DNA from: Candidatus Omnitrophota bacterium
GTDB lineage: Bacteria; Omnitrophota; Gorgyraeia; Aquiviventales; Aquiviventaceae
Length of the DNA stretch: 40,653 nucleotides
Assembly (NCBI GenBank): GCA_016180575.1
Contig: JACPAY010000017.1
Span: 1 to 40,653 of the forward strand
Direction: 5' to 3'
In this document: piece after piece, positions 1-40,653 of the stretch
Layout of the letters: the number at the start of each line of letters is the position of its first letter
Position numbering within the stretch: the stretch's first letter is position 1
Notes under the pieces: model-generated
Database searches by the model: none
What the model was told of the DNA's origin: nothing
The model's input: the letters and a program-made list of their open reading frames with translations, nothing else
Made by a program: the position numbers and the translations under genes

Positions 1-933
1 GCTGTTCTTGCCCTCCAGCCCCATCCACACCCACGAGATGCCGAGGCGCACGAGTTGTTCGATGGGGTAGGATTGCACCACGTGCGCCGAGCTGAAGACA
101 TACAGCGACCACGACTTGCCGTGCTCCTCGATGAGTTCCAGGAGCCGCAGGGCGCGCTTTTTGTGCAGCAGGAAGTTCTCATCCATGACGAAGAACGAGC
201 GGACCCCCATGCCCTGCTCGATGCCGCACATGACGCGGAACAGCTCATCGCCGGTCTCATAGAAATTGATGAACTTGCCCTTGCCGCCGAACATCGCGGA
301 GGTCGAGCAGAAGTTGCACCCCATCGGGCAGCCGACGGAGGGGATCAGGGTGGCGGCCGCCTGGCGCCCGCTGTTGCTCACCTGGAGCCCCATCGTCCGC
401 GTGCCGATGGCGGAGGAGATCAGCGGATGGTGAACCGGCCGGCCGGCGTCCTCGCCCAGAAACTGCCGGAACCACCGGACGCCTTCTCCCGGCGCGATGT
501 GATCCGCGTCGACATACTCGGCGAGGCCGGGCCTGTTGGCGATGTGGCCGCCCACGACGATCGTGGCGCGCGGCAGGTGCTCGCGAACCAGGCTGCACAT
601 CTTCTTGACCTTTTCGATGTTCGTCAGAATCGAGCTGATGCCGACGATGTCATACTCGAAGCTTTGCAGCTCGCTGACAAACCGATCCAGCGTCGGGAAA
701 TCCAGCAGGGTGCAGGGGGCGGCTATGTTGGTCTGGATCAGCATGATGCCCCAGGAGCGGTGGAACATGCGCAGGGAAAACGGCCCCTCCGCGCGCGTGA
801 CCTGGTTCTGATACAGCTCCATCGGATTGATGGCGCGGCTGCCATACTCGTCATCCCGGCCATACGGTCCGAAGACGCTGGTGAGCAAAATCTTGGCGCG
901 CGAGCCAAGCGGATGGACGGGCGGCGTGCTCAT
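1..933 (-). CDS. B12-binding-type radical SAM protein (3' end beyond window)
   Basis: Absent from the ORF track because no stop occurs before base 1, but the minus frame is open from an ATG at 933 to the edge (about 311 codons). The N-terminal ~190 residues look like a Rossmann-type cobalamin-binding domain (segments such as YDIVGISSI and ATIVVGGHIANRPG). I do not see the classic DxHxxG histidine motif, so B12 binding may be base-off or lost. A radical SAM cluster motif follows, SVGCPMGCNFCSTS (Cx3Cx2C), which would bind the [4Fe-4S] cluster that cleaves S-adenosylmethionine. The start codon overlaps the stop of the upstream radical SAM gene as ATGA, so the two are translationally coupled. 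B12 radical SAM enzymes often methylate unactivated carbons or remodel rings; the substrate cannot be told here. Class assignment is good, reaction unknown. Confidence 0.85.
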   Translation of the reverse strand, partial: MSTPPVHPLGSRAKILLTSVFGPYGRDDEYGSRAINPMELYQNQVTRAEGPFSLRMFHRSWGIMLIQTNIAAPCTLLDFPTLDRFVSELQSFEYDIVGISSILTNIEKVKKMCSLVREHLPRATIVVGGHIANRPGLAEYVDADHIAPGEGVRWFRQFLGEDAGRPVHHPLISSAIGTRTMGLQVSNSGRQAAATLIPSVGCPMGCNFCSTSAMFGGKGKFINFYETGDELFRVMCGIEQGMGVRSFFVMDENFLLHKKRALRLLELIEEHGKSWSLYVFSSAHVVQSYPIEQLVRLGISWVWMGLEGKNS

Positions 934-2144
934 GCGATCTCCTCATCGGTCAGGTAGCAGGCGGGGTCCGGCGCCCAGGGGTCGCCCGAGGCCTGGAGGG
1001 CGCGGACCCGGAACGAGCCGCCGCAGACTTCCTGCCATCGGCACTCCCCGCACCGGCCCGTGAGGAGCGGCAGCCGGTTGCGCAGGCCGTCCAGCAGCGG
1101 GTCGCGCGGGTCGGTCCAGATCTCCGAGAACGGGCGGACCCGGATGTTGCCCACGGCGTGCGTCTGCCAGAACTGGTCCGGATGGACGTCCCCGCACGCG
1201 TCGATGTTCGCGATCCCGACGCCGGAGGAGTTGGCGCCGCCGCCGTTCCACTCAAGGCACTCCCAGGTCCGCCGCGCGAACGAGGCGCGCTCCCGCAGCA
1301 GCGTCAGGTAGAGGTAGATGCCGTCGACATGGTTGTCCACCGTCAGCACGTCCACCCGCCGGCCGCTCCGGTGCGCCGACGCGGTCCAGTGGAAGATCCG
1401 GTCCAGCGCCTGGCGGGTCTCCGCGTGCGTGAGGTCATCCGCGGCGATCCGGCTGCCGCGGCCGGAATAGACGAGGTGGTAGAAGCAGACGCGGTCGATC
1501 CCCTCTTGCTCGACGAACGCGAAGATCTCCGGCAGCGCCTCGAAGTTGCGCCGGGTCAGGGTGAACCGGAGGCCCACCTTCTGCCCGACCGCCTTGAGGT
1601 GCCGAAGGCCCCCCAGCGCCTTCTCGAAGGCGCCCCGCTGGCCTCTGAACTGGTCGTTGACCTTCCCCAGTCCATCGAACGAAATCCCGACGTAGCTGAA
1701 CCCGGTTTCCCGGATCCGCTGCGCCGCTCCCTCGTCGATGAGCGTGCCGTTCGTGGAGAGCGTCAGCCGAAGGTCCAGCGACCGGGCCGCCTCGGCCAGC
1801 TCGAAGAAGTGCGGGTGGTAGAGCGGCTCGCCCCCGGAGAGCAGGAGCGCGGGGATCCGGAACTGCGCCAGGTCCGCCAGCATGGCCTTGGCCTCCGGCA
1901 CCGTGAGCTCCCCCTGATACGGCTGGTCCGCCGAGTCGCTGTAGCAGTGGACGCAGTGGAGGTTGCACCGCCGGCTCATCGTCCAGACGACGACGGGCCG
2001 CCGCTCGCGCGCGGAGGCGGGCACCTCGTGCGGCTGCGACTCCGTCGGGTGAGGCATGCCATGCGCCGGCCCGCGCGTGTGGCCATAGCGCAGCGGGTCG
2101 CCGGTCGTGTCGAGGCCGCAGTAGAGCTTGGTGACGTTGATCAT
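930..2144 (-). CDS. NirJ/AhbC-like radical SAM/SPASM protein
   Basis: 404 residues. The N-terminus MINVTKLYCGLDT resembles AhbC (12,18-didecarboxysiroheme deacetylase) and NirJ-type heme d1 proteins. The radical SAM motif is CNLHCVHC (Cx3Cx2C) near residue 60. SAM-binding elements LLSGGEPLYHP and LSTNGTLID follow. A C-terminal SPASM-type cysteine cluster (CGECRWQEVCGG and a later Cys) should hold auxiliary Fe-S clusters. In the known families these enzymes remove side chains from siroheme-derived tetrapyrroles. Position just downstream of a siroheme reductase and a cysteine desulfurase, in the nos operon, supports tetrapyrrole or cofactor work, but I see no other ahb or nir maturation genes. 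It overlaps the next radical SAM gene by 4 nt. A peptide-modifying SPASM enzyme is the main alternative. Confidence 0.8.
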   Translation of the reverse strand: MINVTKLYCGLDTTGDPLRYGHTRGPAHGMPHPTESQPHEVPASARERRPVVVWTMSRRCNLHCVHCYSDSADQPYQGELTVPEAKAMLADLAQFRIPALLLSGGEPLYHPHFFELAEAARSLDLRLTLSTNGTLIDEGAAQRIRETGFSYVGISFDGLGKVNDQFRGQRGAFEKALGGLRHLKAVGQKVGLRFTLTRRNFEALPEIFAFVEQEGIDRVCFYHLVYSGRGSRIAADDLTHAETRQALDRIFHWTASAHRSGRRVDVLTVDNHVDGIYLYLTLLRERASFARRTWECLEWNGGGANSSGVGIANIDACGDVHPDQFWQTHAVGNIRVRPFSEIWTDPRDPLLDGLRNRLPLLTGRCGECRWQEVCGGSFRVRALQASGDPWAPDPACYLTDEEIA

Positions 2145-2147
2145 GGG

Positions 2148-3323
2148 TCACGCATGGACGCTGGCCGCGTGCGGCGCCGGGGACGCGGCCTCCTTCAGCG
2201 CCTCGAGGCACAGCTCGATCTCCTGTTCGGTCGTGAAGTATCCCGGGCTGATCCGCACGGTGCCGTCGGGGAACGTCCCGATCAGCCGATGCGCGCCCGG
2301 CGCGCAGTGCAGCCCTGCGCGCACCGCGATCCGATGCCGGTCATTGAGCTGCTCGGCGACCTGCGCCGGGCTCCTGCCGGCCACCGTCAGGGAGAGCACG
2401 GCCACCCGCCCCTCCAGCGAGGCGGGGCCATAGAGCGTGAAGCGCTCATCTCCGCGCAGGCCGTCGAGCAGCCGGGCGGCCAACGAAAGCTCATGGGCCC
2501 GGATCCAGTCCACCCCATACTGCAGGATGAACCGGACCGATTCCCTCAAGCCCGCCAGTCCCAGGACGTTCGGCGAACCCGCCTCCAGCGCGTAGGGCAA
2601 CTGGTCAGGCTGCAGGGGCAGCTCGGAGAAGACGCCGGTGCCCCCTTCGCGCCAGGGGCTCAACGCCGCGCGCGGCCCGACGTACAGCCCGCCGGTTCCC
2701 GGCAGCCCCAGCAGCGCCTTGTGCCCGGGGAACGCCAACAGGTCGATCTGGGATGCCTCGACGTCGATCGGCACGGCGCCGGCGGTCTGGGAGGCGTCGA
2801 CGAGAAACAGCGCCCCCCACTCGCGGACGATCCGTCCGATCGACCCAATCGGCTGCAGCGAGCCGAGGACGTTGGAGCCGTGGAGGACCGCGACGAGCCG
2901 CGTGCGGCCGGTCAGCGCCCCCCGGATGTCCGCCGGGTCGATGAGCCCTTCGGGCGAGGCGCCGACGCGGGTCACGCGGATCAGCCCCTGGCGCTCCAGT
3001 CGGTTGAGCGGGCGCGCGACCGAATTGTGCTCCAGCACCGTCGTGACGACATGGTCGCCCGCCCGCAGCGTCCCTTTGATGGCGAGGTTGAGCGCGTCCG
3101 TCGCATTGAGCGTGAACACGATGCGGCGGGGATCGCTCGCATGGAACAGCTCGGCCAGGCACTGCCGCGTGTCTTCAACAAGTGACTCGGCCTGGCGCGC
3201 CAGCTCATAGCTGCCGCGCCCGGGGCAGCCCCCGAACTCCTCGAGATAGCCGCGGAGGCGCTCGTACACCCGAGGAGGCTTCGGGTAGGAGGTGGCGGCG
3301 TTGTCGAGGTAGACGGTCCGCAT
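2148..3323 (-). CDS. Cysteine desulfurase (class V aminotransferase, NifS-like)
   Basis: About 391 residues, usual family length. PLP enzyme expected to take sulfur from L-cysteine as a persulfide on its own cysteine. The N-terminus VYLDNAATSYPKP is the family signature. The PLP-binding lysine lies in FPGHKALLG and the catalytic cysteine in RAGLHCAPGAHR. It resembles the stand-alone desulfurase subfamily rather than the SufS at 18.3-19.5 kb, so this genome has at least two. The ORF track starts at GTG 3326, which overlaps the previous stop as GTGA; I prefer the ATG one codon later because family members begin MxTVYLDNAAT. Placement between a siroheme reductase and radical SAM enzymes suggests it supplies sulfur for their Fe-S clusters or for a sulfur-containing cofactor. 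Confidence 0.9.
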   Translation of the reverse strand: MRTVYLDNAATSYPKPPRVYERLRGYLEEFGGCPGRGSYELARQAESLVEDTRQCLAELFHASDPRRIVFTLNATDALNLAIKGTLRAGDHVVTTVLEHNSVARPLNRLERQGLIRVTRVGASPEGLIDPADIRGALTGRTRLVAVLHGSNVLGSLQPIGSIGRIVREWGALFLVDASQTAGAVPIDVEASQIDLLAFPGHKALLGLPGTGGLYVGPRAALSPWREGGTGVFSELPLQPDQLPYALEAGSPNVLGLAGLRESVRFILQYGVDWIRAHELSLAARLLDGLRGDERFTLYGPASLEGRVAVLSLTVAGRSPAQVAEQLNDRHRIAVRAGLHCAPGAHRLIGTFPDGTVRISPGYFTTEQEIELCLEALKEAASPAPHAASVHA

Positions 3324-3592
3324 CACGCCGGGCGGCGGTCCTGGATGTCCCCCTCAGGCAGGGACTCGCTCGATGAGACGGCAAACGGCCACTGGCCGCA
3401 GCTCGTCGTGAACGCGCAGTCGAGGTTGAAGCACCCCTCCTCCTTGTCCAGGCAGTTCACGATCCGCCACGAGCCATCCGCCTGCTTCGTGAGGATCGCC
3501 CAGACCTCCTTCCCCAAGAGCGCACAGATGGTGGGATAGTAGCGAACCGCCGTCCGCTGCGCTGATTTCATGTGCCCGTTCTCTTCTGCCAT
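3323..3592 (-). CDS. Small cysteine-rich protein of unknown function
   Basis: 89 residues from ATG 3592, preceded by a purine-rich GGTGGAG ribosome site; the ORF-track start at 3616 adds only non-conserved-looking residues. I do not recognise the family. The centre carries CLDKEEGCFNLDCAFTTSCG (Cx6Cx5Cx5C), which could hold zinc or an iron-sulfur cluster, and an earlier TICALLG Cys. There is no signal peptide or membrane segment, so it is probably cytoplasmic. It lies 11 nt after the nitrite/sulfite reductase stop and its own stop overlaps the start of the cysteine desulfurase, so it is certainly in the operon. A role as an Fe-S or sulfur-handling partner of those two enzymes is inference. 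Confidence 0.7.
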   Translation of the reverse strand: MAEENGHMKSAQRTAVRYYPTICALLGKEVWAILTKQADGSWRIVNCLDKEEGCFNLDCAFTTSCGQWPFAVSSSESLPEGDIQDRRPA

Positions 3593-3603
3593 GTCTCCAC
3601 CCC

Positions 3604-5175
<1,572 letters not shown>

Positions 5176-5268
5176 CTGCTTGTCCTTGAGCCCGCGGATC
5201 CCGTAGATGCCAAGCTGATCTGTGGGGCACAGCGTAGCCCATCCACGTCCTGTCCACTATGATATCGG

Positions 5269-6006
5269 TCATGGGTTTGCAAACGCGAACGCCACCGTCT
5301 GCGATTCGCCGCCTTGCACCGTCACCGTCGCCCGCTGGGTGCCAAGCGCGCTGTGCCACGCCTCCAGGGTGTACGTCCCCGGCGGGAGGCCGGAGAGGGA
5401 GAAGGCGCCGTCCTCGCCGGTCACGGCGAAGAACGGGTGCGCCAGCACATGCAGGTAGGCGGTCATCCAGAAATGGACATCGCACTTGAGCGGGACGCCG
5501 ATCTCCGGCTTCTTCAGCACCTTGGTCGTCTTCATGCCCTGCACCGGCTGCGCGATGTTGAACGACTGGCCGAGCTTCGACTGGGCGCGGACGTTGTGCA
5601 GGACCGGGTCGTCGTTCCGCACCTCGATCGGCTGGCCGGCCATGACCGCCCCCACGTGCGGCGCAAAGACGCAGCCGCGCTGCTCGAAGACGAGCGGCTC
5701 GGCCGGAGCGGCGAACTCCCCCGGCACCGCGTCCGTCACGTAGATGAGGACGTCGCGCACCGTCCCGTTGGGATTGACCACGAGGTCTTCTTTGAGAGGC
5801 GGGTGGTCGCCGTGGGCGATCGCGCACTGCTTCTCCGCCCCGAATTCGATCGGCTGGACCGCGGGCGGCGTCCCCATGAACGCCACCGTGCCGGTCACCG
5901 TGCCGCCCCCACCCGTATCAGATACCGAGTCCGCTTTGGTATCTGATACCAAGGTGGCGGCTGCGGCAAGGACCACCGCCCACCCGATCACTTGATGATG
6001 TCGCAT
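5269..6006 (-). CDS. Exported cupredoxin-like protein with carboxypeptidase-regulatory-like domain
   Basis: 245 residues from ATG 6006, chosen because GGAGGAGGGG lies just upstream; the ORF-track start at 6285 overlaps nosL. A signal peptide (MRHHQVIGWAVVLAAAATL) directs export. The middle resembles a cupredoxin: NDDPVLHNVRA and KCDVHFWMTAYLHV place His, Cys, His and Met as type-1 copper ligands. The C-terminus, DGAFSLSGLPPGTYTLEAWH, is a carboxypeptidase-regulatory-like beta domain common behind such cupredoxins. It lies 22 nt after nosL in the nos operon, so a periplasmic electron carrier or copper protein serving NosZ is plausible; no nos c-type cytochrome is present here. Oddity: a palindrome at 5915-5949 is translated in frame as VSDTKADSVSDT, right after the hydrophobic core of the signal peptide. 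Confidence 0.75.
   Translation of the reverse strand: MRHHQVIGWAVVLAAAATLVSDTKADSVSDTGGGGTVTGTVAFMGTPPAVQPIEFGAEKQCAIAHGDHPPLKEDLVVNPNGTVRDVLIYVTDAVPGEFAAPAEPLVFEQRGCVFAPHVGAVMAGQPIEVRNDDPVLHNVRAQSKLGQSFNIAQPVQGMKTTKVLKKPEIGVPLKCDVHFWMTAYLHVLAHPFFAVTGEDGAFSLSGLPPGTYTLEAWHSALGTQRATVTVQGGESQTVAFAFANP
5915..5949. repeat. Palindromic element inserted in frame in cupredoxin-like gene
   Basis: Inverted repeat with arms GTATCAGATACC and GGTATCTGATAC around a short spacer. It is a diverged copy of the perfect palindrome at 25634-25674. It is read in frame as VSDT-KADS-VSDT between the signal peptide and the mature domain, so the host gene stays open. Confidence 0.85.
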
Positions 6007-6028
6007 GTCCCCTCCTCCATTCTGTGCG

Positions 6029-6451
6029 TCATTGACGCAGGACGATGGCGGGCAGCTCCTCGAACCGCACGACCTCGCCCCGCATCTCGCGGCCCACTTG
6101 CGCCGCGTCCTCATCGGCTGCCAACGCCACGAGCCCGGAGCCCATGGGCGTGGCCAGCTCCGCGCTGTGCACGAAGGCCGCCTCCTCAGCCGCCAGCCAC
6201 TCATCGGTCCGGTACGCGTGGACCCATACCGCCTTGGGCGGTCCAGGATGCTGCGCCTGGTAACGGACCAGGCACCCGATATCATCGAATGTCTGCGCCT
6301 CGCCGGCCGCGGGCACCAACGCCGCAGCGTACCGGGCGTCCCCGCAGGGCTCCTCTCCGTAGCGGATCGCCGGCGGCCGCGCGCTGGACCGCTCCTGGCA
6401 GCCGGCGAGCAGCAGGCCGCTCGCCAGCCAGGGCGCGGCCAGCCGGCCCAT
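6029..6451 (-). CDS. nosL: NosL copper-chaperone lipoprotein
   Basis: 140 residues. The ORF track hides it inside the 6029-7684 frame; the real start is ATG 6451, overlapping the nosY stop as TGATG. The N-terminus MGRLAAPWLASGLLLAGCQE is a lipoprotein signal with lipobox LLAGC, so the protein is membrane-anchored outside the cytoplasm. NosL proteins bind Cu(I) and pass it to NosD or NosZ for assembly of the CuZ site. The PCGDARYAAALVP and DDIGCLVRYQAQHP segments and the C-terminal Met-rich SAELATPMGSGLVAL fit the family. It is the last core nos gene of the cluster and is followed after 22 nt by the cupredoxin-like gene. Confidence 0.88.
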   Translation of the reverse strand: MGRLAAPWLASGLLLAGCQERSSARPPAIRYGEEPCGDARYAAALVPAAGEAQTFDDIGCLVRYQAQHPGPPKAVWVHAYRTDEWLAAEEAAFVHSAELATPMGSGLVALAADEDAAQVGREMRGEVVRFEELPAIVLRQ

Positions 6452-7281
6452 CAGACCGCTCCCCGCCGCGTGAAGACCCGCAGCGCCACGCCCATCGGGA
6501 CGAGGATCCAGGCCGCGAGCCACGCCGCCATCAAGGGCGCGAGGTGCGTGCCGAGCACGTCGGCCGCATACCGGCCTGAGGGCCCCAGCGCGTCGACGGT
6601 GCCGTGCATGGCCCGGAGGGCGCCGAGCTTGAAGGCCTGAATCGGATTGGCCAGGGACGCCCACAGGAGCTCGGCCGGCCCGAGTTTCAGGACCATCGCG
6701 GTCCCCATGAGCCCGAGGTCGCTGAGGAAGACCATCGCGAGCCAGCAGCCGAGCGCCAGGCCAAGCGCCGTTGACGTGCGGCGCGTCACGACTGAGATGC
6801 AGAATCCGAGCGCCAGATGCATCAGCCCCAAGAGGAGGGTGAAAATGACCAGCACCGCGTAGCTTCCCGCGTGGCTCATCCCGCCATAGCGGGCGACCAC
6901 CGCCCCGCTTGCGCCAAAGCCGACGAGGAGTGATCCGGCCAGCGCCACAGCGCTCCCCGCGAATTTGCCCGCCAGCACCTCGGCCGGCGTCACCGGCTGG
7001 GCGAGCAGGGTGAGCAGCGTGCCCTGCTCGCGCTCCCCCGCGACGCTCAACGCCCCCATGAGCAGCCCCATCAGCGGCACGATGACCATGACGAGATGGA
7101 GGAGGCTGGCTGCGGTGCGGCCGAATCCCGCCACCCCGAACGTCCCAAGCCCTGAGAGGCCGAGGTAGCTCAGCGCAAGCGCCAGCACCCCGAAGACCGC
7201 CGCGCACAGCACGAACCACCGGTTGCGCTGCGCCTCGCGGAGCTCGTGGCGCAGAATGGTGCGGACGATGTGGAGATCCAT
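6451..7281 (-). CDS. nosY: NosY ABC transporter permease
   Basis: 276 residues, the usual NosY length, with about six membrane segments (for example WFVLCAAVFGVLALALSYL near the start and AAWLAAWILVPMGVALRVF near the end). The cytoplasmic loop GEREQGTLLTLLAQPVTPAEVLAGKF is typical of ABC-2/NosY permeases. With NosF and NosD it forms the NosDFY complex needed to mature the NosZ CuZ cluster. The start overlaps the nosF stop and its own stop overlaps the nosL start, both as TGATG, giving tight coupling of nosF-nosY-nosL. Confidence 0.92.
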   Translation of the reverse strand: MDLHIVRTILRHELREAQRNRWFVLCAAVFGVLALALSYLGLSGLGTFGVAGFGRTAASLLHLVMVIVPLMGLLMGALSVAGEREQGTLLTLLAQPVTPAEVLAGKFAGSAVALAGSLLVGFGASGAVVARYGGMSHAGSYAVLVIFTLLLGLMHLALGFCISVVTRRTSTALGLALGCWLAMVFLSDLGLMGTAMVLKLGPAELLWASLANPIQAFKLGALRAMHGTVDALGPSGRYAADVLGTHLAPLMAAWLAAWILVPMGVALRVFTRRGAV

Positions 7282-8147
7282 CAGGGATTCCCCAGCTCAA
7301 GGTCCAGGAGGGGGATCCCGGCCTCCAGGAGCCGCTGGATGGGCTCGACCTTCCGGCCTTCGGGCACCCCCACCCAGAGCTGCATGCCGTTGCGCTCGAC
7401 GGCGAACCCGCGCGCAGCCAGGAGCCCGGCCGCCTGCGCCATCCGGTCGTGGGCGACGGTGAGGCACACGACCGTCCGCGCCGAAAGCGACGCCGCCACG
7501 AGCTGCGGCGGGCCCTCGCTGATCTTGCGCCCCTGTTCCAGCACGACCACGCGGTCCGCCAGCTTCCAGACCTCGCCGACCCGGTGCAGGCAGCAGAGCA
7601 GCGTCTTGCCGGACCGCTTGAGCTGGTCCAGCAGGACGGAGAACTCGCGCCGCGACGCCGCGTCGAGGTTGCTGGTCGGCTCATCGAGCAGCAGCACCGG
7701 CGGGTCGGGCAGGAGCGCCACCACCAGCGCCAGCTTCTGCTTCATCCCGCCGGAGAGCGTCCGCACCGGTTGGCGCGCGGCGCTCAGGAGCTGCCACTGG
7801 TCGAGCAGCGCGGTGGCGCGGGCGGGAGCGAGCCGCCGCAGCCGGGCATAGAAGGCGACCGTCTCCCACACCGTCTGCTCGCCTGGGAACCGGATCTCCT
7901 GCGGCACGTAGCCCAGCTTGGCGCGCGCCGCCTTGCCCTGCGCGCACACCTCATGCCCCAGCACCTGGATCGATCCGTCAAACGGCACGATCCCGAGGAC
8001 GCACCGAAGGACCGTGGTCTTCCCCGCCCCATTGGCGCCCCAGAGCACGACGGTCTCGCGCGGGGCCACCGAGAAGTCGAGGTGGTCCACGGCGACGAGG
8101 CTGCCGAAGCGCTTCACGAGCTGTCGGACGGCGATGGCGGAGGTCAT
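7281..8147 (-). CDS. nosF: NosF ABC transporter ATPase
   Basis: 288 residues from ATG 8147, chosen because it overlaps the nosD stop as ATGA; the ORF track starts 10 codons earlier. Walker A is GANGAGKTT, the ABC signature LSGGMKQKLAL and Walker B VLLLDEPTSNLD. Cytoplasmic ATPase that powers the NosDFY machinery for NosZ copper-site maturation. The C-terminal ~90 residues after the ATPase core match the NosF/CcmA-like extension. It is flanked by nosD and nosY with overlaps on both sides. Confidence 0.92.
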   Translation of the reverse strand: MTSAIAVRQLVKRFGSLVAVDHLDFSVAPRETVVLWGANGAGKTTVLRCVLGIVPFDGSIQVLGHEVCAQGKAARAKLGYVPQEIRFPGEQTVWETVAFYARLRRLAPARATALLDQWQLLSAARQPVRTLSGGMKQKLALVVALLPDPPVLLLDEPTSNLDAASRREFSVLLDQLKRSGKTLLCCLHRVGEVWKLADRVVVLEQGRKISEGPPQLVAASLSARTVVCLTVAHDRMAQAAGLLAARGFAVERNGMQLWVGVPEGRKVEPIQRLLEAGIPLLDLELGNP

Positions 8148-10003
8148 GGGCCGGCTCCTTGGCGCGCCGCGAGCCACGCGGGCACCAGCGGCGCCACGCG
8201 CGGCGCCTCATCCGCCAGCATCGGCCGCGGGGCGAAGAGCGGGAAGAGCTGGGCTGCGAACTCCAGCGTCCGCGCCGCCGGGCTGTCGGCGTAGAGCCGC
8301 AAGGAGGGATAGCGGTCGGCCAGCTGCTCGAAGAGCTGGGCCGAGCGGTACGGGAGCTCCCCGACGCCGTCCCCATCCGCGTCATAGCCGCGGTAGTCGC
8401 TCCAGAAGTTGCCGCGCCAGGTGGTCGTGCTCGCGCTCCCCAGCCCCTCGATCGCCACCTGCTCGCCGTTCTCCACCAGGCTGTTGCCCGCGAACCGGAC
8501 CTGTTGAACCGACGGCAGCATCGCGACGCCGACATCGTTGTAGGCGATGAGGTTCGCCTCCAGGGCGCCCACGGCGTTGTCGAGGAAGACCCCGACCCTG
8601 TTGTCCGCGATGAGGTTGTCCTGCACGGCCGCCTCGTCCATGTCCTTCAGCCCGATGCCGTAGCCGCTGGGTCCCCGGTTGCCCGTGATGCGGTTGCGCC
8701 AGAGGCGCAGCCGCTGGCTGTACATGAGGTAGGCCCCGACGGAGCTGTCCGACACGTCGTTGTCCTCGACGAGCGAATCGTGGCAGTACATGAAGTGGAG
8801 GCCGTAGCGCGCCCGCCGCACCACGTTGCGGCGCACCGCCAGGCCCTGAGAGAACCAGAGCACCGCGTCCCGCCCGCCGGTCAGCTCGTTGTCCTCGATG
8901 ATGACGTGGTCGCTGTACCAGACGCGGATGAGGTCGCCGCGCCGCGCCACCGGCAGGCTCATCCCGCTCAGCACATTGCGGCGGAGGATGGTGTGCGGCG
9001 CATGGCGCACGTCGATGCCGAAGAGGACGCCTTCTATCCTGTTCGCTTCGACCAGAGCCCGCGCACCGGTCACCACGATCCCGGCATCGTCCGTCGAGAG
9101 CCGGTCGCCGCTTCCGCGGACGATGAACCCGCGCACCACGGCATCCGGCGCCTCCACCCGCACCACCGTGCCGCGGCCGCCGCCGTCGATGACCGGACCG
9201 CGCTCCCCGATGAGCGTCACCGGCTTCTCCAGAACGAGGGGCCCGCGGTGCACCCCGCCCTGCACCACGATGGTGTCGCCAGGCGCTGCGGCCTCAAGGG
9301 CCGACGCGATGGTCTCGTGCGCGCCGGAAGGTTCCACGACCAGCGTCGCGGCATCGGCGGGCCAGGCCACGGGCAGCAGGATTATCCCCATCGCGGCGGT
9401 GAGCCGCGCGCCAGCGCGCGGCGCGCGGCGGAACCGCAGCAGGGCGGCCAGCGCCGCAGCGGCCGCGGCGGCGACGCTGAGGTAGAACCCGCCGGCGAAC
9501 CAGGCGACCGACGCAAATTGGCCGACGCGGCCCGGGCCGAGGAGGGTGGGCACGAAGGGCTTGATCGCGCGGTTGAGCGGCGCATGGGGGTCGAGGTTGA
9601 GCCCAAAGTCGCGGAGCCACCAATAGAGGTCGCCGACGAAGAGCAGCGGAAACAGGATGGCGGGAAGCGTGAAGGCAACTGCCCAGCGGCGGGGGAGCGC
9701 CGCCGCCAGCAACAGCCCCAGGCTGATCAACATGAGCGCTGGGATGGCGAGCCGGCGTTCGGTCGTGGCGCCCTGGACGAGCGGGCGCATGCCGATGTAG
9801 TGGTTCAGGCCGTCGATCTCGCGGACGTCGCCCGAAAGGCGATGGGGATAGATGCGCAGATGCAGCCCCTTCGGATACTGCGGCGCCCGCACCTGCATGG
9901 CCCAGTACGGCAGGGCGGGCGAGGCCAGGAGGCACACCGCCCCGCCGACCAGCAGGAGCCGTGCCGCCCAGCTAGACCGTGTGCCGCGCGCGCGTCCGTC
10001 CAT
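8144..10003 (-). CDS. nosD: NosD with fused N-terminal membrane domain
   Basis: 619 residues, about 200 longer than a simple NosD. The first ~200 residues are a membrane domain: a segment around LLLVGGAVCLLASPALPYW, an external stretch with LNHYIGMRP, then three or more further hydrophobic segments ending near AAAAAAALAALLRF. This resembles the separate NosB-type membrane protein often found after clade II nosZ. From about residue 215 a right-handed beta-helix (NosD/CASH repeats: TIASALEAAAPGDTIVVQGG, then many N-x-I-x-x-N turns) follows, ending near residue 560. NosD acts in the periplasm with NosFY and NosL in building the copper site of NosZ. The gene begins 9 nt after the nosZ stop and overlaps nosF by 4 nt. 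Confidence 0.9.
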   Translation of the reverse strand: MDGRARGTRSSWAARLLLVGGAVCLLASPALPYWAMQVRAPQYPKGLHLRIYPHRLSGDVREIDGLNHYIGMRPLVQGATTERRLAIPALMLISLGLLLAAALPRRWAVAFTLPAILFPLLFVGDLYWWLRDFGLNLDPHAPLNRAIKPFVPTLLGPGRVGQFASVAWFAGGFYLSVAAAAAAALAALLRFRRAPRAGARLTAAMGIILLPVAWPADAATLVVEPSGAHETIASALEAAAPGDTIVVQGGVHRGPLVLEKPVTLIGERGPVIDGGGRGTVVRVEAPDAVVRGFIVRGSGDRLSTDDAGIVVTGARALVEANRIEGVLFGIDVRHAPHTILRRNVLSGMSLPVARRGDLIRVWYSDHVIIEDNELTGGRDAVLWFSQGLAVRRNVVRRARYGLHFMYCHDSLVEDNDVSDSSVGAYLMYSQRLRLWRNRITGNRGPSGYGIGLKDMDEAAVQDNLIADNRVGVFLDNAVGALEANLIAYNDVGVAMLPSVQQVRFAGNSLVENGEQVAIEGLGSASTTTWRGNFWSDYRGYDADGDGVGELPYRSAQLFEQLADRYPSLRLYADSPAARTLEFAAQLFPLFAPRPMLADEAPRVAPLVPAWLAARQGAGP

Positions 10004-10012
10004 CCTCCACGC

Positions 10013-12052
10013 TCACTCCGAGGCGACCCGCGCCTCACCCGGCTGCACGAGCAGGTAGCCGGTCATCTCCAGATGCAGGGCCGAGCAGAACTCGAGACAG
10101 TAGAAGGGGTACACGCCCTGCGTCTTGGCGTCGAACTCAATCGTCACCGTCTCGCCCGGCTCGATGCTGGCGGCGATGTTGTAGCCCGCGATGGCGAACC
10201 CGTGCGTGGCGTCGCGCGTGCGCTCGAGGTTCGTGATGAAGAGCCGGACGTGGTCGCCCTCCGTGACGACGATGTGCTCCGGGTCGAAGTGGCTGCGGAT
10301 CGCGGTCATGTGCACCTCGACGGTGCGCCCGTCACGGACGACCTTGCTCTCGTACGAGGCGTTGGGGCTCTTGGCCTGCTGCAGCGTGTCCCAGCCCACC
10401 TCCGGGTAGACCTCCCAGGCCTTGAGCTTGTCCGCCTTGATGATCTGCGCGTAGTGGGGCTCGCCGATGCCGATGGGCATGTCGTAGAGGAGGCGCATCT
10501 GCTCGCCGGGCCGGGTGATGTCCACCAGCTGCAGGTTCTGCGGCAGCAGCGGGCCGACGTTGAGGAACCGGTCCACCGACCATTTGTTGAGCGAGACGAG
10601 GTACTTCCCGTCCGGCTGGACCGTGTCGCCCCCGGCCACCGCCAGGTGGCCGATGTTGTAGTGGACCGGCACCTTGCCGGCGAGCTTCCACGGCCCTTCC
10701 GGCGCCTGGTACTTGCAGTCGCCCATGGTCCAGCGGGCGACGGCGCTCTCCAGGAACAGGCTCGTGTAGGCGTAGCCCTTGTTGTCGAATTGGGTGTGCA
10801 GCGGCCCCAGTCCCAGCTCCACCTGCGCCTCCTTCACGGCGTCGAAGCGGAGGATGGGCACGCCGTAGGGATCCTGCCCCTCAAAATCCCGCTGCTCGAT
10901 GGCCCCCAGGATCCGCTCGAAGTTGAAGATCGTGACGTGCGGGTCGAGCTTGCCAGCGACGACGAGGTGCTTGCCCTCCGGGCAGACGTCCACGCCGTGC
11001 GGGCTCTTGGGCTCCGCCACAAAGTAGAGGATCCCCTCCTCAACCGCGGTCTTGAGCGGCACGACGCGCAGCCCCTTGATCGTTTCGGCCTTGCCCGAGG
11101 CCACCGCCTGCTCGGCCTTCTTCCAGTTGATGAGGTGGAGGTAGTCGGTGTCGCGCTGGCTGGTCCCGGCCTCAAACGGCGGGTTGCCCTCCTCGATGCC
11201 GCCGGTCGCCATCTCGGTGTTGAACGAGTTGACGAACACCCACCCGTCGCTCACGAGCTTGCCGGCATCCGCCAGGTCCTGCCAGTACGGCGGCAGCTCC
11301 ACGGCGAAGGACTGCTCCGGGAGGATCCGGCCTGCGGCGCGGTCGAACTTCCAGAACGTCATGAGGCCGCGGTACCGCTCCTGGTACTGCGCGAGGGGGG
11401 CGTACTCGCCGCCCAGCGGCATCGCGTACTGCGAGCCTTCGACGACGTACTCGGTGTTCGGCGTCACGAAGGCCGCGCCGTGGTTGTTGAAGAAGACCGG
11501 ATTGTCGACGATCTGCTTGGATTCGAAGTCGCGCAGGTCGATGACGACCATCCGCCCATTGGCCTTGTCGCCGATGAAGAGGTACTCGCCGTCGTAGTCG
11601 CCGTTGGTCTCGCTCAGCGCCGGGTGGTGGGTGTCGGCCCAGGTCAGGGCGGCCTTCTCCGGGGTGCGGCTGGAGGACAAGGCGGTCAGCGGGTTCTCCT
11701 TCACCCCGTAGCCGTAGCCCTGCCATGACTCCGGCGTGAAGGCGGCGATGACCCGCAGGAGCCGCATGGACGGCAGCCCGATGGCCAGCACCTGCCCGCT
11801 GTGCCCCCCGGAGGCGAACATGACGTACTCGTCATAGCGGCCGGTCGGCGTGTACGTGGCCAGCGCCGCCGTGACGTCGGATGGGCTCAAGGTCCGCGCC
11901 CGGATCACCTCGGCGGCGTCTCCGGGCAGCCCGGCCGGGGCGGCCGGCTGGTCCGCGGCCTTCCGCGGCGCCGGGCCTCGGATGAGCGCCACTGCCAACG
12001 CGCCGACGGCCAGAATCCCGAGCCACACCCCGATCCTCTTTGAGCGGTTCAT
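10013..12052 (-). CDS. nosZ: Nitrous-oxide reductase, clade II (Sec-exported)
   Basis: 679 residues from ATG 12052, about 9 nt after GGAGGAGG; the ORF-track GTG at 12058 is too close to that site. It reduces N2O to N2 in the periplasm. The N-terminus (RIGVWLGILAVGALAVALI) is a Sec-type signal without a twin-arginine motif, the mark of clade II. The CuZ region shows DTHHPALSETNGDYDG early in the beta-propeller. The C-terminal cupredoxin domain has the binuclear CuA motif FYCLEFCSALHLEMTG. Family features such as NNHGAAFVTPNTEYVVEG and HNLAV-like GHLAVAGGDT are present. The nos operon here has no nosR, nosC, nosG or nosH, so the electron route is not evident. Expression is probably under the Crp/Fnr-type site at 12340-12353. 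Confidence 0.96.
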   Translation of the reverse strand: MNRSKRIGVWLGILAVGALAVALIRGPAPRKAADQPAAPAGLPGDAAEVIRARTLSPSDVTAALATYTPTGRYDEYVMFASGGHSGQVLAIGLPSMRLLRVIAAFTPESWQGYGYGVKENPLTALSSSRTPEKAALTWADTHHPALSETNGDYDGEYLFIGDKANGRMVVIDLRDFESKQIVDNPVFFNNHGAAFVTPNTEYVVEGSQYAMPLGGEYAPLAQYQERYRGLMTFWKFDRAAGRILPEQSFAVELPPYWQDLADAGKLVSDGWVFVNSFNTEMATGGIEEGNPPFEAGTSQRDTDYLHLINWKKAEQAVASGKAETIKGLRVVPLKTAVEEGILYFVAEPKSPHGVDVCPEGKHLVVAGKLDPHVTIFNFERILGAIEQRDFEGQDPYGVPILRFDAVKEAQVELGLGPLHTQFDNKGYAYTSLFLESAVARWTMGDCKYQAPEGPWKLAGKVPVHYNIGHLAVAGGDTVQPDGKYLVSLNKWSVDRFLNVGPLLPQNLQLVDITRPGEQMRLLYDMPIGIGEPHYAQIIKADKLKAWEVYPEVGWDTLQQAKSPNASYESKVVRDGRTVEVHMTAIRSHFDPEHIVVTEGDHVRLFITNLERTRDATHGFAIAGYNIAASIEPGETVTIEFDAKTQGVYPFYCLEFCSALHLEMTGYLLVQPGEARVASE

Positions 12053-12079
12053 CGCCACGCCTCCTCCGTTGGTGCTGCC

Positions 12080-12298
12080 TCACGCCGTGATGCGTTTCCC
12101 GTACTTCTCAATAAACCGGTGGATGGCCTCGCGCACCGCCTGGCTCTTCGGAATCGATTCGCCGCGCTCCCAGCGGTTCCAGGTGGAGTAGGTCACTCCT
12201 AGGTGGTGCGCGCACAGCTCCTCGGACCAGCCCAAGTGTTTCCGGATGGCCTTCAGCCGCGCAATCTGCTCTTTGGCTTCAGTCGAGGCCTGGTCCAT
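12080..12298 (-). CDS. XRE-family helix-turn-helix protein
   Basis: 72 residues. A single Cro/CI-type HTH covers about residues 9-55 (IRKHLGWSEELCAHHLGVTYSTWNRWERGESIPK). The rest is a short amphipathic tail. It lies 27 nt upstream of nosZ and is the first gene after the operator at 12340-12353, so it probably belongs to the nos transcript and may regulate it. No Shine-Dalgarno sequence precedes the ATG; the -10-like TATAGG at 12314-12319 would put the transcript start only about 8 nt upstream, so it may be read from a leaderless or near-leaderless mRNA. Target unknown. Confidence 0.75.
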   Translation of the reverse strand: MDQASTEAKEQIARLKAIRKHLGWSEELCAHHLGVTYSTWNRWERGESIPKSQAVREAIHRFIEKYGKRITA

Positions 12299-13068
12299 TT
12301 CGCTACAGCAAAGCCTATAGCATCTGCGAGGGCATGACCATGATGGCCATCATAGAGCGCTGACATGCTCTGTAGAAAACATCGTCTGGCCGCGGGTGAC
12401 GCGGAGCCGGGGCCCCCGCCGCCTGCCCGCAGGCCGAGGAGGCCGAGGACAGCCGGCGGGGTGGCGGCGCGGCAGGACCCCTTCATGCGGGCGATGGTCC
12501 GGATCGAGGTCTCAAGGCGCGTCCCTGCCATGCGGGCAAGCTCCTTGTGGGTCACCGGGATGGTCTTTCCGAAGCTGGCCTTGAGCCGCAGCAGGGTGTG
12601 CGCGAGGCGCTGCTCAACCGGCGCCGGCGCAAGGCTGATGGCTTCGGCCATGTGGCGCATGCGCGTGTGGTAGATTGCCAGGACCGCGGCGGCAAACGCC
12701 GGCTCGCTTCTGAACAGCTGGGAAAAGGCCGCCTCCGGCACGCGGATGGCCGTGGTGTCGGTCGCCGCGACCGCCGACGCATAGTAGGCGCCCTGCCCTG
12801 CCACCGCCGAGAAGCCGCACAGGACCTCCTCCGGGGTGACCGTGAAGATCGTCACCGGGATGCCCTGGGGGGTGCGTCTCAGGAGATAGACCCAGCCGTG
12901 CTTGATGAGCCAGACGGCCTCCGCCGGATCGCCCTCGCTGAACAGCGTCTCGCCCTTGTGGAACCAGCGGAGCTCGGCTGCGTCCCCAAGTGAGCGCAGC
13001 TCATCTTCCGGGACGGCGCGAAACAAGGGGATGGCGGCGAGGTGCGTGTACATGACGTCAGGATGCAC
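12253..13068 (-). CDS. Crp/Fnr-family regulator, C-terminus replaced by repeat
   Basis: 271-residue ORF. Residues 1-120 are a cyclic-nucleotide-binding-like sensor domain (HKGETLFSEGDPAEAVWLIKHG), without the FNR N-terminal cysteine cluster. The dimer helix and HTH follow; the recognition helix reads GTRLETSIRTIARMKG. Directly after it the dispersed repeat begins and translates as SCRAATPPAVLGLLGLRAGG, so the normal wing strands are missing and the rest of the ORF (to 12253) is unlike any Crp. The tail also overlaps the XRE gene by 46 nt. The repeat insertion keeps the frame open but probably damages or alters DNA binding. The start is 3 nt after the hemerythrin-like gene, so both are co-transcribed. 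Either a decaying paralogue of the regulator at 13.8 kb or a regulator with a changed tail. Confidence 0.8.
   Translation of the reverse strand: MHPDVMYTHLAAIPLFRAVPEDELRSLGDAAELRWFHKGETLFSEGDPAEAVWLIKHGWVYLLRRTPQGIPVTIFTVTPEEVLCGFSAVAGQGAYYASAVAATDTTAIRVPEAAFSQLFRSEPAFAAAVLAIYHTRMRHMAEAISLAPAPVEQRLAHTLLRLKASFGKTIPVTHKELARMAGTRLETSIRTIARMKGSCRAATPPAVLGLLGLRAGGGGPGSASPAARRCFLQSMSALYDGHHGHALADAIGFAVAKWTRPRLKPKSRLRG
12314..12353 (-). promoter_or_regulatory. Crp/Fnr-type operator and -10 for the nos operon
   Basis: Perfect palindrome ATGATGGCCATCAT at 12340-12353. On the minus strand an extended -10, TGCTATAGG (hexamer 12314-12319), lies with its centre 30 bp downstream of the operator centre. 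This is close to class II geometry (site near -40). Two matching sites lie at 13805 and 17459. Confidence 0.6.
12394..12477 (+). repeat. Dispersed hairpin repeat, copy 1 (inside crp)
   Basis: Shares the core GGGTGACGCGGAGCCGGGG...GGTGGCGGCGCGGCAGG with copies at 28919-29031 and 40557-40653, in the same orientation. The outer terminal inverted repeats seen in copy 2 are not recognisable here. It interrupts the wing of the Crp/Fnr DNA-binding domain. Confidence 0.85.
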
Positions 13069-13071
13069 GCG

Positions 13072-13752
13072 TCAGCGGGCCGCCGCCATGGAATCGTCCC
13101 GGGCGCTCGGCTCTCCGGTCGGGCAAAAGCAGGACTTCGTCGCCGCCTCCAGCGCGTCCAGCAGCTCCTCGACCTCCAGGCCATGGCGCCAGGCCACCTC
13201 ATCCAGGCAGGTGCACCCCTCAGCGGGCACGTTGATGAACAGCCGCTCGAACACGCGCCGCGCTTCCGGGAACTCCTGCACGATGCGGTTGACGGTCATC
13301 GTTTCATCGAAGAACCGCTTGGCGGGGGCGGCGGCCGGCGGGGACGGCTCCTTCTGCCCCAACACGCGCTCGAAAATCGGAAACAGCTCCCGCTCTTCCT
13401 CCCCCATGTGGCGGCGAAGCCCTCCGATCATCTCCGTCAAGGCCGGCCGGATGTGGCCCACCGACTGGGACGGCGAGGAAACGAACAGCCGATTCAATGC
13501 GCGCAGGTGGGCGGGCTCGTCCCGGTGCTCCACAACGACTTCAGCCAGCGCCTTGGGGTTCATGGCGTCCCGGCAGGCGGCCACCAGCGCGTCCTCGCGC
13601 CGGATGTGATCGCGCAGCTGTCGGGACAGGGTGAAGCACACCTCGCGCAGGACGTACCACGCCTCGTCCCCCATTCGCAGCGCGGCCTCCAGCAGATCAA
13701 GCTTGGAGCGCAGGATGCGGTGATCCCGGCGCAGACGGTCAACGGCGCCCAT
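13072..13752 (-). CDS. Hemerythrin HHE domain plus C-terminal ScdA_N/DUF542-like domain
   Basis: 226 residues from ATG 13752, preceded by AAGGAGGG; the ORF-track start at 13818 lies inside the operator. Residues ~1-150 are a hemerythrin-like four-helix bundle (LRRDHRILRSKLDLLEAAL, LRDHIRREDALV, VVVEHRDEPAHLRALNRL, LRRHMGEEERELFPIFE) with histidines and acids for a di-iron site. The C-terminal ~60 residues (TMTVNRIVQEFPEARRVFER then CTCLDEVAWRHGLEVEELL) resemble the ScdA_N/DUF542 domain of RIC/YtfE proteins, where it normally comes first. RIC proteins relieve nitrosative damage to Fe-S centres and release iron or NO. Its own operator at 13805 and its place beside the nos genes support a role in NO or nitrosative stress. 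Confidence 0.82.
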   Translation of the reverse strand: MGAVDRLRRDHRILRSKLDLLEAALRMGDEAWYVLREVCFTLSRQLRDHIRREDALVAACRDAMNPKALAEVVVEHRDEPAHLRALNRLFVSSPSQSVGHIRPALTEMIGGLRRHMGEEERELFPIFERVLGQKEPSPPAAAPAKRFFDETMTVNRIVQEFPEARRVFERLFINVPAEGCTCLDEVAWRHGLEVEELLDALEAATKSCFCPTGEPSARDDSMAAAR

Positions 13753-13776
13753 CTCGCCCTCCTTGCGGCTGGCTTC

Positions 13777-13818
13777 AGCATAGGCGATGCCGGGCACGAC
13801 GGCTATGATGGCCGTCAT
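13777..13818 (-). promoter_or_regulatory. Crp/Fnr-type operator and -10 for hemerythrin-crp operon
   Basis: Near-palindrome ATGATGGCCGTCAT at 13805-13818. The minus-strand -10 TATGCT lies at 13777-13782, with centres 32 bp apart. That places the operator at about -41.5 from the expected start, the classic class II activator position. Confidence 0.65.
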
Positions 13819-13836
13819 GTTGGGGCTGGGGACCGG

Positions 13837-14487
13837 TCAGGAACCGGCGAGGTGGCGGAGCTGGTCGGGCTTGGCGATCGTGGTGGAGCCCCGGGAGGAG
13901 CGGATGACGCCCTTCTTCCGGAACTGGCTCATGACGCGGATGGCGGTCTCGACCGTGGTGTTGGCCAGCTCGGCCAGCTCGTGCTTGGTGAGCGGGATGG
14001 TGGCGCCGAACTTCTCGGAGAGCGCCAGCAGCGCCTGCGCCAGGCGCCGCTCCACGGAGTCGTAGACCATGCAGCTCTTGTGCTCGACCTGGCGGAGCCG
14101 GTCGCAGAAGAGGCAGAGCGACCGCTGGAGGAAGGCCGGATTGGCCTGGAGGAGCTCGTGGAACGTGCTGGTGGGGATCCGGATGATCACGGAGTCCTCC
14201 GCGGCGATGGCATCGACCGGATAGGGCTGCCGGTCGAGCGCCGGGAGGCAGCAGAACGTCTCGCCCGTCGTCATGACGCACGTCGTCGAGGCCTGGCCGC
14301 TCTCGAGGAACTTCATGAGGTGGACGCGGCCTTCCTTGACGATGCACACCGCCTCGGCCGGGTCGCCCGCGCGGAAGACGGTCTCACCCTTCGCGTAGCG
14401 CGTCTCCCGCGACGAGGCGGCCAGGCGCTGCCGCTCGGCGGGCTGGAGGTACTTGAACGGCTCCACGCGGTCCAGGAAGCGCTCCAT
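13837..14487 (-). CDS. Crp/Fnr-family transcriptional regulator (intact)
   Basis: 216 residues, a normal Crp/Fnr length. The N-terminal sensor is a cyclic-nucleotide-like beta-roll (YAKGETVFRAGDPAEAVCIVKEG). Cysteines occur in TTCVMTTGETFCCLPAL, CLFCDRL and KSCMVYD but do not form the FNR N-terminal cluster, so ligand (NO via heme, redox or nucleotide) is open. The HTH is TKHELAELANTTVETAIRVMSQFRKKGVI, and a complete wing follows. The recognition helix keeps the E and R of FNR (ETxxR) but has Ile where FNR has Ser, matching the non-TTGAT half-site ATGAY found nearby. Its start immediately follows the VIT1-type gene, so both share a transcript. Best candidate activator for the three operators. 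Confidence 0.88.
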   Translation of the reverse strand: MERFLDRVEPFKYLQPAERQRLAASSRETRYAKGETVFRAGDPAEAVCIVKEGRVHLMKFLESGQASTTCVMTTGETFCCLPALDRQPYPVDAIAAEDSVIIRIPTSTFHELLQANPAFLQRSLCLFCDRLRQVEHKSCMVYDSVERRLAQALLALSEKFGATIPLTKHELAELANTTVETAIRVMSQFRKKGVIRSSRGSTTIAKPDQLRHLAGS

Positions 14488-15225
14488 CTACCTCAGGATC
14501 CAGCGATCGGCGATCCGGCCGATGAGGAAGCCCGCCAGCGCGGCGAGGCCCGCCACGCTGAGCATCTCCAGGCCGCTGCGCCACCAGCTCTGCCTGACGA
14601 TGCGGCCTTTCAGCCCGCCGAAGAGGAAGAGGACCGTCAGCGTGCCGAAGACGGAGAGCGGCATCGCGGGCTGTATCGGCAGCAGCAGGTACGGCAGCAC
14701 GGGCACCAAGCCGCCGGCCACGTACGCCGTGCCCATGACGAGCGCGTTGCCCACCGGCTCCTCCAGCGTGTCGGGCGAGATCCCCAGCTCCTTGTGCGCC
14801 ATGTCCTCAAGGAGCAGCTTGGGATTGCTCATCAGCCGTTTCGCGATGACCGCGATCTCCTCCTCGGCGTAGCCGCGCGAGCGATACATCTCCCAGATCT
14901 CCTGGTGCTCTTTCTCCGGCTCGTTGGCGATCTCTTCCGCCTCTTCCCGCAGGAGCCGCTCGAGGTACTCCCGCTGGGACTTCGAGGAGAGGTACGAGCC
15001 GGCCGCCATCGAGAGCGACTCGACGACGATGATGACGAATCCCGCGACGACCACGGTCTGCCCGTCCCCGGTCCCGGCGGCGATGCCGGTCAGCGCCCCC
15101 ATCGAGGAGATGAGCCCATCCTGCATGCCGAACACCGCGTCGCGCAGCCGGGTGCGGACGACGTCCTGGCCGCTGTGGCGCTCCTGCTGGAGCCGGTGGT
15201 GCTCTCGTTGGGGGGGCTGCGTCAT
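14488..15225 (-). CDS. VIT1/CCC1-family Fe2+/Mn2+ transporter
   Basis: 245 residues from ATG 15225, with GAGGCGCAGAGG upstream. Membrane segments include MQDGLISSMGALTGIAAGTG, VVVAGFVIIVVESLSMAAGSYLSS, a C-terminal group (AYVAGGLVPVLPYLLLPIQ, LSVFGTLTVLFLFGG) and a last helix near LEMLSVAGLAALAGFLIG. The central cytoplasmic stretch (REEAEEIANEPEKEHQEIWEM) is rich in Glu and resembles the metal-binding domain of VIT1. The family moves Fe2+ or Mn2+ out of the cytosol in exchange for protons. Adjacent to a Crp/Fnr regulator and a hemerythrin-like gene, which fits iron and redox homeostasis. Confidence 0.87.
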   Translation of the reverse strand: MTQPPQREHHRLQQERHSGQDVVRTRLRDAVFGMQDGLISSMGALTGIAAGTGDGQTVVVAGFVIIVVESLSMAAGSYLSSKSQREYLERLLREEAEEIANEPEKEHQEIWEMYRSRGYAEEEIAVIAKRLMSNPKLLLEDMAHKELGISPDTLEEPVGNALVMGTAYVAGGLVPVLPYLLLPIQPAMPLSVFGTLTVLFLFGGLKGRIVRQSWWRSGLEMLSVAGLAALAGFLIGRIADRWILR

Positions 15226-15249
15226 GGCCTCTGCGCCTCGTTGGGCGCC

Positions 15250-15255
15250 ATTATA
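15250..15255 (-). promoter_or_regulatory. -10 element of VIT1-crp operon
   Basis: Consensus TATAAT on the minus strand (in TGCTATAATGG, an extended -10). The -35 region is T-rich and weak. The leader to ATG 15225 would be about 18 nt and holds the ribosome site. Confidence 0.6.
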
Positions 15256-15321
15256 GCAGGTCTCCGGGCACAAAAAATCCCCCGAGCCCGCCGCCACGCT
15301 TGTCGAACCTACCGCGCGCCC

Positions 15322-15360
15322 TCAGGCGGACCCGGGGGTCTTGCCGTGCTCCAGGGCCAT
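15322..15360 (-). CDS. Possible 12-codon leader or micro-ORF
   Basis: ATG 15360 to TGA 15322 encodes MALEHGKTPGSA. I call it only because a full-strength ribosome site, AAGGAGGTT, sits 5 nt before the ATG, and a good -10 (TATACT, 15454-15459) lies about 90 nt upstream, in a 276-nt stretch (15226-15501) with no other gene. It precedes the VIT1 promoter. It could be a leader peptide, a small protein, or chance. No function can be assigned. Confidence 0.3.
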   Translation of the reverse strand: MALEHGKTPGSA

Positions 15361-15501
15361 GCCAACCTCCTTCCCTGGTGGTCCGGAGAGCTGCTTGCCA
15401 GGCCGGAGTCGTATCATCACGTTTCCGCGCCTGCCCTCCCCTTTCCACTTTCTAGTATACACGAACCAGGCTGGGCCTGTATGACGCCCGTCAGCAACCC
15501 G

Positions 15502-15789
15502 TCAGCGCGTAGCCACGCGCCGCGCCTCAACCAATACCTCAAGGTCGTGCTGCGTCGCGCGAACGAGCCCGGCGCGGATGAGCGCCCCCACCCCCATCAT
15601 CACCAGGGGGGCGGCCCACTCCAGGTCCCGAATGAGCCGCCGCAGGGTCGTCGTCCCGCGATCCTCGAGGTAGGTCAGCACCTCGCCCTCCACGAGCGCC
15701 AGGCGCGTCATGAGCGACGGGGCCTGCGGCTGCTCAGCGGCCGGTTTCTTCCACTCGTCTTCCGCCATGGGCAAGAGAAACTCACTCAT
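15502..15789 (-). CDS. Small winged-helix-like protein (DUF2582-like)
   Basis: 95 residues. The start is ATG 15789, or ATG 15792, which overlaps the pckA stop as ATGA; both are in frame. The sequence from LALVEGEVLTYLEDRGTTTLRRLIRDLEWAAPLVMMGVGALIRAGLVRATQHD has the helix-helix-helix-wing pattern of small winged-helix domains like DUF2582. The N-terminal 25 residues are polar and probably disordered. Coupled to pckA, so it may regulate PEPCK or carbon flow, but DNA binding is not shown by sequence alone. Confidence 0.65.
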   Translation of the reverse strand: MSEFLLPMAEDEWKKPAAEQPQAPSLMTRLALVEGEVLTYLEDRGTTTLRRLIRDLEWAAPLVMMGVGALIRAGLVRATQHDLEVLVEARRVATR

Positions 15790-17405
15790 CATGCCCTCCC
15801 GGGTGTTGGTCCGCCCTCCGAGACGTACGCCGGTTCGCAATCGGCAAACGGCACGAAGTTCTCGCGGAACTTCGCCGCCAGCTCCCGCGCCTTCGCGTCG
15901 TAGGCTTTGGGGTCTCGCCAGGTGGATCGGGGGTCCAGCAGCCCATCCGGCACGCCCGGGCACCGGGCCACCGCGGCAAACCCGAACGTCGGGTCGCTCC
16001 GCGTCGGGGCCTCGTCCAGCGCGCCGCTGAGGGCCGCCTCCGCCATCGCCCGGGTGGAGGCGATCGGGATCCGGCTGCCGGCCCCGTACGGGCCGCCGGT
16101 CCAGCCGGTGTTGATCAGCCAGCAGGCGGCGCGGTGCCGCGCGATCTTCTCGCCGAGCAGCTTCGCATACACGCACGGGTGCAGCGGCATGAACGGCGCG
16201 CCGAAGCAGGCGCTGAAGGTCGCCTTCGGCTCCGTCACCCCCCGCTCCGTCCCGGCGACCTTGGCCGTGTAGCCGGAGACGAAGTGGTACATCGCCTGCT
16301 CGCGCGTCAGCTTCGCGATCGGCGGCATCACGCCGAAGGCGTCGCAGGTGAGCATGACGATGTGCTTCGGGTGGCCGCCCATCCGGGATGGGCTGGCGTT
16401 CGCGATGGCGCTGAGCGGGTAGGCCCCGCGGGTGTTCTCGGTGAGCGAGTCATCGTCCAGGTCGAGCGTCCCTGCCGCCGGGTCCATCGGCACGTTCTCC
16501 AGCACCGTCCCGAAGCGGCGCGTCGTCGCGTAGATCTCCGGCTCCGCCTCGGGCGAGAGCCGGATGAGCTTCGCGTAGCAGCCGTTTTCGATGTTGAAGA
16601 TGCCGCGGTCGCTCCAGCCGTGCTCGTCATCCCCGATGAGTGTGCGCCGGGCGTCCGCCGAGAGCGAGGTCTTGCCCGTGCCGGAGAGCCCGAAGAAGAG
16701 CGCGACCTCGCCCCCCGATCCGATGTTCGCCGCGCAGTGCATCGAGAGCACGCCGGCCAGCGGCAAGACATAGTTCATGAGGGTGAAGACCGATTTCTTG
16801 ATCTCGCCCGCGTAGCTCGTGCCGCCGATGAGGACCAGCTTCTTGCCGAAGTGCACGAGGATGACGGCCGGCGAGCGCGTGCCGTCGCGCGACGGGACGG
16901 CGCGGAAGCTCGGCGCATGGAGCACGGTGAACTCGGGCTGGAAGGCTGCGCCGTCTCCGCCGGCCTCCTCGGCGGGGAGGAACATCGTCCGCGCAAAGAG
17001 GCTGTGCCAGGCGGTTTCCGTGATGACGCGGAGGGGGCGCCGGTAGGCGGGATCGGCCCCGACGAAGCAGTCCTGCACGAAGAGGTCCTTGCCCCGGAGG
17101 TGGGCCAGGAGGCGCTCGTGCAATTGGTCAAACCGGCGGGGCTCAAACGGCTGGTTGGCGCTCCCCCACCAGACGTGCTCGGCGCTTGAGGGCTCCCGGA
17201 CGATGAACTTGTCGTTCGGCGAGCGGCCGGTGTGCTGGCCGGTCTGGACGACCAGGGCCCCGCCCTGCGCGAGCTGCCCCTCGCGCCGGCGGAGGACCTC
17301 TTCATGGAGCGCCGGCACGCTGAGGCTCCAGGACACGCGCCCGGGATGCCGGATGCCGTGGCGCGCCAGCTCGTCGTTGCGGACAGCGCTGACGGCGCGA
17401 CTCAT
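15789..17405 (-). CDS. pckA: ATP-dependent phosphoenolpyruvate carboxykinase
   Basis: 538 residues from ATG 17405 with GGAAAGGG upstream; the ORF-track start at 17456 would overlap the operator. It converts oxaloacetate and ATP to PEP, CO2 and ADP, linking the TCA genes at the right of the window to gluconeogenesis. The kinase P-loop is [13 protein letters not shown]. The substrate region [16 protein letters not shown], the metal-site region [16 protein letters not shown] and the late [15 protein letters not shown] segment are all present, so the enzyme looks complete and of the ATP type. It is transcribed alone with the small winged-helix gene and has a Crp/Fnr-like site upstream. Confidence 0.96.
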
Positions 17406-17430
17406 GGGGCGTCCCTTTCCGGTTGAGCCT

Positions 17431-17472
17431 ACTCTACGAGAGGCGGGCCGTGGCATCTATGACCTCGGTCAT
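17431..17472 (-). promoter_or_regulatory. Crp/Fnr-type operator and -10 for pckA
   Basis: Near-palindrome ATGACCTCGGTCAT at 17459-17472. The minus-strand -10 TAGAGT is at 17431-17436, again 32 bp from the operator centre. It lies between the sufT stop and the pckA start. Same architecture as the sites at 13.8 and 12.3 kb. Confidence 0.55.
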
Positions 17473-17489
17473 GGAGTCGGTTGCCAGGC

Positions 17490-17852
17490 TCACCGCTGCT
17501 GCTCGATCTCCGGTCCCGCGTCGGATTCCTCGTCCCAGCCAAGGCCGAGGGCGATCTTGCACTCCTCGCTCGCCATGGTCCGCGGATCCCAGGGCGGCGT
17601 GAAGACGATGTTCACCGTCGCGGCTTTCACGCCGGGCAGCGAGACCAGGGCGCGCTGCACCATGGCCTTCAGCTGGGGCCCGTACGGGCAGAACGGGGAG
17701 GTGAAGGTCATGGTGAGCTTCACCTCGTCGCCCTCCGGCTGCGGGTTGATGTCCGTGCCGTAGATGAGCCCGAGGTCCACGATCCCCAGGTGCAGCTCGG
17801 GATCCTCGATGGGCTTGATCGCCTCCATCACCTGTTGCTCAGTGACCGCCAT
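17490..17852 (-). CDS. sufT: SufT/MIP18-type Fe-S assembly factor (DUF59)
   Basis: 120 residues. A DUF59/MIP18 domain spans nearly the whole protein: VMEAIKPIEDPELHLGIVDLGLIYG, then TSPFCPYGPQLK with the conserved cysteine, and VNIVFTPPWDPRTMASEE. SufT-type proteins help maturation of Fe-S proteins in SUF-dependent bacteria. The gene overlaps sufU by 14 nt and is the last gene of the suf operon; the pckA operator begins 18 nt beyond its stop. The C-terminal ~20 residues are acidic and variable. Confidence 0.9.
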   Translation of the reverse strand: MAVTEQQVMEAIKPIEDPELHLGIVDLGLIYGTDINPQPEGDEVKLTMTFTSPFCPYGPQLKAMVQRALVSLPGVKAATVNIVFTPPWDPRTMASEECKIALGLGWDEESDAGPEIEQQR

Positions 17853-18282
17853 GGGCGTGCGCCTCCAACCCCTGCTCCACGACGTTCCACGAGAGCGCCG
17901 CGCACTTGATGCGCACCGGAAATTTCCGCACCCCCGCGAGCGCCTCCAGATCCCCGAGATCCGCCGACGCGTCGGGCTCCTGGCCCTTCATCAGCCCCTT
18001 CATCGCGTCCATGATCCGTTCCGCCTCGCGGACCGTCTTGCCCTCCAGCTGGGTGGCCAGCATGGAGGCGGCCGCCTGGCTGATGACGCAGCCCTTGCCG
18101 CGGAACCGGACCCGCTCGAGCCGCCCGTCCCGCAGCTTGACGTGGAACGCCAGCTCGTCGCCGCACAGCGGGTTGACGCCCGAGGCACGTATCTGGGCGT
18201 CGGGCAGCTCCCCGCTGTGCGTCGGGTTCTTGAAGTGCTCCAGGATCACTTCCCGGTACAGCTCGTCCAGCTGCTCGACCAT
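17839..18282 (-). CDS. sufU: SufU sulfur-transfer protein
   Basis: 147 residues. The three conserved cysteines are visible in NPLCGDELAFHV, GKGCVISQAAASMLA and VRIKCAALSWNVV, with the Asp after the first. SufU binds zinc and takes persulfide sulfur from SufS for cluster assembly on SufBCD. It lacks the HscA-binding LPPVK motif of IscU, and the 18-residue insertion between second and third Cys is typical of SufU. It starts 8 nt after sufS and overlaps sufT. Confidence 0.92.
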   Translation of the reverse strand: MVEQLDELYREVILEHFKNPTHSGELPDAQIRASGVNPLCGDELAFHVKLRDGRLERVRFRGKGCVISQAAASMLATQLEGKTVREAERIMDAMKGLMKGQEPDASADLGDLEALAGVRKFPVRIKCAALSWNVVEQGLEAHAHGGH

Positions 18283-18290
18283 CGCCGGAC

Positions 18291-19547
18291 CTACCGGACT
18301 GGGCGCGCAGGCGCCGGCCGGCCGAAGAACGCCTGCACGGCGTGGAGCGCGTCGAGCAGCCGGTCCACCTCTTCGCGGGTGTTATAGAGATAGAAGCTCG
18401 CGCGGGCGGTCGCGGGGACCCCGAGGCGCCGCATCAGGGGCTTGGCGCAGTGGTGCCCGGCCCGGATCGCCACCCCCTCGGCGTCGAGCACGGTGCCCAC
18501 GTCGTGCGGGTGCAGCCCCTCCAGGTTAAAGGAGACCGCCCCGCCCCGGTCTTCCGCATCGCCCGGCGGCCCGTAGAGCGTGACCCCGTCGAGCTCCCGC
18601 AGGCGCGTGAACGCATACGCGGTCAGCTCCCGCTCATGCGCGCGGACCTGCGCCATCCCGACCCGCTCAAGATACGCCAGCGCCTCGCCGAAGGCGATGA
18701 CGCCGGCGATGTTGGGCGTGCCCGCCTCGAACTTCCAGGGGATCTCGTTCCATGTCGCCGAGGTGAGCTGGACGTCCGAGATCATCTCACCGCCGCCGAG
18801 GAACGGCTCCATCGCCTCCAGGAGCTCCTCGCGGGCGTACAGCACTCCGACCCCGGTCGGCCCCAGCATCTTGTGCGAGGAGAAGGCCAGGGCGTCGCAG
18901 CCCAGCTGCTGGACGTCGAGGGGAAGGTGCGGCGCGCTCTGGGCCGCATCCAGCAGCACCAGGGCCCCCTGCCGATGGGCCCGCTCCGCCAGCTGCGCGA
19001 CGGGGTTGATGGTCCCGAGGACGTTGGACATGTGCGTGACCGCCACGAGCTTCGTGCGCGGGGTGAGCAGCGCGTCGAGCCGGTCGAGCTGCAGCCGCCC
19101 GTCATCCGTGATCGGGATGAACGCAAGCGACGAGCCGGTCGCCTTGGCGAGGAGCTGCCACGGCACGAGGTTTGAGTGGTGCTCCATCTCCGAGAGCAGG
19201 ATCTCATCGCCCGGCCCCAGCCGGCTGCGCCCCCACCCGTTCGCGAACAGGTTGATGGCCTCGGTCGCGTTGCGGGTGAAGACGACGGCGCGCGGCGACG
19301 GCGCGCGGATGAACCGCGCGGTCCGCTCGCGGACCGCTTCGTAGGCCGCGGTCGCCTCCTCCGCTAGGGCGTGGATGCCGCGATGGATGTTCGCGTTGAA
19401 GCGGCTGTAGTAGGCGGACAGCGCGTCGATGACCTGGCGCGGCTTCTGGCTCGTCGCCGCGTTGTCCAGGTAGACCAGCGGTTTCCCATGGACCGTGCGG
19501 GATAGGATGGGAAAGTCCCGCCTGATCCGTTCCACGTTGAGCGTCAT
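18291..19547 (-). CDS. sufS: SufS cysteine desulfurase
   Basis: 418 residues, normal length. The N-terminus VERIRRDFPILSRTVHGKPLVYLDNAATSQKP is the SufS/CsdA signature. The PLP lysine lies in ALAFSSHKMLGPTG and the catalytic cysteine in IRAGHHCAKPLMRRL. It transfers cysteine sulfur to SufU in the cytoplasm. The start overlaps the Rieske gene stop as ATGA. A last ~15 residues (FFGRPAPARPVR) are a basic tail. Distinct from the NifS-like enzyme at 2.1-3.3 kb. Confidence 0.95.
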   Translation of the reverse strand: MTLNVERIRRDFPILSRTVHGKPLVYLDNAATSQKPRQVIDALSAYYSRFNANIHRGIHALAEEATAAYEAVRERTARFIRAPSPRAVVFTRNATEAINLFANGWGRSRLGPGDEILLSEMEHHSNLVPWQLLAKATGSSLAFIPITDDGRLQLDRLDALLTPRTKLVAVTHMSNVLGTINPVAQLAERAHRQGALVLLDAAQSAPHLPLDVQQLGCDALAFSSHKMLGPTGVGVLYAREELLEAMEPFLGGGEMISDVQLTSATWNEIPWKFEAGTPNIAGVIAFGEALAYLERVGMAQVRAHERELTAYAFTRLRELDGVTLYGPPGDAEDRGGAVSFNLEGLHPHDVGTVLDAEGVAIRAGHHCAKPLMRRLGVPATARASFYLYNTREEVDRLLDALHAVQAFFGRPAPARPVR

Positions 19548-19873
19548 TTGGGCAGCACCTCGCTCACGTTCACCCGCACCTCATCCCCTTCCACCGCGAC
19601 CCGATAGGCGTTGATCGGGACCGCCGCGGGCAGGCAGAGGACCTTGCCGGTCGTCACGTCAAACCGCGCCCCGTGGCGCGGACACTCGATCGCCGTGCCT
19701 TCCAGCCAGCCGTCGGCCAGCGGCCCATCATCGTGCGTGCACGTGTCGTCGATCGCGTGGAAGCCGCGCTCGGTGTGGCAGATGAGCAGCCGCTTGCCGC
19801 CCGCCTCCACCGCCTTGAACTCCCCGACGGGCAGCGCGCTTGCCTTCGCCACCGCGACGAACTCACCCGCCAT
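19544..19873 (-). CDS. Rieske-type ferredoxin in suf operon
   Basis: 109 residues, a soluble dioxygenase-type Rieske ferredoxin. The [2Fe-2S] ligands are CTHDDGPL (Cys-x-His) and ECPRHGARFD (Cys-x2-His). It has no signal peptide or membrane anchor. It overlaps sufD by 11 nt and sufS by 4 nt, so it is certainly part of the operon; similar genes sit in suf operons of other high-GC bacteria. A role in electron supply for cluster assembly, or as a client, is likely but undefined. Confidence 0.9.
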   Translation of the reverse strand: MAGEFVAVAKASALPVGEFKAVEAGGKRLLICHTERGFHAIDDTCTHDDGPLADGWLEGTAIECPRHGARFDVTTGKVLCLPAAVPINAYRVAVEGDEVRVNVSEVLPK

Positions 19874-21179
19874 CGGACAGGCTCCCTTCCAGCTCCCGCC
19901 GGAGCCGCTCCTGGAGCGGCGCGAACGCCACCTGCTGGACGATGGGCTCGATGAAGCCCATCACGATCAGCCGCTGGGCGCGCTCGCGCGGGATGCCCCG
20001 CGACATGAGGTAGAACGCCTGCTCCTCGTCGATCGGCCCGGTCGAGGCGCCGTGCTTGCACTGGACGTCGTCGGCGAGGATCTCGAGCATCGGGATCGTC
20101 TCGGCCCGGGCGGTCCGGCTGAGGAGCAGGTTGTGGTTGGCCTGGTAGGCGTTGGTCTGCTGGGCGGCCTTCGCGATCCGGATGAGCCCGGTATAGATCA
20201 TGCGGCTCTCATCCTGCAGCGCGGCCCGGAACTGCAGGTCGGACACCGTGTTGGGCGCCCGGTGGTCCTGGAGCGTGTGCTGGTCGATGTGCTGCGCCCC
20301 GTGGCCGAACACGAAGCCGTAGAGTTTGGCCGTCGCCCCCGGCCCGACCAGCTTTGTCATGACGTGGGCCTTGGTGAGCGCCGAGCCCAGGTTGATGTTG
20401 GTCATCGTCAGGGTCGTCCCCTGCGCGAGCGTCGCCCGCTGGAGGAGGAACTCCCGGGCATGGAGATCCAGCCGCTGCAGCCGCACGTAGTGGAGCGAGG
20501 CGTTCTGCTCCAGCACGATCTCGATGCGGCCGTTCACCAGATGCGGCGCGCCGGTCCCGGGTGCCTCGGGCACGCTGACATACTCATCGATCAGCGTCAC
20601 CGCGCTGCCCGCCCCGATGGTGATGACGGTCAGGGGGAACACCGCCTGCTGCGGACGGACCGCCATGATCCGGACCAGCCGGATCGGCGCGCCGGGGCCC
20701 GCCTGCGGCGCCACGGTGAGCGCCACGTCATCGTGGTGAAAGGCCAGGTTGAGGCTCGCCAGCTTCTGTTCGGCGTCGGTCAGGCCGTCCGCCTCAATCG
20801 CCCGCCGGATCGCCTCAGGCCTGGCGCCGGCTGCCCGGCCAAGCTCCTCCACCCTGAGGTGGTCCATCGCGGGGGGCGGCGAGAGAAAGCTGCCGTTCAC
20901 GCGCACAATCAGCCGTTCCTCGCCCAGCGGCCGGGTGAATGAGGCGAGCTGGGCGTCCGACAGCGCGACCCTGGCCAGGAGCTCGGGCGCCGTCGGGGCA
21001 AACCCTTGGGCCGGGTCGAGCAGCCTGACGTCCGTCCGCCTCCAGATATCATCGCTCGGATGGGGCCAGGCGAGCTCCGCGTGCCGGGCAAGTGAGCGGC
21101 GGCGCAGCTCAATGAGCCACGCCGGCTCGTTGAGCCGTCTTGCCGTCTGGTCGATTGTGGTGAGGTTGAATTCCGTCAT
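19863..21179 (-). CDS. sufD: SufD Fe-S assembly scaffold subunit
   Basis: 438 residues from ATG 21179 (MTEFNLTTIDQTARRL); the ORF-track start at 21461 extends through sufA in the wrong frame. The N-terminal helix region has EPAWLIELRRRSLARHAEL. The central beta-helix and C-terminal segment with KHGASTGPIDEEQAFYLMSRGIPRERAQRLIVMGF are the SufB/SufD signature, including the conserved His of SufD. With SufB and SufC it forms the SufBC2D scaffold. It is 73 nt downstream of sufA, across a strong hairpin, and overlaps the Rieske gene. Confidence 0.93.
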   Translation of the reverse strand: MTEFNLTTIDQTARRLNEPAWLIELRRRSLARHAELAWPHPSDDIWRRTDVRLLDPAQGFAPTAPELLARVALSDAQLASFTRPLGEERLIVRVNGSFLSPPPAMDHLRVEELGRAAGARPEAIRRAIEADGLTDAEQKLASLNLAFHHDDVALTVAPQAGPGAPIRLVRIMAVRPQQAVFPLTVITIGAGSAVTLIDEYVSVPEAPGTGAPHLVNGRIEIVLEQNASLHYVRLQRLDLHAREFLLQRATLAQGTTLTMTNINLGSALTKAHVMTKLVGPGATAKLYGFVFGHGAQHIDQHTLQDHRAPNTVSDLQFRAALQDESRMIYTGLIRIAKAAQQTNAYQANHNLLLSRTARAETIPMLEILADDVQCKHGASTGPIDEEQAFYLMSRGIPRERAQRLIVMGFIEPIVQQVAFAPLQERLRRELEGSLSDGG

Positions 21180-21198
21180 CGGCTCATCCCCTGAAGCG

Positions 21199-21235
21199 AA
21201 CAGAGGCTCCCACCTCGACGAGGAGGAGCCTCTGT
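21199..21235 (-). other. Intraoperonic hairpin between sufA and sufD
   Basis: Perfect 12-bp inverted repeat, AACAGAGGCTCC and GGAGCCTCTGTT, with a 13-nt loop. No T-run follows on the minus strand, so it is not a classical terminator. It may stabilise the upstream mRNA end or mark a processing site. Confidence 0.6.
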
Positions 21236-21252
21236 TGCGGGAAGCGGGCCGC

Positions 21253-21513
21253 TTACGCGGAGAACGAGGTCCCGCACCCGCACGACTTCTTGGCGAGCGG
21301 GTTCTGGAACTCGAAGCCGCCCCCCACGAGGCCGTTCTTGAAGTCGACCGTCGTCCCGTCGAGATAGAGGTGGCTCTTGGCGTCGATGAGGATCTTGACC
21401 CCCTCCTGCTCGAAGACCGAGTCATACTGCTTCGGCGTCGCGTCCTCGATGGCGAGGACATAGCTCATCCCGGAACAGCCGCCGCCCTTGACCCCGATGC
21501 GCAGGCCGAGGAT
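21253..21513 (-). CDS. sufA: SufA/HesB-type A-type carrier, N-terminus missing
   Basis: The ORF track gives 71 residues from ATG 21468, but the same frame upstream reads ILGLRIGVKGGGCSGMSYVL, clearly part of the protein. The three Fe-S ligands are GGGCSGMS and KKSCGCGTSF. Normal family members have about 25 further N-terminal residues before GLRVGVKGGG; here the frame runs into the end of sufB with no ATG, GTG or TTG. A strong AGGAGGAG lies at 21516-21523, followed by an ATC codon at 21513, which I use as a provisional boundary. Either translation starts at a rare codon or at Met 21468 (which loses the first ligand), or a deletion removed the 5' end. It sits between sufB and sufD. Function: Fe-S carrier. 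Confidence 0.75.
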   Translation of the reverse strand: MLGLRIGVKGGGCSGMSYVLAIEDATPKQYDSVFEQEGVKILIDAKSHLYLDGTTVDFKNGLVGGGFEFQNPLAKKSCGCGTSFSA

Positions 21514-21524
21514 GGCTCCTCCTG

Positions 21525-22940
21525 TTATCCGACCGCCCCTTCCATTTCCAGCTGCACGAGCCGGTTGAGCTCGACCGCGTACTCCAGCGGCAGCTCCTTC
21601 ACGAACGGCTCGATGAACCCGTTGACGATCATCATCATCGCCTCGGGCTCCGTGAGCCCGCGGCTCATCGCGTAGAAGAGCTGCTCGTCGCCGATCTTGG
21701 ACACCGTCGCCTCGTGGCCGATCTGGACCCGCTGCTCGTCAATCTCCATCGTCGGGTAGGTGTCCGAGCGCGACTCCTCGTTGAGCATGAGCGCGTCGCA
21801 CCGGACGGTGGACTTCGCGCGCTCAGCGCCCGCGTGGACCTTCACGAGGCCGCGGTAGCTCGTGCGCCCGTCGCCCTTCGAGATGGACTTCGAGGTGATG
21901 ACCGAGGCGGTGTCGGGGGCCGCGTGGATCATCTTCGCGCCGGCGTCCTGGTGCTGGCCCGAGCCGGCGAACGCGACCGAGAGGACCTCGCCCCGCGCCC
22001 CGCGCCCCATGAGGTACACCCCGGGATACTTCATCGTGAGCTTGGAGCCGAGGTTGCCGTCGAGCCACTCGACTGTCGCCCCCTCGTGCGCGACGGCACG
22101 CTTCGTGACCAGGTTGTAGACGTTCTTCGACCAGTTCTGGATCGTCACGTAGCGGATCTTCGCGTGCGGCAGCGCGATGAGCTCCACCACCGCCGAGTGC
22201 AGCGAATCCGATGAGTAGGTTGGCGCGGTGCACCCTTCTATATACGTGACCTCGGCCCCCTCGTCCGCGATGATGAGGGTGCGCTCGAACTGGCCCATGT
22301 TCTTCGCGTTGATGCGGAAATAGGCCTGCAGCGGCATGCCCACGCGCACGCCCTTGGGGACATAGATGAACGAGCCGCCGCTCCACACCGACGTGTTGAG
22401 CGCCGCGAACTTGTTGTCGGCGGGCGGAATAATCGTCCCGAAGTACCGCCGGACGAGCTCCGGCTGTTCCTTCAGGGCGCTGTCCATGTCAAGGAAGATG
22501 ACCCCCTGCTTCTGCAGGTCCTCGTGCATGGAGTGGTAGACCGACTCGGACTCATACTGCGCGCTCACCCCCGCGAGAAACTTGCGCTCGGCCTCTGGAA
22601 TGCCGAGCCGGTCGAACGTCTCCTTGATCTCCGCCGGGACGTCCTCCCATGACTCGCCTTGTTTGGCCGTCGGCTTGAGGTAGTAGTAGATCGAGTCGAA
22701 CTTGATGCTGTTCAGCAAGTCGGTGTTCGCCCATGTCGGCATCGGCTTGCGCATGAAGTGGCGATATCCCCGCAGCCGCTGCTCCAGCATCCAGGCCGGC
22801 TCCCCCTTCATGCCGGAGATCTGCTTGACCTTGGTCTCGTCCAGCCCGGGCTCGGCTTTGAAGACGGACCGCTCCGGCACGTGGAAACCGTAGAGCCGGT
22901 CGTAGTCCTCATTGATGTTCACCTGTGGTTTGGTCGCCAT
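21525..22940 (-). CDS. sufB: SufB Fe-S assembly scaffold subunit
   Basis: 471 residues, normal length. Signatures include [20 protein letters not shown] at the N-terminus, [25 protein letters not shown] and [22 protein letters not shown] in the beta-helix, and [23 protein letters not shown] near the C-terminus. SufB is the scaffold where the nascent cluster forms, in complex with SufC and SufD. It follows sufC by 12 nt, and the sufA reading frame begins directly after its TAA. Confidence 0.97.
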
Positions 22941-22952
22941 CGGTCCGCCTCC

Positions 22953-23732
22953 TTACACGCTCGCCGGCTCAATGGCCGGTTTGAAGCCTTCGTAGCCTTT
23001 CGCCTCCAGCTCCAGCGCAAGCTCGGCCCCCCCGGAGCGCGCGATCCGGCCGTCCACCATGACATGCACCCGGTCAGGCCGGATGTAGTTGAGCAGCCGC
23101 TGGTAGTGCGTGATCAGCAGGATCCCGCGCTCCGGGGTGCGCAGCGCGTTGATGCCCGCCGCCACCGTCTTGAGCGCGTCGATATCGAGCCCCGAGTCGG
23201 TCTCGTCCAGGACCGCGAGCGCCGGGTTCAGCACCGCCATCTGGAGGATCTCCAGTCGCTTCTTCTCCCCGCCGGAAAACCCGTCGTTGACGTACCGGTT
23301 GACGAACGCGTCCGGGATCCCCAGCGCCTTCAGGTGCGTCTTGACCGTCTGGCGGAACTCCTTGACCGGGACGTCGCCCCCGCGCACCCCGCGCAGGGCG
23401 GCCCGGAGGAAGTTGGCGATCGTCACCCCGGGGATCGCCGTCGGGTACTGGAACGCGAGGAACATCCCCCGCTTGGCCCGCGCATCCGGCGAGAGCCCGT
23501 CGAGCTCCTCGCCGCGGTAGCGGATCCGCCCCGCGGTCACCGCGTACTTCGGGTGGCCCATGAGGCAGAACGAGAGCGTGCTTTTGCCGGAGCCGTTGGG
23601 CCCCATGAGCGCGTGGACCTCCCCGGCGTTGACCGCCAGGGCCAGCCCCTTGAGGATCTCCTTCCCCTCGACCGCCACATGCAGGTCCTCGACCGCGAGC
23701 AACGGATGCGTCATTGGCGACTCTTTGGTCAT
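22953..23732 (-). CDS. sufC: SufC ATPase
   Basis: 259 residues if the start is ATG 23732, which overlaps the Rrf2-gene stop as ATGA; the ATG at 23714 ([13 protein letters not shown]) is an alternative and fits family N-termini better. The ORF-track start at 23891 runs through the regulator gene in another frame. Walker A is GPNGSGKST, the signature is [13 protein letters not shown] and Walker [17 protein letters not shown], with the SufC-typical GLDIDAL. It is the ATPase that drives conformational change in the SufBC2D complex. Confidence 0.96.
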
Positions 23733-24196
23733 CTCTTCTCCAATGGGCCGATCCGCTGGGCCAGCCGCTCGGACACCGTGTACTCCGGTTCCAGGAGGCT
23801 GGCGAGCGTCGTCTGGTCGAGGAAGCCCTGGATGTAGGTGGTCAGCCCCGACCAGATCGAGCGGATGCCGCAGTTGCTGAGGTGGATGCACGCGTCCCGG
23901 TTGCCGGTGAACGACGTGCAGATGTGATCCGTCGTCTCCACCGTGCCCAGCGCCCGCACGATCTCCCCCAGCGTGATGGCGGTCGCCGGCCGGTTGAGCG
24001 CGTAGCCGCCCCGCAGCCCCCGCAGGCTATGCACGAGCCCCGCCTTGGACAGGATCCGGAGCAGCTTCTCCACATACGCGCTGGAGAGCCCTTCCCTCGC
24101 CGCAATCTCCTTCACGCTCACCACCTGGTGCTGCGGCACCCTGGCGAGCTGCAGGAGGCAGCGTAACCCGTATTCTTCCTGGGCGGTGATTTTCAT
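23729..24196 (-). CDS. Rrf2-family regulator of the suf operon
   Basis: 155 residues. The winged-helix DNA-binding domain is at the N-terminus ([51 protein letters not shown]). Three cysteines, [17 protein letters not shown] (Cx9Cx5C), could bind an Fe-S cluster as in IscR or SufR-type Rrf2 proteins. It is the first gene of the suf operon and overlaps sufC by 4 nt. A partly palindromic IscR-like box overlaps its promoter, suggesting autoregulation by cluster status. Confidence 0.92.
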
Positions 24197-24211
24197 GGGC
24201 CTTCAACTTGG

Positions 24212-24245
24212 ATGCTACTATAATACGACTTTTTTGTCAAGTATT
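24212..24245 (-). promoter_or_regulatory. suf operon promoter with IscR-like box
   Basis: Minus strand: -35 TTGACA (24235-24240), 17-nt spacer, -10 TAGCAT (24212-24217). The partial palindrome AATACTTGAC-AAAAAA-GTCGTATT (24222-24245) covers the -35 and spacer and resembles the IscR type 1 site, with one base fewer in one arm. Confidence 0.6.
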
Positions 24246-24269
24246 AGCCCAAAAGAAAAGCCGGCCGCC

Positions 24270-24869
24270 CTACAACGTCGCTTGGAGCGCAGCGAGCTTA
24301 TCTTCCAGGTACCGCATGAGGCTTGTTTGGAGATGGGGGTCTTCGATGTGATCGATGACGCCGGCGATCTCCATCGCGTGACCCAACGCGACGCCAGGCC
24401 GCTCCGGGTCGAGCACGAGCGCGTCGATCTGGGTACGGATGTCCTCTGCGGAGGGGAGCGCCTGCTGCTCTCGCTGCAACAGCGCCTCGAAGCGCTCACG
24501 CGCATCGCCGCTCAACCCCACCTCTTCTCCCAGGGGCAAAAGCCGCTCGTCCGTCAATGCGCCGGAGGCCTCCGCCCCGGCCAACTGAGCCAGCTTCTCG
24601 TCAAGCGCTTCGCTCAGTTGGCCTTCGAGATGCGCATCGCCTTGCCGAGCAATGGTCTGCACCAGCCAGGGCAGCAGGTCTTCTCGCTCCGCCTCGCTCA
24701 TCGCATCAAGCGCAATAAGCGTCCGGCGGATCAGGTCTGCCTCAGCCACACGCGCTTCCCGTGACGTCTGCGACGGCTCGCTGCGCACGCCGGAAGCCTC
24801 CGCGCCTGCGCAGCTGGCCGCCAGTATCGAGCCGATGGCCGTCACGGCAGCCCACGAGGAACGAGCCAT
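24270..24869 (-). CDS. Putative lipoprotein, helical, unknown function
   Basis: 199 residues from ATG 24869, with GAGAGGAGCC upstream; the ORF-track start at 25004 lies in the preceding gene. The signal is lipoprotein-like (SWAAVTAIGSILAASCAGAEA, lipobox LAASC), so it is probably membrane-anchored outside the cytoplasm. The mature part is acidic and helical (ARVAEADLIRRTLIALDAM, LEGQLSEALDEKLAQLAGAEA, RYLEDKLAALQATL). I do not recognise a family. It starts 17 nt after the secreted Ig-like gene and shares its c-di-GMP riboswitch, so the two probably act together at the cell surface. Confidence 0.7.
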   Translation of the reverse strand: MARSSWAAVTAIGSILAASCAGAEASGVRSEPSQTSREARVAEADLIRRTLIALDAMSEAEREDLLPWLVQTIARQGDAHLEGQLSEALDEKLAQLAGAEASGALTDERLLPLGEEVGLSGDARERFEALLQREQQALPSAEDIRTQIDALVLDPERPGVALGHAMEIAGVIDHIEDPHLQTSLMRYLEDKLAALQATL

Positions 24870-24886
24870 CCCGGCTCCTCTCAGGG

Positions 24887-25564
24887 TCACCTGACCTCCA
24901 GCCGCATCTCGCTGATGGCCATCGCCCCGCGCTTGTCTTTGCCGCGAATGAGCACGCGATAGACCCCTCGCTCCGAAGAGCCGGGCGCCAGGGTCACCTG
25001 CCACACGATGTCCCCTCCTGCCAGACGAAGCAGTTGCTTCTGGGCGCTCCCGGGAAGCCCGTCGATCCTGAGCCCGTCCTCTGTGAGCGGCAGGTTCAGA
25101 TCTTTGTCGGTCACTTCAACCGTGAAGGAAGCGGTCGTGCCATTCAGGACGACGAGGTCGCTCACTGGGCTCAGGACCGGCGTCTCGTTGGCTAGCCCCA
25201 GCCTGATCGGGAGCGTGACCGTGTTCGCGTTGTTGAACTCGTCGGTCACCGTATAGGTCACATAGTGCGTCGAAGGGGCCGATGACGGCGGCACCTCGAT
25301 GGTGGCATACACCTCCCCTGGCTCCGGCGCATAGATTGACACGGGAAATGGCACGCCGACAGCGGTCATCTTGAGGAGCTCTCCAGGGCAACCCGGAATC
25401 TTTTTCCGAGCGCCAACGACGAACGTCTTGGGAGCCGCAAGGTTGTCTTGGGTGGTGGCACTCGAGAAGAGCGGGCCTTCCTCGCAGCCTGCCCATACCG
25501 AAGCGGGCAAGAGGCTGAACCCGATGCCAACCGCGAGCAGGAACCGCTGAAGCCTTGCGCCCAT
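24887..25564 (-). CDS. Secreted Ig-/cadherin-like protein under c-di-GMP riboswitch
   Basis: 225 residues from ATG 25564, preceded by GGAGGG. Signal peptide MGARLQRFLLAVGIGFSLLPASVWA with cleavage after VWA. Two early cysteines (AGCEEG and IPGCPGEL) could form a disulfide. Two beta-sandwich repeats follow, around TTQDNLAAPKTFVVG-to-IRLGLAN and NETPVLSPVSDLVVLNGTTASFTVEVTDKD-to-RLEVR; the second resembles a cadherin-like putative Ig domain. There is no anchor, so it may be released or bound by the lipoprotein encoded next. The leader contains a c-di-GMP-I riboswitch and a terminator. Confidence 0.8.
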   Translation of the reverse strand: MGARLQRFLLAVGIGFSLLPASVWAGCEEGPLFSSATTQDNLAAPKTFVVGARKKIPGCPGELLKMTAVGVPFPVSIYAPEPGEVYATIEVPPSSAPSTHYVTYTVTDEFNNANTVTLPIRLGLANETPVLSPVSDLVVLNGTTASFTVEVTDKDLNLPLTEDGLRIDGLPGSAQKQLLRLAGGDIVWQVTLAPGSSERGVYRVLIRGKDKRGAMAISEMRLEVR

Positions 25565-25589
25565 TCGACCCTCCTTTGTTTTGCCAAAC

Positions 25590-25624
25590 AAAAAAACCGA
25601 GCTGCCATTCGTTCGGCAGCCCGG
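25590..25624 (-). terminator. Riboswitch-linked intrinsic terminator
   Basis: Minus strand: CCGGGCTGCC, 8-nt loop, GGCAGCTCGG, then seven T. The 5' arm is the 3' end of the c-di-GMP-I aptamer (CCGGGCTGCCG), so ligand-stabilised aptamer and terminator exclude each other. This predicts an ON switch. Confidence 0.85.
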
Positions 25625-25726
25625 CTATCCTCTCCGGTATCAGATACCAAGCCCCGCTTGGTATCTGATACCGGAAAGCACCCGTGGCTTTGCGTCCCCC
25701 GCTTACGCGGGGTTTGCCCTTCTCGG
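25614..25726 (-). promoter_or_regulatory. c-di-GMP-I (GEMM-I) riboswitch 1
   Basis: Minus strand: GGGCAAACC, a stem capped by GTAA (GNRA loop), then GGGACGCAAAGCCACGGG, a variable arm, and CCGGGCTGCCG. These are the conserved GEMM-I blocks; the middle G of GGGC (G20 in Vc2 numbering, as I recall it) is kept, which favours c-di-GMP over cGAMP. The variable arm is extended by the palindrome at 25634-25674. Confidence 0.92.
25634..25674. repeat. Perfect 18-bp-arm palindrome in riboswitch arm
   Basis: Arms CCGGTATCAGATACCAAG and CTTGGTATCTGATACCGG around a 5-nt loop. It forms the tip of the variable arm of riboswitch 1. A diverged copy lies in frame in the cupredoxin-like gene at 5915-5949. Confidence 0.9.
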
Positions 25727-25734
25727 TAAATCGA

Positions 25735-25764
25735 TTTATCAAGTCTGTCAGATCGAGTGGTCAA
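25735..25764 (-). promoter_or_regulatory. Probable promoter of riboswitch 1 transcript
   Basis: Minus strand: TTGACC (25759-25764), then GATAAA-like -10 about 18 nt downstream (25735-25740). The start would fall just before the aptamer. A second candidate (TTGACA near 25797 with CATATT) lies upstream. Confidence 0.4.
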
Positions 25765-25814
25765 AATATGCCCGATCAAACGCTGCGGTGTCAAGGGTTG
25801 CGGAGAAAAAATTT

Positions 25815-26921
25815 TCAGTCAAGGAAGCGCTTCCACGAAAAGGGGGCGAGATCAAACGAAGGCTGCTCCGCGAGGGTGGTCAGCCCCGCCATCACGCGGG
25901 CCGTGATGGGGGCCAGCAGGATGCCATGGCGGAAGTGGCCGGTGGCGACGTACAGCCCCTCGATCGGCGTCTGGCCCAGGATGGGCAGGTCATCGGGCGT
26001 GCGGGGGCGGAACCCGGCCCACGCCTCAAGGAAGCAACAGGAGGCAAGCGCGGTGCTCATCCGTCTGAGGCCTGCGAGGATGGCGTGCATCCCTTCCAGG
26101 GTGAGCGTCTTCTCAAACCCGGCGCGCTCGATGGTGGAGCCGACGAGCAGCCGGCCATCCCGCCGCTGGACGACGTAGGCGCGCTCCGACATGACCGCGT
26201 GCCGCACAAGCCCTCGGGACCCCCGGAACGCCAGCATCTGCCCGCGCGCCGGCTCAACCGGCAGCGGCACGGGAAAGGCTCCGCCCATGTTGGCCCAGCT
26301 CCCCAGGCAGTTGACGACGACCGGCGCGCTCATTCGCCCGCGGGCCGTGGCCACGCCGGCCACTCGCCCGCCCCGGACGAGCACGCGCCGGACCGCCGTC
26401 CGCTCGCGGAACGTCACACCGGCTTTCCGCGCGGCGACGGCGAGTGCCTGCATCAGCCGGACGTTGTCCACCTGCGCCTCCGTCGGGAAATGCCACCCGC
26501 ACCGGAACCGCCCGTCCACGGCGGGCTCGCGCCGGCGCACCTCGCGGATCGTCCAGCGCTCCACGCGCAGCCCCAGGCGCCGCTGCCAGCCCGCACGAGC
26601 CTCCATCGCCGCCTCCTCGGGCGCGGTCGCGGCCAGGTAGAGGATGCCGTCCCCGTGATAGCCGACGGAAAGCCCCGAGCGCCGCTCAAGATGGCGCACC
26701 CATTGAGGGTACAGCGCGCGGGCCCGCTGGCACAGCTCGAAGAACGGGCCGGGCTGCGGGATATCCATCTGCGCGGCGAGGATCCCGGCGGCGGCGGTGG
26801 ACGCCTCCGCGCCGATGGCGCCTCGCTCCAGCACGACGACCCGCCGGCCGCGGCGGCTCAACTCCTCGGCCAGCGCGCAGCCGATGATCCCCCCGCCCAG
26901 CACAATGACGTCAGCTCGCAT
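25815..26921 (-). CDS. thiO: Glycine oxidase ThiO (FAD-dependent)
   Basis: 368 residues. The FAD-binding Rossmann motif VIVLGGGIIGCALAEELSRRG is at the extreme N-terminus. Family features include STAAAGILAAQMD, FPTEAQVDNVRLMQALAVAARKAG and the C-terminal GFRPRTPDDLPILGQTPIEGLYVATGHFRHGILLAPITA. ThiO oxidises glycine to iminoglycine for the thiazole part of thiamine; related amino acid oxidases are hard to exclude. No thiG, thiS or thiC is in the window. It overlaps the phosphoesterase gene by 11 nt, so it is co-transcribed with it and kptA. Confidence 0.85.
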   Translation of the reverse strand: MRADVIVLGGGIIGCALAEELSRRGRRVVVLERGAIGAEASTAAAGILAAQMDIPQPGPFFELCQRARALYPQWVRHLERRSGLSVGYHGDGILYLAATAPEEAAMEARAGWQRRLGLRVERWTIREVRRREPAVDGRFRCGWHFPTEAQVDNVRLMQALAVAARKAGVTFRERTAVRRVLVRGGRVAGVATARGRMSAPVVVNCLGSWANMGGAFPVPLPVEPARGQMLAFRGSRGLVRHAVMSERAYVVQRRDGRLLVGSTIERAGFEKTLTLEGMHAILAGLRRMSTALASCCFLEAWAGFRPRTPDDLPILGQTPIEGLYVATGHFRHGILLAPITARVMAGLTTLAEQPSFDLAPFSWKRFLD

Positions 26922-27408
26922 CGCACGGAGGAACCGCCTCGGCCAGCTGGCGGCGCTTGGCCGGCGTGAGGGCGGAGACGAGACGAAACGCGGGGTCGGC
27001 GTGCTCGTCGGCCTTCTTCATCAGCAGCCATTCCTTGCCGGTCGTGCGCGGGCCCCTCATCTTGACCAGGGCGAAGGCGCCCTTGAGCCGTCGCCCCTTC
27101 AGCGCGAACTTCAGCGAGCCCGCCTTGAGGCCGGCGACCAGCTCGCCTTCCATGGCCAGGAGCGCACCGTGGTCCCAGATGATCACCGGTCCCGCCCCGT
27201 AGCGCCCCGCCGGGATGATGCCTTCGAACGCGCCGTACTCCATGGGGTGATCATCCACCCGGACCGCCAGCCGCTTGTCGGCCGGGTTCATGGAAGGGCC
27301 CTTGGGGACGGCCCATGAGGTCAGCGTCCCGCCGATCTCCAGGCGGAAGTCATAGTGGAGCCGCGAGGCGTGGTGCTCATGGACGACAAACATGGGCTGG
27401 GAGGCCAT
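26911..27408 (-). CDS. Stand-alone LigD-type 3'-phosphoesterase domain protein
   Basis: 165 residues from ATG 27408 (the ORF track uses GTG 27417). The whole protein is the PE domain known from bacterial LigD: FVVHEHHASRLHYDFRLEIGGTLTSWAVPKGPS with the metal-binding histidines, then VDDHPMEYGAFEGIIPAGRYGAG and the C-terminal KEWLLMKKADEHAD. PE domains trim 3'-phosphate and 3'-ribonucleotide ends to leave 3'-OH for end joining. No ligase or polymerase domain and no Ku gene is nearby. It lies 24 nt after kptA, another end-modifying enzyme, and overlaps thiO. Confidence 0.9.
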   Translation of the reverse strand: MASQPMFVVHEHHASRLHYDFRLEIGGTLTSWAVPKGPSMNPADKRLAVRVDDHPMEYGAFEGIIPAGRYGAGPVIIWDHGALLAMEGELVAGLKAGSLKFALKGRRLKGAFALVKMRGPRTTGKEWLLMKKADEHADPAFRLVSALTPAKRRQLAEAVPPCDAS

Positions 27409-27432
27409 CGGGCGCACCGAACGTTGGACGGT

Positions 27433-28023
27433 TTAGTTCGGCTCGGACGGCGGCGCGGGACTGATCGAGACCGGCAGCGGTTCGAGCCGGAGGAATATCG
27501 GGGGAATGCGGTCGGCCAGGTACACGGCGCCCTCGTGGTGGAACGCGATGCCGGCGCGGTGCGCCGCCTGGGCGTCCACGCGTAGCACCGCCGGCCGCTC
27601 GGTCTTGCGCCGGGCGATTGCCAGGGCCTCGTCCACGGTGGCGCTCAGGTGGAGCATCCGACGGTCCGCCGGCGCGAGGCCCTCGCTGAGCAGCGGCTCG
27701 GCGCGATCGGCATCGATGCCGTGGTAGAGGGCGGGCGGCGGCTCGACGGGGGGACCCGCCGGCTCCACCGGAATCGAATGACCGTAGCGGGCGCGCAGCC
27801 TCCCGCCGGCCACCTCGAAGCGGGCGGTCCCGCCGGACTCGATGAGCTCGCGCAGCTGCTCCGCGCCGAGGCCGGGGTAGCGCCGCGCGGCGATCTGAAG
27901 GAACGCCTCATAATCCACGAACCCGTGCCGGTCCGGCTGCAACCCGTACCGATCCGGGTTGTGCCGGAGGACATAGGCCATCCAGCGGCTGAACCGCTCG
28001 GCGCTGAACTCGTAGGGAATCAT
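27433..28023 (-). CDS. kptA: RNA 2'-phosphotransferase (KptA/Tpt1 family)
   Basis: 196 residues from ATG 28023; the ORF-track start at 28044 lies before the likely transcript start. The N-terminal winged-helix part is FSRWMAYVLRHNPDRYGLQPDRHGFVDYEAFLQIAARR with the R-H-x-P motif. The catalytic part is LYHGIDADRAEPLLSEGLAPADRRMLHLSATVDEALAIARRK and VLRVDAQAAHRAGIAFHHEGAVYLADRIPPIFL. The enzyme removes an internal RNA 2'-phosphate using NAD+, giving ADP-ribose 1''-2'' cyclic phosphate. Its bacterial role is unclear because bacteria lack the matching tRNA splicing; neighbouring PE suggests repair of nucleic acid ends. Confidence 0.9.
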   Translation of the reverse strand: MIPYEFSAERFSRWMAYVLRHNPDRYGLQPDRHGFVDYEAFLQIAARRYPGLGAEQLRELIESGGTARFEVAGGRLRARYGHSIPVEPAGPPVEPPPALYHGIDADRAEPLLSEGLAPADRRMLHLSATVDEALAIARRKTERPAVLRVDAQAAHRAGIAFHHEGAVYLADRIPPIFLRLEPLPVSISPAPPSEPN

Positions 28024-28034
28024 CGCGCACCGCC

Positions 28035-28096
28035 ATGATAGCACGTTTCCGGCGCAGGGTCACCGGGTTGACCGCCCCGGGGATTTCCGCTATGCT
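28035..28096. promoter_or_regulatory. Divergent promoters of kptA and ferritin-like gene
   Basis: Plus strand: TTGACC (28068-28073), 17-nt spacer, TATGCT (28091-28096); only 6 nt separate this -10 from the ATG, so the mRNA is probably leaderless. Minus strand: GTGACC (28058-28063), 17-nt spacer, TATCAT (28035-28040) with a TGC extension, giving a leader of about 5 nt. The two -35 regions nearly abut. Confidence 0.65.
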
Positions 28097-28102
28097 GGAT
28101 CC

Positions 28103-28522
28103 ATGGCGCTCGACACGAAGAAGCTCATCCAGCTGATGAACGAGGGGCTGGAGATGGAGTACGCGAGCCAGATCCAGTACCTCACCCAGGCCGCCATCAC
28201 GACCGGCCCCTACGCGGAGGGGCTCATCGCCCGGTTCAAGGAGATCGCCGGCGACGAGCAGGAGCACGCGGAGATCCTCCGCACCCGGATCGCCGCGCTG
28301 GGCGGGGTGCCGACGACGAAGGTGGGCGAGATCCAGATCCACAAGGATTCCCTGCAGGCGGTGAAGATCAACCTCAAATACGAGCGGGACACCGTGGACT
28401 TCTACCGGAAGATCCTGAACCTCATCCCGCACGATGAGGTCATCCTCTACGAGGCGATTGAGCACGTCCTGCAGGACAGCCAGGAGCACGTGGAGGAACT
28501 TGAACGCTTGGTAGGAAAATAG
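28103..28522 (+). CDS. Ferritin-like di-iron protein (bacterioferritin-type)
   Basis: 139 residues, the only credible plus-strand gene. Four-helix bundle with two iron-ligand pairs: NEGLEMEYASQIQYL, GDEQEHAEILRTRI, KYERDTVDFYRKILNL and EAIEHVLQDSQEHVEELERL (Glu and ExxH motifs). It is shorter than bacterioferritin or ferritin, and resembles the small ferritin-like proteins often annotated as bacterioferritin or Dps. It may store iron, oxidise Fe2+ or remove peroxide in the cytoplasm. A strong promoter lies directly upstream and a terminator follows at 28576. Confidence 0.85.
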   Translation: MALDTKKLIQLMNEGLEMEYASQIQYLTQAAITTGPYAEGLIARFKEIAGDEQEHAEILRTRIAALGGVPTTKVGEIQIHKDSLQAVKINLKYERDTVDFYRKILNLIPHDEVILYEAIEHVLQDSQEHVEELERLVGK

Positions 28523-28538
28523 CGCTCGACCCGTAGCG

Positions 28539-28633
28539 TTCAGCTATCAGCCGTCAGCCCTCAGCTAAAAGAAGAACCGTCTGGGAAACCCCCAGACGGT
28601 TTTTGGTTTTTGCTGACAGCTGAAAGCTGACGG
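28539..28633. repeat. GCTGA-rich inverted repeats flanking a terminator
   Basis: Copies of AGCTATCAGCCGTCAGC and, inverted, GCTGACAGCTGAAAGC flank the terminator between the ferritin-like and NFU genes. A related piece (GCTGATAGCCCTCAGCTAA) sits in the variable arm of riboswitch 3 near 35630. Confidence 0.6.
28576..28611. terminator. Terminator after ferritin-like gene (possibly bidirectional)
   Basis: ACCGTCTGGG, 5-nt loop, CCCAGACGGT, then TTTTGGTTTTT on the plus strand. Purine-rich sequence on the other side (AAAAGAAGA) gives a weaker T-run for the minus-strand NFU gene. Confidence 0.9.
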
Positions 28634-28858
28634 CTAACTTGGGATTGCTTCTACTCCCGTGATCTCCGGCACCTCGGCGCGGATGGCGCGCTCGATGCCC
28701 ATCTTGAGCGTCATGGTGGACGACGGGCAACCGGAGCAGCTGCCCACCAGGCGCAGCTTCACCAGCCCGTCCACCACGTCGATGAGCTCGATGTCGCCGC
28801 CGTCCATCTGCACCGCCGGGCGAATCCGATTGATGACCTGCTCCACGCGCTCTCGCAT
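28634..28858 (-). CDS. NFU-type Fe-S cluster protein (NifU C-terminal domain)
   Basis: 74 residues from ATG 28858; the ORF-track extension upstream is not conserved-looking. It is the NifU C-terminal (NFU) domain alone: VINRIRPAVQMDGGDIELIDVVDG, then the cluster-binding GSCSGCPSSTMTLKMGIERAI with CxxC. NFU proteins carry [4Fe-4S] clusters to target enzymes, complementing the SUF operon elsewhere in the window. It is transcribed toward the terminator shared with the ferritin-like gene, after the dispersed repeat copy 2. Confidence 0.92.
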   Translation of the reverse strand: MRERVEQVINRIRPAVQMDGGDIELIDVVDGLVKLRLVGSCSGCPSSTMTLKMGIERAIRAEVPEITGVEAIPS

Positions 28859-28918
28859 TGTATCCTCAGCATAGCACGGCCCGCCGCCCTCGTCAACGGC
28901 GCCGCTCACCACGGTGCA

Positions 28919-29031
28919 GTCTCAATTCGGCGGGTGACGCGGAGCCGGGGACCCCGCCGCCTGCCCGCAGGCCGATCAGGCCGAGGACAGCCGGCGGGGT
29001 GGCGGCGCGGCAGGCCCCGCCGAATTGAGAC
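28919..29031 (+). repeat. Dispersed hairpin repeat, copy 2 (complete, with terminal inverted repeats)
   Basis: 16-bp perfect terminal inverted repeats: GTCTCAATTCGGCGGG at the left, CCCGCCGAATTGAGAC at the right. The interior folds into a hairpin with CCCCGCCG and CGGCGGGG at its base. It lies between the giant gene stop (29039) and the NFU gene. No clear target-site duplication. The element looks like a MITE-type non-autonomous repeat. Confidence 0.88.
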
Positions 29032-29038
29032 ACGACCC

Positions 29039-32000
29039 TCACCACAGCTCCGGCAGCGGCTGGCGCACCTTGCGCCCCGCCGGGTCTTCGACCACGAGCG
29101 TCAGCGTGTAGCTGTGGTAGCGGGTGTCCACGCGGAAGGCGACCTGGTGGGTCGTCCCCAGGGGGGTCTTCGGGCTTTGGCGGATCTCCCCGATGACCGC
29201 GTGCTCCACCCAGCCGATGGCAGGCGTCGAGGTCGTCCAGCGGACCTGGAGCTCCGGCCACCCGTCGAGCCGGATGAGGTCCGTCCGGAGGTTGTGGACC
29301 TGGGGCGGCCCCGCAGGGATGGGGAGAACCGGTGGCGCTGGCAGGGGCGGGGCCACTGGCGCCGGCGGCGGGGGCGCCAGCGTGGTCACCGTCACCGCGC
29401 TCGACAGCGCGGAGACGTTGCCCGCCGCATCCTGGGCGCGGACGAGGTAGGTGTAGGCGGTGTCAGGGGCGAGGCCCGTGTCGTGGTAGGTCAGGCCGGA
29501 GACCGTGGCCAGGGAATCCCCGTTGCGCAAGACGGTGTACCCGACGACACCGGTATCGTCGCTGGCGGCTGCCCATACCAGCTCCACCGCCGTGAGCGCC
29601 GCCGTTCCGCGGAGCGCACCTGGCGGCGTGGGCGGGGTCGTGTCTGGCGTGCCGGTCACGAACGTGAGCCCCTCCTGGGTCGCGCGGTTGCCCGCGGTAT
29701 CGGCCGAGCTGAGGCGCACGTAGTAGCGGGTCGCGGGGGTCAGGCCCGTGAGCTGGAGGTGGTGCTCGATGACACGCGTCCCGTCCTGCGCCTGGTGCGT
29801 GAACGTCCCGGGCTCAAGGCTGTAGTCGGCCCGGCTGTCGGCGGGCTCATCGGTCCGCCAGGTCAGGGTCGCGGCCTCCGTCGTCACCGCGGTGATCGCC
29901 GCATCAAAGAGGCGCGGTGGCTGCCGGTCAATGGGCGCTTGCGTGGTAAAGGTCACCTCGTTGGACCACGCGCCCCAGAGGCCGCGATCATCACGCGCGC
30001 GCACCTGGGCGAAGTAGGCGGTCTGGGGCGAGAGGTCCGAGAGCGGCAGGGTCTCCGGCTGGCCGCTGGCCTTCAGGCCGGTCAGGCGCTCCACGAGGCG
30101 CACGAAGGGGGCCGCCGCGCCCTCCAGGCGTTGCTGGCTCAGCTGGACTTCGTAAGCGACGACGGTGCCGGAGACGCCGTCATCCCCAGGTGCGGTCCAC
30201 GCCAGCGCCGCCGTCAGATCGCTCACATCGCTGGCCCCCAAGTCGCCCACCGCCCCAGGGGGTTCCACATCCTGGACACCCAACGTCACCACCGTCAGAT
30301 CGGGGAAGCGCCGCTCTGTGCCGGTGGCCTCCTGCGTCGTTACCTGGAAGGTGTAGAGGCTGCCCGCGGTCAAGGGGGCCATGGCGAGCGTGTGGGTGCG
30401 GGCCAGGGTCGTGTCCTCCACGAGCTGACCGTAGGCGGTGGTGTAGCCGTAGGCGACGCGCACCCGGGTGGGCTGTTCGGTCGTCACGCGCAGCGTGGCG
30501 CTGGCCTCCGTCACCGCCGTCAGCTCAAGCCCGGGCTCCGTCGGGGGCGTCGGGTCGTCGGGGAGCACGGTCACCGTCACAGCATCGGTCCCGCTCAAGC
30601 TGCCATCGTGCACCGTCAGCGTGAAGCGGAAGTCCGTCGTTGCCTGGACCACCGGCGGTGTGAAGCTGGCGGTGGCGCTCGTGGCGCCCAGCAGCGTGAC
30701 GGCGGGGCCCGCCGTCTGCTGCCACTGGTACGTCAGGGGATCGCCATCCGGATCGGTCGAGCCGCGGCCATCGAGCGAGACGGTCCCGCCGCTCGTCACC
30801 CGGTCCGGCCCGGCGTCCGCGACGGGGGGGCGGTTGACGGTGCAGCCCTGGGACTCCGCGGGCTTCCCGGTCGGATCGCCGCAGCTATTGGCATCGGTGC
30901 AGGTTCGTGTCTGGATGCCATCGACACAGGCCCCCCAGGCGGTGCAGCTCCAGCTCGGCGTGCACGGCGGCGGAGCGCCGTTATCCACCATCACCGTGAT
31001 CGGCGAAGACGTGGCGCGGTTCCCTGCCGCATCCCTGGCAATGGCCGTCAGCACATGCGAGCCATTCGCAGCGCCGGTCGTATCCCAGGCCAATGCATAG
31101 GGGGCACCGGGATCTTCGGCCCCCAGCGCGGTCCCATCCAGCTGGAATCTGACCCCGATGACGCCGATGTTGTCCGACGCGTCAGCGGCCAGCGTCACCG
31201 CGGACCCGGACACGGTCGCATCAGGCGCCGGGGCCGTAAGCGCCACGGTCGGCGGAACGGGATCGCCGGCCCCTGGCGCGACAACGAGATGGCACCTGGC
31301 GGTCGAATGGCCATCCGCGACGAGAATGGGGAAGGTGCCTGGGGCGCTGGCCTGGAAGGAAAAGGCGTGGCCGATCCCGCTGCTGACCACCCCCCCGCTT
31401 GGTCCGACAGCTTTCCAGGCATGATAGGTCGCCCCGCCCGTGGAGGTGAAGACGGCTTCCGCATCCACCTCGACGGTGGCCGTGAGCGGGTTGCACGCCA
31501 GAGGGGGGAGATTGGGGTTCACCACTTTGACGAGATCAGAGGGCTTGGAGTCGCCCTGGCTGTTCGTCACATCCAGCCGGAAGAGGGACACGCCGGGAGG
31601 AACCGCCAGGGCAGCCTGGCCATCCGGCCAATCGGTTGTCCCGCTGGGCGCGGCGACGGTCTCGATGAGCTGCCACTCGCAGTTGAACGTGCTGCCGTCC
31701 TCTCGGCACCCAAACGGATGGTAGACGCTTCGGTAGACCTTCGCGGCGGAGAGCGTGGCGCCTGCCGCCGTGGTGGCGTGAAAGGTCGCCGTCGCCGGCC
31801 CGTCGGTCACCGCGGGGCTTACCGCGAACGCCATGATGTGCGGTTCGGCGCTGACCCGAGGCGAGCCGGCCGGCCCCGGGGTGGGGGAGGGCAGCAGCGG
31901 ATAGGCCGCCAGGCCGGCGGCGGCTCGGTTGCTGAAGTACGTGTTGTCCACTTCTCCGCTCACCTGCGCCCCCACGGCATCGGCGTCCAAGAACGTCGTC

Positions 32001-35000
32001 ATGTTGACCAGCGTGTTGCCTTGGACGGTGATGGGGATGTCCACCTGGGGACTCTTGGTGTAGAGGAGGACACTGCCCGGCCGGTCAAAGACCATGATGT
32101 TGTCTTTGATCACGATCTGATGGTTGCCGGGGATGGCGTCTGGGTGCGACGTGCCGTAAATGCCGTTAAAGGGCTCATCCGCCACCGTGATCATCCAACG
32201 ATTGAGGGCCCCCGGCCCCTGTTCGAGGACGTTGCCTTGAATCGTCGCCTCGCCGCCCAGCTGGACATTGATGACCTTGCTCGCGCTTCCCCCGAGGTGC
32301 GCGATGACGTTGTTGAGGATCTCGCATTTCTTCGCCCCGCACTTGACCCCATGGCCGCCCGTCACGTGATAGACGACGTTGTTTCGGAAAATGGCATGCG
32401 GGGTGCGCTTGGCGATGTACACGTTATGCGAGGTCCCGTCTTGCCCGTTCCGCTCAAAGCGAGAGTTCTCGATGAGGATCGTGCCCGTTGGGGCGCCCTC
32501 TTCGCCGCCAAGGTAGGCCGTCTGGTTATCGTGGAAGTAGACGTTGCGAATCGTCAGGCTGGCGGCCTCGTTCCTCACACAGGCCCCGTTGCCAGAGCCC
32601 GACGAGATGCCGGAGCACTCCAGGCCCTCAATCGTCACGTCCTCTGATTGCACCACGAGCGCTCCCTTCCCTGAGCACGCTGTCTCTCTCAGGTGAGCGC
32701 CAGGCTCCCCCACGATGGAAATCCCCTTTTTGCCTCGCGGGATGACGGCGCACTGGCGATAGACGCCCCCCCTCACGAGCACCGTATCGCCCGGCGCAGC
32801 CGCGTCAACCGCCTTCTGGATCGTGCCAAATGGGGTCGAGCCTCTCCCATCCCCCGTGCCGTCGAGAGCGACGTAGAGGATTCGATGCGGAGGCGTCGCC
32901 GGCTGGACGGTCACCGTGAGGTCATCGCTGGCTGACAAGGCTCCGTCATGGGCCGTCAGGCGGAGGACATAGCTCCCCTCGACGGAGAAGGTCGCGGTCG
33001 TCGCCGGGGCTGCCGGGTCCTCGAGGGCCGCTGTCCCGGGCCCGCTGACCTGCGACCAGGCGACCGTCAGGCTCTGTCCTGTCGGCAAGCCATCGTCGCT
33101 GACGGTCCCTTCGAGCGTGGCGGCGGCGGGGAGGGTGAGCGCCTGGTCCGAGCCGGCCCGGGCGACCGGCGCCTGGTTCGCAGGAGGAGTTGGGGTCGGC
33201 GCGGGCGAAGAGCCGGCGGGCGTGAAGACGATCGTGGCGCTGAAGAAGGTGGAGTCGCAGCCGTACTCAGCGCGCTTGTTGATGACGAAGTCCACCGCCT
33301 GCTGCGCGGCCACCGCCGCCGTCACGTCGTAGCTGGCGCCCGTGGCATCGCCGTTGGCGATGACGCGCTCCCACCGCGTGGCGCCGCCCGTCCGGATCGA
33401 CACCAGGACGCCATCCCCACAATCGGGATTGAGGTCATACGCCCGGCCGGTCACCCGGATGCTGCCGGCGCTTGGCGCGGTCCAGCGCCTAATCACATCG
33501 CTCACGTTTCCTGGATGCCCCCCATCGGCCCACAGCAATTGGTAGGGCTCCGGACCCTTCCACTGCCCATTTGCGGGGTCGTAGGTCAAGGGGCCAGCCG
33601 GCGCGAGGTAGGACCAGCCGTTCGCTCCTTGCGTCCCGGCGAAATCCACGGACGCCGAAGCGGTCGTTGCGCCAGCGGGAGGGAATGATGGAGCATCGCC
33701 AGGTGTCGGCGAGGGGGTGGGGGTAAAGACTGGGGCGGGAGGCGGAGAGCAGTTCGGAGCGCCGCCTGGCATGGTGACCGTAGCTTCCTTCGAGCTGGTT
33801 CCATACGCATTGCTGGCCGTTAGAACATACGTGGTGGTGCCGCATGGTTTCAGCAACAGCGTGCCAGCGTGTTCTACGGCTCCAACCGGGCTTAAGGTGA
33901 CGGAGGTGGCAGACGGATCTGCATACCAGGTCACATAAGCCGTATCAACTGTGCCATTGCCATTCCCTGTCGGGATATCCGGCAAACTTCTTGGATAGAC
34001 ATTCAACACAGTTTCCGGCGGGCTGGTTCGGGGAACAGGCGGTGGTGCAATGTTGTCGCCTACTTCATAGACATGGATCAAGCTCCGAGCGCTGTCTCCA
34101 GTAATTCCAACTGAAACATATAATCGGCTGGTCACGGGGTCAAACGCCGCGCCGTTGACGTTTTGGGATTGCATTTGACCCGGGTCCCCAAACGTCCAGG
34201 CCCCGTTAACTGTTGACGCTCCCGGACCGATGGACACATAGCCCAAATTCGGATATGAAACAGGCCAGGTTTGCGCCGGCTGGGGATCGGTGATGGCTTT
34301 CTGCCCTTGGGCCACCGCCGCTAAATCCGAAGGGGCATATTCCCACCACCAGTGCGTGACTAGCTGCACCGCTGTAGCGCCGTTATAATAAAAGCTGCGG
34401 CCTTTCTTTAAACTTGGGAAGTAAAACAGGCCGCTCTTCGTCGGGGTGTCAATCCAAACCGCTGTGCCGGGGTTTTCTCTTACCCAATAACCAATGCCAT
34501 TCCGGGGATTCCAGCCCTCCCAATCAGACCAGTAATCAGTATCGCGATGAGGCGGTTCAGGGACTGAATACGCCGTGGCGTCATTAGCAAACGGGTACCC
34601 AAGAATCGTTTTAAAATTCAACGAAGATTGTGGCGGGTTGGAAGTGACATCGGGCGGCACAAATGCGGTCAGGGTTGGTCCATCGCTGTTAAAATGCACC
34701 GTTCCGGATTCCACCCCGCCGCAGCCGGCTCCCAGCCGTTTGCCGCCCAGGTACGCAGAAGCGAACCAGGCAGGAATGGCGGTGGTGCATTGCCCTGTGA
34801 AACCGGGTCCTACCCCTGAAAATTTCCACGGACCGTAAGAACTGATAGTGCCCGCACTGTCATTGATGGTGCTATATCCGATGGTAGGATTAGCAGCACC
34901 ACAGCCGGTGTTGTAGATATCGACGTAGTTCCAATACAATCGTTTGTCTACATCGTCCCAATGCATCCCCCGAAAATAGATGCTGTTGGGGTTGCCGCAA

Positions 35001-35371
35001 GTAATCGTTTTGCCGCCACCGAAATGACCCCAATCCTTCACAAAGGTGCCGGAGGGATATGGCGCCGTCATAGATGGGGTTGGAATACTATATTCGTAAA
35101 GACTCCACGGGTAGATCGAAATAAAACCGCGCAGCTGCCCATTGACTCGGCGCAGAGCAAAACCTGCCGAGTAGTAATCATTGCCGATGAGGGGCGGCAG
35201 GAAGGATCCAATATATTTGAAATCCTTCTGGGTTAAAATTGCTTTCTGGTCAGCGGCTGTGGCCAACGAGGGGCGGGTAACGTGCACAAGGCTCAAGGGT
35301 AGCGCAAGGAGGGTGGCGCAGGCGAGTCGTCCTGCGGTCGACCGACGAATTCCTGAAAGCGGATTCCGCAT
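29039..35371 (-). CDS. Giant secreted multidomain protein under tandem c-di-GMP riboswitches
   Basis: About 2,110 residues from ATG 35371, which has GAGGG upstream; the ORF-track ATG at 35383 has no ribosome site. A signal peptide comes first. Residues ~45-455 are an unfamiliar Trp/Tyr-rich beta domain, followed by an Ig-like domain and a Pro-rich linker. Then come a possible carbohydrate-binding beta domain (~590-730), a PKD/REJ-like domain (APVARAGSDQALTL) and a parallel beta-helix (~840-1170, starting FGTIQKAVDAAAPGDTVLV). More Ig/PKD domains follow, with a Cys-rich thrombospondin-like module (SWSCTAWGACVDGIQTRTC), a second PKD domain and about five fibronectin III domains. No LPxTG, autotransporter or PEP-CTERM anchor is visible. 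Probably an adhesin, matrix or polysaccharide-binding protein. The first third is less GC-rich than the rest. Confidence 0.85.
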   Translation of the reverse strand: MRNPLSGIRRSTAGRLACATLLALPLSLVHVTRPSLATAADQKAILTQKDFKYIGSFLPPLIGNDYYSAGFALRRVNGQLRGFISIYPWSLYEYSIPTPSMTAPYPSGTFVKDWGHFGGGKTITCGNPNSIYFRGMHWDDVDKRLYWNYVDIYNTGCGAANPTIGYSTINDSAGTISSYGPWKFSGVGPGFTGQCTTAIPAWFASAYLGGKRLGAGCGGVESGTVHFNSDGPTLTAFVPPDVTSNPPQSSLNFKTILGYPFANDATAYSVPEPPHRDTDYWSDWEGWNPRNGIGYWVRENPGTAVWIDTPTKSGLFYFPSLKKGRSFYYNGATAVQLVTHWWWEYAPSDLAAVAQGQKAITDPQPAQTWPVSYPNLGYVSIGPGASTVNGAWTFGDPGQMQSQNVNGAAFDPVTSRLYVSVGITGDSARSLIHVYEVGDNIAPPPVPRTSPPETVLNVYPRSLPDIPTGNGNGTVDTAYVTWYADPSATSVTLSPVGAVEHAGTLLLKPCGTTTYVLTASNAYGTSSKEATVTMPGGAPNCSPPPAPVFTPTPSPTPGDAPSFPPAGATTASASVDFAGTQGANGWSYLAPAGPLTYDPANGQWKGPEPYQLLWADGGHPGNVSDVIRRWTAPSAGSIRVTGRAYDLNPDCGDGVLVSIRTGGATRWERVIANGDATGASYDVTAAVAAQQAVDFVINKRAEYGCDSTFFSATIVFTPAGSSPAPTPTPPANQAPVARAGSDQALTLPAAATLEGTVSDDGLPTGQSLTVAWSQVSGPGTAALEDPAAPATTATFSVEGSYVLRLTAHDGALSASDDLTVTVQPATPPHRILYVALDGTGDGRGSTPFGTIQKAVDAAAPGDTVLVRGGVYRQCAVIPRGKKGISIVGEPGAHLRETACSGKGALVVQSEDVTIEGLECSGISSGSGNGACVRNEAASLTIRNVYFHDNQTAYLGGEEGAPTGTILIENSRFERNGQDGTSHNVYIAKRTPHAIFRNNVVYHVTGGHGVKCGAKKCEILNNVIAHLGGSASKVINVQLGGEATIQGNVLEQGPGALNRWMITVADEPFNGIYGTSHPDAIPGNHQIVIKDNIMVFDRPGSVLLYTKSPQVDIPITVQGNTLVNMTTFLDADAVGAQVSGEVDNTYFSNRAAAGLAAYPLLPSPTPGPAGSPRVSAEPHIMAFAVSPAVTDGPATATFHATTAAGATLSAAKVYRSVYHPFGCREDGSTFNCEWQLIETVAAPSGTTDWPDGQAALAVPPGVSLFRLDVTNSQGDSKPSDLVKVVNPNLPPLACNPLTATVEVDAEAVFTSTGGATYHAWKAVGPSGGVVSSGIGHAFSFQASAPGTFPILVADGHSTARCHLVVAPGAGDPVPPTVALTAPAPDATVSGSAVTLAADASDNIGVIGVRFQLDGTALGAEDPGAPYALAWDTTGAANGSHVLTAIARDAAGNRATSSPITVMVDNGAPPPCTPSWSCTAWGACVDGIQTRTCTDANSCGDPTGKPAESQGCTVNRPPVADAGPDRVTSGGTVSLDGRGSTDPDGDPLTYQWQQTAGPAVTLLGATSATASFTPPVVQATTDFRFTLTVHDGSLSGTDAVTVTVLPDDPTPPTEPGLELTAVTEASATLRVTTEQPTRVRVAYGYTTAYGQLVEDTTLARTHTLAMAPLTAGSLYTFQVTTQEATGTERRFPDLTVVTLGVQDVEPPGAVGDLGASDVSDLTAALAWTAPGDDGVSGTVVAYEVQLSQQRLEGAAAPFVRLVERLTGLKASGQPETLPLSDLSPQTAYFAQVRARDDRGLWGAWSNEVTFTTQAPIDRQPPRLFDAAITAVTTEAATLTWRTDEPADSRADYSLEPGTFTHQAQDGTRVIEHHLQLTGLTPATRYYVRLSSADTAGNRATQEGLTFVTGTPDTTPPTPPGALRGTAALTAVELVWAAASDDTGVVGYTVLRNGDSLATVSGLTYHDTGLAPDTAYTYLVRAQDAAGNVSALSSAVTVTTLAPPPPAPVAPPLPAPPVLPIPAGPPQVHNLRTDLIRLDGWPELQVRWTTSTPAIGWVEHAVIGEIRQSPKTPLGTTHQVAFRVDTRYHSYTLTLVVEDPAGRKVRQPLPELW

Positions 35372-35392
35372 CTGTTCCCTCATTTTCGGAAT

Positions 35393-35424
35393 AAAAAAGC
35401 CGGACTACCCTTCGGTAGCCCGGC
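35393..35424 (-). terminator. Terminator of riboswitch 2
   Basis: Minus strand: GCCGGGCTACC, 4-nt loop, GGTAGTCCGGC, then six T. Its 5' arm is the aptamer 3' block CCGGGCTACCG, again predicting ligand-dependent antitermination. Confidence 0.88.
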
Positions 35425-35525
35425 TGTCCTTGTCAGGCCTGCTGATGGCGGCACGCTCAACCGCCATCCAGACTGAGAGGACCCGTGGCTTTGCGTCCCC
35501 AGCTCACGCTGGGTTTGCCATTTTC
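35413..35525 (-). promoter_or_regulatory. c-di-GMP-I riboswitch 2 (proximal)
   Basis: Minus strand: GGCAAACC, stem with GTGA loop, GGGGACGCAAAGCCACGGG, an arm closed by GTCCT/AGGAC with an inner GATGGCGG/CCGCCATC hairpin, then CCGGGCTACCG. Lies 42 nt before the giant gene start. Confidence 0.92.
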
Positions 35526-35573
35526 GCTATTAATACTAACTTTAAAAGAACAAATGAAGTTGCCAATAAAAAA

Positions 35574-35617
35574 AGCCGGAGACAAAAATACCGGGTGCCC
35601 TTTTCGGCAACCCGGCT
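35574..35617 (-). terminator. Terminator of riboswitch 3
   Basis: Minus strand: AGCCGGGTTGCC pairs imperfectly with GGGCACCCGG followed by TATTTTT. A longer alternative pairs AGCCGG with CCGGCT, directly followed by seven T. Either uses the aptamer 3' block. Confidence 0.7.
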
Positions 35618-35706
35618 TTCCTTCGGACTGCTGATAGCCCTCAGCTAACCAGCCCTGAAGGATCCGCGGCTTTGCGCCCCTGCCTTACGACAGGTTTACC
35701 TTTTCG
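35605..35706 (-). promoter_or_regulatory. c-di-GMP-I riboswitch 3 (distal of tandem pair)
   Basis: Minus strand: GGTAAACC, stem with GTAA loop, GGGGCGCAAAGCCGCGG, an arm closed by ATCCTTC/GAAGGA, then CCGGGTTGCCG. It departs from consensus at two places (GGTAAACC for GGCAAACC; GGGCGC for GGACGC), so affinity may differ from riboswitch 2. A 40-nt AT-rich linker separates the pair. Confidence 0.85.
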
Positions 35707-35717
35707 TTCCTGCAACA

Positions 35718-35746
35718 AGTAAACCTGATCCAGCGCAATTTGTCAA
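35718..35746 (-). promoter_or_regulatory. Promoter of tandem riboswitch transcript
   Basis: Minus strand: TTGACA (35741-35746), 17-nt spacer, TTTACT (35718-35723), placing the start a few nt before riboswitch 3. The region from 35707 to 35869 is AT-rich and otherwise holds only a weak hairpin after sucD (GAAGCG/CGCTTC at 35846-35871). Confidence 0.65.
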
Positions 35747-35869
35747 ATATTTTTCACATACAGTATAATTTACATAATTCAATATACTACAATAAGTTAC
35801 AAATATAAATATGGTGACATATACGATAAAATAACGCACAAAGAGGAAGCGCTACCCTGTTTGGCCGCT

Positions 35870-36763
35870 TCACCCTCTCGCTCGCTTCCCGGACGCCGAT
35901 AGGCCAGCCTTGACGGTTTGCCCGATCGTAGCTGGGCTGTCGATGATGATAACGCCGGAGGCCCTGAGGACGGCGATCTTCTCCGCGGCCGTCCCTTTCC
36001 CCCCGGCGATGATGGCGCCCGCATGCCCCATGCGCTTCTCCTTCGGCGCCATCTTCCCGGCCACGAAGGCGAAGACCGGCTTGGTCACGTGCGCCTTGAT
36101 GTGGGCCGCGGCTTCCTCTTCCTCTGTCCCCCCGATCTCGCCGATCAGCACAATCGCCTCCGTCTGCGCGTCGCGCTCCAGGAGCGGCAGGAGATGGACG
36201 AAGCTGGAGCCAAGGACGGGATCGCCGCCGATCCCGATGCAGGTGGACTGCCCGAGCCCCGCCTGCGTCAGCTGGTAGACCGCATCGTAGGTCAGGGTGC
36301 CGCTGCGCGAGAGGACGGCGACCGGCCCGGGCCGGTGGATGTAGCCGGGCATGATGCCGAGCTTGCACGCGCCGGGCGTGATGACGCCGGGGCAGTTGGG
36401 GCCGATGAGTCGGCTCGGCGTCCCCTCCAGCGCCCGCCGCACCCGGACCATGTCCAGCGTCGGGATGCCCTCCGTGATGACGACGATGAGCGCGAGGCGC
36501 GCGCCGAGGGCTTCCAGGACGGCGTCGTAGGCGAACCGCGCCGGCACGAAGATGACCGTGGCGTTCGCCCCCGCGGCCTTCACCGCGTCGGCCACGGTGT
36601 CGAAGACCGGCACACCGTGCACCGCCTGCCCGCCCTTGCCCGGCGTGACGCCGGCCACCACGCGGGTGCCGTACTCGAGCATCTTCTCGGTGTGGAAGGC
36701 GCCGGCCTGGCCCGTGATGCCCTGGACGATCACCCGCGTGTTGCGATCGATTAAAATAGCCAT
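35870..36763 (-). CDS. sucD: Succinyl-CoA synthetase alpha subunit
   Basis: 297 residues from ATG 36763 ([19 protein letters not shown]); the ORF-track start at 36832 lies in the intergenic repeat. The CoA-binding Rossmann motif is [20 protein letters not shown]. The phosphohistidine lies in [18 protein letters not shown], and [13 protein letters not shown] is typical. With SucC it interconverts succinyl-CoA and succinate with NDP/NTP in the TCA cycle. Last gene of the mdh-gltA-sucC-sucD cluster. Confidence 0.96.
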
Positions 36764-36773
36764 CCGAGACTCT

Positions 36774-36852
36774 TGCGTAAAGCGTAATGCATAAAGCGTA
36801 ATGGATGCTGTAACGGTTTCCCCATTACGCATTCCGCGTTACGCATTACGCA
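36774..36852. repeat. Imperfect ~31-bp-arm inverted repeat between sucC and sucD
   Basis: Left arm starts TGCGTAAAGCGTAATGC; right arm ends GCGTTACGCATTACGCA. Built of repeated GCGTAATG units. It covers the sucC stop and the sucC-sucD gap, without a T-run. Confidence 0.75.
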
Positions 36853-38069
36853 GCCGCTAGTTCCACCACACGGCGGGCGGCGTCGGCGAGCTCATCGACG
36901 CTGATGAGGTTGAGCCGCTTGGCCGCCTGCAGCAGGCGGCGCCCCTCCTCCACGTTGGTCCCCTGGAGGCGCACGACGATGGGGACGCGCACCTCCAGCC
37001 GCTCCGTCGCGTTGAGCAGCCCCTGCGCGATCCAGTCGCACCGCATGATCCCGCCGAAGATGTTCACCAGGATCGCCCGGACGCGCGGGTCGTCCAGGAT
37101 GATGGCGAAGGCGCTCGTCACCTGCTCGACGTTCGCCCCGCCGCCGACATCGAGGAAGTTCGCCGGCGTCCCCCCGGCGAGCGTGATGATGTCGTTCGTC
37201 GCCATCGCCAGGCCCGCCCCATTGACGAGGCAGCCGATGTCCCCGTCGAGGCCGACGTAGGAGATCCCGATGCGGCCGGCCTTCAGCTCAAGCGGCGCTT
37301 CCTGGCTCTCATCGCGCAGCGCGGCCAGGTCCGCGTGGCGGAACAGGGCATTGTCATCCAGCGTCACCTTGGCATCCAGCGCAAGGCACCGGCCGTCGTC
37401 GGCCACCACGAAGGGGTTGATCTCGATGAGGGAGGCATCGGAGGAGGTGAACAGCGCCCAGAGCGCCTGCACGGTCCGGCCACAGGCCTCGGCCTGGACG
37501 CCAGCAAGTCCCAGCGCTGAAGCGATGCGACTGCAGGAGGCCTTTTGCGGCCCCGCCGCCGCGTCGAAGGGCTCCCGGTGGATGGCAGCCGGCGTGGAAG
37601 CCGCCACCGCCTCGATCTCCATGCCGCCTTGCCGGCTGGCCAGGACGACGGGCCTGGCGTTGAACCGGTCGACGGTCACCGCCAGATAGAGTTCCTGGCG
37701 CACCTCGATGCGCTCATCGACCAGCACCGCCGACACCGGCAGCCCGTCGGGACCGGTCTGCGCCGTCACGAGCCGGCGGCCCAGGAGCCCCGCCGCGGCG
37801 GCTGCGGCCTCCGAGGCGCTGCGCGCCACGAGCACCCCGCCGGCCTTGCCGCGCCCCCCGGCATGGAGCTGGGCCTTCACGTTGCACGCAAACGCCGCCC
37901 CGCCGCCGCCTGCCTGCGCCCCGCCGACAGGCGGGGCAGGCAGGCACTGCCGCCGGAGCGTCTCATACGCTGCGGCGGCTTCTGCGGGCGTCTTCGCCGC
38001 CGCCCCGCGCGGCACGGGGATCCCGGCGGATGCGAAGAGCCGCTTCGCTTGATGCTCGTGGAGCTTCAT
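36846..38069 (-). CDS. sucC: Succinyl-CoA synthetase beta subunit with palindrome-encoded insert
   Basis: 407 residues. ATP-grasp N-terminus MKLHEHQAKRLFASAGIPVPRG. The nucleotide-binding KAQLHAGGRGKAGGV, the IEINPFVV metal site and the C-terminal FLDVGGGANVEQV and NIFGGIMRCDWIAQGL are all present, so the enzyme appears functional. Compared with the usual VKAQ strand context, about 17 extra residues (CLPAPPVGGAQAGGGGA) sit after ETLRRQ, near residue 43-60; these are encoded by a DNA palindrome at 37908-37945. The start follows gltA by 6 nt and the gene continues to sucD across the repeat. Confidence 0.95.
   Translation of the reverse strand: MKLHEHQAKRLFASAGIPVPRGAAAKTPAEAAAAYETLRRQCLPAPPVGGAQAGGGGAAFACNVKAQLHAGGRGKAGGVLVARSASEAAAAAAGLLGRRLVTAQTGPDGLPVSAVLVDERIEVRQELYLAVTVDRFNARPVVLASRQGGMEIEAVAASTPAAIHREPFDAAAGPQKASCSRIASALGLAGVQAEACGRTVQALWALFTSSDASLIEINPFVVADDGRCLALDAKVTLDDNALFRHADLAALRDESQEAPLELKAGRIGISYVGLDGDIGCLVNGAGLAMATNDIITLAGGTPANFLDVGGGANVEQVTSAFAIILDDPRVRAILVNIFGGIMRCDWIAQGLLNATERLEVRVPIVVRLQGTNVEEGRRLLQAAKRLNLISVDELADAARRVVELAAA
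37908..37945. repeat. Palindrome inserted in frame in sucC
   Basis: GCCTGCCTGCGCCCCGCC, 3-nt loop, GGCGGGGCAGGCAGGC with one unpaired base. It adds Gly/Pro/Ala-rich residues to an exposed part of SucC and keeps the frame. Confidence 0.8.
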
Positions 38070-38075
38070 CAGCGG

Positions 38076-39230
38076 CTAGCGCTGATCGAGGGGGACGAAC
38101 TTCAAGTCGCGGGGGCCCACGTAGAGGGCGAGCGGCCGGATGAGCCGGCTGTCGGAGGCCTCCTCGATCACGTGCGCAGACCAGCCGGCCATGCGGGCGC
38201 AGGCGAACATCGTGGTGAAGAGCTCCGTCGGGATGCCGAGGTAGTGGAGGAGCGACGCGGAGTAGAAATCGACGTTGATGTAGAGCTTCTTCGCCCGCCA
38301 GACCGCCTCCTGGAGCCGCTCAGAAATTGTGAACCATTTCGGCTCTCCGGCGGCTTCGCCGAGCCGCTTGGCGATCGCCTTGAGGTGCTTCGCCCGGGGG
38401 TCCTCCCCCTTGTACACGCGGTGGCCGAAGCCCATGAACCGCTTGTGGTCGGCGAGGGTGCGCTGCACGTAGGGCTCCACCTGCTCGTCGCTGCCGATCT
38501 CGGTGAGCATCTCCATCGCCTTGCGGTTGGCCGCGCCGTGCAGCGGGCCTTTGAGCGACCCGATGGCGGCCGTGATCGCCGAGTAGTAGTCGGAGTGCGT
38601 GGAGGTCACTGTCCGCGCGGTGAACGTGGAGGCGTTGAACCCGTGGTCGGCGAGGAGGACGAAGTAGGCGTCGAGCGCCTCCACCGCCTGGCGGTTGGGC
38701 TCCCCGCCGAGCAGCATGTAGAGGAAGTTCGCCGCATGGCCCAGACCCGCCTTGGGCGGGAGGATCGGCTCACCGGCCCGCATCCGGCCGATCGCCGCCA
38801 CGATGGCCGGCGTGAGCGCGATCGTCCGAACCGCCTTGCGCCGGATGGCCTCGAGCGAGACCTCGGCCGCGTCCCCCGCGTCATCGGAGATGCCGAGGAA
38901 GGAGATCGCCGTCCGGAGAATCGCCATCGGCTCGGCGCGGCGCGGCAGCGACTGCAGCAGGGCGAGCAGCGTTGGCTCGAGCGCCGTCGCCGCCGCCAGT
39001 TGCGCGGTCCACTCGGCGAGCTGCGCGCGCGTCGGCAGCGCCCCCTGGAGGAGAAGGAAGCTCACCTCCTCATACGCGGCGCGCCCGACGAGCTCGTCGA
39101 TGTGGTAGCCCCGATAGATGAGCTGGCAGCGCTGCCCGTCGACCTCCGAGATGGACGTCTTGTCCGCCACCACGCCTTCCAGCCCTCGGCGGACCTCTGC
39201 GTGGGGCGACGCCGGCTCAATGGGATTCAT
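38076..39230 (-). CDS. gltA: Citrate synthase
   Basis: 384 residues from ATG 39230 (MNPIEPASPH), overlapping the mdh stop as ATGA; the ORF-track start at 39404 runs through mdh in another frame. It condenses oxaloacetate with acetyl-CoA. Active-site regions GPLHGAANRKAMEML and FMGFGHRVYKGEDPRAK, and the catalytic Asp in NVDFYSASLLHYLGIP, are intact. Length and N-terminus (GLEGVVADKTSISEVDG) match the short citrate synthase / 2-methylcitrate synthase group, so methylcitrate synthase is a lesser alternative; the mdh-sucCD context favours citrate synthase. Confidence 0.95.
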   Translation of the reverse strand: MNPIEPASPHAEVRRGLEGVVADKTSISEVDGQRCQLIYRGYHIDELVGRAAYEEVSFLLLQGALPTRAQLAEWTAQLAAATALEPTLLALLQSLPRRAEPMAILRTAISFLGISDDAGDAAEVSLEAIRRKAVRTIALTPAIVAAIGRMRAGEPILPPKAGLGHAANFLYMLLGGEPNRQAVEALDAYFVLLADHGFNASTFTARTVTSTHSDYYSAITAAIGSLKGPLHGAANRKAMEMLTEIGSDEQVEPYVQRTLADHKRFMGFGHRVYKGEDPRAKHLKAIAKRLGEAAGEPKWFTISERLQEAVWRAKKLYINVDFYSASLLHYLGIPTELFTTMFACARMAGWSAHVIEEASDSRLIRPLALYVGPRDLKFVPLDQR

Positions 39231-40159
39231 GGGCGCAGGCTCTTGATGCCGGCGCGGACCTGCTCGGCCGCCGCGGCCAGCGCGGTCCGCTCGTCCGGGG
39301 TCAGCGGCATCTCGACGATCTCTTCCACCCCCGAGGCGCCGAGGCGCGCCGGCACGCCGAGGCACACGTCGCGCAGGCCGTACTCGCCCTGGAGCGCCGC
39401 GCACACGGGCAGCACCGCGTGGCGGTCCTGCAGGATGGCGCCGGCCATCTCCACGATCCCGCTCGCCGGCGCGTAGTAGGCGCTGCCCTGCTTCAGCAGC
39501 GCCACGATCTCCGCGCCGCCGTCCCGCGTGCGCTGGAGCAGGCCGTCGAGCTCTCCGGGCGGCAGCAGCTCGGCGGCGGGGCGGCCGTTGACGGTGATGG
39601 ATCCCCGCAGCGGCACCATGAGGTCGCCGTGGGATCCCAGCACCATCGCCTGGACCGCCGTCGGCGGCACGCCGAGCCGCTGCGCGATGAAGGCCCGCAG
39701 GCGGGCGCTGTCCAGCACGCCGGCCATCCCCATGACCCGCTGCCGCGGGAAGCCGCTGCGCTGCAGGGCCAGCGCGACCATGATGTCGAGGGGGTTGGTC
39801 ACCACCACGATGACCGCTTCCGGGGCGAGCTGCGCGATCCGCTCGGCGATCGGGCCGACGATCCCCGCGTTGGCGGCGAGCAGGTCATCGCGGGACATCC
39901 CCGGCTTGCGGCTCATGCCCGCCGTGATGACCACGAGGCGGCTGCCCGCCAGCGCCTCGTAGCCGGTCGCGCCCTGGACGGTGGAGGCAAAGCCTTCGAT
40001 GGGCGCCGACTGGCTCAGGTCCAGCGCCTTGCCCTTTGCCAGCCCCTCGACCACGTCGATGAGCGCGATGTGGGCCAGCCCCTTGAGCGCCAAGAGATGG
40101 GCGGCGGTGGCGCCGACCTGTCCGGCGCCGACGACGGTGACGTGCGGAAGGATTACGAT
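39227..40159 (-). CDS. mdh: Malate dehydrogenase, canonical start codon missing
   Basis: The ORF track starts at TTG 40093, which would cut off the NAD-binding motif. The frame continues upstream as LPHVTVVGAGQVGATAAHLLALKG, the expected Rossmann start, but no ATG, GTG, TTG or CTG occurs before the in-frame TGA at 40187-40189. My boundary at an ATC codon (40159) is provisional. The rest is complete: RKPGMSRDDLL substrate loop with malate-type arginines, VVVTNPLDIM and the catalytic histidine in GSHGDLMVPL. It oxidises malate to oxaloacetate for citrate synthase. A hairpin element lies directly upstream, so the true start may have been lost by insertion or by a sequencing error. Confidence 0.85.
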   Translation of the reverse strand: MVILPHVTVVGAGQVGATAAHLLALKGLAHIALIDVVEGLAKGKALDLSQSAPIEGFASTVQGATGYEALAGSRLVVITAGMSRKPGMSRDDLLAANAGIVGPIAERIAQLAPEAVIVVVTNPLDIMVALALQRSGFPRQRVMGMAGVLDSARLRAFIAQRLGVPPTAVQAMVLGSHGDLMVPLRGSITVNGRPAAELLPPGELDGLLQRTRDGGAEIVALLKQGSAYYAPASGIVEMAGAILQDRHAVLPVCAALQGEYGLRDVCLGVPARLGASGVEEIVEMPLTPDERTALAAAAEQVRAGIKSLRP

Positions 40160-40167
40160 AGTCCCGG

Positions 40168-40220
40168 GACCGCGTCCATGTTTCGCTCAGCGTCTTCGAT
40201 GGCGAAAGATGGACGCGGTC
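40168..40220. repeat. 19-bp-arm hairpin between small membrane gene and mdh
   Basis: GACCGCGTCCAT-G-TTTCGC and GCGAAA-G-ATGGACGCGGTC with one G-G mismatch and a 15-nt loop. It begins 4 nt after the stop of the 92-residue gene. No T-run follows. Its distal arm contains an ATG that is out of frame with mdh. Confidence 0.85.
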
Positions 40221-40223
40221 TCC

Positions 40224-40502
40224 TCATTTGATCAATCGGATCCCGAGCCCCATGAGGCCAAGGCCCGCCGCGGTCCAGCCGATCCAGAGCGCGACGGCGA
40301 AGAGCCAGCGGAGCCCGAGCGCCATGCCGGCGAATCCGCCGACAAACCACGTGCCCCACCCGGCAAGGGCTCCGGCCGCCCGGGACGCCGTCCGACGGCA
40401 GGTCCGTCGGGCCGCCTCCACGGAGCGGCTGGCCACCGCTAGGCCCACGCCGACCGCCACCAGGCCGGTGAGAATCGTCAGGCTTCCGATGAGCCACTGC
40501 AT
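40224..40502 (-). CDS. Small membrane protein of unknown function
   Basis: 92 residues. Three hydrophobic segments: MQWLIGSLTILTGLVAVGVGLAVA, GTWFVGGFAGMALGLRWLFAVA and LWIGWTAAGLGLMGLGIRL, with an Arg-rich cytoplasmic loop (EAARRTCRRTASR) between the first two. I do not recognise the family. It is the first gene of the mdh-gltA-sucCD transcript, has its own promoter and an apparent leader of only a few nt. Confidence 0.65.
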   Translation of the reverse strand: MQWLIGSLTILTGLVAVGVGLAVASRSVEAARRTCRRTASRAAGALAGWGTWFVGGFAGMALGLRWLFAVALWIGWTAAGLGLMGLGIRLIK

Positions 40503-40511
40503 GATTTGGTC

Positions 40512-40540
40512 AGTCTAGCAGAGCCGCACCGGAGCGTCAA
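40512..40540 (-). promoter_or_regulatory. Promoter of the mdh-gltA-sucCD cluster
   Basis: Minus strand: TTGACG (40535-40540), 17-nt spacer, TAGACT (40512-40517). The expected start is within about 3 nt of ATG 40502, so the mRNA is nearly leaderless. Confidence 0.7.
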
Positions 40541-40556
40541 ACAGTTCGCCGACGGG

Positions 40557-40653
40557 GTCGTGTCTCAATTTGGCGGGTGACGCAGAGCCGGGGACCCCGT
40601 CGCCTGCCCGCAGGCGAAGGCCGAGGACAGCCGACGGGGTGGCGGCGCGGCAG
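40557..40653 (+). repeat. Dispersed hairpin repeat, copy 3 (cut by window end)
   Basis: Begins GTCGTGTCTCAATTTGGCGGG, matching the right end of copy 2 in inverse. The internal stem is CCCCGTCG and CGACGGGG, a compensatory change relative to copy 2. Confidence 0.88.

Follow-up and report, generated by a model that had tools for sequence, protein, structure and literature searches.

Tandem c-di-GMP-I riboswitches upstream of a giant secreted protein gene in an uncultured bacterium: a predicted pair of ON switches in series

Introduction

What does a gene gain from two riboswitches of the same class placed one behind the other, and do both of them act on it? The question is raised by a window of 40,653 nt (the whole stretch of DNA analysed here, on which all coordinates are counted), in which two GEMM-I aptamers precede the gene of a giant secreted protein. 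Such a layout has been described for hundreds of bacterial genes besides this one. In a survey of 2022, c-di-GMP-I riboswitches led all classes with 347 doublets and 12 triplets, and the design was filed as pseudo-cooperative (PMC9481103); a survey of 2025 reports a significant enrichment of tandem c-di-GMP riboswitches, in which it expects neither aptamer to be dispensable (PMC12452182). Here we report the aptamers, terminators and promoter of this locus, weigh the ways in which the pair could operate, and describe palindromic repeats that lie within related aptamers.

Two complete aptamers in series

The window was searched with Infernal against Rfam 15, where the gathering scores are 35 bits for RF01051 and 59 bits for RF03167. 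Three GEMM-I matches exceed the gathering score, namely the tandem pair and a single aptamer at 25727-25611 (Table 1). Both tandem copies lie well within RF01051 (58.9 and 68.6 bits), and the original prediction, which had described two complete GEMM-I aptamers in series and had called for this very search, is borne out; the location of the pair on the minus strand and the third aptamer go beyond it. Both aptamers and the giant gene point in the same direction, in the order promoter, copy 1, its terminator with an AT-rich spacer of about 40 nt, copy 2 and giant gene. Chance is no explanation for two complete aptamers that lie within 200 nt on the same strand ahead of a gene and that each have a terminator.

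Table 1 Features of the tandem locus and of the third riboswitch
Feature	Position	Strand	Details
Promoter	35718..35746	(-)	TTGACA (35746-35741), 17-nt spacer, TTTACT (35723-35718); motif ATCAGGTTTACTT (35729-35717)
Copy 1, promoter-proximal c-di-GMP-I aptamer	35603..35710	(-)	RF01051 58.9 bits, E 3.7e-9
Terminator 1a of copy 1	35582..35616	(-)	GCCGGGUUGCC...GGCACCCGGU + AUUUUUGU; 5' arm = aptamer 3' block
Outer terminator 1b of copy 1	35568..35619	(-)	AAAGCCGG / CCGGCUUU + U-tract
Copy 2, gene-proximal c-di-GMP-I aptamer	35410..35528	(-)	RF03167 70.6 bits, E 7e-15; RF01051 68.6 bits
Terminator 2 of copy 2	35393..35425	(-)	AGCCGGGCUACC-GAAG-GGUAGUCCGGCU + U-tract; 12-bp stem
Giant secreted protein gene	29039..35371	(-)	ORF 29039-35383; signal peptide, PKD, beta-helix, Big_7, fibronectin III
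Third, single c-di-GMP-I aptamer, outside the tandem	25611..25727	(-)	RF03167 68.6 bits; REP-like inverted pair = P3 tip

The ligand-contact bases G20, A47 and C92 are present in both copies, where positions 20, 47 and 92 follow the Vc2 numbering of the GEMM-I family. G20 and C92 have been named as conserved ligand-binding residues (PMC9049102). With all three bases in place, c-di-GMP and not cGAMP is the predicted ligand of both copies. A20, the mark of the cGAMP type, occurs in two of the 75 aptamers that were compared (from this genome, its family and one class-level relative) and is absent from both tandem copies. The one circumstance that could speak for cGAMP sensing by one or both copies, or for membership of the c-di-GMP-I-GGC variant, is that RF03167 is the best Rfam match of copy 2; copy 1, at 56.6 bits, stays below the gathering score of that model. 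A cGAMP-type GEMM-I was nevertheless rejected because position 20 is G and not A in both copies, and the variant because both carry CGCAAAGC where the RF03167 consensus reads GACGCGAAGC. In the alignments, the A47 of copy 2 and of the third copy stands opposite a G of this consensus; the distinguishing base of the variant is thus absent, the RF03167 label of copy 2 is one of score only, and we hold either alternative to be very improbable.

Two departures from the consensus had been ascribed to the distal aptamer. Two do exist, but they reside in the promoter-proximal copy 1, as C22 to U and GAC to GGC. Relatives often have the GGC core (29 of the 69 cores that could be read), whereas U22, by which a G-U wobble replaces a G-C pair, was found in one of the 75 aptamers, copy 1 alone; by these counts U22 appears to be the only noteworthy deviation of the two.

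Terminators that share the aptamer 3' block

Both copies overlap a terminator hairpin whose 5' arm is the aptamer 3' block, just as the original prediction had it, and copy 1 has an alternative hairpin besides. Terminator 1a has an energy of -18.5 to -19.5 kcal/mol; the outer terminator 1b, if its formation is imposed, reaches -17.1 kcal/mol (1a has -19.5 in that comparison) and has the longer U-tract. The two share one 5' arm and are mutually exclusive. Terminator 2 draws its whole 5' arm from the 3' block of the copy 2 aptamer and folds with -23.7 kcal/mol. When the downstream DNA of copy 2 was replaced by dinucleotide shuffles, none of 1000 folded as well with the aptamer 3' block; for copy 1, 30 of 1000 (3%) were as good as the real terminator, a share explained by the high GC content of the sequence downstream.

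When transcripts of copies 1, 2 and 3 were folded at increasing lengths, the aptamer prevailed up to about 113-125 nt and the terminator thereafter; in copy 1, the change to terminator 1a came at about 119-125 nt. The terminator arm includes C92, as in the pilM ON switch, and we infer ON logic for both copies from this arrangement. A strict terminator finder placed terminators overlapping the aptamer in 28 of the 75 GEMM-I aptamers, so that the ON-terminator design is common, as seen in this part of the 75 only. Each copy has a separate terminator and the pair has no shared expression platform of the kind expected of a cooperative dual aptamer (glycine type); the two are complete riboswitches with an expression platform each, which is the hallmark of the pseudo-cooperative tandem.

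The two units are not equally strong on paper. Copy 1 might accordingly be seen as a decaying or low-affinity relic that serves as a fixed partial attenuator and leaves regulation to copy 2 alone, and its lower RF01051 score (58.9 against 68.6 bits), its unique U22 and its weaker terminator all lean that way. Yet its ligand-contact bases are intact, it retains both switch arms and it is the copy next to the promoter, and a relic is in our judgement unlikely.

A single promoter motif ahead of the pair

Whether the two riboswitches form a series depends on where transcription starts. A promoter-like motif, ATCAGG(T/C)ATACTT, is strongly conserved ahead of GEMM-I aptamers across the family (61 of 65 leaders). 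A promoter matrix was built from the seed ATCAGGTATACTT and refined on 65 other GEMM-I leaders of this genome and its relatives, with the three copies of the window and the tandem loci left out of the training; scores of more than 6 bits were obtained for 61 of the 65 training leaders. Upstream of copy 1 the motif scores 17.25 bits, a value reached by none of 1000 shuffles, while between the copies, ahead of copy 2, it scores 0.57 bits against a shuffle mean of 1.9. The doublets L064 and L065 of relatives likewise have the motif ahead of the first copy only, and the same matrix gave no significant match at either copy of a further doublet, L063.

As the motif is found before copy 1 and is absent between the copies, a single promoter probably serves both, in agreement with the promoter arrangement first proposed, here judged by the motif only; a start between the two copies is unlikely. 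Were each riboswitch to have its own promoter, copy 2 would be transcribed without passage through copy 1 and there would be no series gate. The sequence TTGGCA-16-TAAAGT between the copies, with 9 of 12 consensus bases, would offer a generic promoter of this sort, but the family motif falls below the shuffle mean at this place; an inner promoter was rejected as the main reading on the strength of the lineage motif despite the generic match, and we regard it as quite improbable. On the opposite strand, a sigma-70-like promoter (TTGTCA-18-TATAAT, 11/12) lies at 35740-35769 (+), where it overlaps the riboswitch promoter and runs antisense to the 3' end of sucD.

The downstream gene

The gene behind the pair had been described as encoding a secreted protein of about 2,110 residues. 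The open reading frame does extend to 29039, and translation from the ATG at 35371, which is supported by a Shine-Dalgarno sequence (GAGGGA ahead of it), gives about 2,110 aa with a signal peptide; the first ATG of the frame is at 35383. The ATG at 35371 comes 39 nt past the copy 2 aptamer. The protein includes PKD, right-handed beta-helix, Big_7 and fibronectin III domains, which make a role at the cell surface or in the extracellular matrix likely. None of the other 26 family genomes encodes a relative of the N-terminal 444 residues, the N-terminal domain found no match in the PDB, and a single-sequence AlphaFold model of this domain has a pLDDT of 34.5. Searches of genomes with the giant protein returned matches only in its common repeat and beta-helix domains, and searches of viral contigs returned none.

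A probable pair of ON switches in series

Taking these observations together, we consider it highly probable that the locus is a same-ligand (pseudo-cooperative) tandem of transcriptional c-di-GMP-I ON switches. Counted against this reading are the weaker terminator and the unique U22 of copy 1, the generic promoter match between the copies and the absence of the pair from the sister species. C-di-GMP signalling is present in the genome, as indicated by four GGDEF matches, three of them bearing a GGEEF, GGDEF or GGDDF motif, along with 11 PilZ matches.

The RNA would begin near the first base of copy 1, from one promoter. If c-di-GMP is bound during synthesis, the aptamer 3' block (C92 and the 3' strand of P3) would be held in place and terminator 1 blocked; without the ligand, the 3' block of copy 1 would pair with the downstream sequence and transcription would end. 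A polymerase that reads through would next reach the second, independent unit, which would follow the same logic right before the ribosome-binding site. With both copies acting in vivo as two serial ON units, the amount of full-length mRNA would approximate the product of two read-through probabilities, and the outcome would be a low leak together with a modestly steeper rise with c-di-GMP.

How much such a gate could achieve was estimated with an ideal model of two switches in series, from which the response figures of this section derive. With equal affinities the 10-90% range shrinks from about 80-fold to about 40-fold, equivalent to an effective Hill coefficient of 1.19, and the ON/OFF ratio is raised to its square; at 10% leak, for instance, it climbs from about 10 to about 98. 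A 10-fold gap in affinity lets the steepness drop toward that of a single switch. The steeper response foreseen in the original prediction thus holds to a slight extent (effective Hill of about 1.2), the main gain being a multiplicative reduction of the leak; in the model, then, series logic would mainly cut leak and steepen little.

The two-threshold gate that had been envisaged in the same place emerges in the model, as a broad or two-phase curve, only where an affinity gap of about 10-100-fold is combined with leaky terminators; with tight terminators the weaker aptamer sets a single threshold. A locus with clearly different affinities and leaky terminators, and hence a two-threshold response, could be argued for from the U22 of copy 1, from its differences in P2 and P3 and from the broad two-phase curve obtained with a 10-100-fold gap and 30% leak. 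One of the copy 1 deviations is common in relatives, though, and tight terminators restore a single threshold, which leaves this response improbable beside the same-ligand tandem with mainly reduced leak.

Occurrence in the genome and its relatives

The genome (1.31 Mb in 28 contigs, 84.6% complete) holds 12 GEMM-I aptamers, and relatives of 0.7-2.2 Mb have up to 25 copies. Among 26 genomes (this one, its family and one of the same order) three doublets score above threshold, the pair of the window and those on contigs C14 of G013 and C34 of G021; another is found in G033, of the same class. No doublet was found in the sister species G001, whose genome is 73% complete, and the draft of the sister genome gave no match to sucD. 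Copies 1 and 2 are 78% identical, and several other copies in the genome are about as close to them as they are to each other. The copies of the G021 doublet, by contrast, are 99% identical. A recent duplication of copies 1 and 2 is therefore unsupported.

Genes that follow GEMM-I aptamers in the family, assigned mostly by eye from translations, encode signal-peptide, pilin-like and PilX-like proteins and response regulators. The doublet of G013 precedes a signal-peptide protein with Ig-like sequence, also recognised by eye. In this doublet (L063:909-1314; G013 C14:19908-20313) the first aptamer has G20 (c-di-GMP type) and the second A20 (cGAMP type), and the tandem ahead of this secreted Ig-like protein could possibly be a two-ligand gate.

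The third riboswitch and palindromic repeats at P3

The third riboswitch, with a terminator at 25625-25589 (-21.6 kcal/mol), precedes the gene of a 225-aa secreted protein without family match (25564-24887, minus strand). A similar protein follows a GEMM-I aptamer in the relative G016 (L120), and the pairing of the two seems conserved.

The P3 tip of this aptamer is formed by an inverted pair of a REP-like palindrome, GGTATC(A/T)GATACC. Of this palindrome the genome has 67 copies, most of them arranged in inverted pairs, against 0 of the reversed control pattern; in the window it occurs at 25636-25672, within the third aptamer, and at 5938-5950. A perfect palindrome pair constitutes the P3 tip in four of the 12 GEMM-I aptamers, including this one, and an imperfect pair in a fifth; two further aptamers share a different repeat of about 37 nt. 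Eight palindromes lie inside aptamers where 0.06 would be expected under a uniform distribution, and on the assumptions that a tenth of the genome is available and that there are about 33 pairs, four pairs in aptamers have a P of about 3e-4. A P3-tip insert of 78 nt in G013 is 75/78 identical, in opposite orientation, between the second aptamer of L063 and L074, as might be expected of a palindromic element that moves or recombines at P3, and tips that resemble repeats, seen in several genera, suggest that mobile palindromes have inserted there repeatedly. The genome itself has one Y1 (REP-type) transposase gene, and Y1 (IS200/REP-type) transposase ORFs lie about 270-300 nt downstream of GEMM-I aptamers in G007 (L087:669-1982) and G005 (L101:668-1915).

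Neither tandem copy carries a recognised repeat: a genome search with the P3 tips of copies 1 and 2 returned only other GEMM-I cores and short matches at chance level, and their reading as repeat insertions was rejected. For the family as a whole we advance, tentatively and with some doubt, the proposal that the GEMM-I P3 tip may be a preferred landing site, in either orientation, for palindromic mobile repeats (REP- or MITE-like) that lengthen P3 and leave the core untouched, and that may have helped to copy, spread and diversify the riboswitches. A literature search of partial coverage returned no description of palindromic repeats at GEMM-I P3 tips.

Discussion

The pair in the window is explained by known biology. 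It shares with the tandem c-di-GMP-I riboswitches of the 2022 survey (PMC9481103) two complete units of one class, each with its own platform, ahead of one gene, and there is no essential difference beyond its setting in an uncultured lineage and before a giant secreted protein. Also close is the triplet of B. thuringiensis, likewise made of c-di-GMP-I ON switches in series, with terminators that recruit the 3' part of each aptamer; its induction of 1.2-, 1.8- and 3.4-fold with one, two and three units illustrates how stringency grows (PMC4759541). That triplet controls genes of cell-surface proteins, akin to the probable surface-type target here; it has three units and was tested with reporters, while the present locus has two and is predicted only.

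Single riboswitches offer further parallels. The terminator and aptamer of pilM in Geobacter metallireducens are mutually exclusive and form an ON switch, the terminator taking the aptamer 3' strand with the ligand-pairing C as it does here (PMC9262584); pilM is single and binds cGAMP, whereas the copies of the window have the c-di-GMP base G20. Bc1 of Bacillus thuringiensis has two rho-independent terminators behind one GEMM-I aptamer (PMC11218506), as predicted for copy 1; in copy 1, a common 5' arm allows only one of the two to form at a time, and Bc1 has an additional effect on translation.

The locus is a well-resolved case of predicted c-di-GMP gating in series, in an uncultured lineage that makes heavy use of GEMM-I, and it would place a giant secreted protein under double control. 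Of wider interest are the mobile-looking palindromes at P3, a testable route by which a riboswitch may change its shape without loss of function; if the proposed landing-site role is true, such repeats may have fed the many GEMM-I copies per genome, the source of tandems like this one.

Follow-up and report, generated by a model that had tools for sequence, protein, structure and literature searches.

A dispersed palindromic element that probably supplies stop and start codons between genes occupies the start site of mdh in an uncultured Omnitrophota bacterium

The window analysed in this work is a stretch of 40,653 nucleotides (contig JACPAY010000017.1, assembly GCA_016180575.1) from an uncultured member of the Omnitrophota. 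Near its end the minus strand carries a malate dehydrogenase gene (mdh) preceded by a 92-amino-acid membrane-protein-like gene; at least 12 family relatives also have this gene ahead of mdh. A small palindromic element lies at the junction of the two genes. The features are listed from high to low coordinates.

40224-40502, minus: upstream 92-aa membrane-protein-like gene (ORF list), ending at the TGA of the element
40156-40230, minus: full copy of the dispersed element, CAAATGAGGAG-hairpin-CCCGGGACTATCG, of the long type with its ATG to CCCGGG distance of 59 nt (search and alignment)
40224-40227, minus: ATGA, in which the TGA of the upstream gene (40224-40226) overlaps the ATG of the element (40225-40227); same layout in 24/39 copies
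40220-40225, minus: GAGGAG, Shine-Dalgarno-like, conserved in the element (copy alignment), putative ribosome-binding site
40153-40227, minus: 24-codon ORF within the element, MRRPRPSFAIEDAERNMDAVPGLS, ending TCG TAA with the stop at 40153-40155 (ORF reading)
40202-40220, minus: 5' arm of the hairpin (inverted repeat, stem covariation)
40168-40186, minus: 3' arm of the hairpin (inverted repeat, copy alignment), containing an out-of-frame ATG (40177-40179) that is missing in most copies
40162-40168, minus: heptamer C_CCG_GGA, from which a -1 slip would lead from the element ORF into the mdh frame (sequence; function speculative)
40154-40156, minus: GTA codon aligned to the Met start of relatives, where GTG would be expected from the sister copy L012 (alignment)
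40151-40153, minus: ATC, alternative weak start candidate overlapping the stop of the small ORF (TAATC) (sequence)
39227-40156, minus: mdh, malate dehydrogenase (homology, profile match)

Elsewhere on the minus strand there are three c-di-GMP-I riboswitches (35410-35528, 35603-35710 and 25611-25727); two of these lie near each other, immediately downstream of sucD.

Read on the minus strand in the mdh frame, the start region is TGA(40189-40187) GCG AAA CAT GGA CGC GGT CCC GGG ACT ATC GTA ATC CTT CCG CAC GTC. As the first-pass annotation had stated, the stretch from the in-frame stop (40187-40189) to the Rossmann motif lacks ATG, GTG and TTG in this frame. The first in-frame start codon of table 11, the TTG at 40093, falls inside the domain and was rejected as the start, since it would remove the Rossmann motif. 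The ATG in the stem (40179-40177), which had also been pointed out, was rejected because it is out of frame and missing in most copies of the element, of which it is not a conserved feature. In the family nearly all mdh genes begin with ATG-x-CTN-CCN, thus the Met codon of the relatives aligns with the GTA of the window (40156-40154), and the G of this GTA is the last base of the element. In one relative (G018, locus L063), whose genome gave no hairpin match, the ATG of mdh is also missing at the usual place, and a TTG is found a few codons upstream.

The hairpin, placed at the start of mdh by the first-pass annotation, has 19-nt arms (40168-40186 and 40202-40220), which are 95% complementary and separated by a loop of 15 nt. 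Its folding energy is -40.2 kcal/mol (z -3.6), and none of 200 shuffled sequences was equally stable. A search with Rfam covariance models at gathering threshold gave no match at the element site. A further inverted repeat with 16-nt arms and a 15-nt loop lies at 40594-40640, near the end of the contig.

The suggestion to look for the hairpin elsewhere in the genome proved fruitful. With positions 40140-40240 of the window as query, blast yielded 21 matches in the 1.31-Mb MAG to which the window belongs; one of these was the window palindrome itself on the other strand, leaving 20 copies. The single congener compared (Candidatus Omnitrophota nzgw327) had 25 matches, and among the 40 genomes searched only one other gave a match, which was weak and partial. 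When 84,980 species genomes (GTDB) were scanned for the pattern of the element, 18 stretches were found, all of them in the MAG of Candidatus Omnitrophota nzgw327; the set scanned may omit records of the window's own genome. The element is a mobile-looking small DNA sequence with more than 20 copies, essentially restricted in these searches to a single genus of uncultured Omnitrophota. In the literature searched we did not find such an element in Omnitrophota.

Searching with the tag AATGAGGAG revealed further copies and shortened derivatives (e.g. L179, L181, L183, L188 and L190). In some derivatives (L183, L188, L189 and L191) AAATGAGGAG was kept and most of the stem was gone; CCCGGGAC was also retained in L183, L188 and L189. 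L188 and L191 look like one site in two species. All nine AATGAGGAG matches in genome G015 were on the + strand of the contigs and none on the reverse strand. At three loci (L055, L016 and L048) a second partial copy or a repeated 3' end directly follows a copy, suggesting repeated insertion or tandem duplication.

Thirty-nine full copies could be aligned across approximately 74 nt. In order, they show AAATGAGGAG, the first arm of a stem with 15-16 pairs, a loop that varies, the second arm and CCCGGGACTATCG; one mismatch in the stem is kept in most of them. Among 597 pair cells of the stem 99.8% were standard pairs (85.8% in shuffles), 63 cells were changed on both sides (19.4 in shuffles), and the covariation value was 0.315, compared with 0.088 after shuffling. 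The stem is therefore kept by compensatory change, and the hairpin, a member of a dispersed family with a covarying stem, is far beyond chance. Where only one side had changed, the gene-sense strand carried G-U pairs (13 GU, 2 UG) and no A-C. This bias hints that the sense strand is the folding strand; the copies are related, hence they do not count as independent evidence.

The 5' end of the element consists of an ATGA stop/start overlap with the Shine-Dalgarno-like GAGGAG right behind the stop. In 24 of the 39 full copies the called upstream gene ended exactly at the TGA of CAAATGAGG. As a baseline, 116 of the 3717 TGAs in the same loci (3.1%, element TGAs included) ended called genes. In six copies (L009, L047, L020, L050, L060 and L044) the upstream gene enters the element in another phase, so that 24 of 30 copies share one phase of three (P = 2e-7); after collapsing apparently orthologous sites of the two genomes the figure was about 21 of 25 (P = 3e-7). 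Gene ends were taken from a home-made, simple codon-score caller, backed by homology only at the loci of the empty-site comparison. In both species there is a copy lying in frame inside one called gene (L020 and L050), where the element may be translated internally.

Based on the distance between the ATG and CCCGGG, the copies fall in two length types, short (56-57 nt) and long (58-60 nt). Short copies are open throughout, so the downstream gene would be translated from the element ATG with about 23 extra residues. In nine copies (L015, L016, L018, L021, L023, L051b, L054, L056 and L057) the downstream gene offers no start before its conserved part other than the element ATG, with which it is in frame; among these genes are pgk (L023), a livM-like gene (L054) and era (L056). 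L016 is exceptional in that a TTG within the element is a possible start as well as the element ATG. L018 and L051b seem to be one site shared by the two species, which leaves eight independent sites. The profile match starts at residue 27 of the fused Era and at residues 24-29 of the fused PGK. Long copies have the small ORF in a different frame and end it at their 3' edge. At L012 the junction CTATCG/TGATCC creates a GTG start overlapping the TGA of the small ORF; the other long copies with a downstream gene on the same strand are followed by a normal start shortly downstream.

Some of these genes also have empty sites. The pgk gene of the congener (G001, L139) reads CTC/GTGA/AACAAAC, with a GTG start overlapping the upstream stop, and era in G000 (L143) reads CACAA/ATGA/GC, with the ATG start in an ATGA overlap. 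The gene at L012, which is empty in G001, likewise starts at an ATG in an ATGA overlap, and the empty site L140 reads CGC/ATGA/TCCC. Unlike the GTGA of pgk and the ATGA of L140 and era, the empty site L144 has a TGA plus a spacer. The dispersal and the pairs of filled and empty sites suggest that the element is, or was, mobile. There was no clear target duplication in the empty and filled pairs of the congeners, and a parent transposon was not found.

It is interesting to compare the element with known small repeats. MIRUs (mycobacterial interspersed repetitive units) reportedly insert at DTGA coupling sites (Supply et al., 1997). They are intergenic, oriented with the genes, carry small ORFs overlapping the neighbouring genes and have no dyad symmetry (PMC4473831). 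The Omnitrophota element is similarly small, dispersed, intergenic and oriented with its neighbours, and the ends of its small ORF overlap the adjoining ORFs: the overlap is found at the 5' end in 24 of 39 copies and at the 3' end in L012 (GTGA), and short copies continue in frame. Unlike MIRUs, it forms a strong hairpin with a covarying stem of 16 pairs, and its short copies fuse with the downstream gene rather than ending before it. GTAG REPs, palindromes mobilised by RAYTs (REP-associated tyrosine transposases), form hairpins, and ORFs next to them often take their stop codon from the end of the REP (PMC3733652). Our element shares with such palindromes a conserved tag left unpaired at one end, here GAGGAG. 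Whereas REPs are 20-40 bp long, with stems of 5-13 bp and a GTAG or CGTC tag, this element has about 75 nt, no GTAG and GAGGAG as the tag, and it appears to supply a start codon. Rickettsia palindromic elements (RPEs) are palindromes translated in frame within conserved proteins (PMC2229807, PMC10969869). The short copies would likewise be translated as part of proteins, although RPEs are longer (approximately 105-150 bp) and many of them lie within ORFs, whereas the Omnitrophota element is located mainly between two genes, with a stop and a start of its own. By analogy, it seems to work like a MIRU at the 5' junction, like a REP in its symmetry and like an RPE in the translation of the short copies. 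By the features tested it is neither a MIRU nor a REP; the likeness to RPEs is one of description.

A RAYT was considered as the mobiliser. The window's own genome encodes a single RAYT (L041, 2787-3539; NF047646, 92.8 bits), without a copy of the element alongside, and there was no Y1 match in G001 (73% completeness). This candidate was rejected, as the only RAYT of the genome is flanked by a different hairpin and the congener has no Y1 match. The hairpins around the RAYT centre on AAGTACCSGGTACTT and belong to a different palindrome family.

The reading that we favour, with a probability of roughly two thirds, is that a dispersed palindromic element has been inserted between co-directional genes and supplies stop and start codons there, and that a long copy of it occupies the native Met site of mdh. 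Insertion would often take place at stop/start overlaps (ATGA or GTGA); NTGA is the commonest spacing motif of closely spaced genes and in the range of the most efficient coupling (PMC12548453). The 5' end, CAAATGAGGAG, would provide a TGA for the upstream gene and an overlapping ATG with GAGGAG as a putative Shine-Dalgarno sequence. Short copies, with 57 nt from their ATG to CCCGGG, are open to the 3' end and would extend the downstream protein; behind long copies (59 nt), which are in a different frame, the downstream gene would restart at or just past the 3' edge. In one long copy the restart codon would be a GTG made up of the last G of the element and a TG of the target.

In the window the 3' edge of the element falls exactly on the aligned native Met codon of mdh, and the family relatives that were compared lack the element there. 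The proposal that an inserted element had destroyed the mdh start is therefore supported in large part, but the element normally gives a replacement start, either its own ATG in the ATGA overlap or the G/TG at its 3' edge. Thus the window copy is exceptional, and it is one base away from GTG. We read the junction (CTATCG/TAATCC) as the arrangement of L012 differing by a single base, A for G; the small ORF still has a stop (TAA for TGA), but the start is gone and GTA stands as the restart codon at the native Met position. A GTG ancestor is suggested here by the single sister copy. The junction was compared with family relatives rather than with a congener mdh locus, and in these relatives 6-49 nt separate the upstream stop from the mdh start, so that an ATGA or GTGA target at mdh is only hypothetical, and some intergenic sequence must also have been lost.

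If base 40154 is real, translation of mdh must begin, presumably weakly, at one of the two codons GTA and ATC, probably by coupling to the stop of the 24-codon ORF, or take some rarer route such as a -1 slip at C_CCG_GGA. The most specific form of our proposal is tentative: a portable cassette of stop, Shine-Dalgarno sequence and start at coupled junctions, which fuses an N-terminal peptide to downstream proteins including Era and PGK, with a near-cognate GTA or ATC start at mdh.

It is also possible, if rather unlikely, that base 40154 (or 40151) is a consensus error of the MAG, and that the true start of mdh is a normal GTG (or ATG) right at the 3' edge of the element. Changing a single base would create GTG at the exact Met position, as in L012, and among the same-strand copies with a clear downstream gene the window copy alone lacks a standard start. 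Single-base errors are, however, uncommon in assembled contigs, and mdh otherwise shows nothing broken. A recent loss of the start, turning mdh into a pseudogene, would explain the missing standard start, but it is improbable: the ORF is complete and scores 380.8 bits with the bacterial malate dehydrogenase profile TIGR01763 (cut-off 351.9), it was the sole match in a scan of its own genome, where a second mdh was not found, and its pairwise dN/dS, about 0.25 against two relatives, is consistent with a working gene, although this value is blind to a very recent, traceless loss.

A further reading, which we consider very doubtful, has ribosomes start at the element ATG and shift by -1 at C_CCG_GGA (40168-40162), so that Mdh is made as a fusion protein. 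The heptamer matches X_XXY_YYZ, a slip there brings ribosomes of the small ORF into frame with mdh, and short copies yield the same kind of fusion without a slip, yet CCCGGGA is kept in nearly all copies regardless of frame, re-pairing from CCG to CCC is poor, and the other long copies on the same strand have normal starts. That the hairpin, a strong stem 3' of a gene, is merely the intrinsic terminator of that gene can practically be dismissed, as the stem is followed by CCCGGGACTATCG and not by a T-run, and copies lie between genes of the same direction and carry stop and start codons in their conserved flanks.

Gene callers can truncate genes of this kind: our simple caller set the start of pgk inside the domain and that of mdh at the TTG at 40093. 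Genes such as era and pgk, which occur naturally both with and without the element, make translational coupling, and the tolerance of core proteins to N-terminal extension, testable. The results suggest how a mobile sequence may survive inside operons: by carrying its own translation punctuation (stop, ribosome-binding site and start), it would re-create what its insertion breaks.
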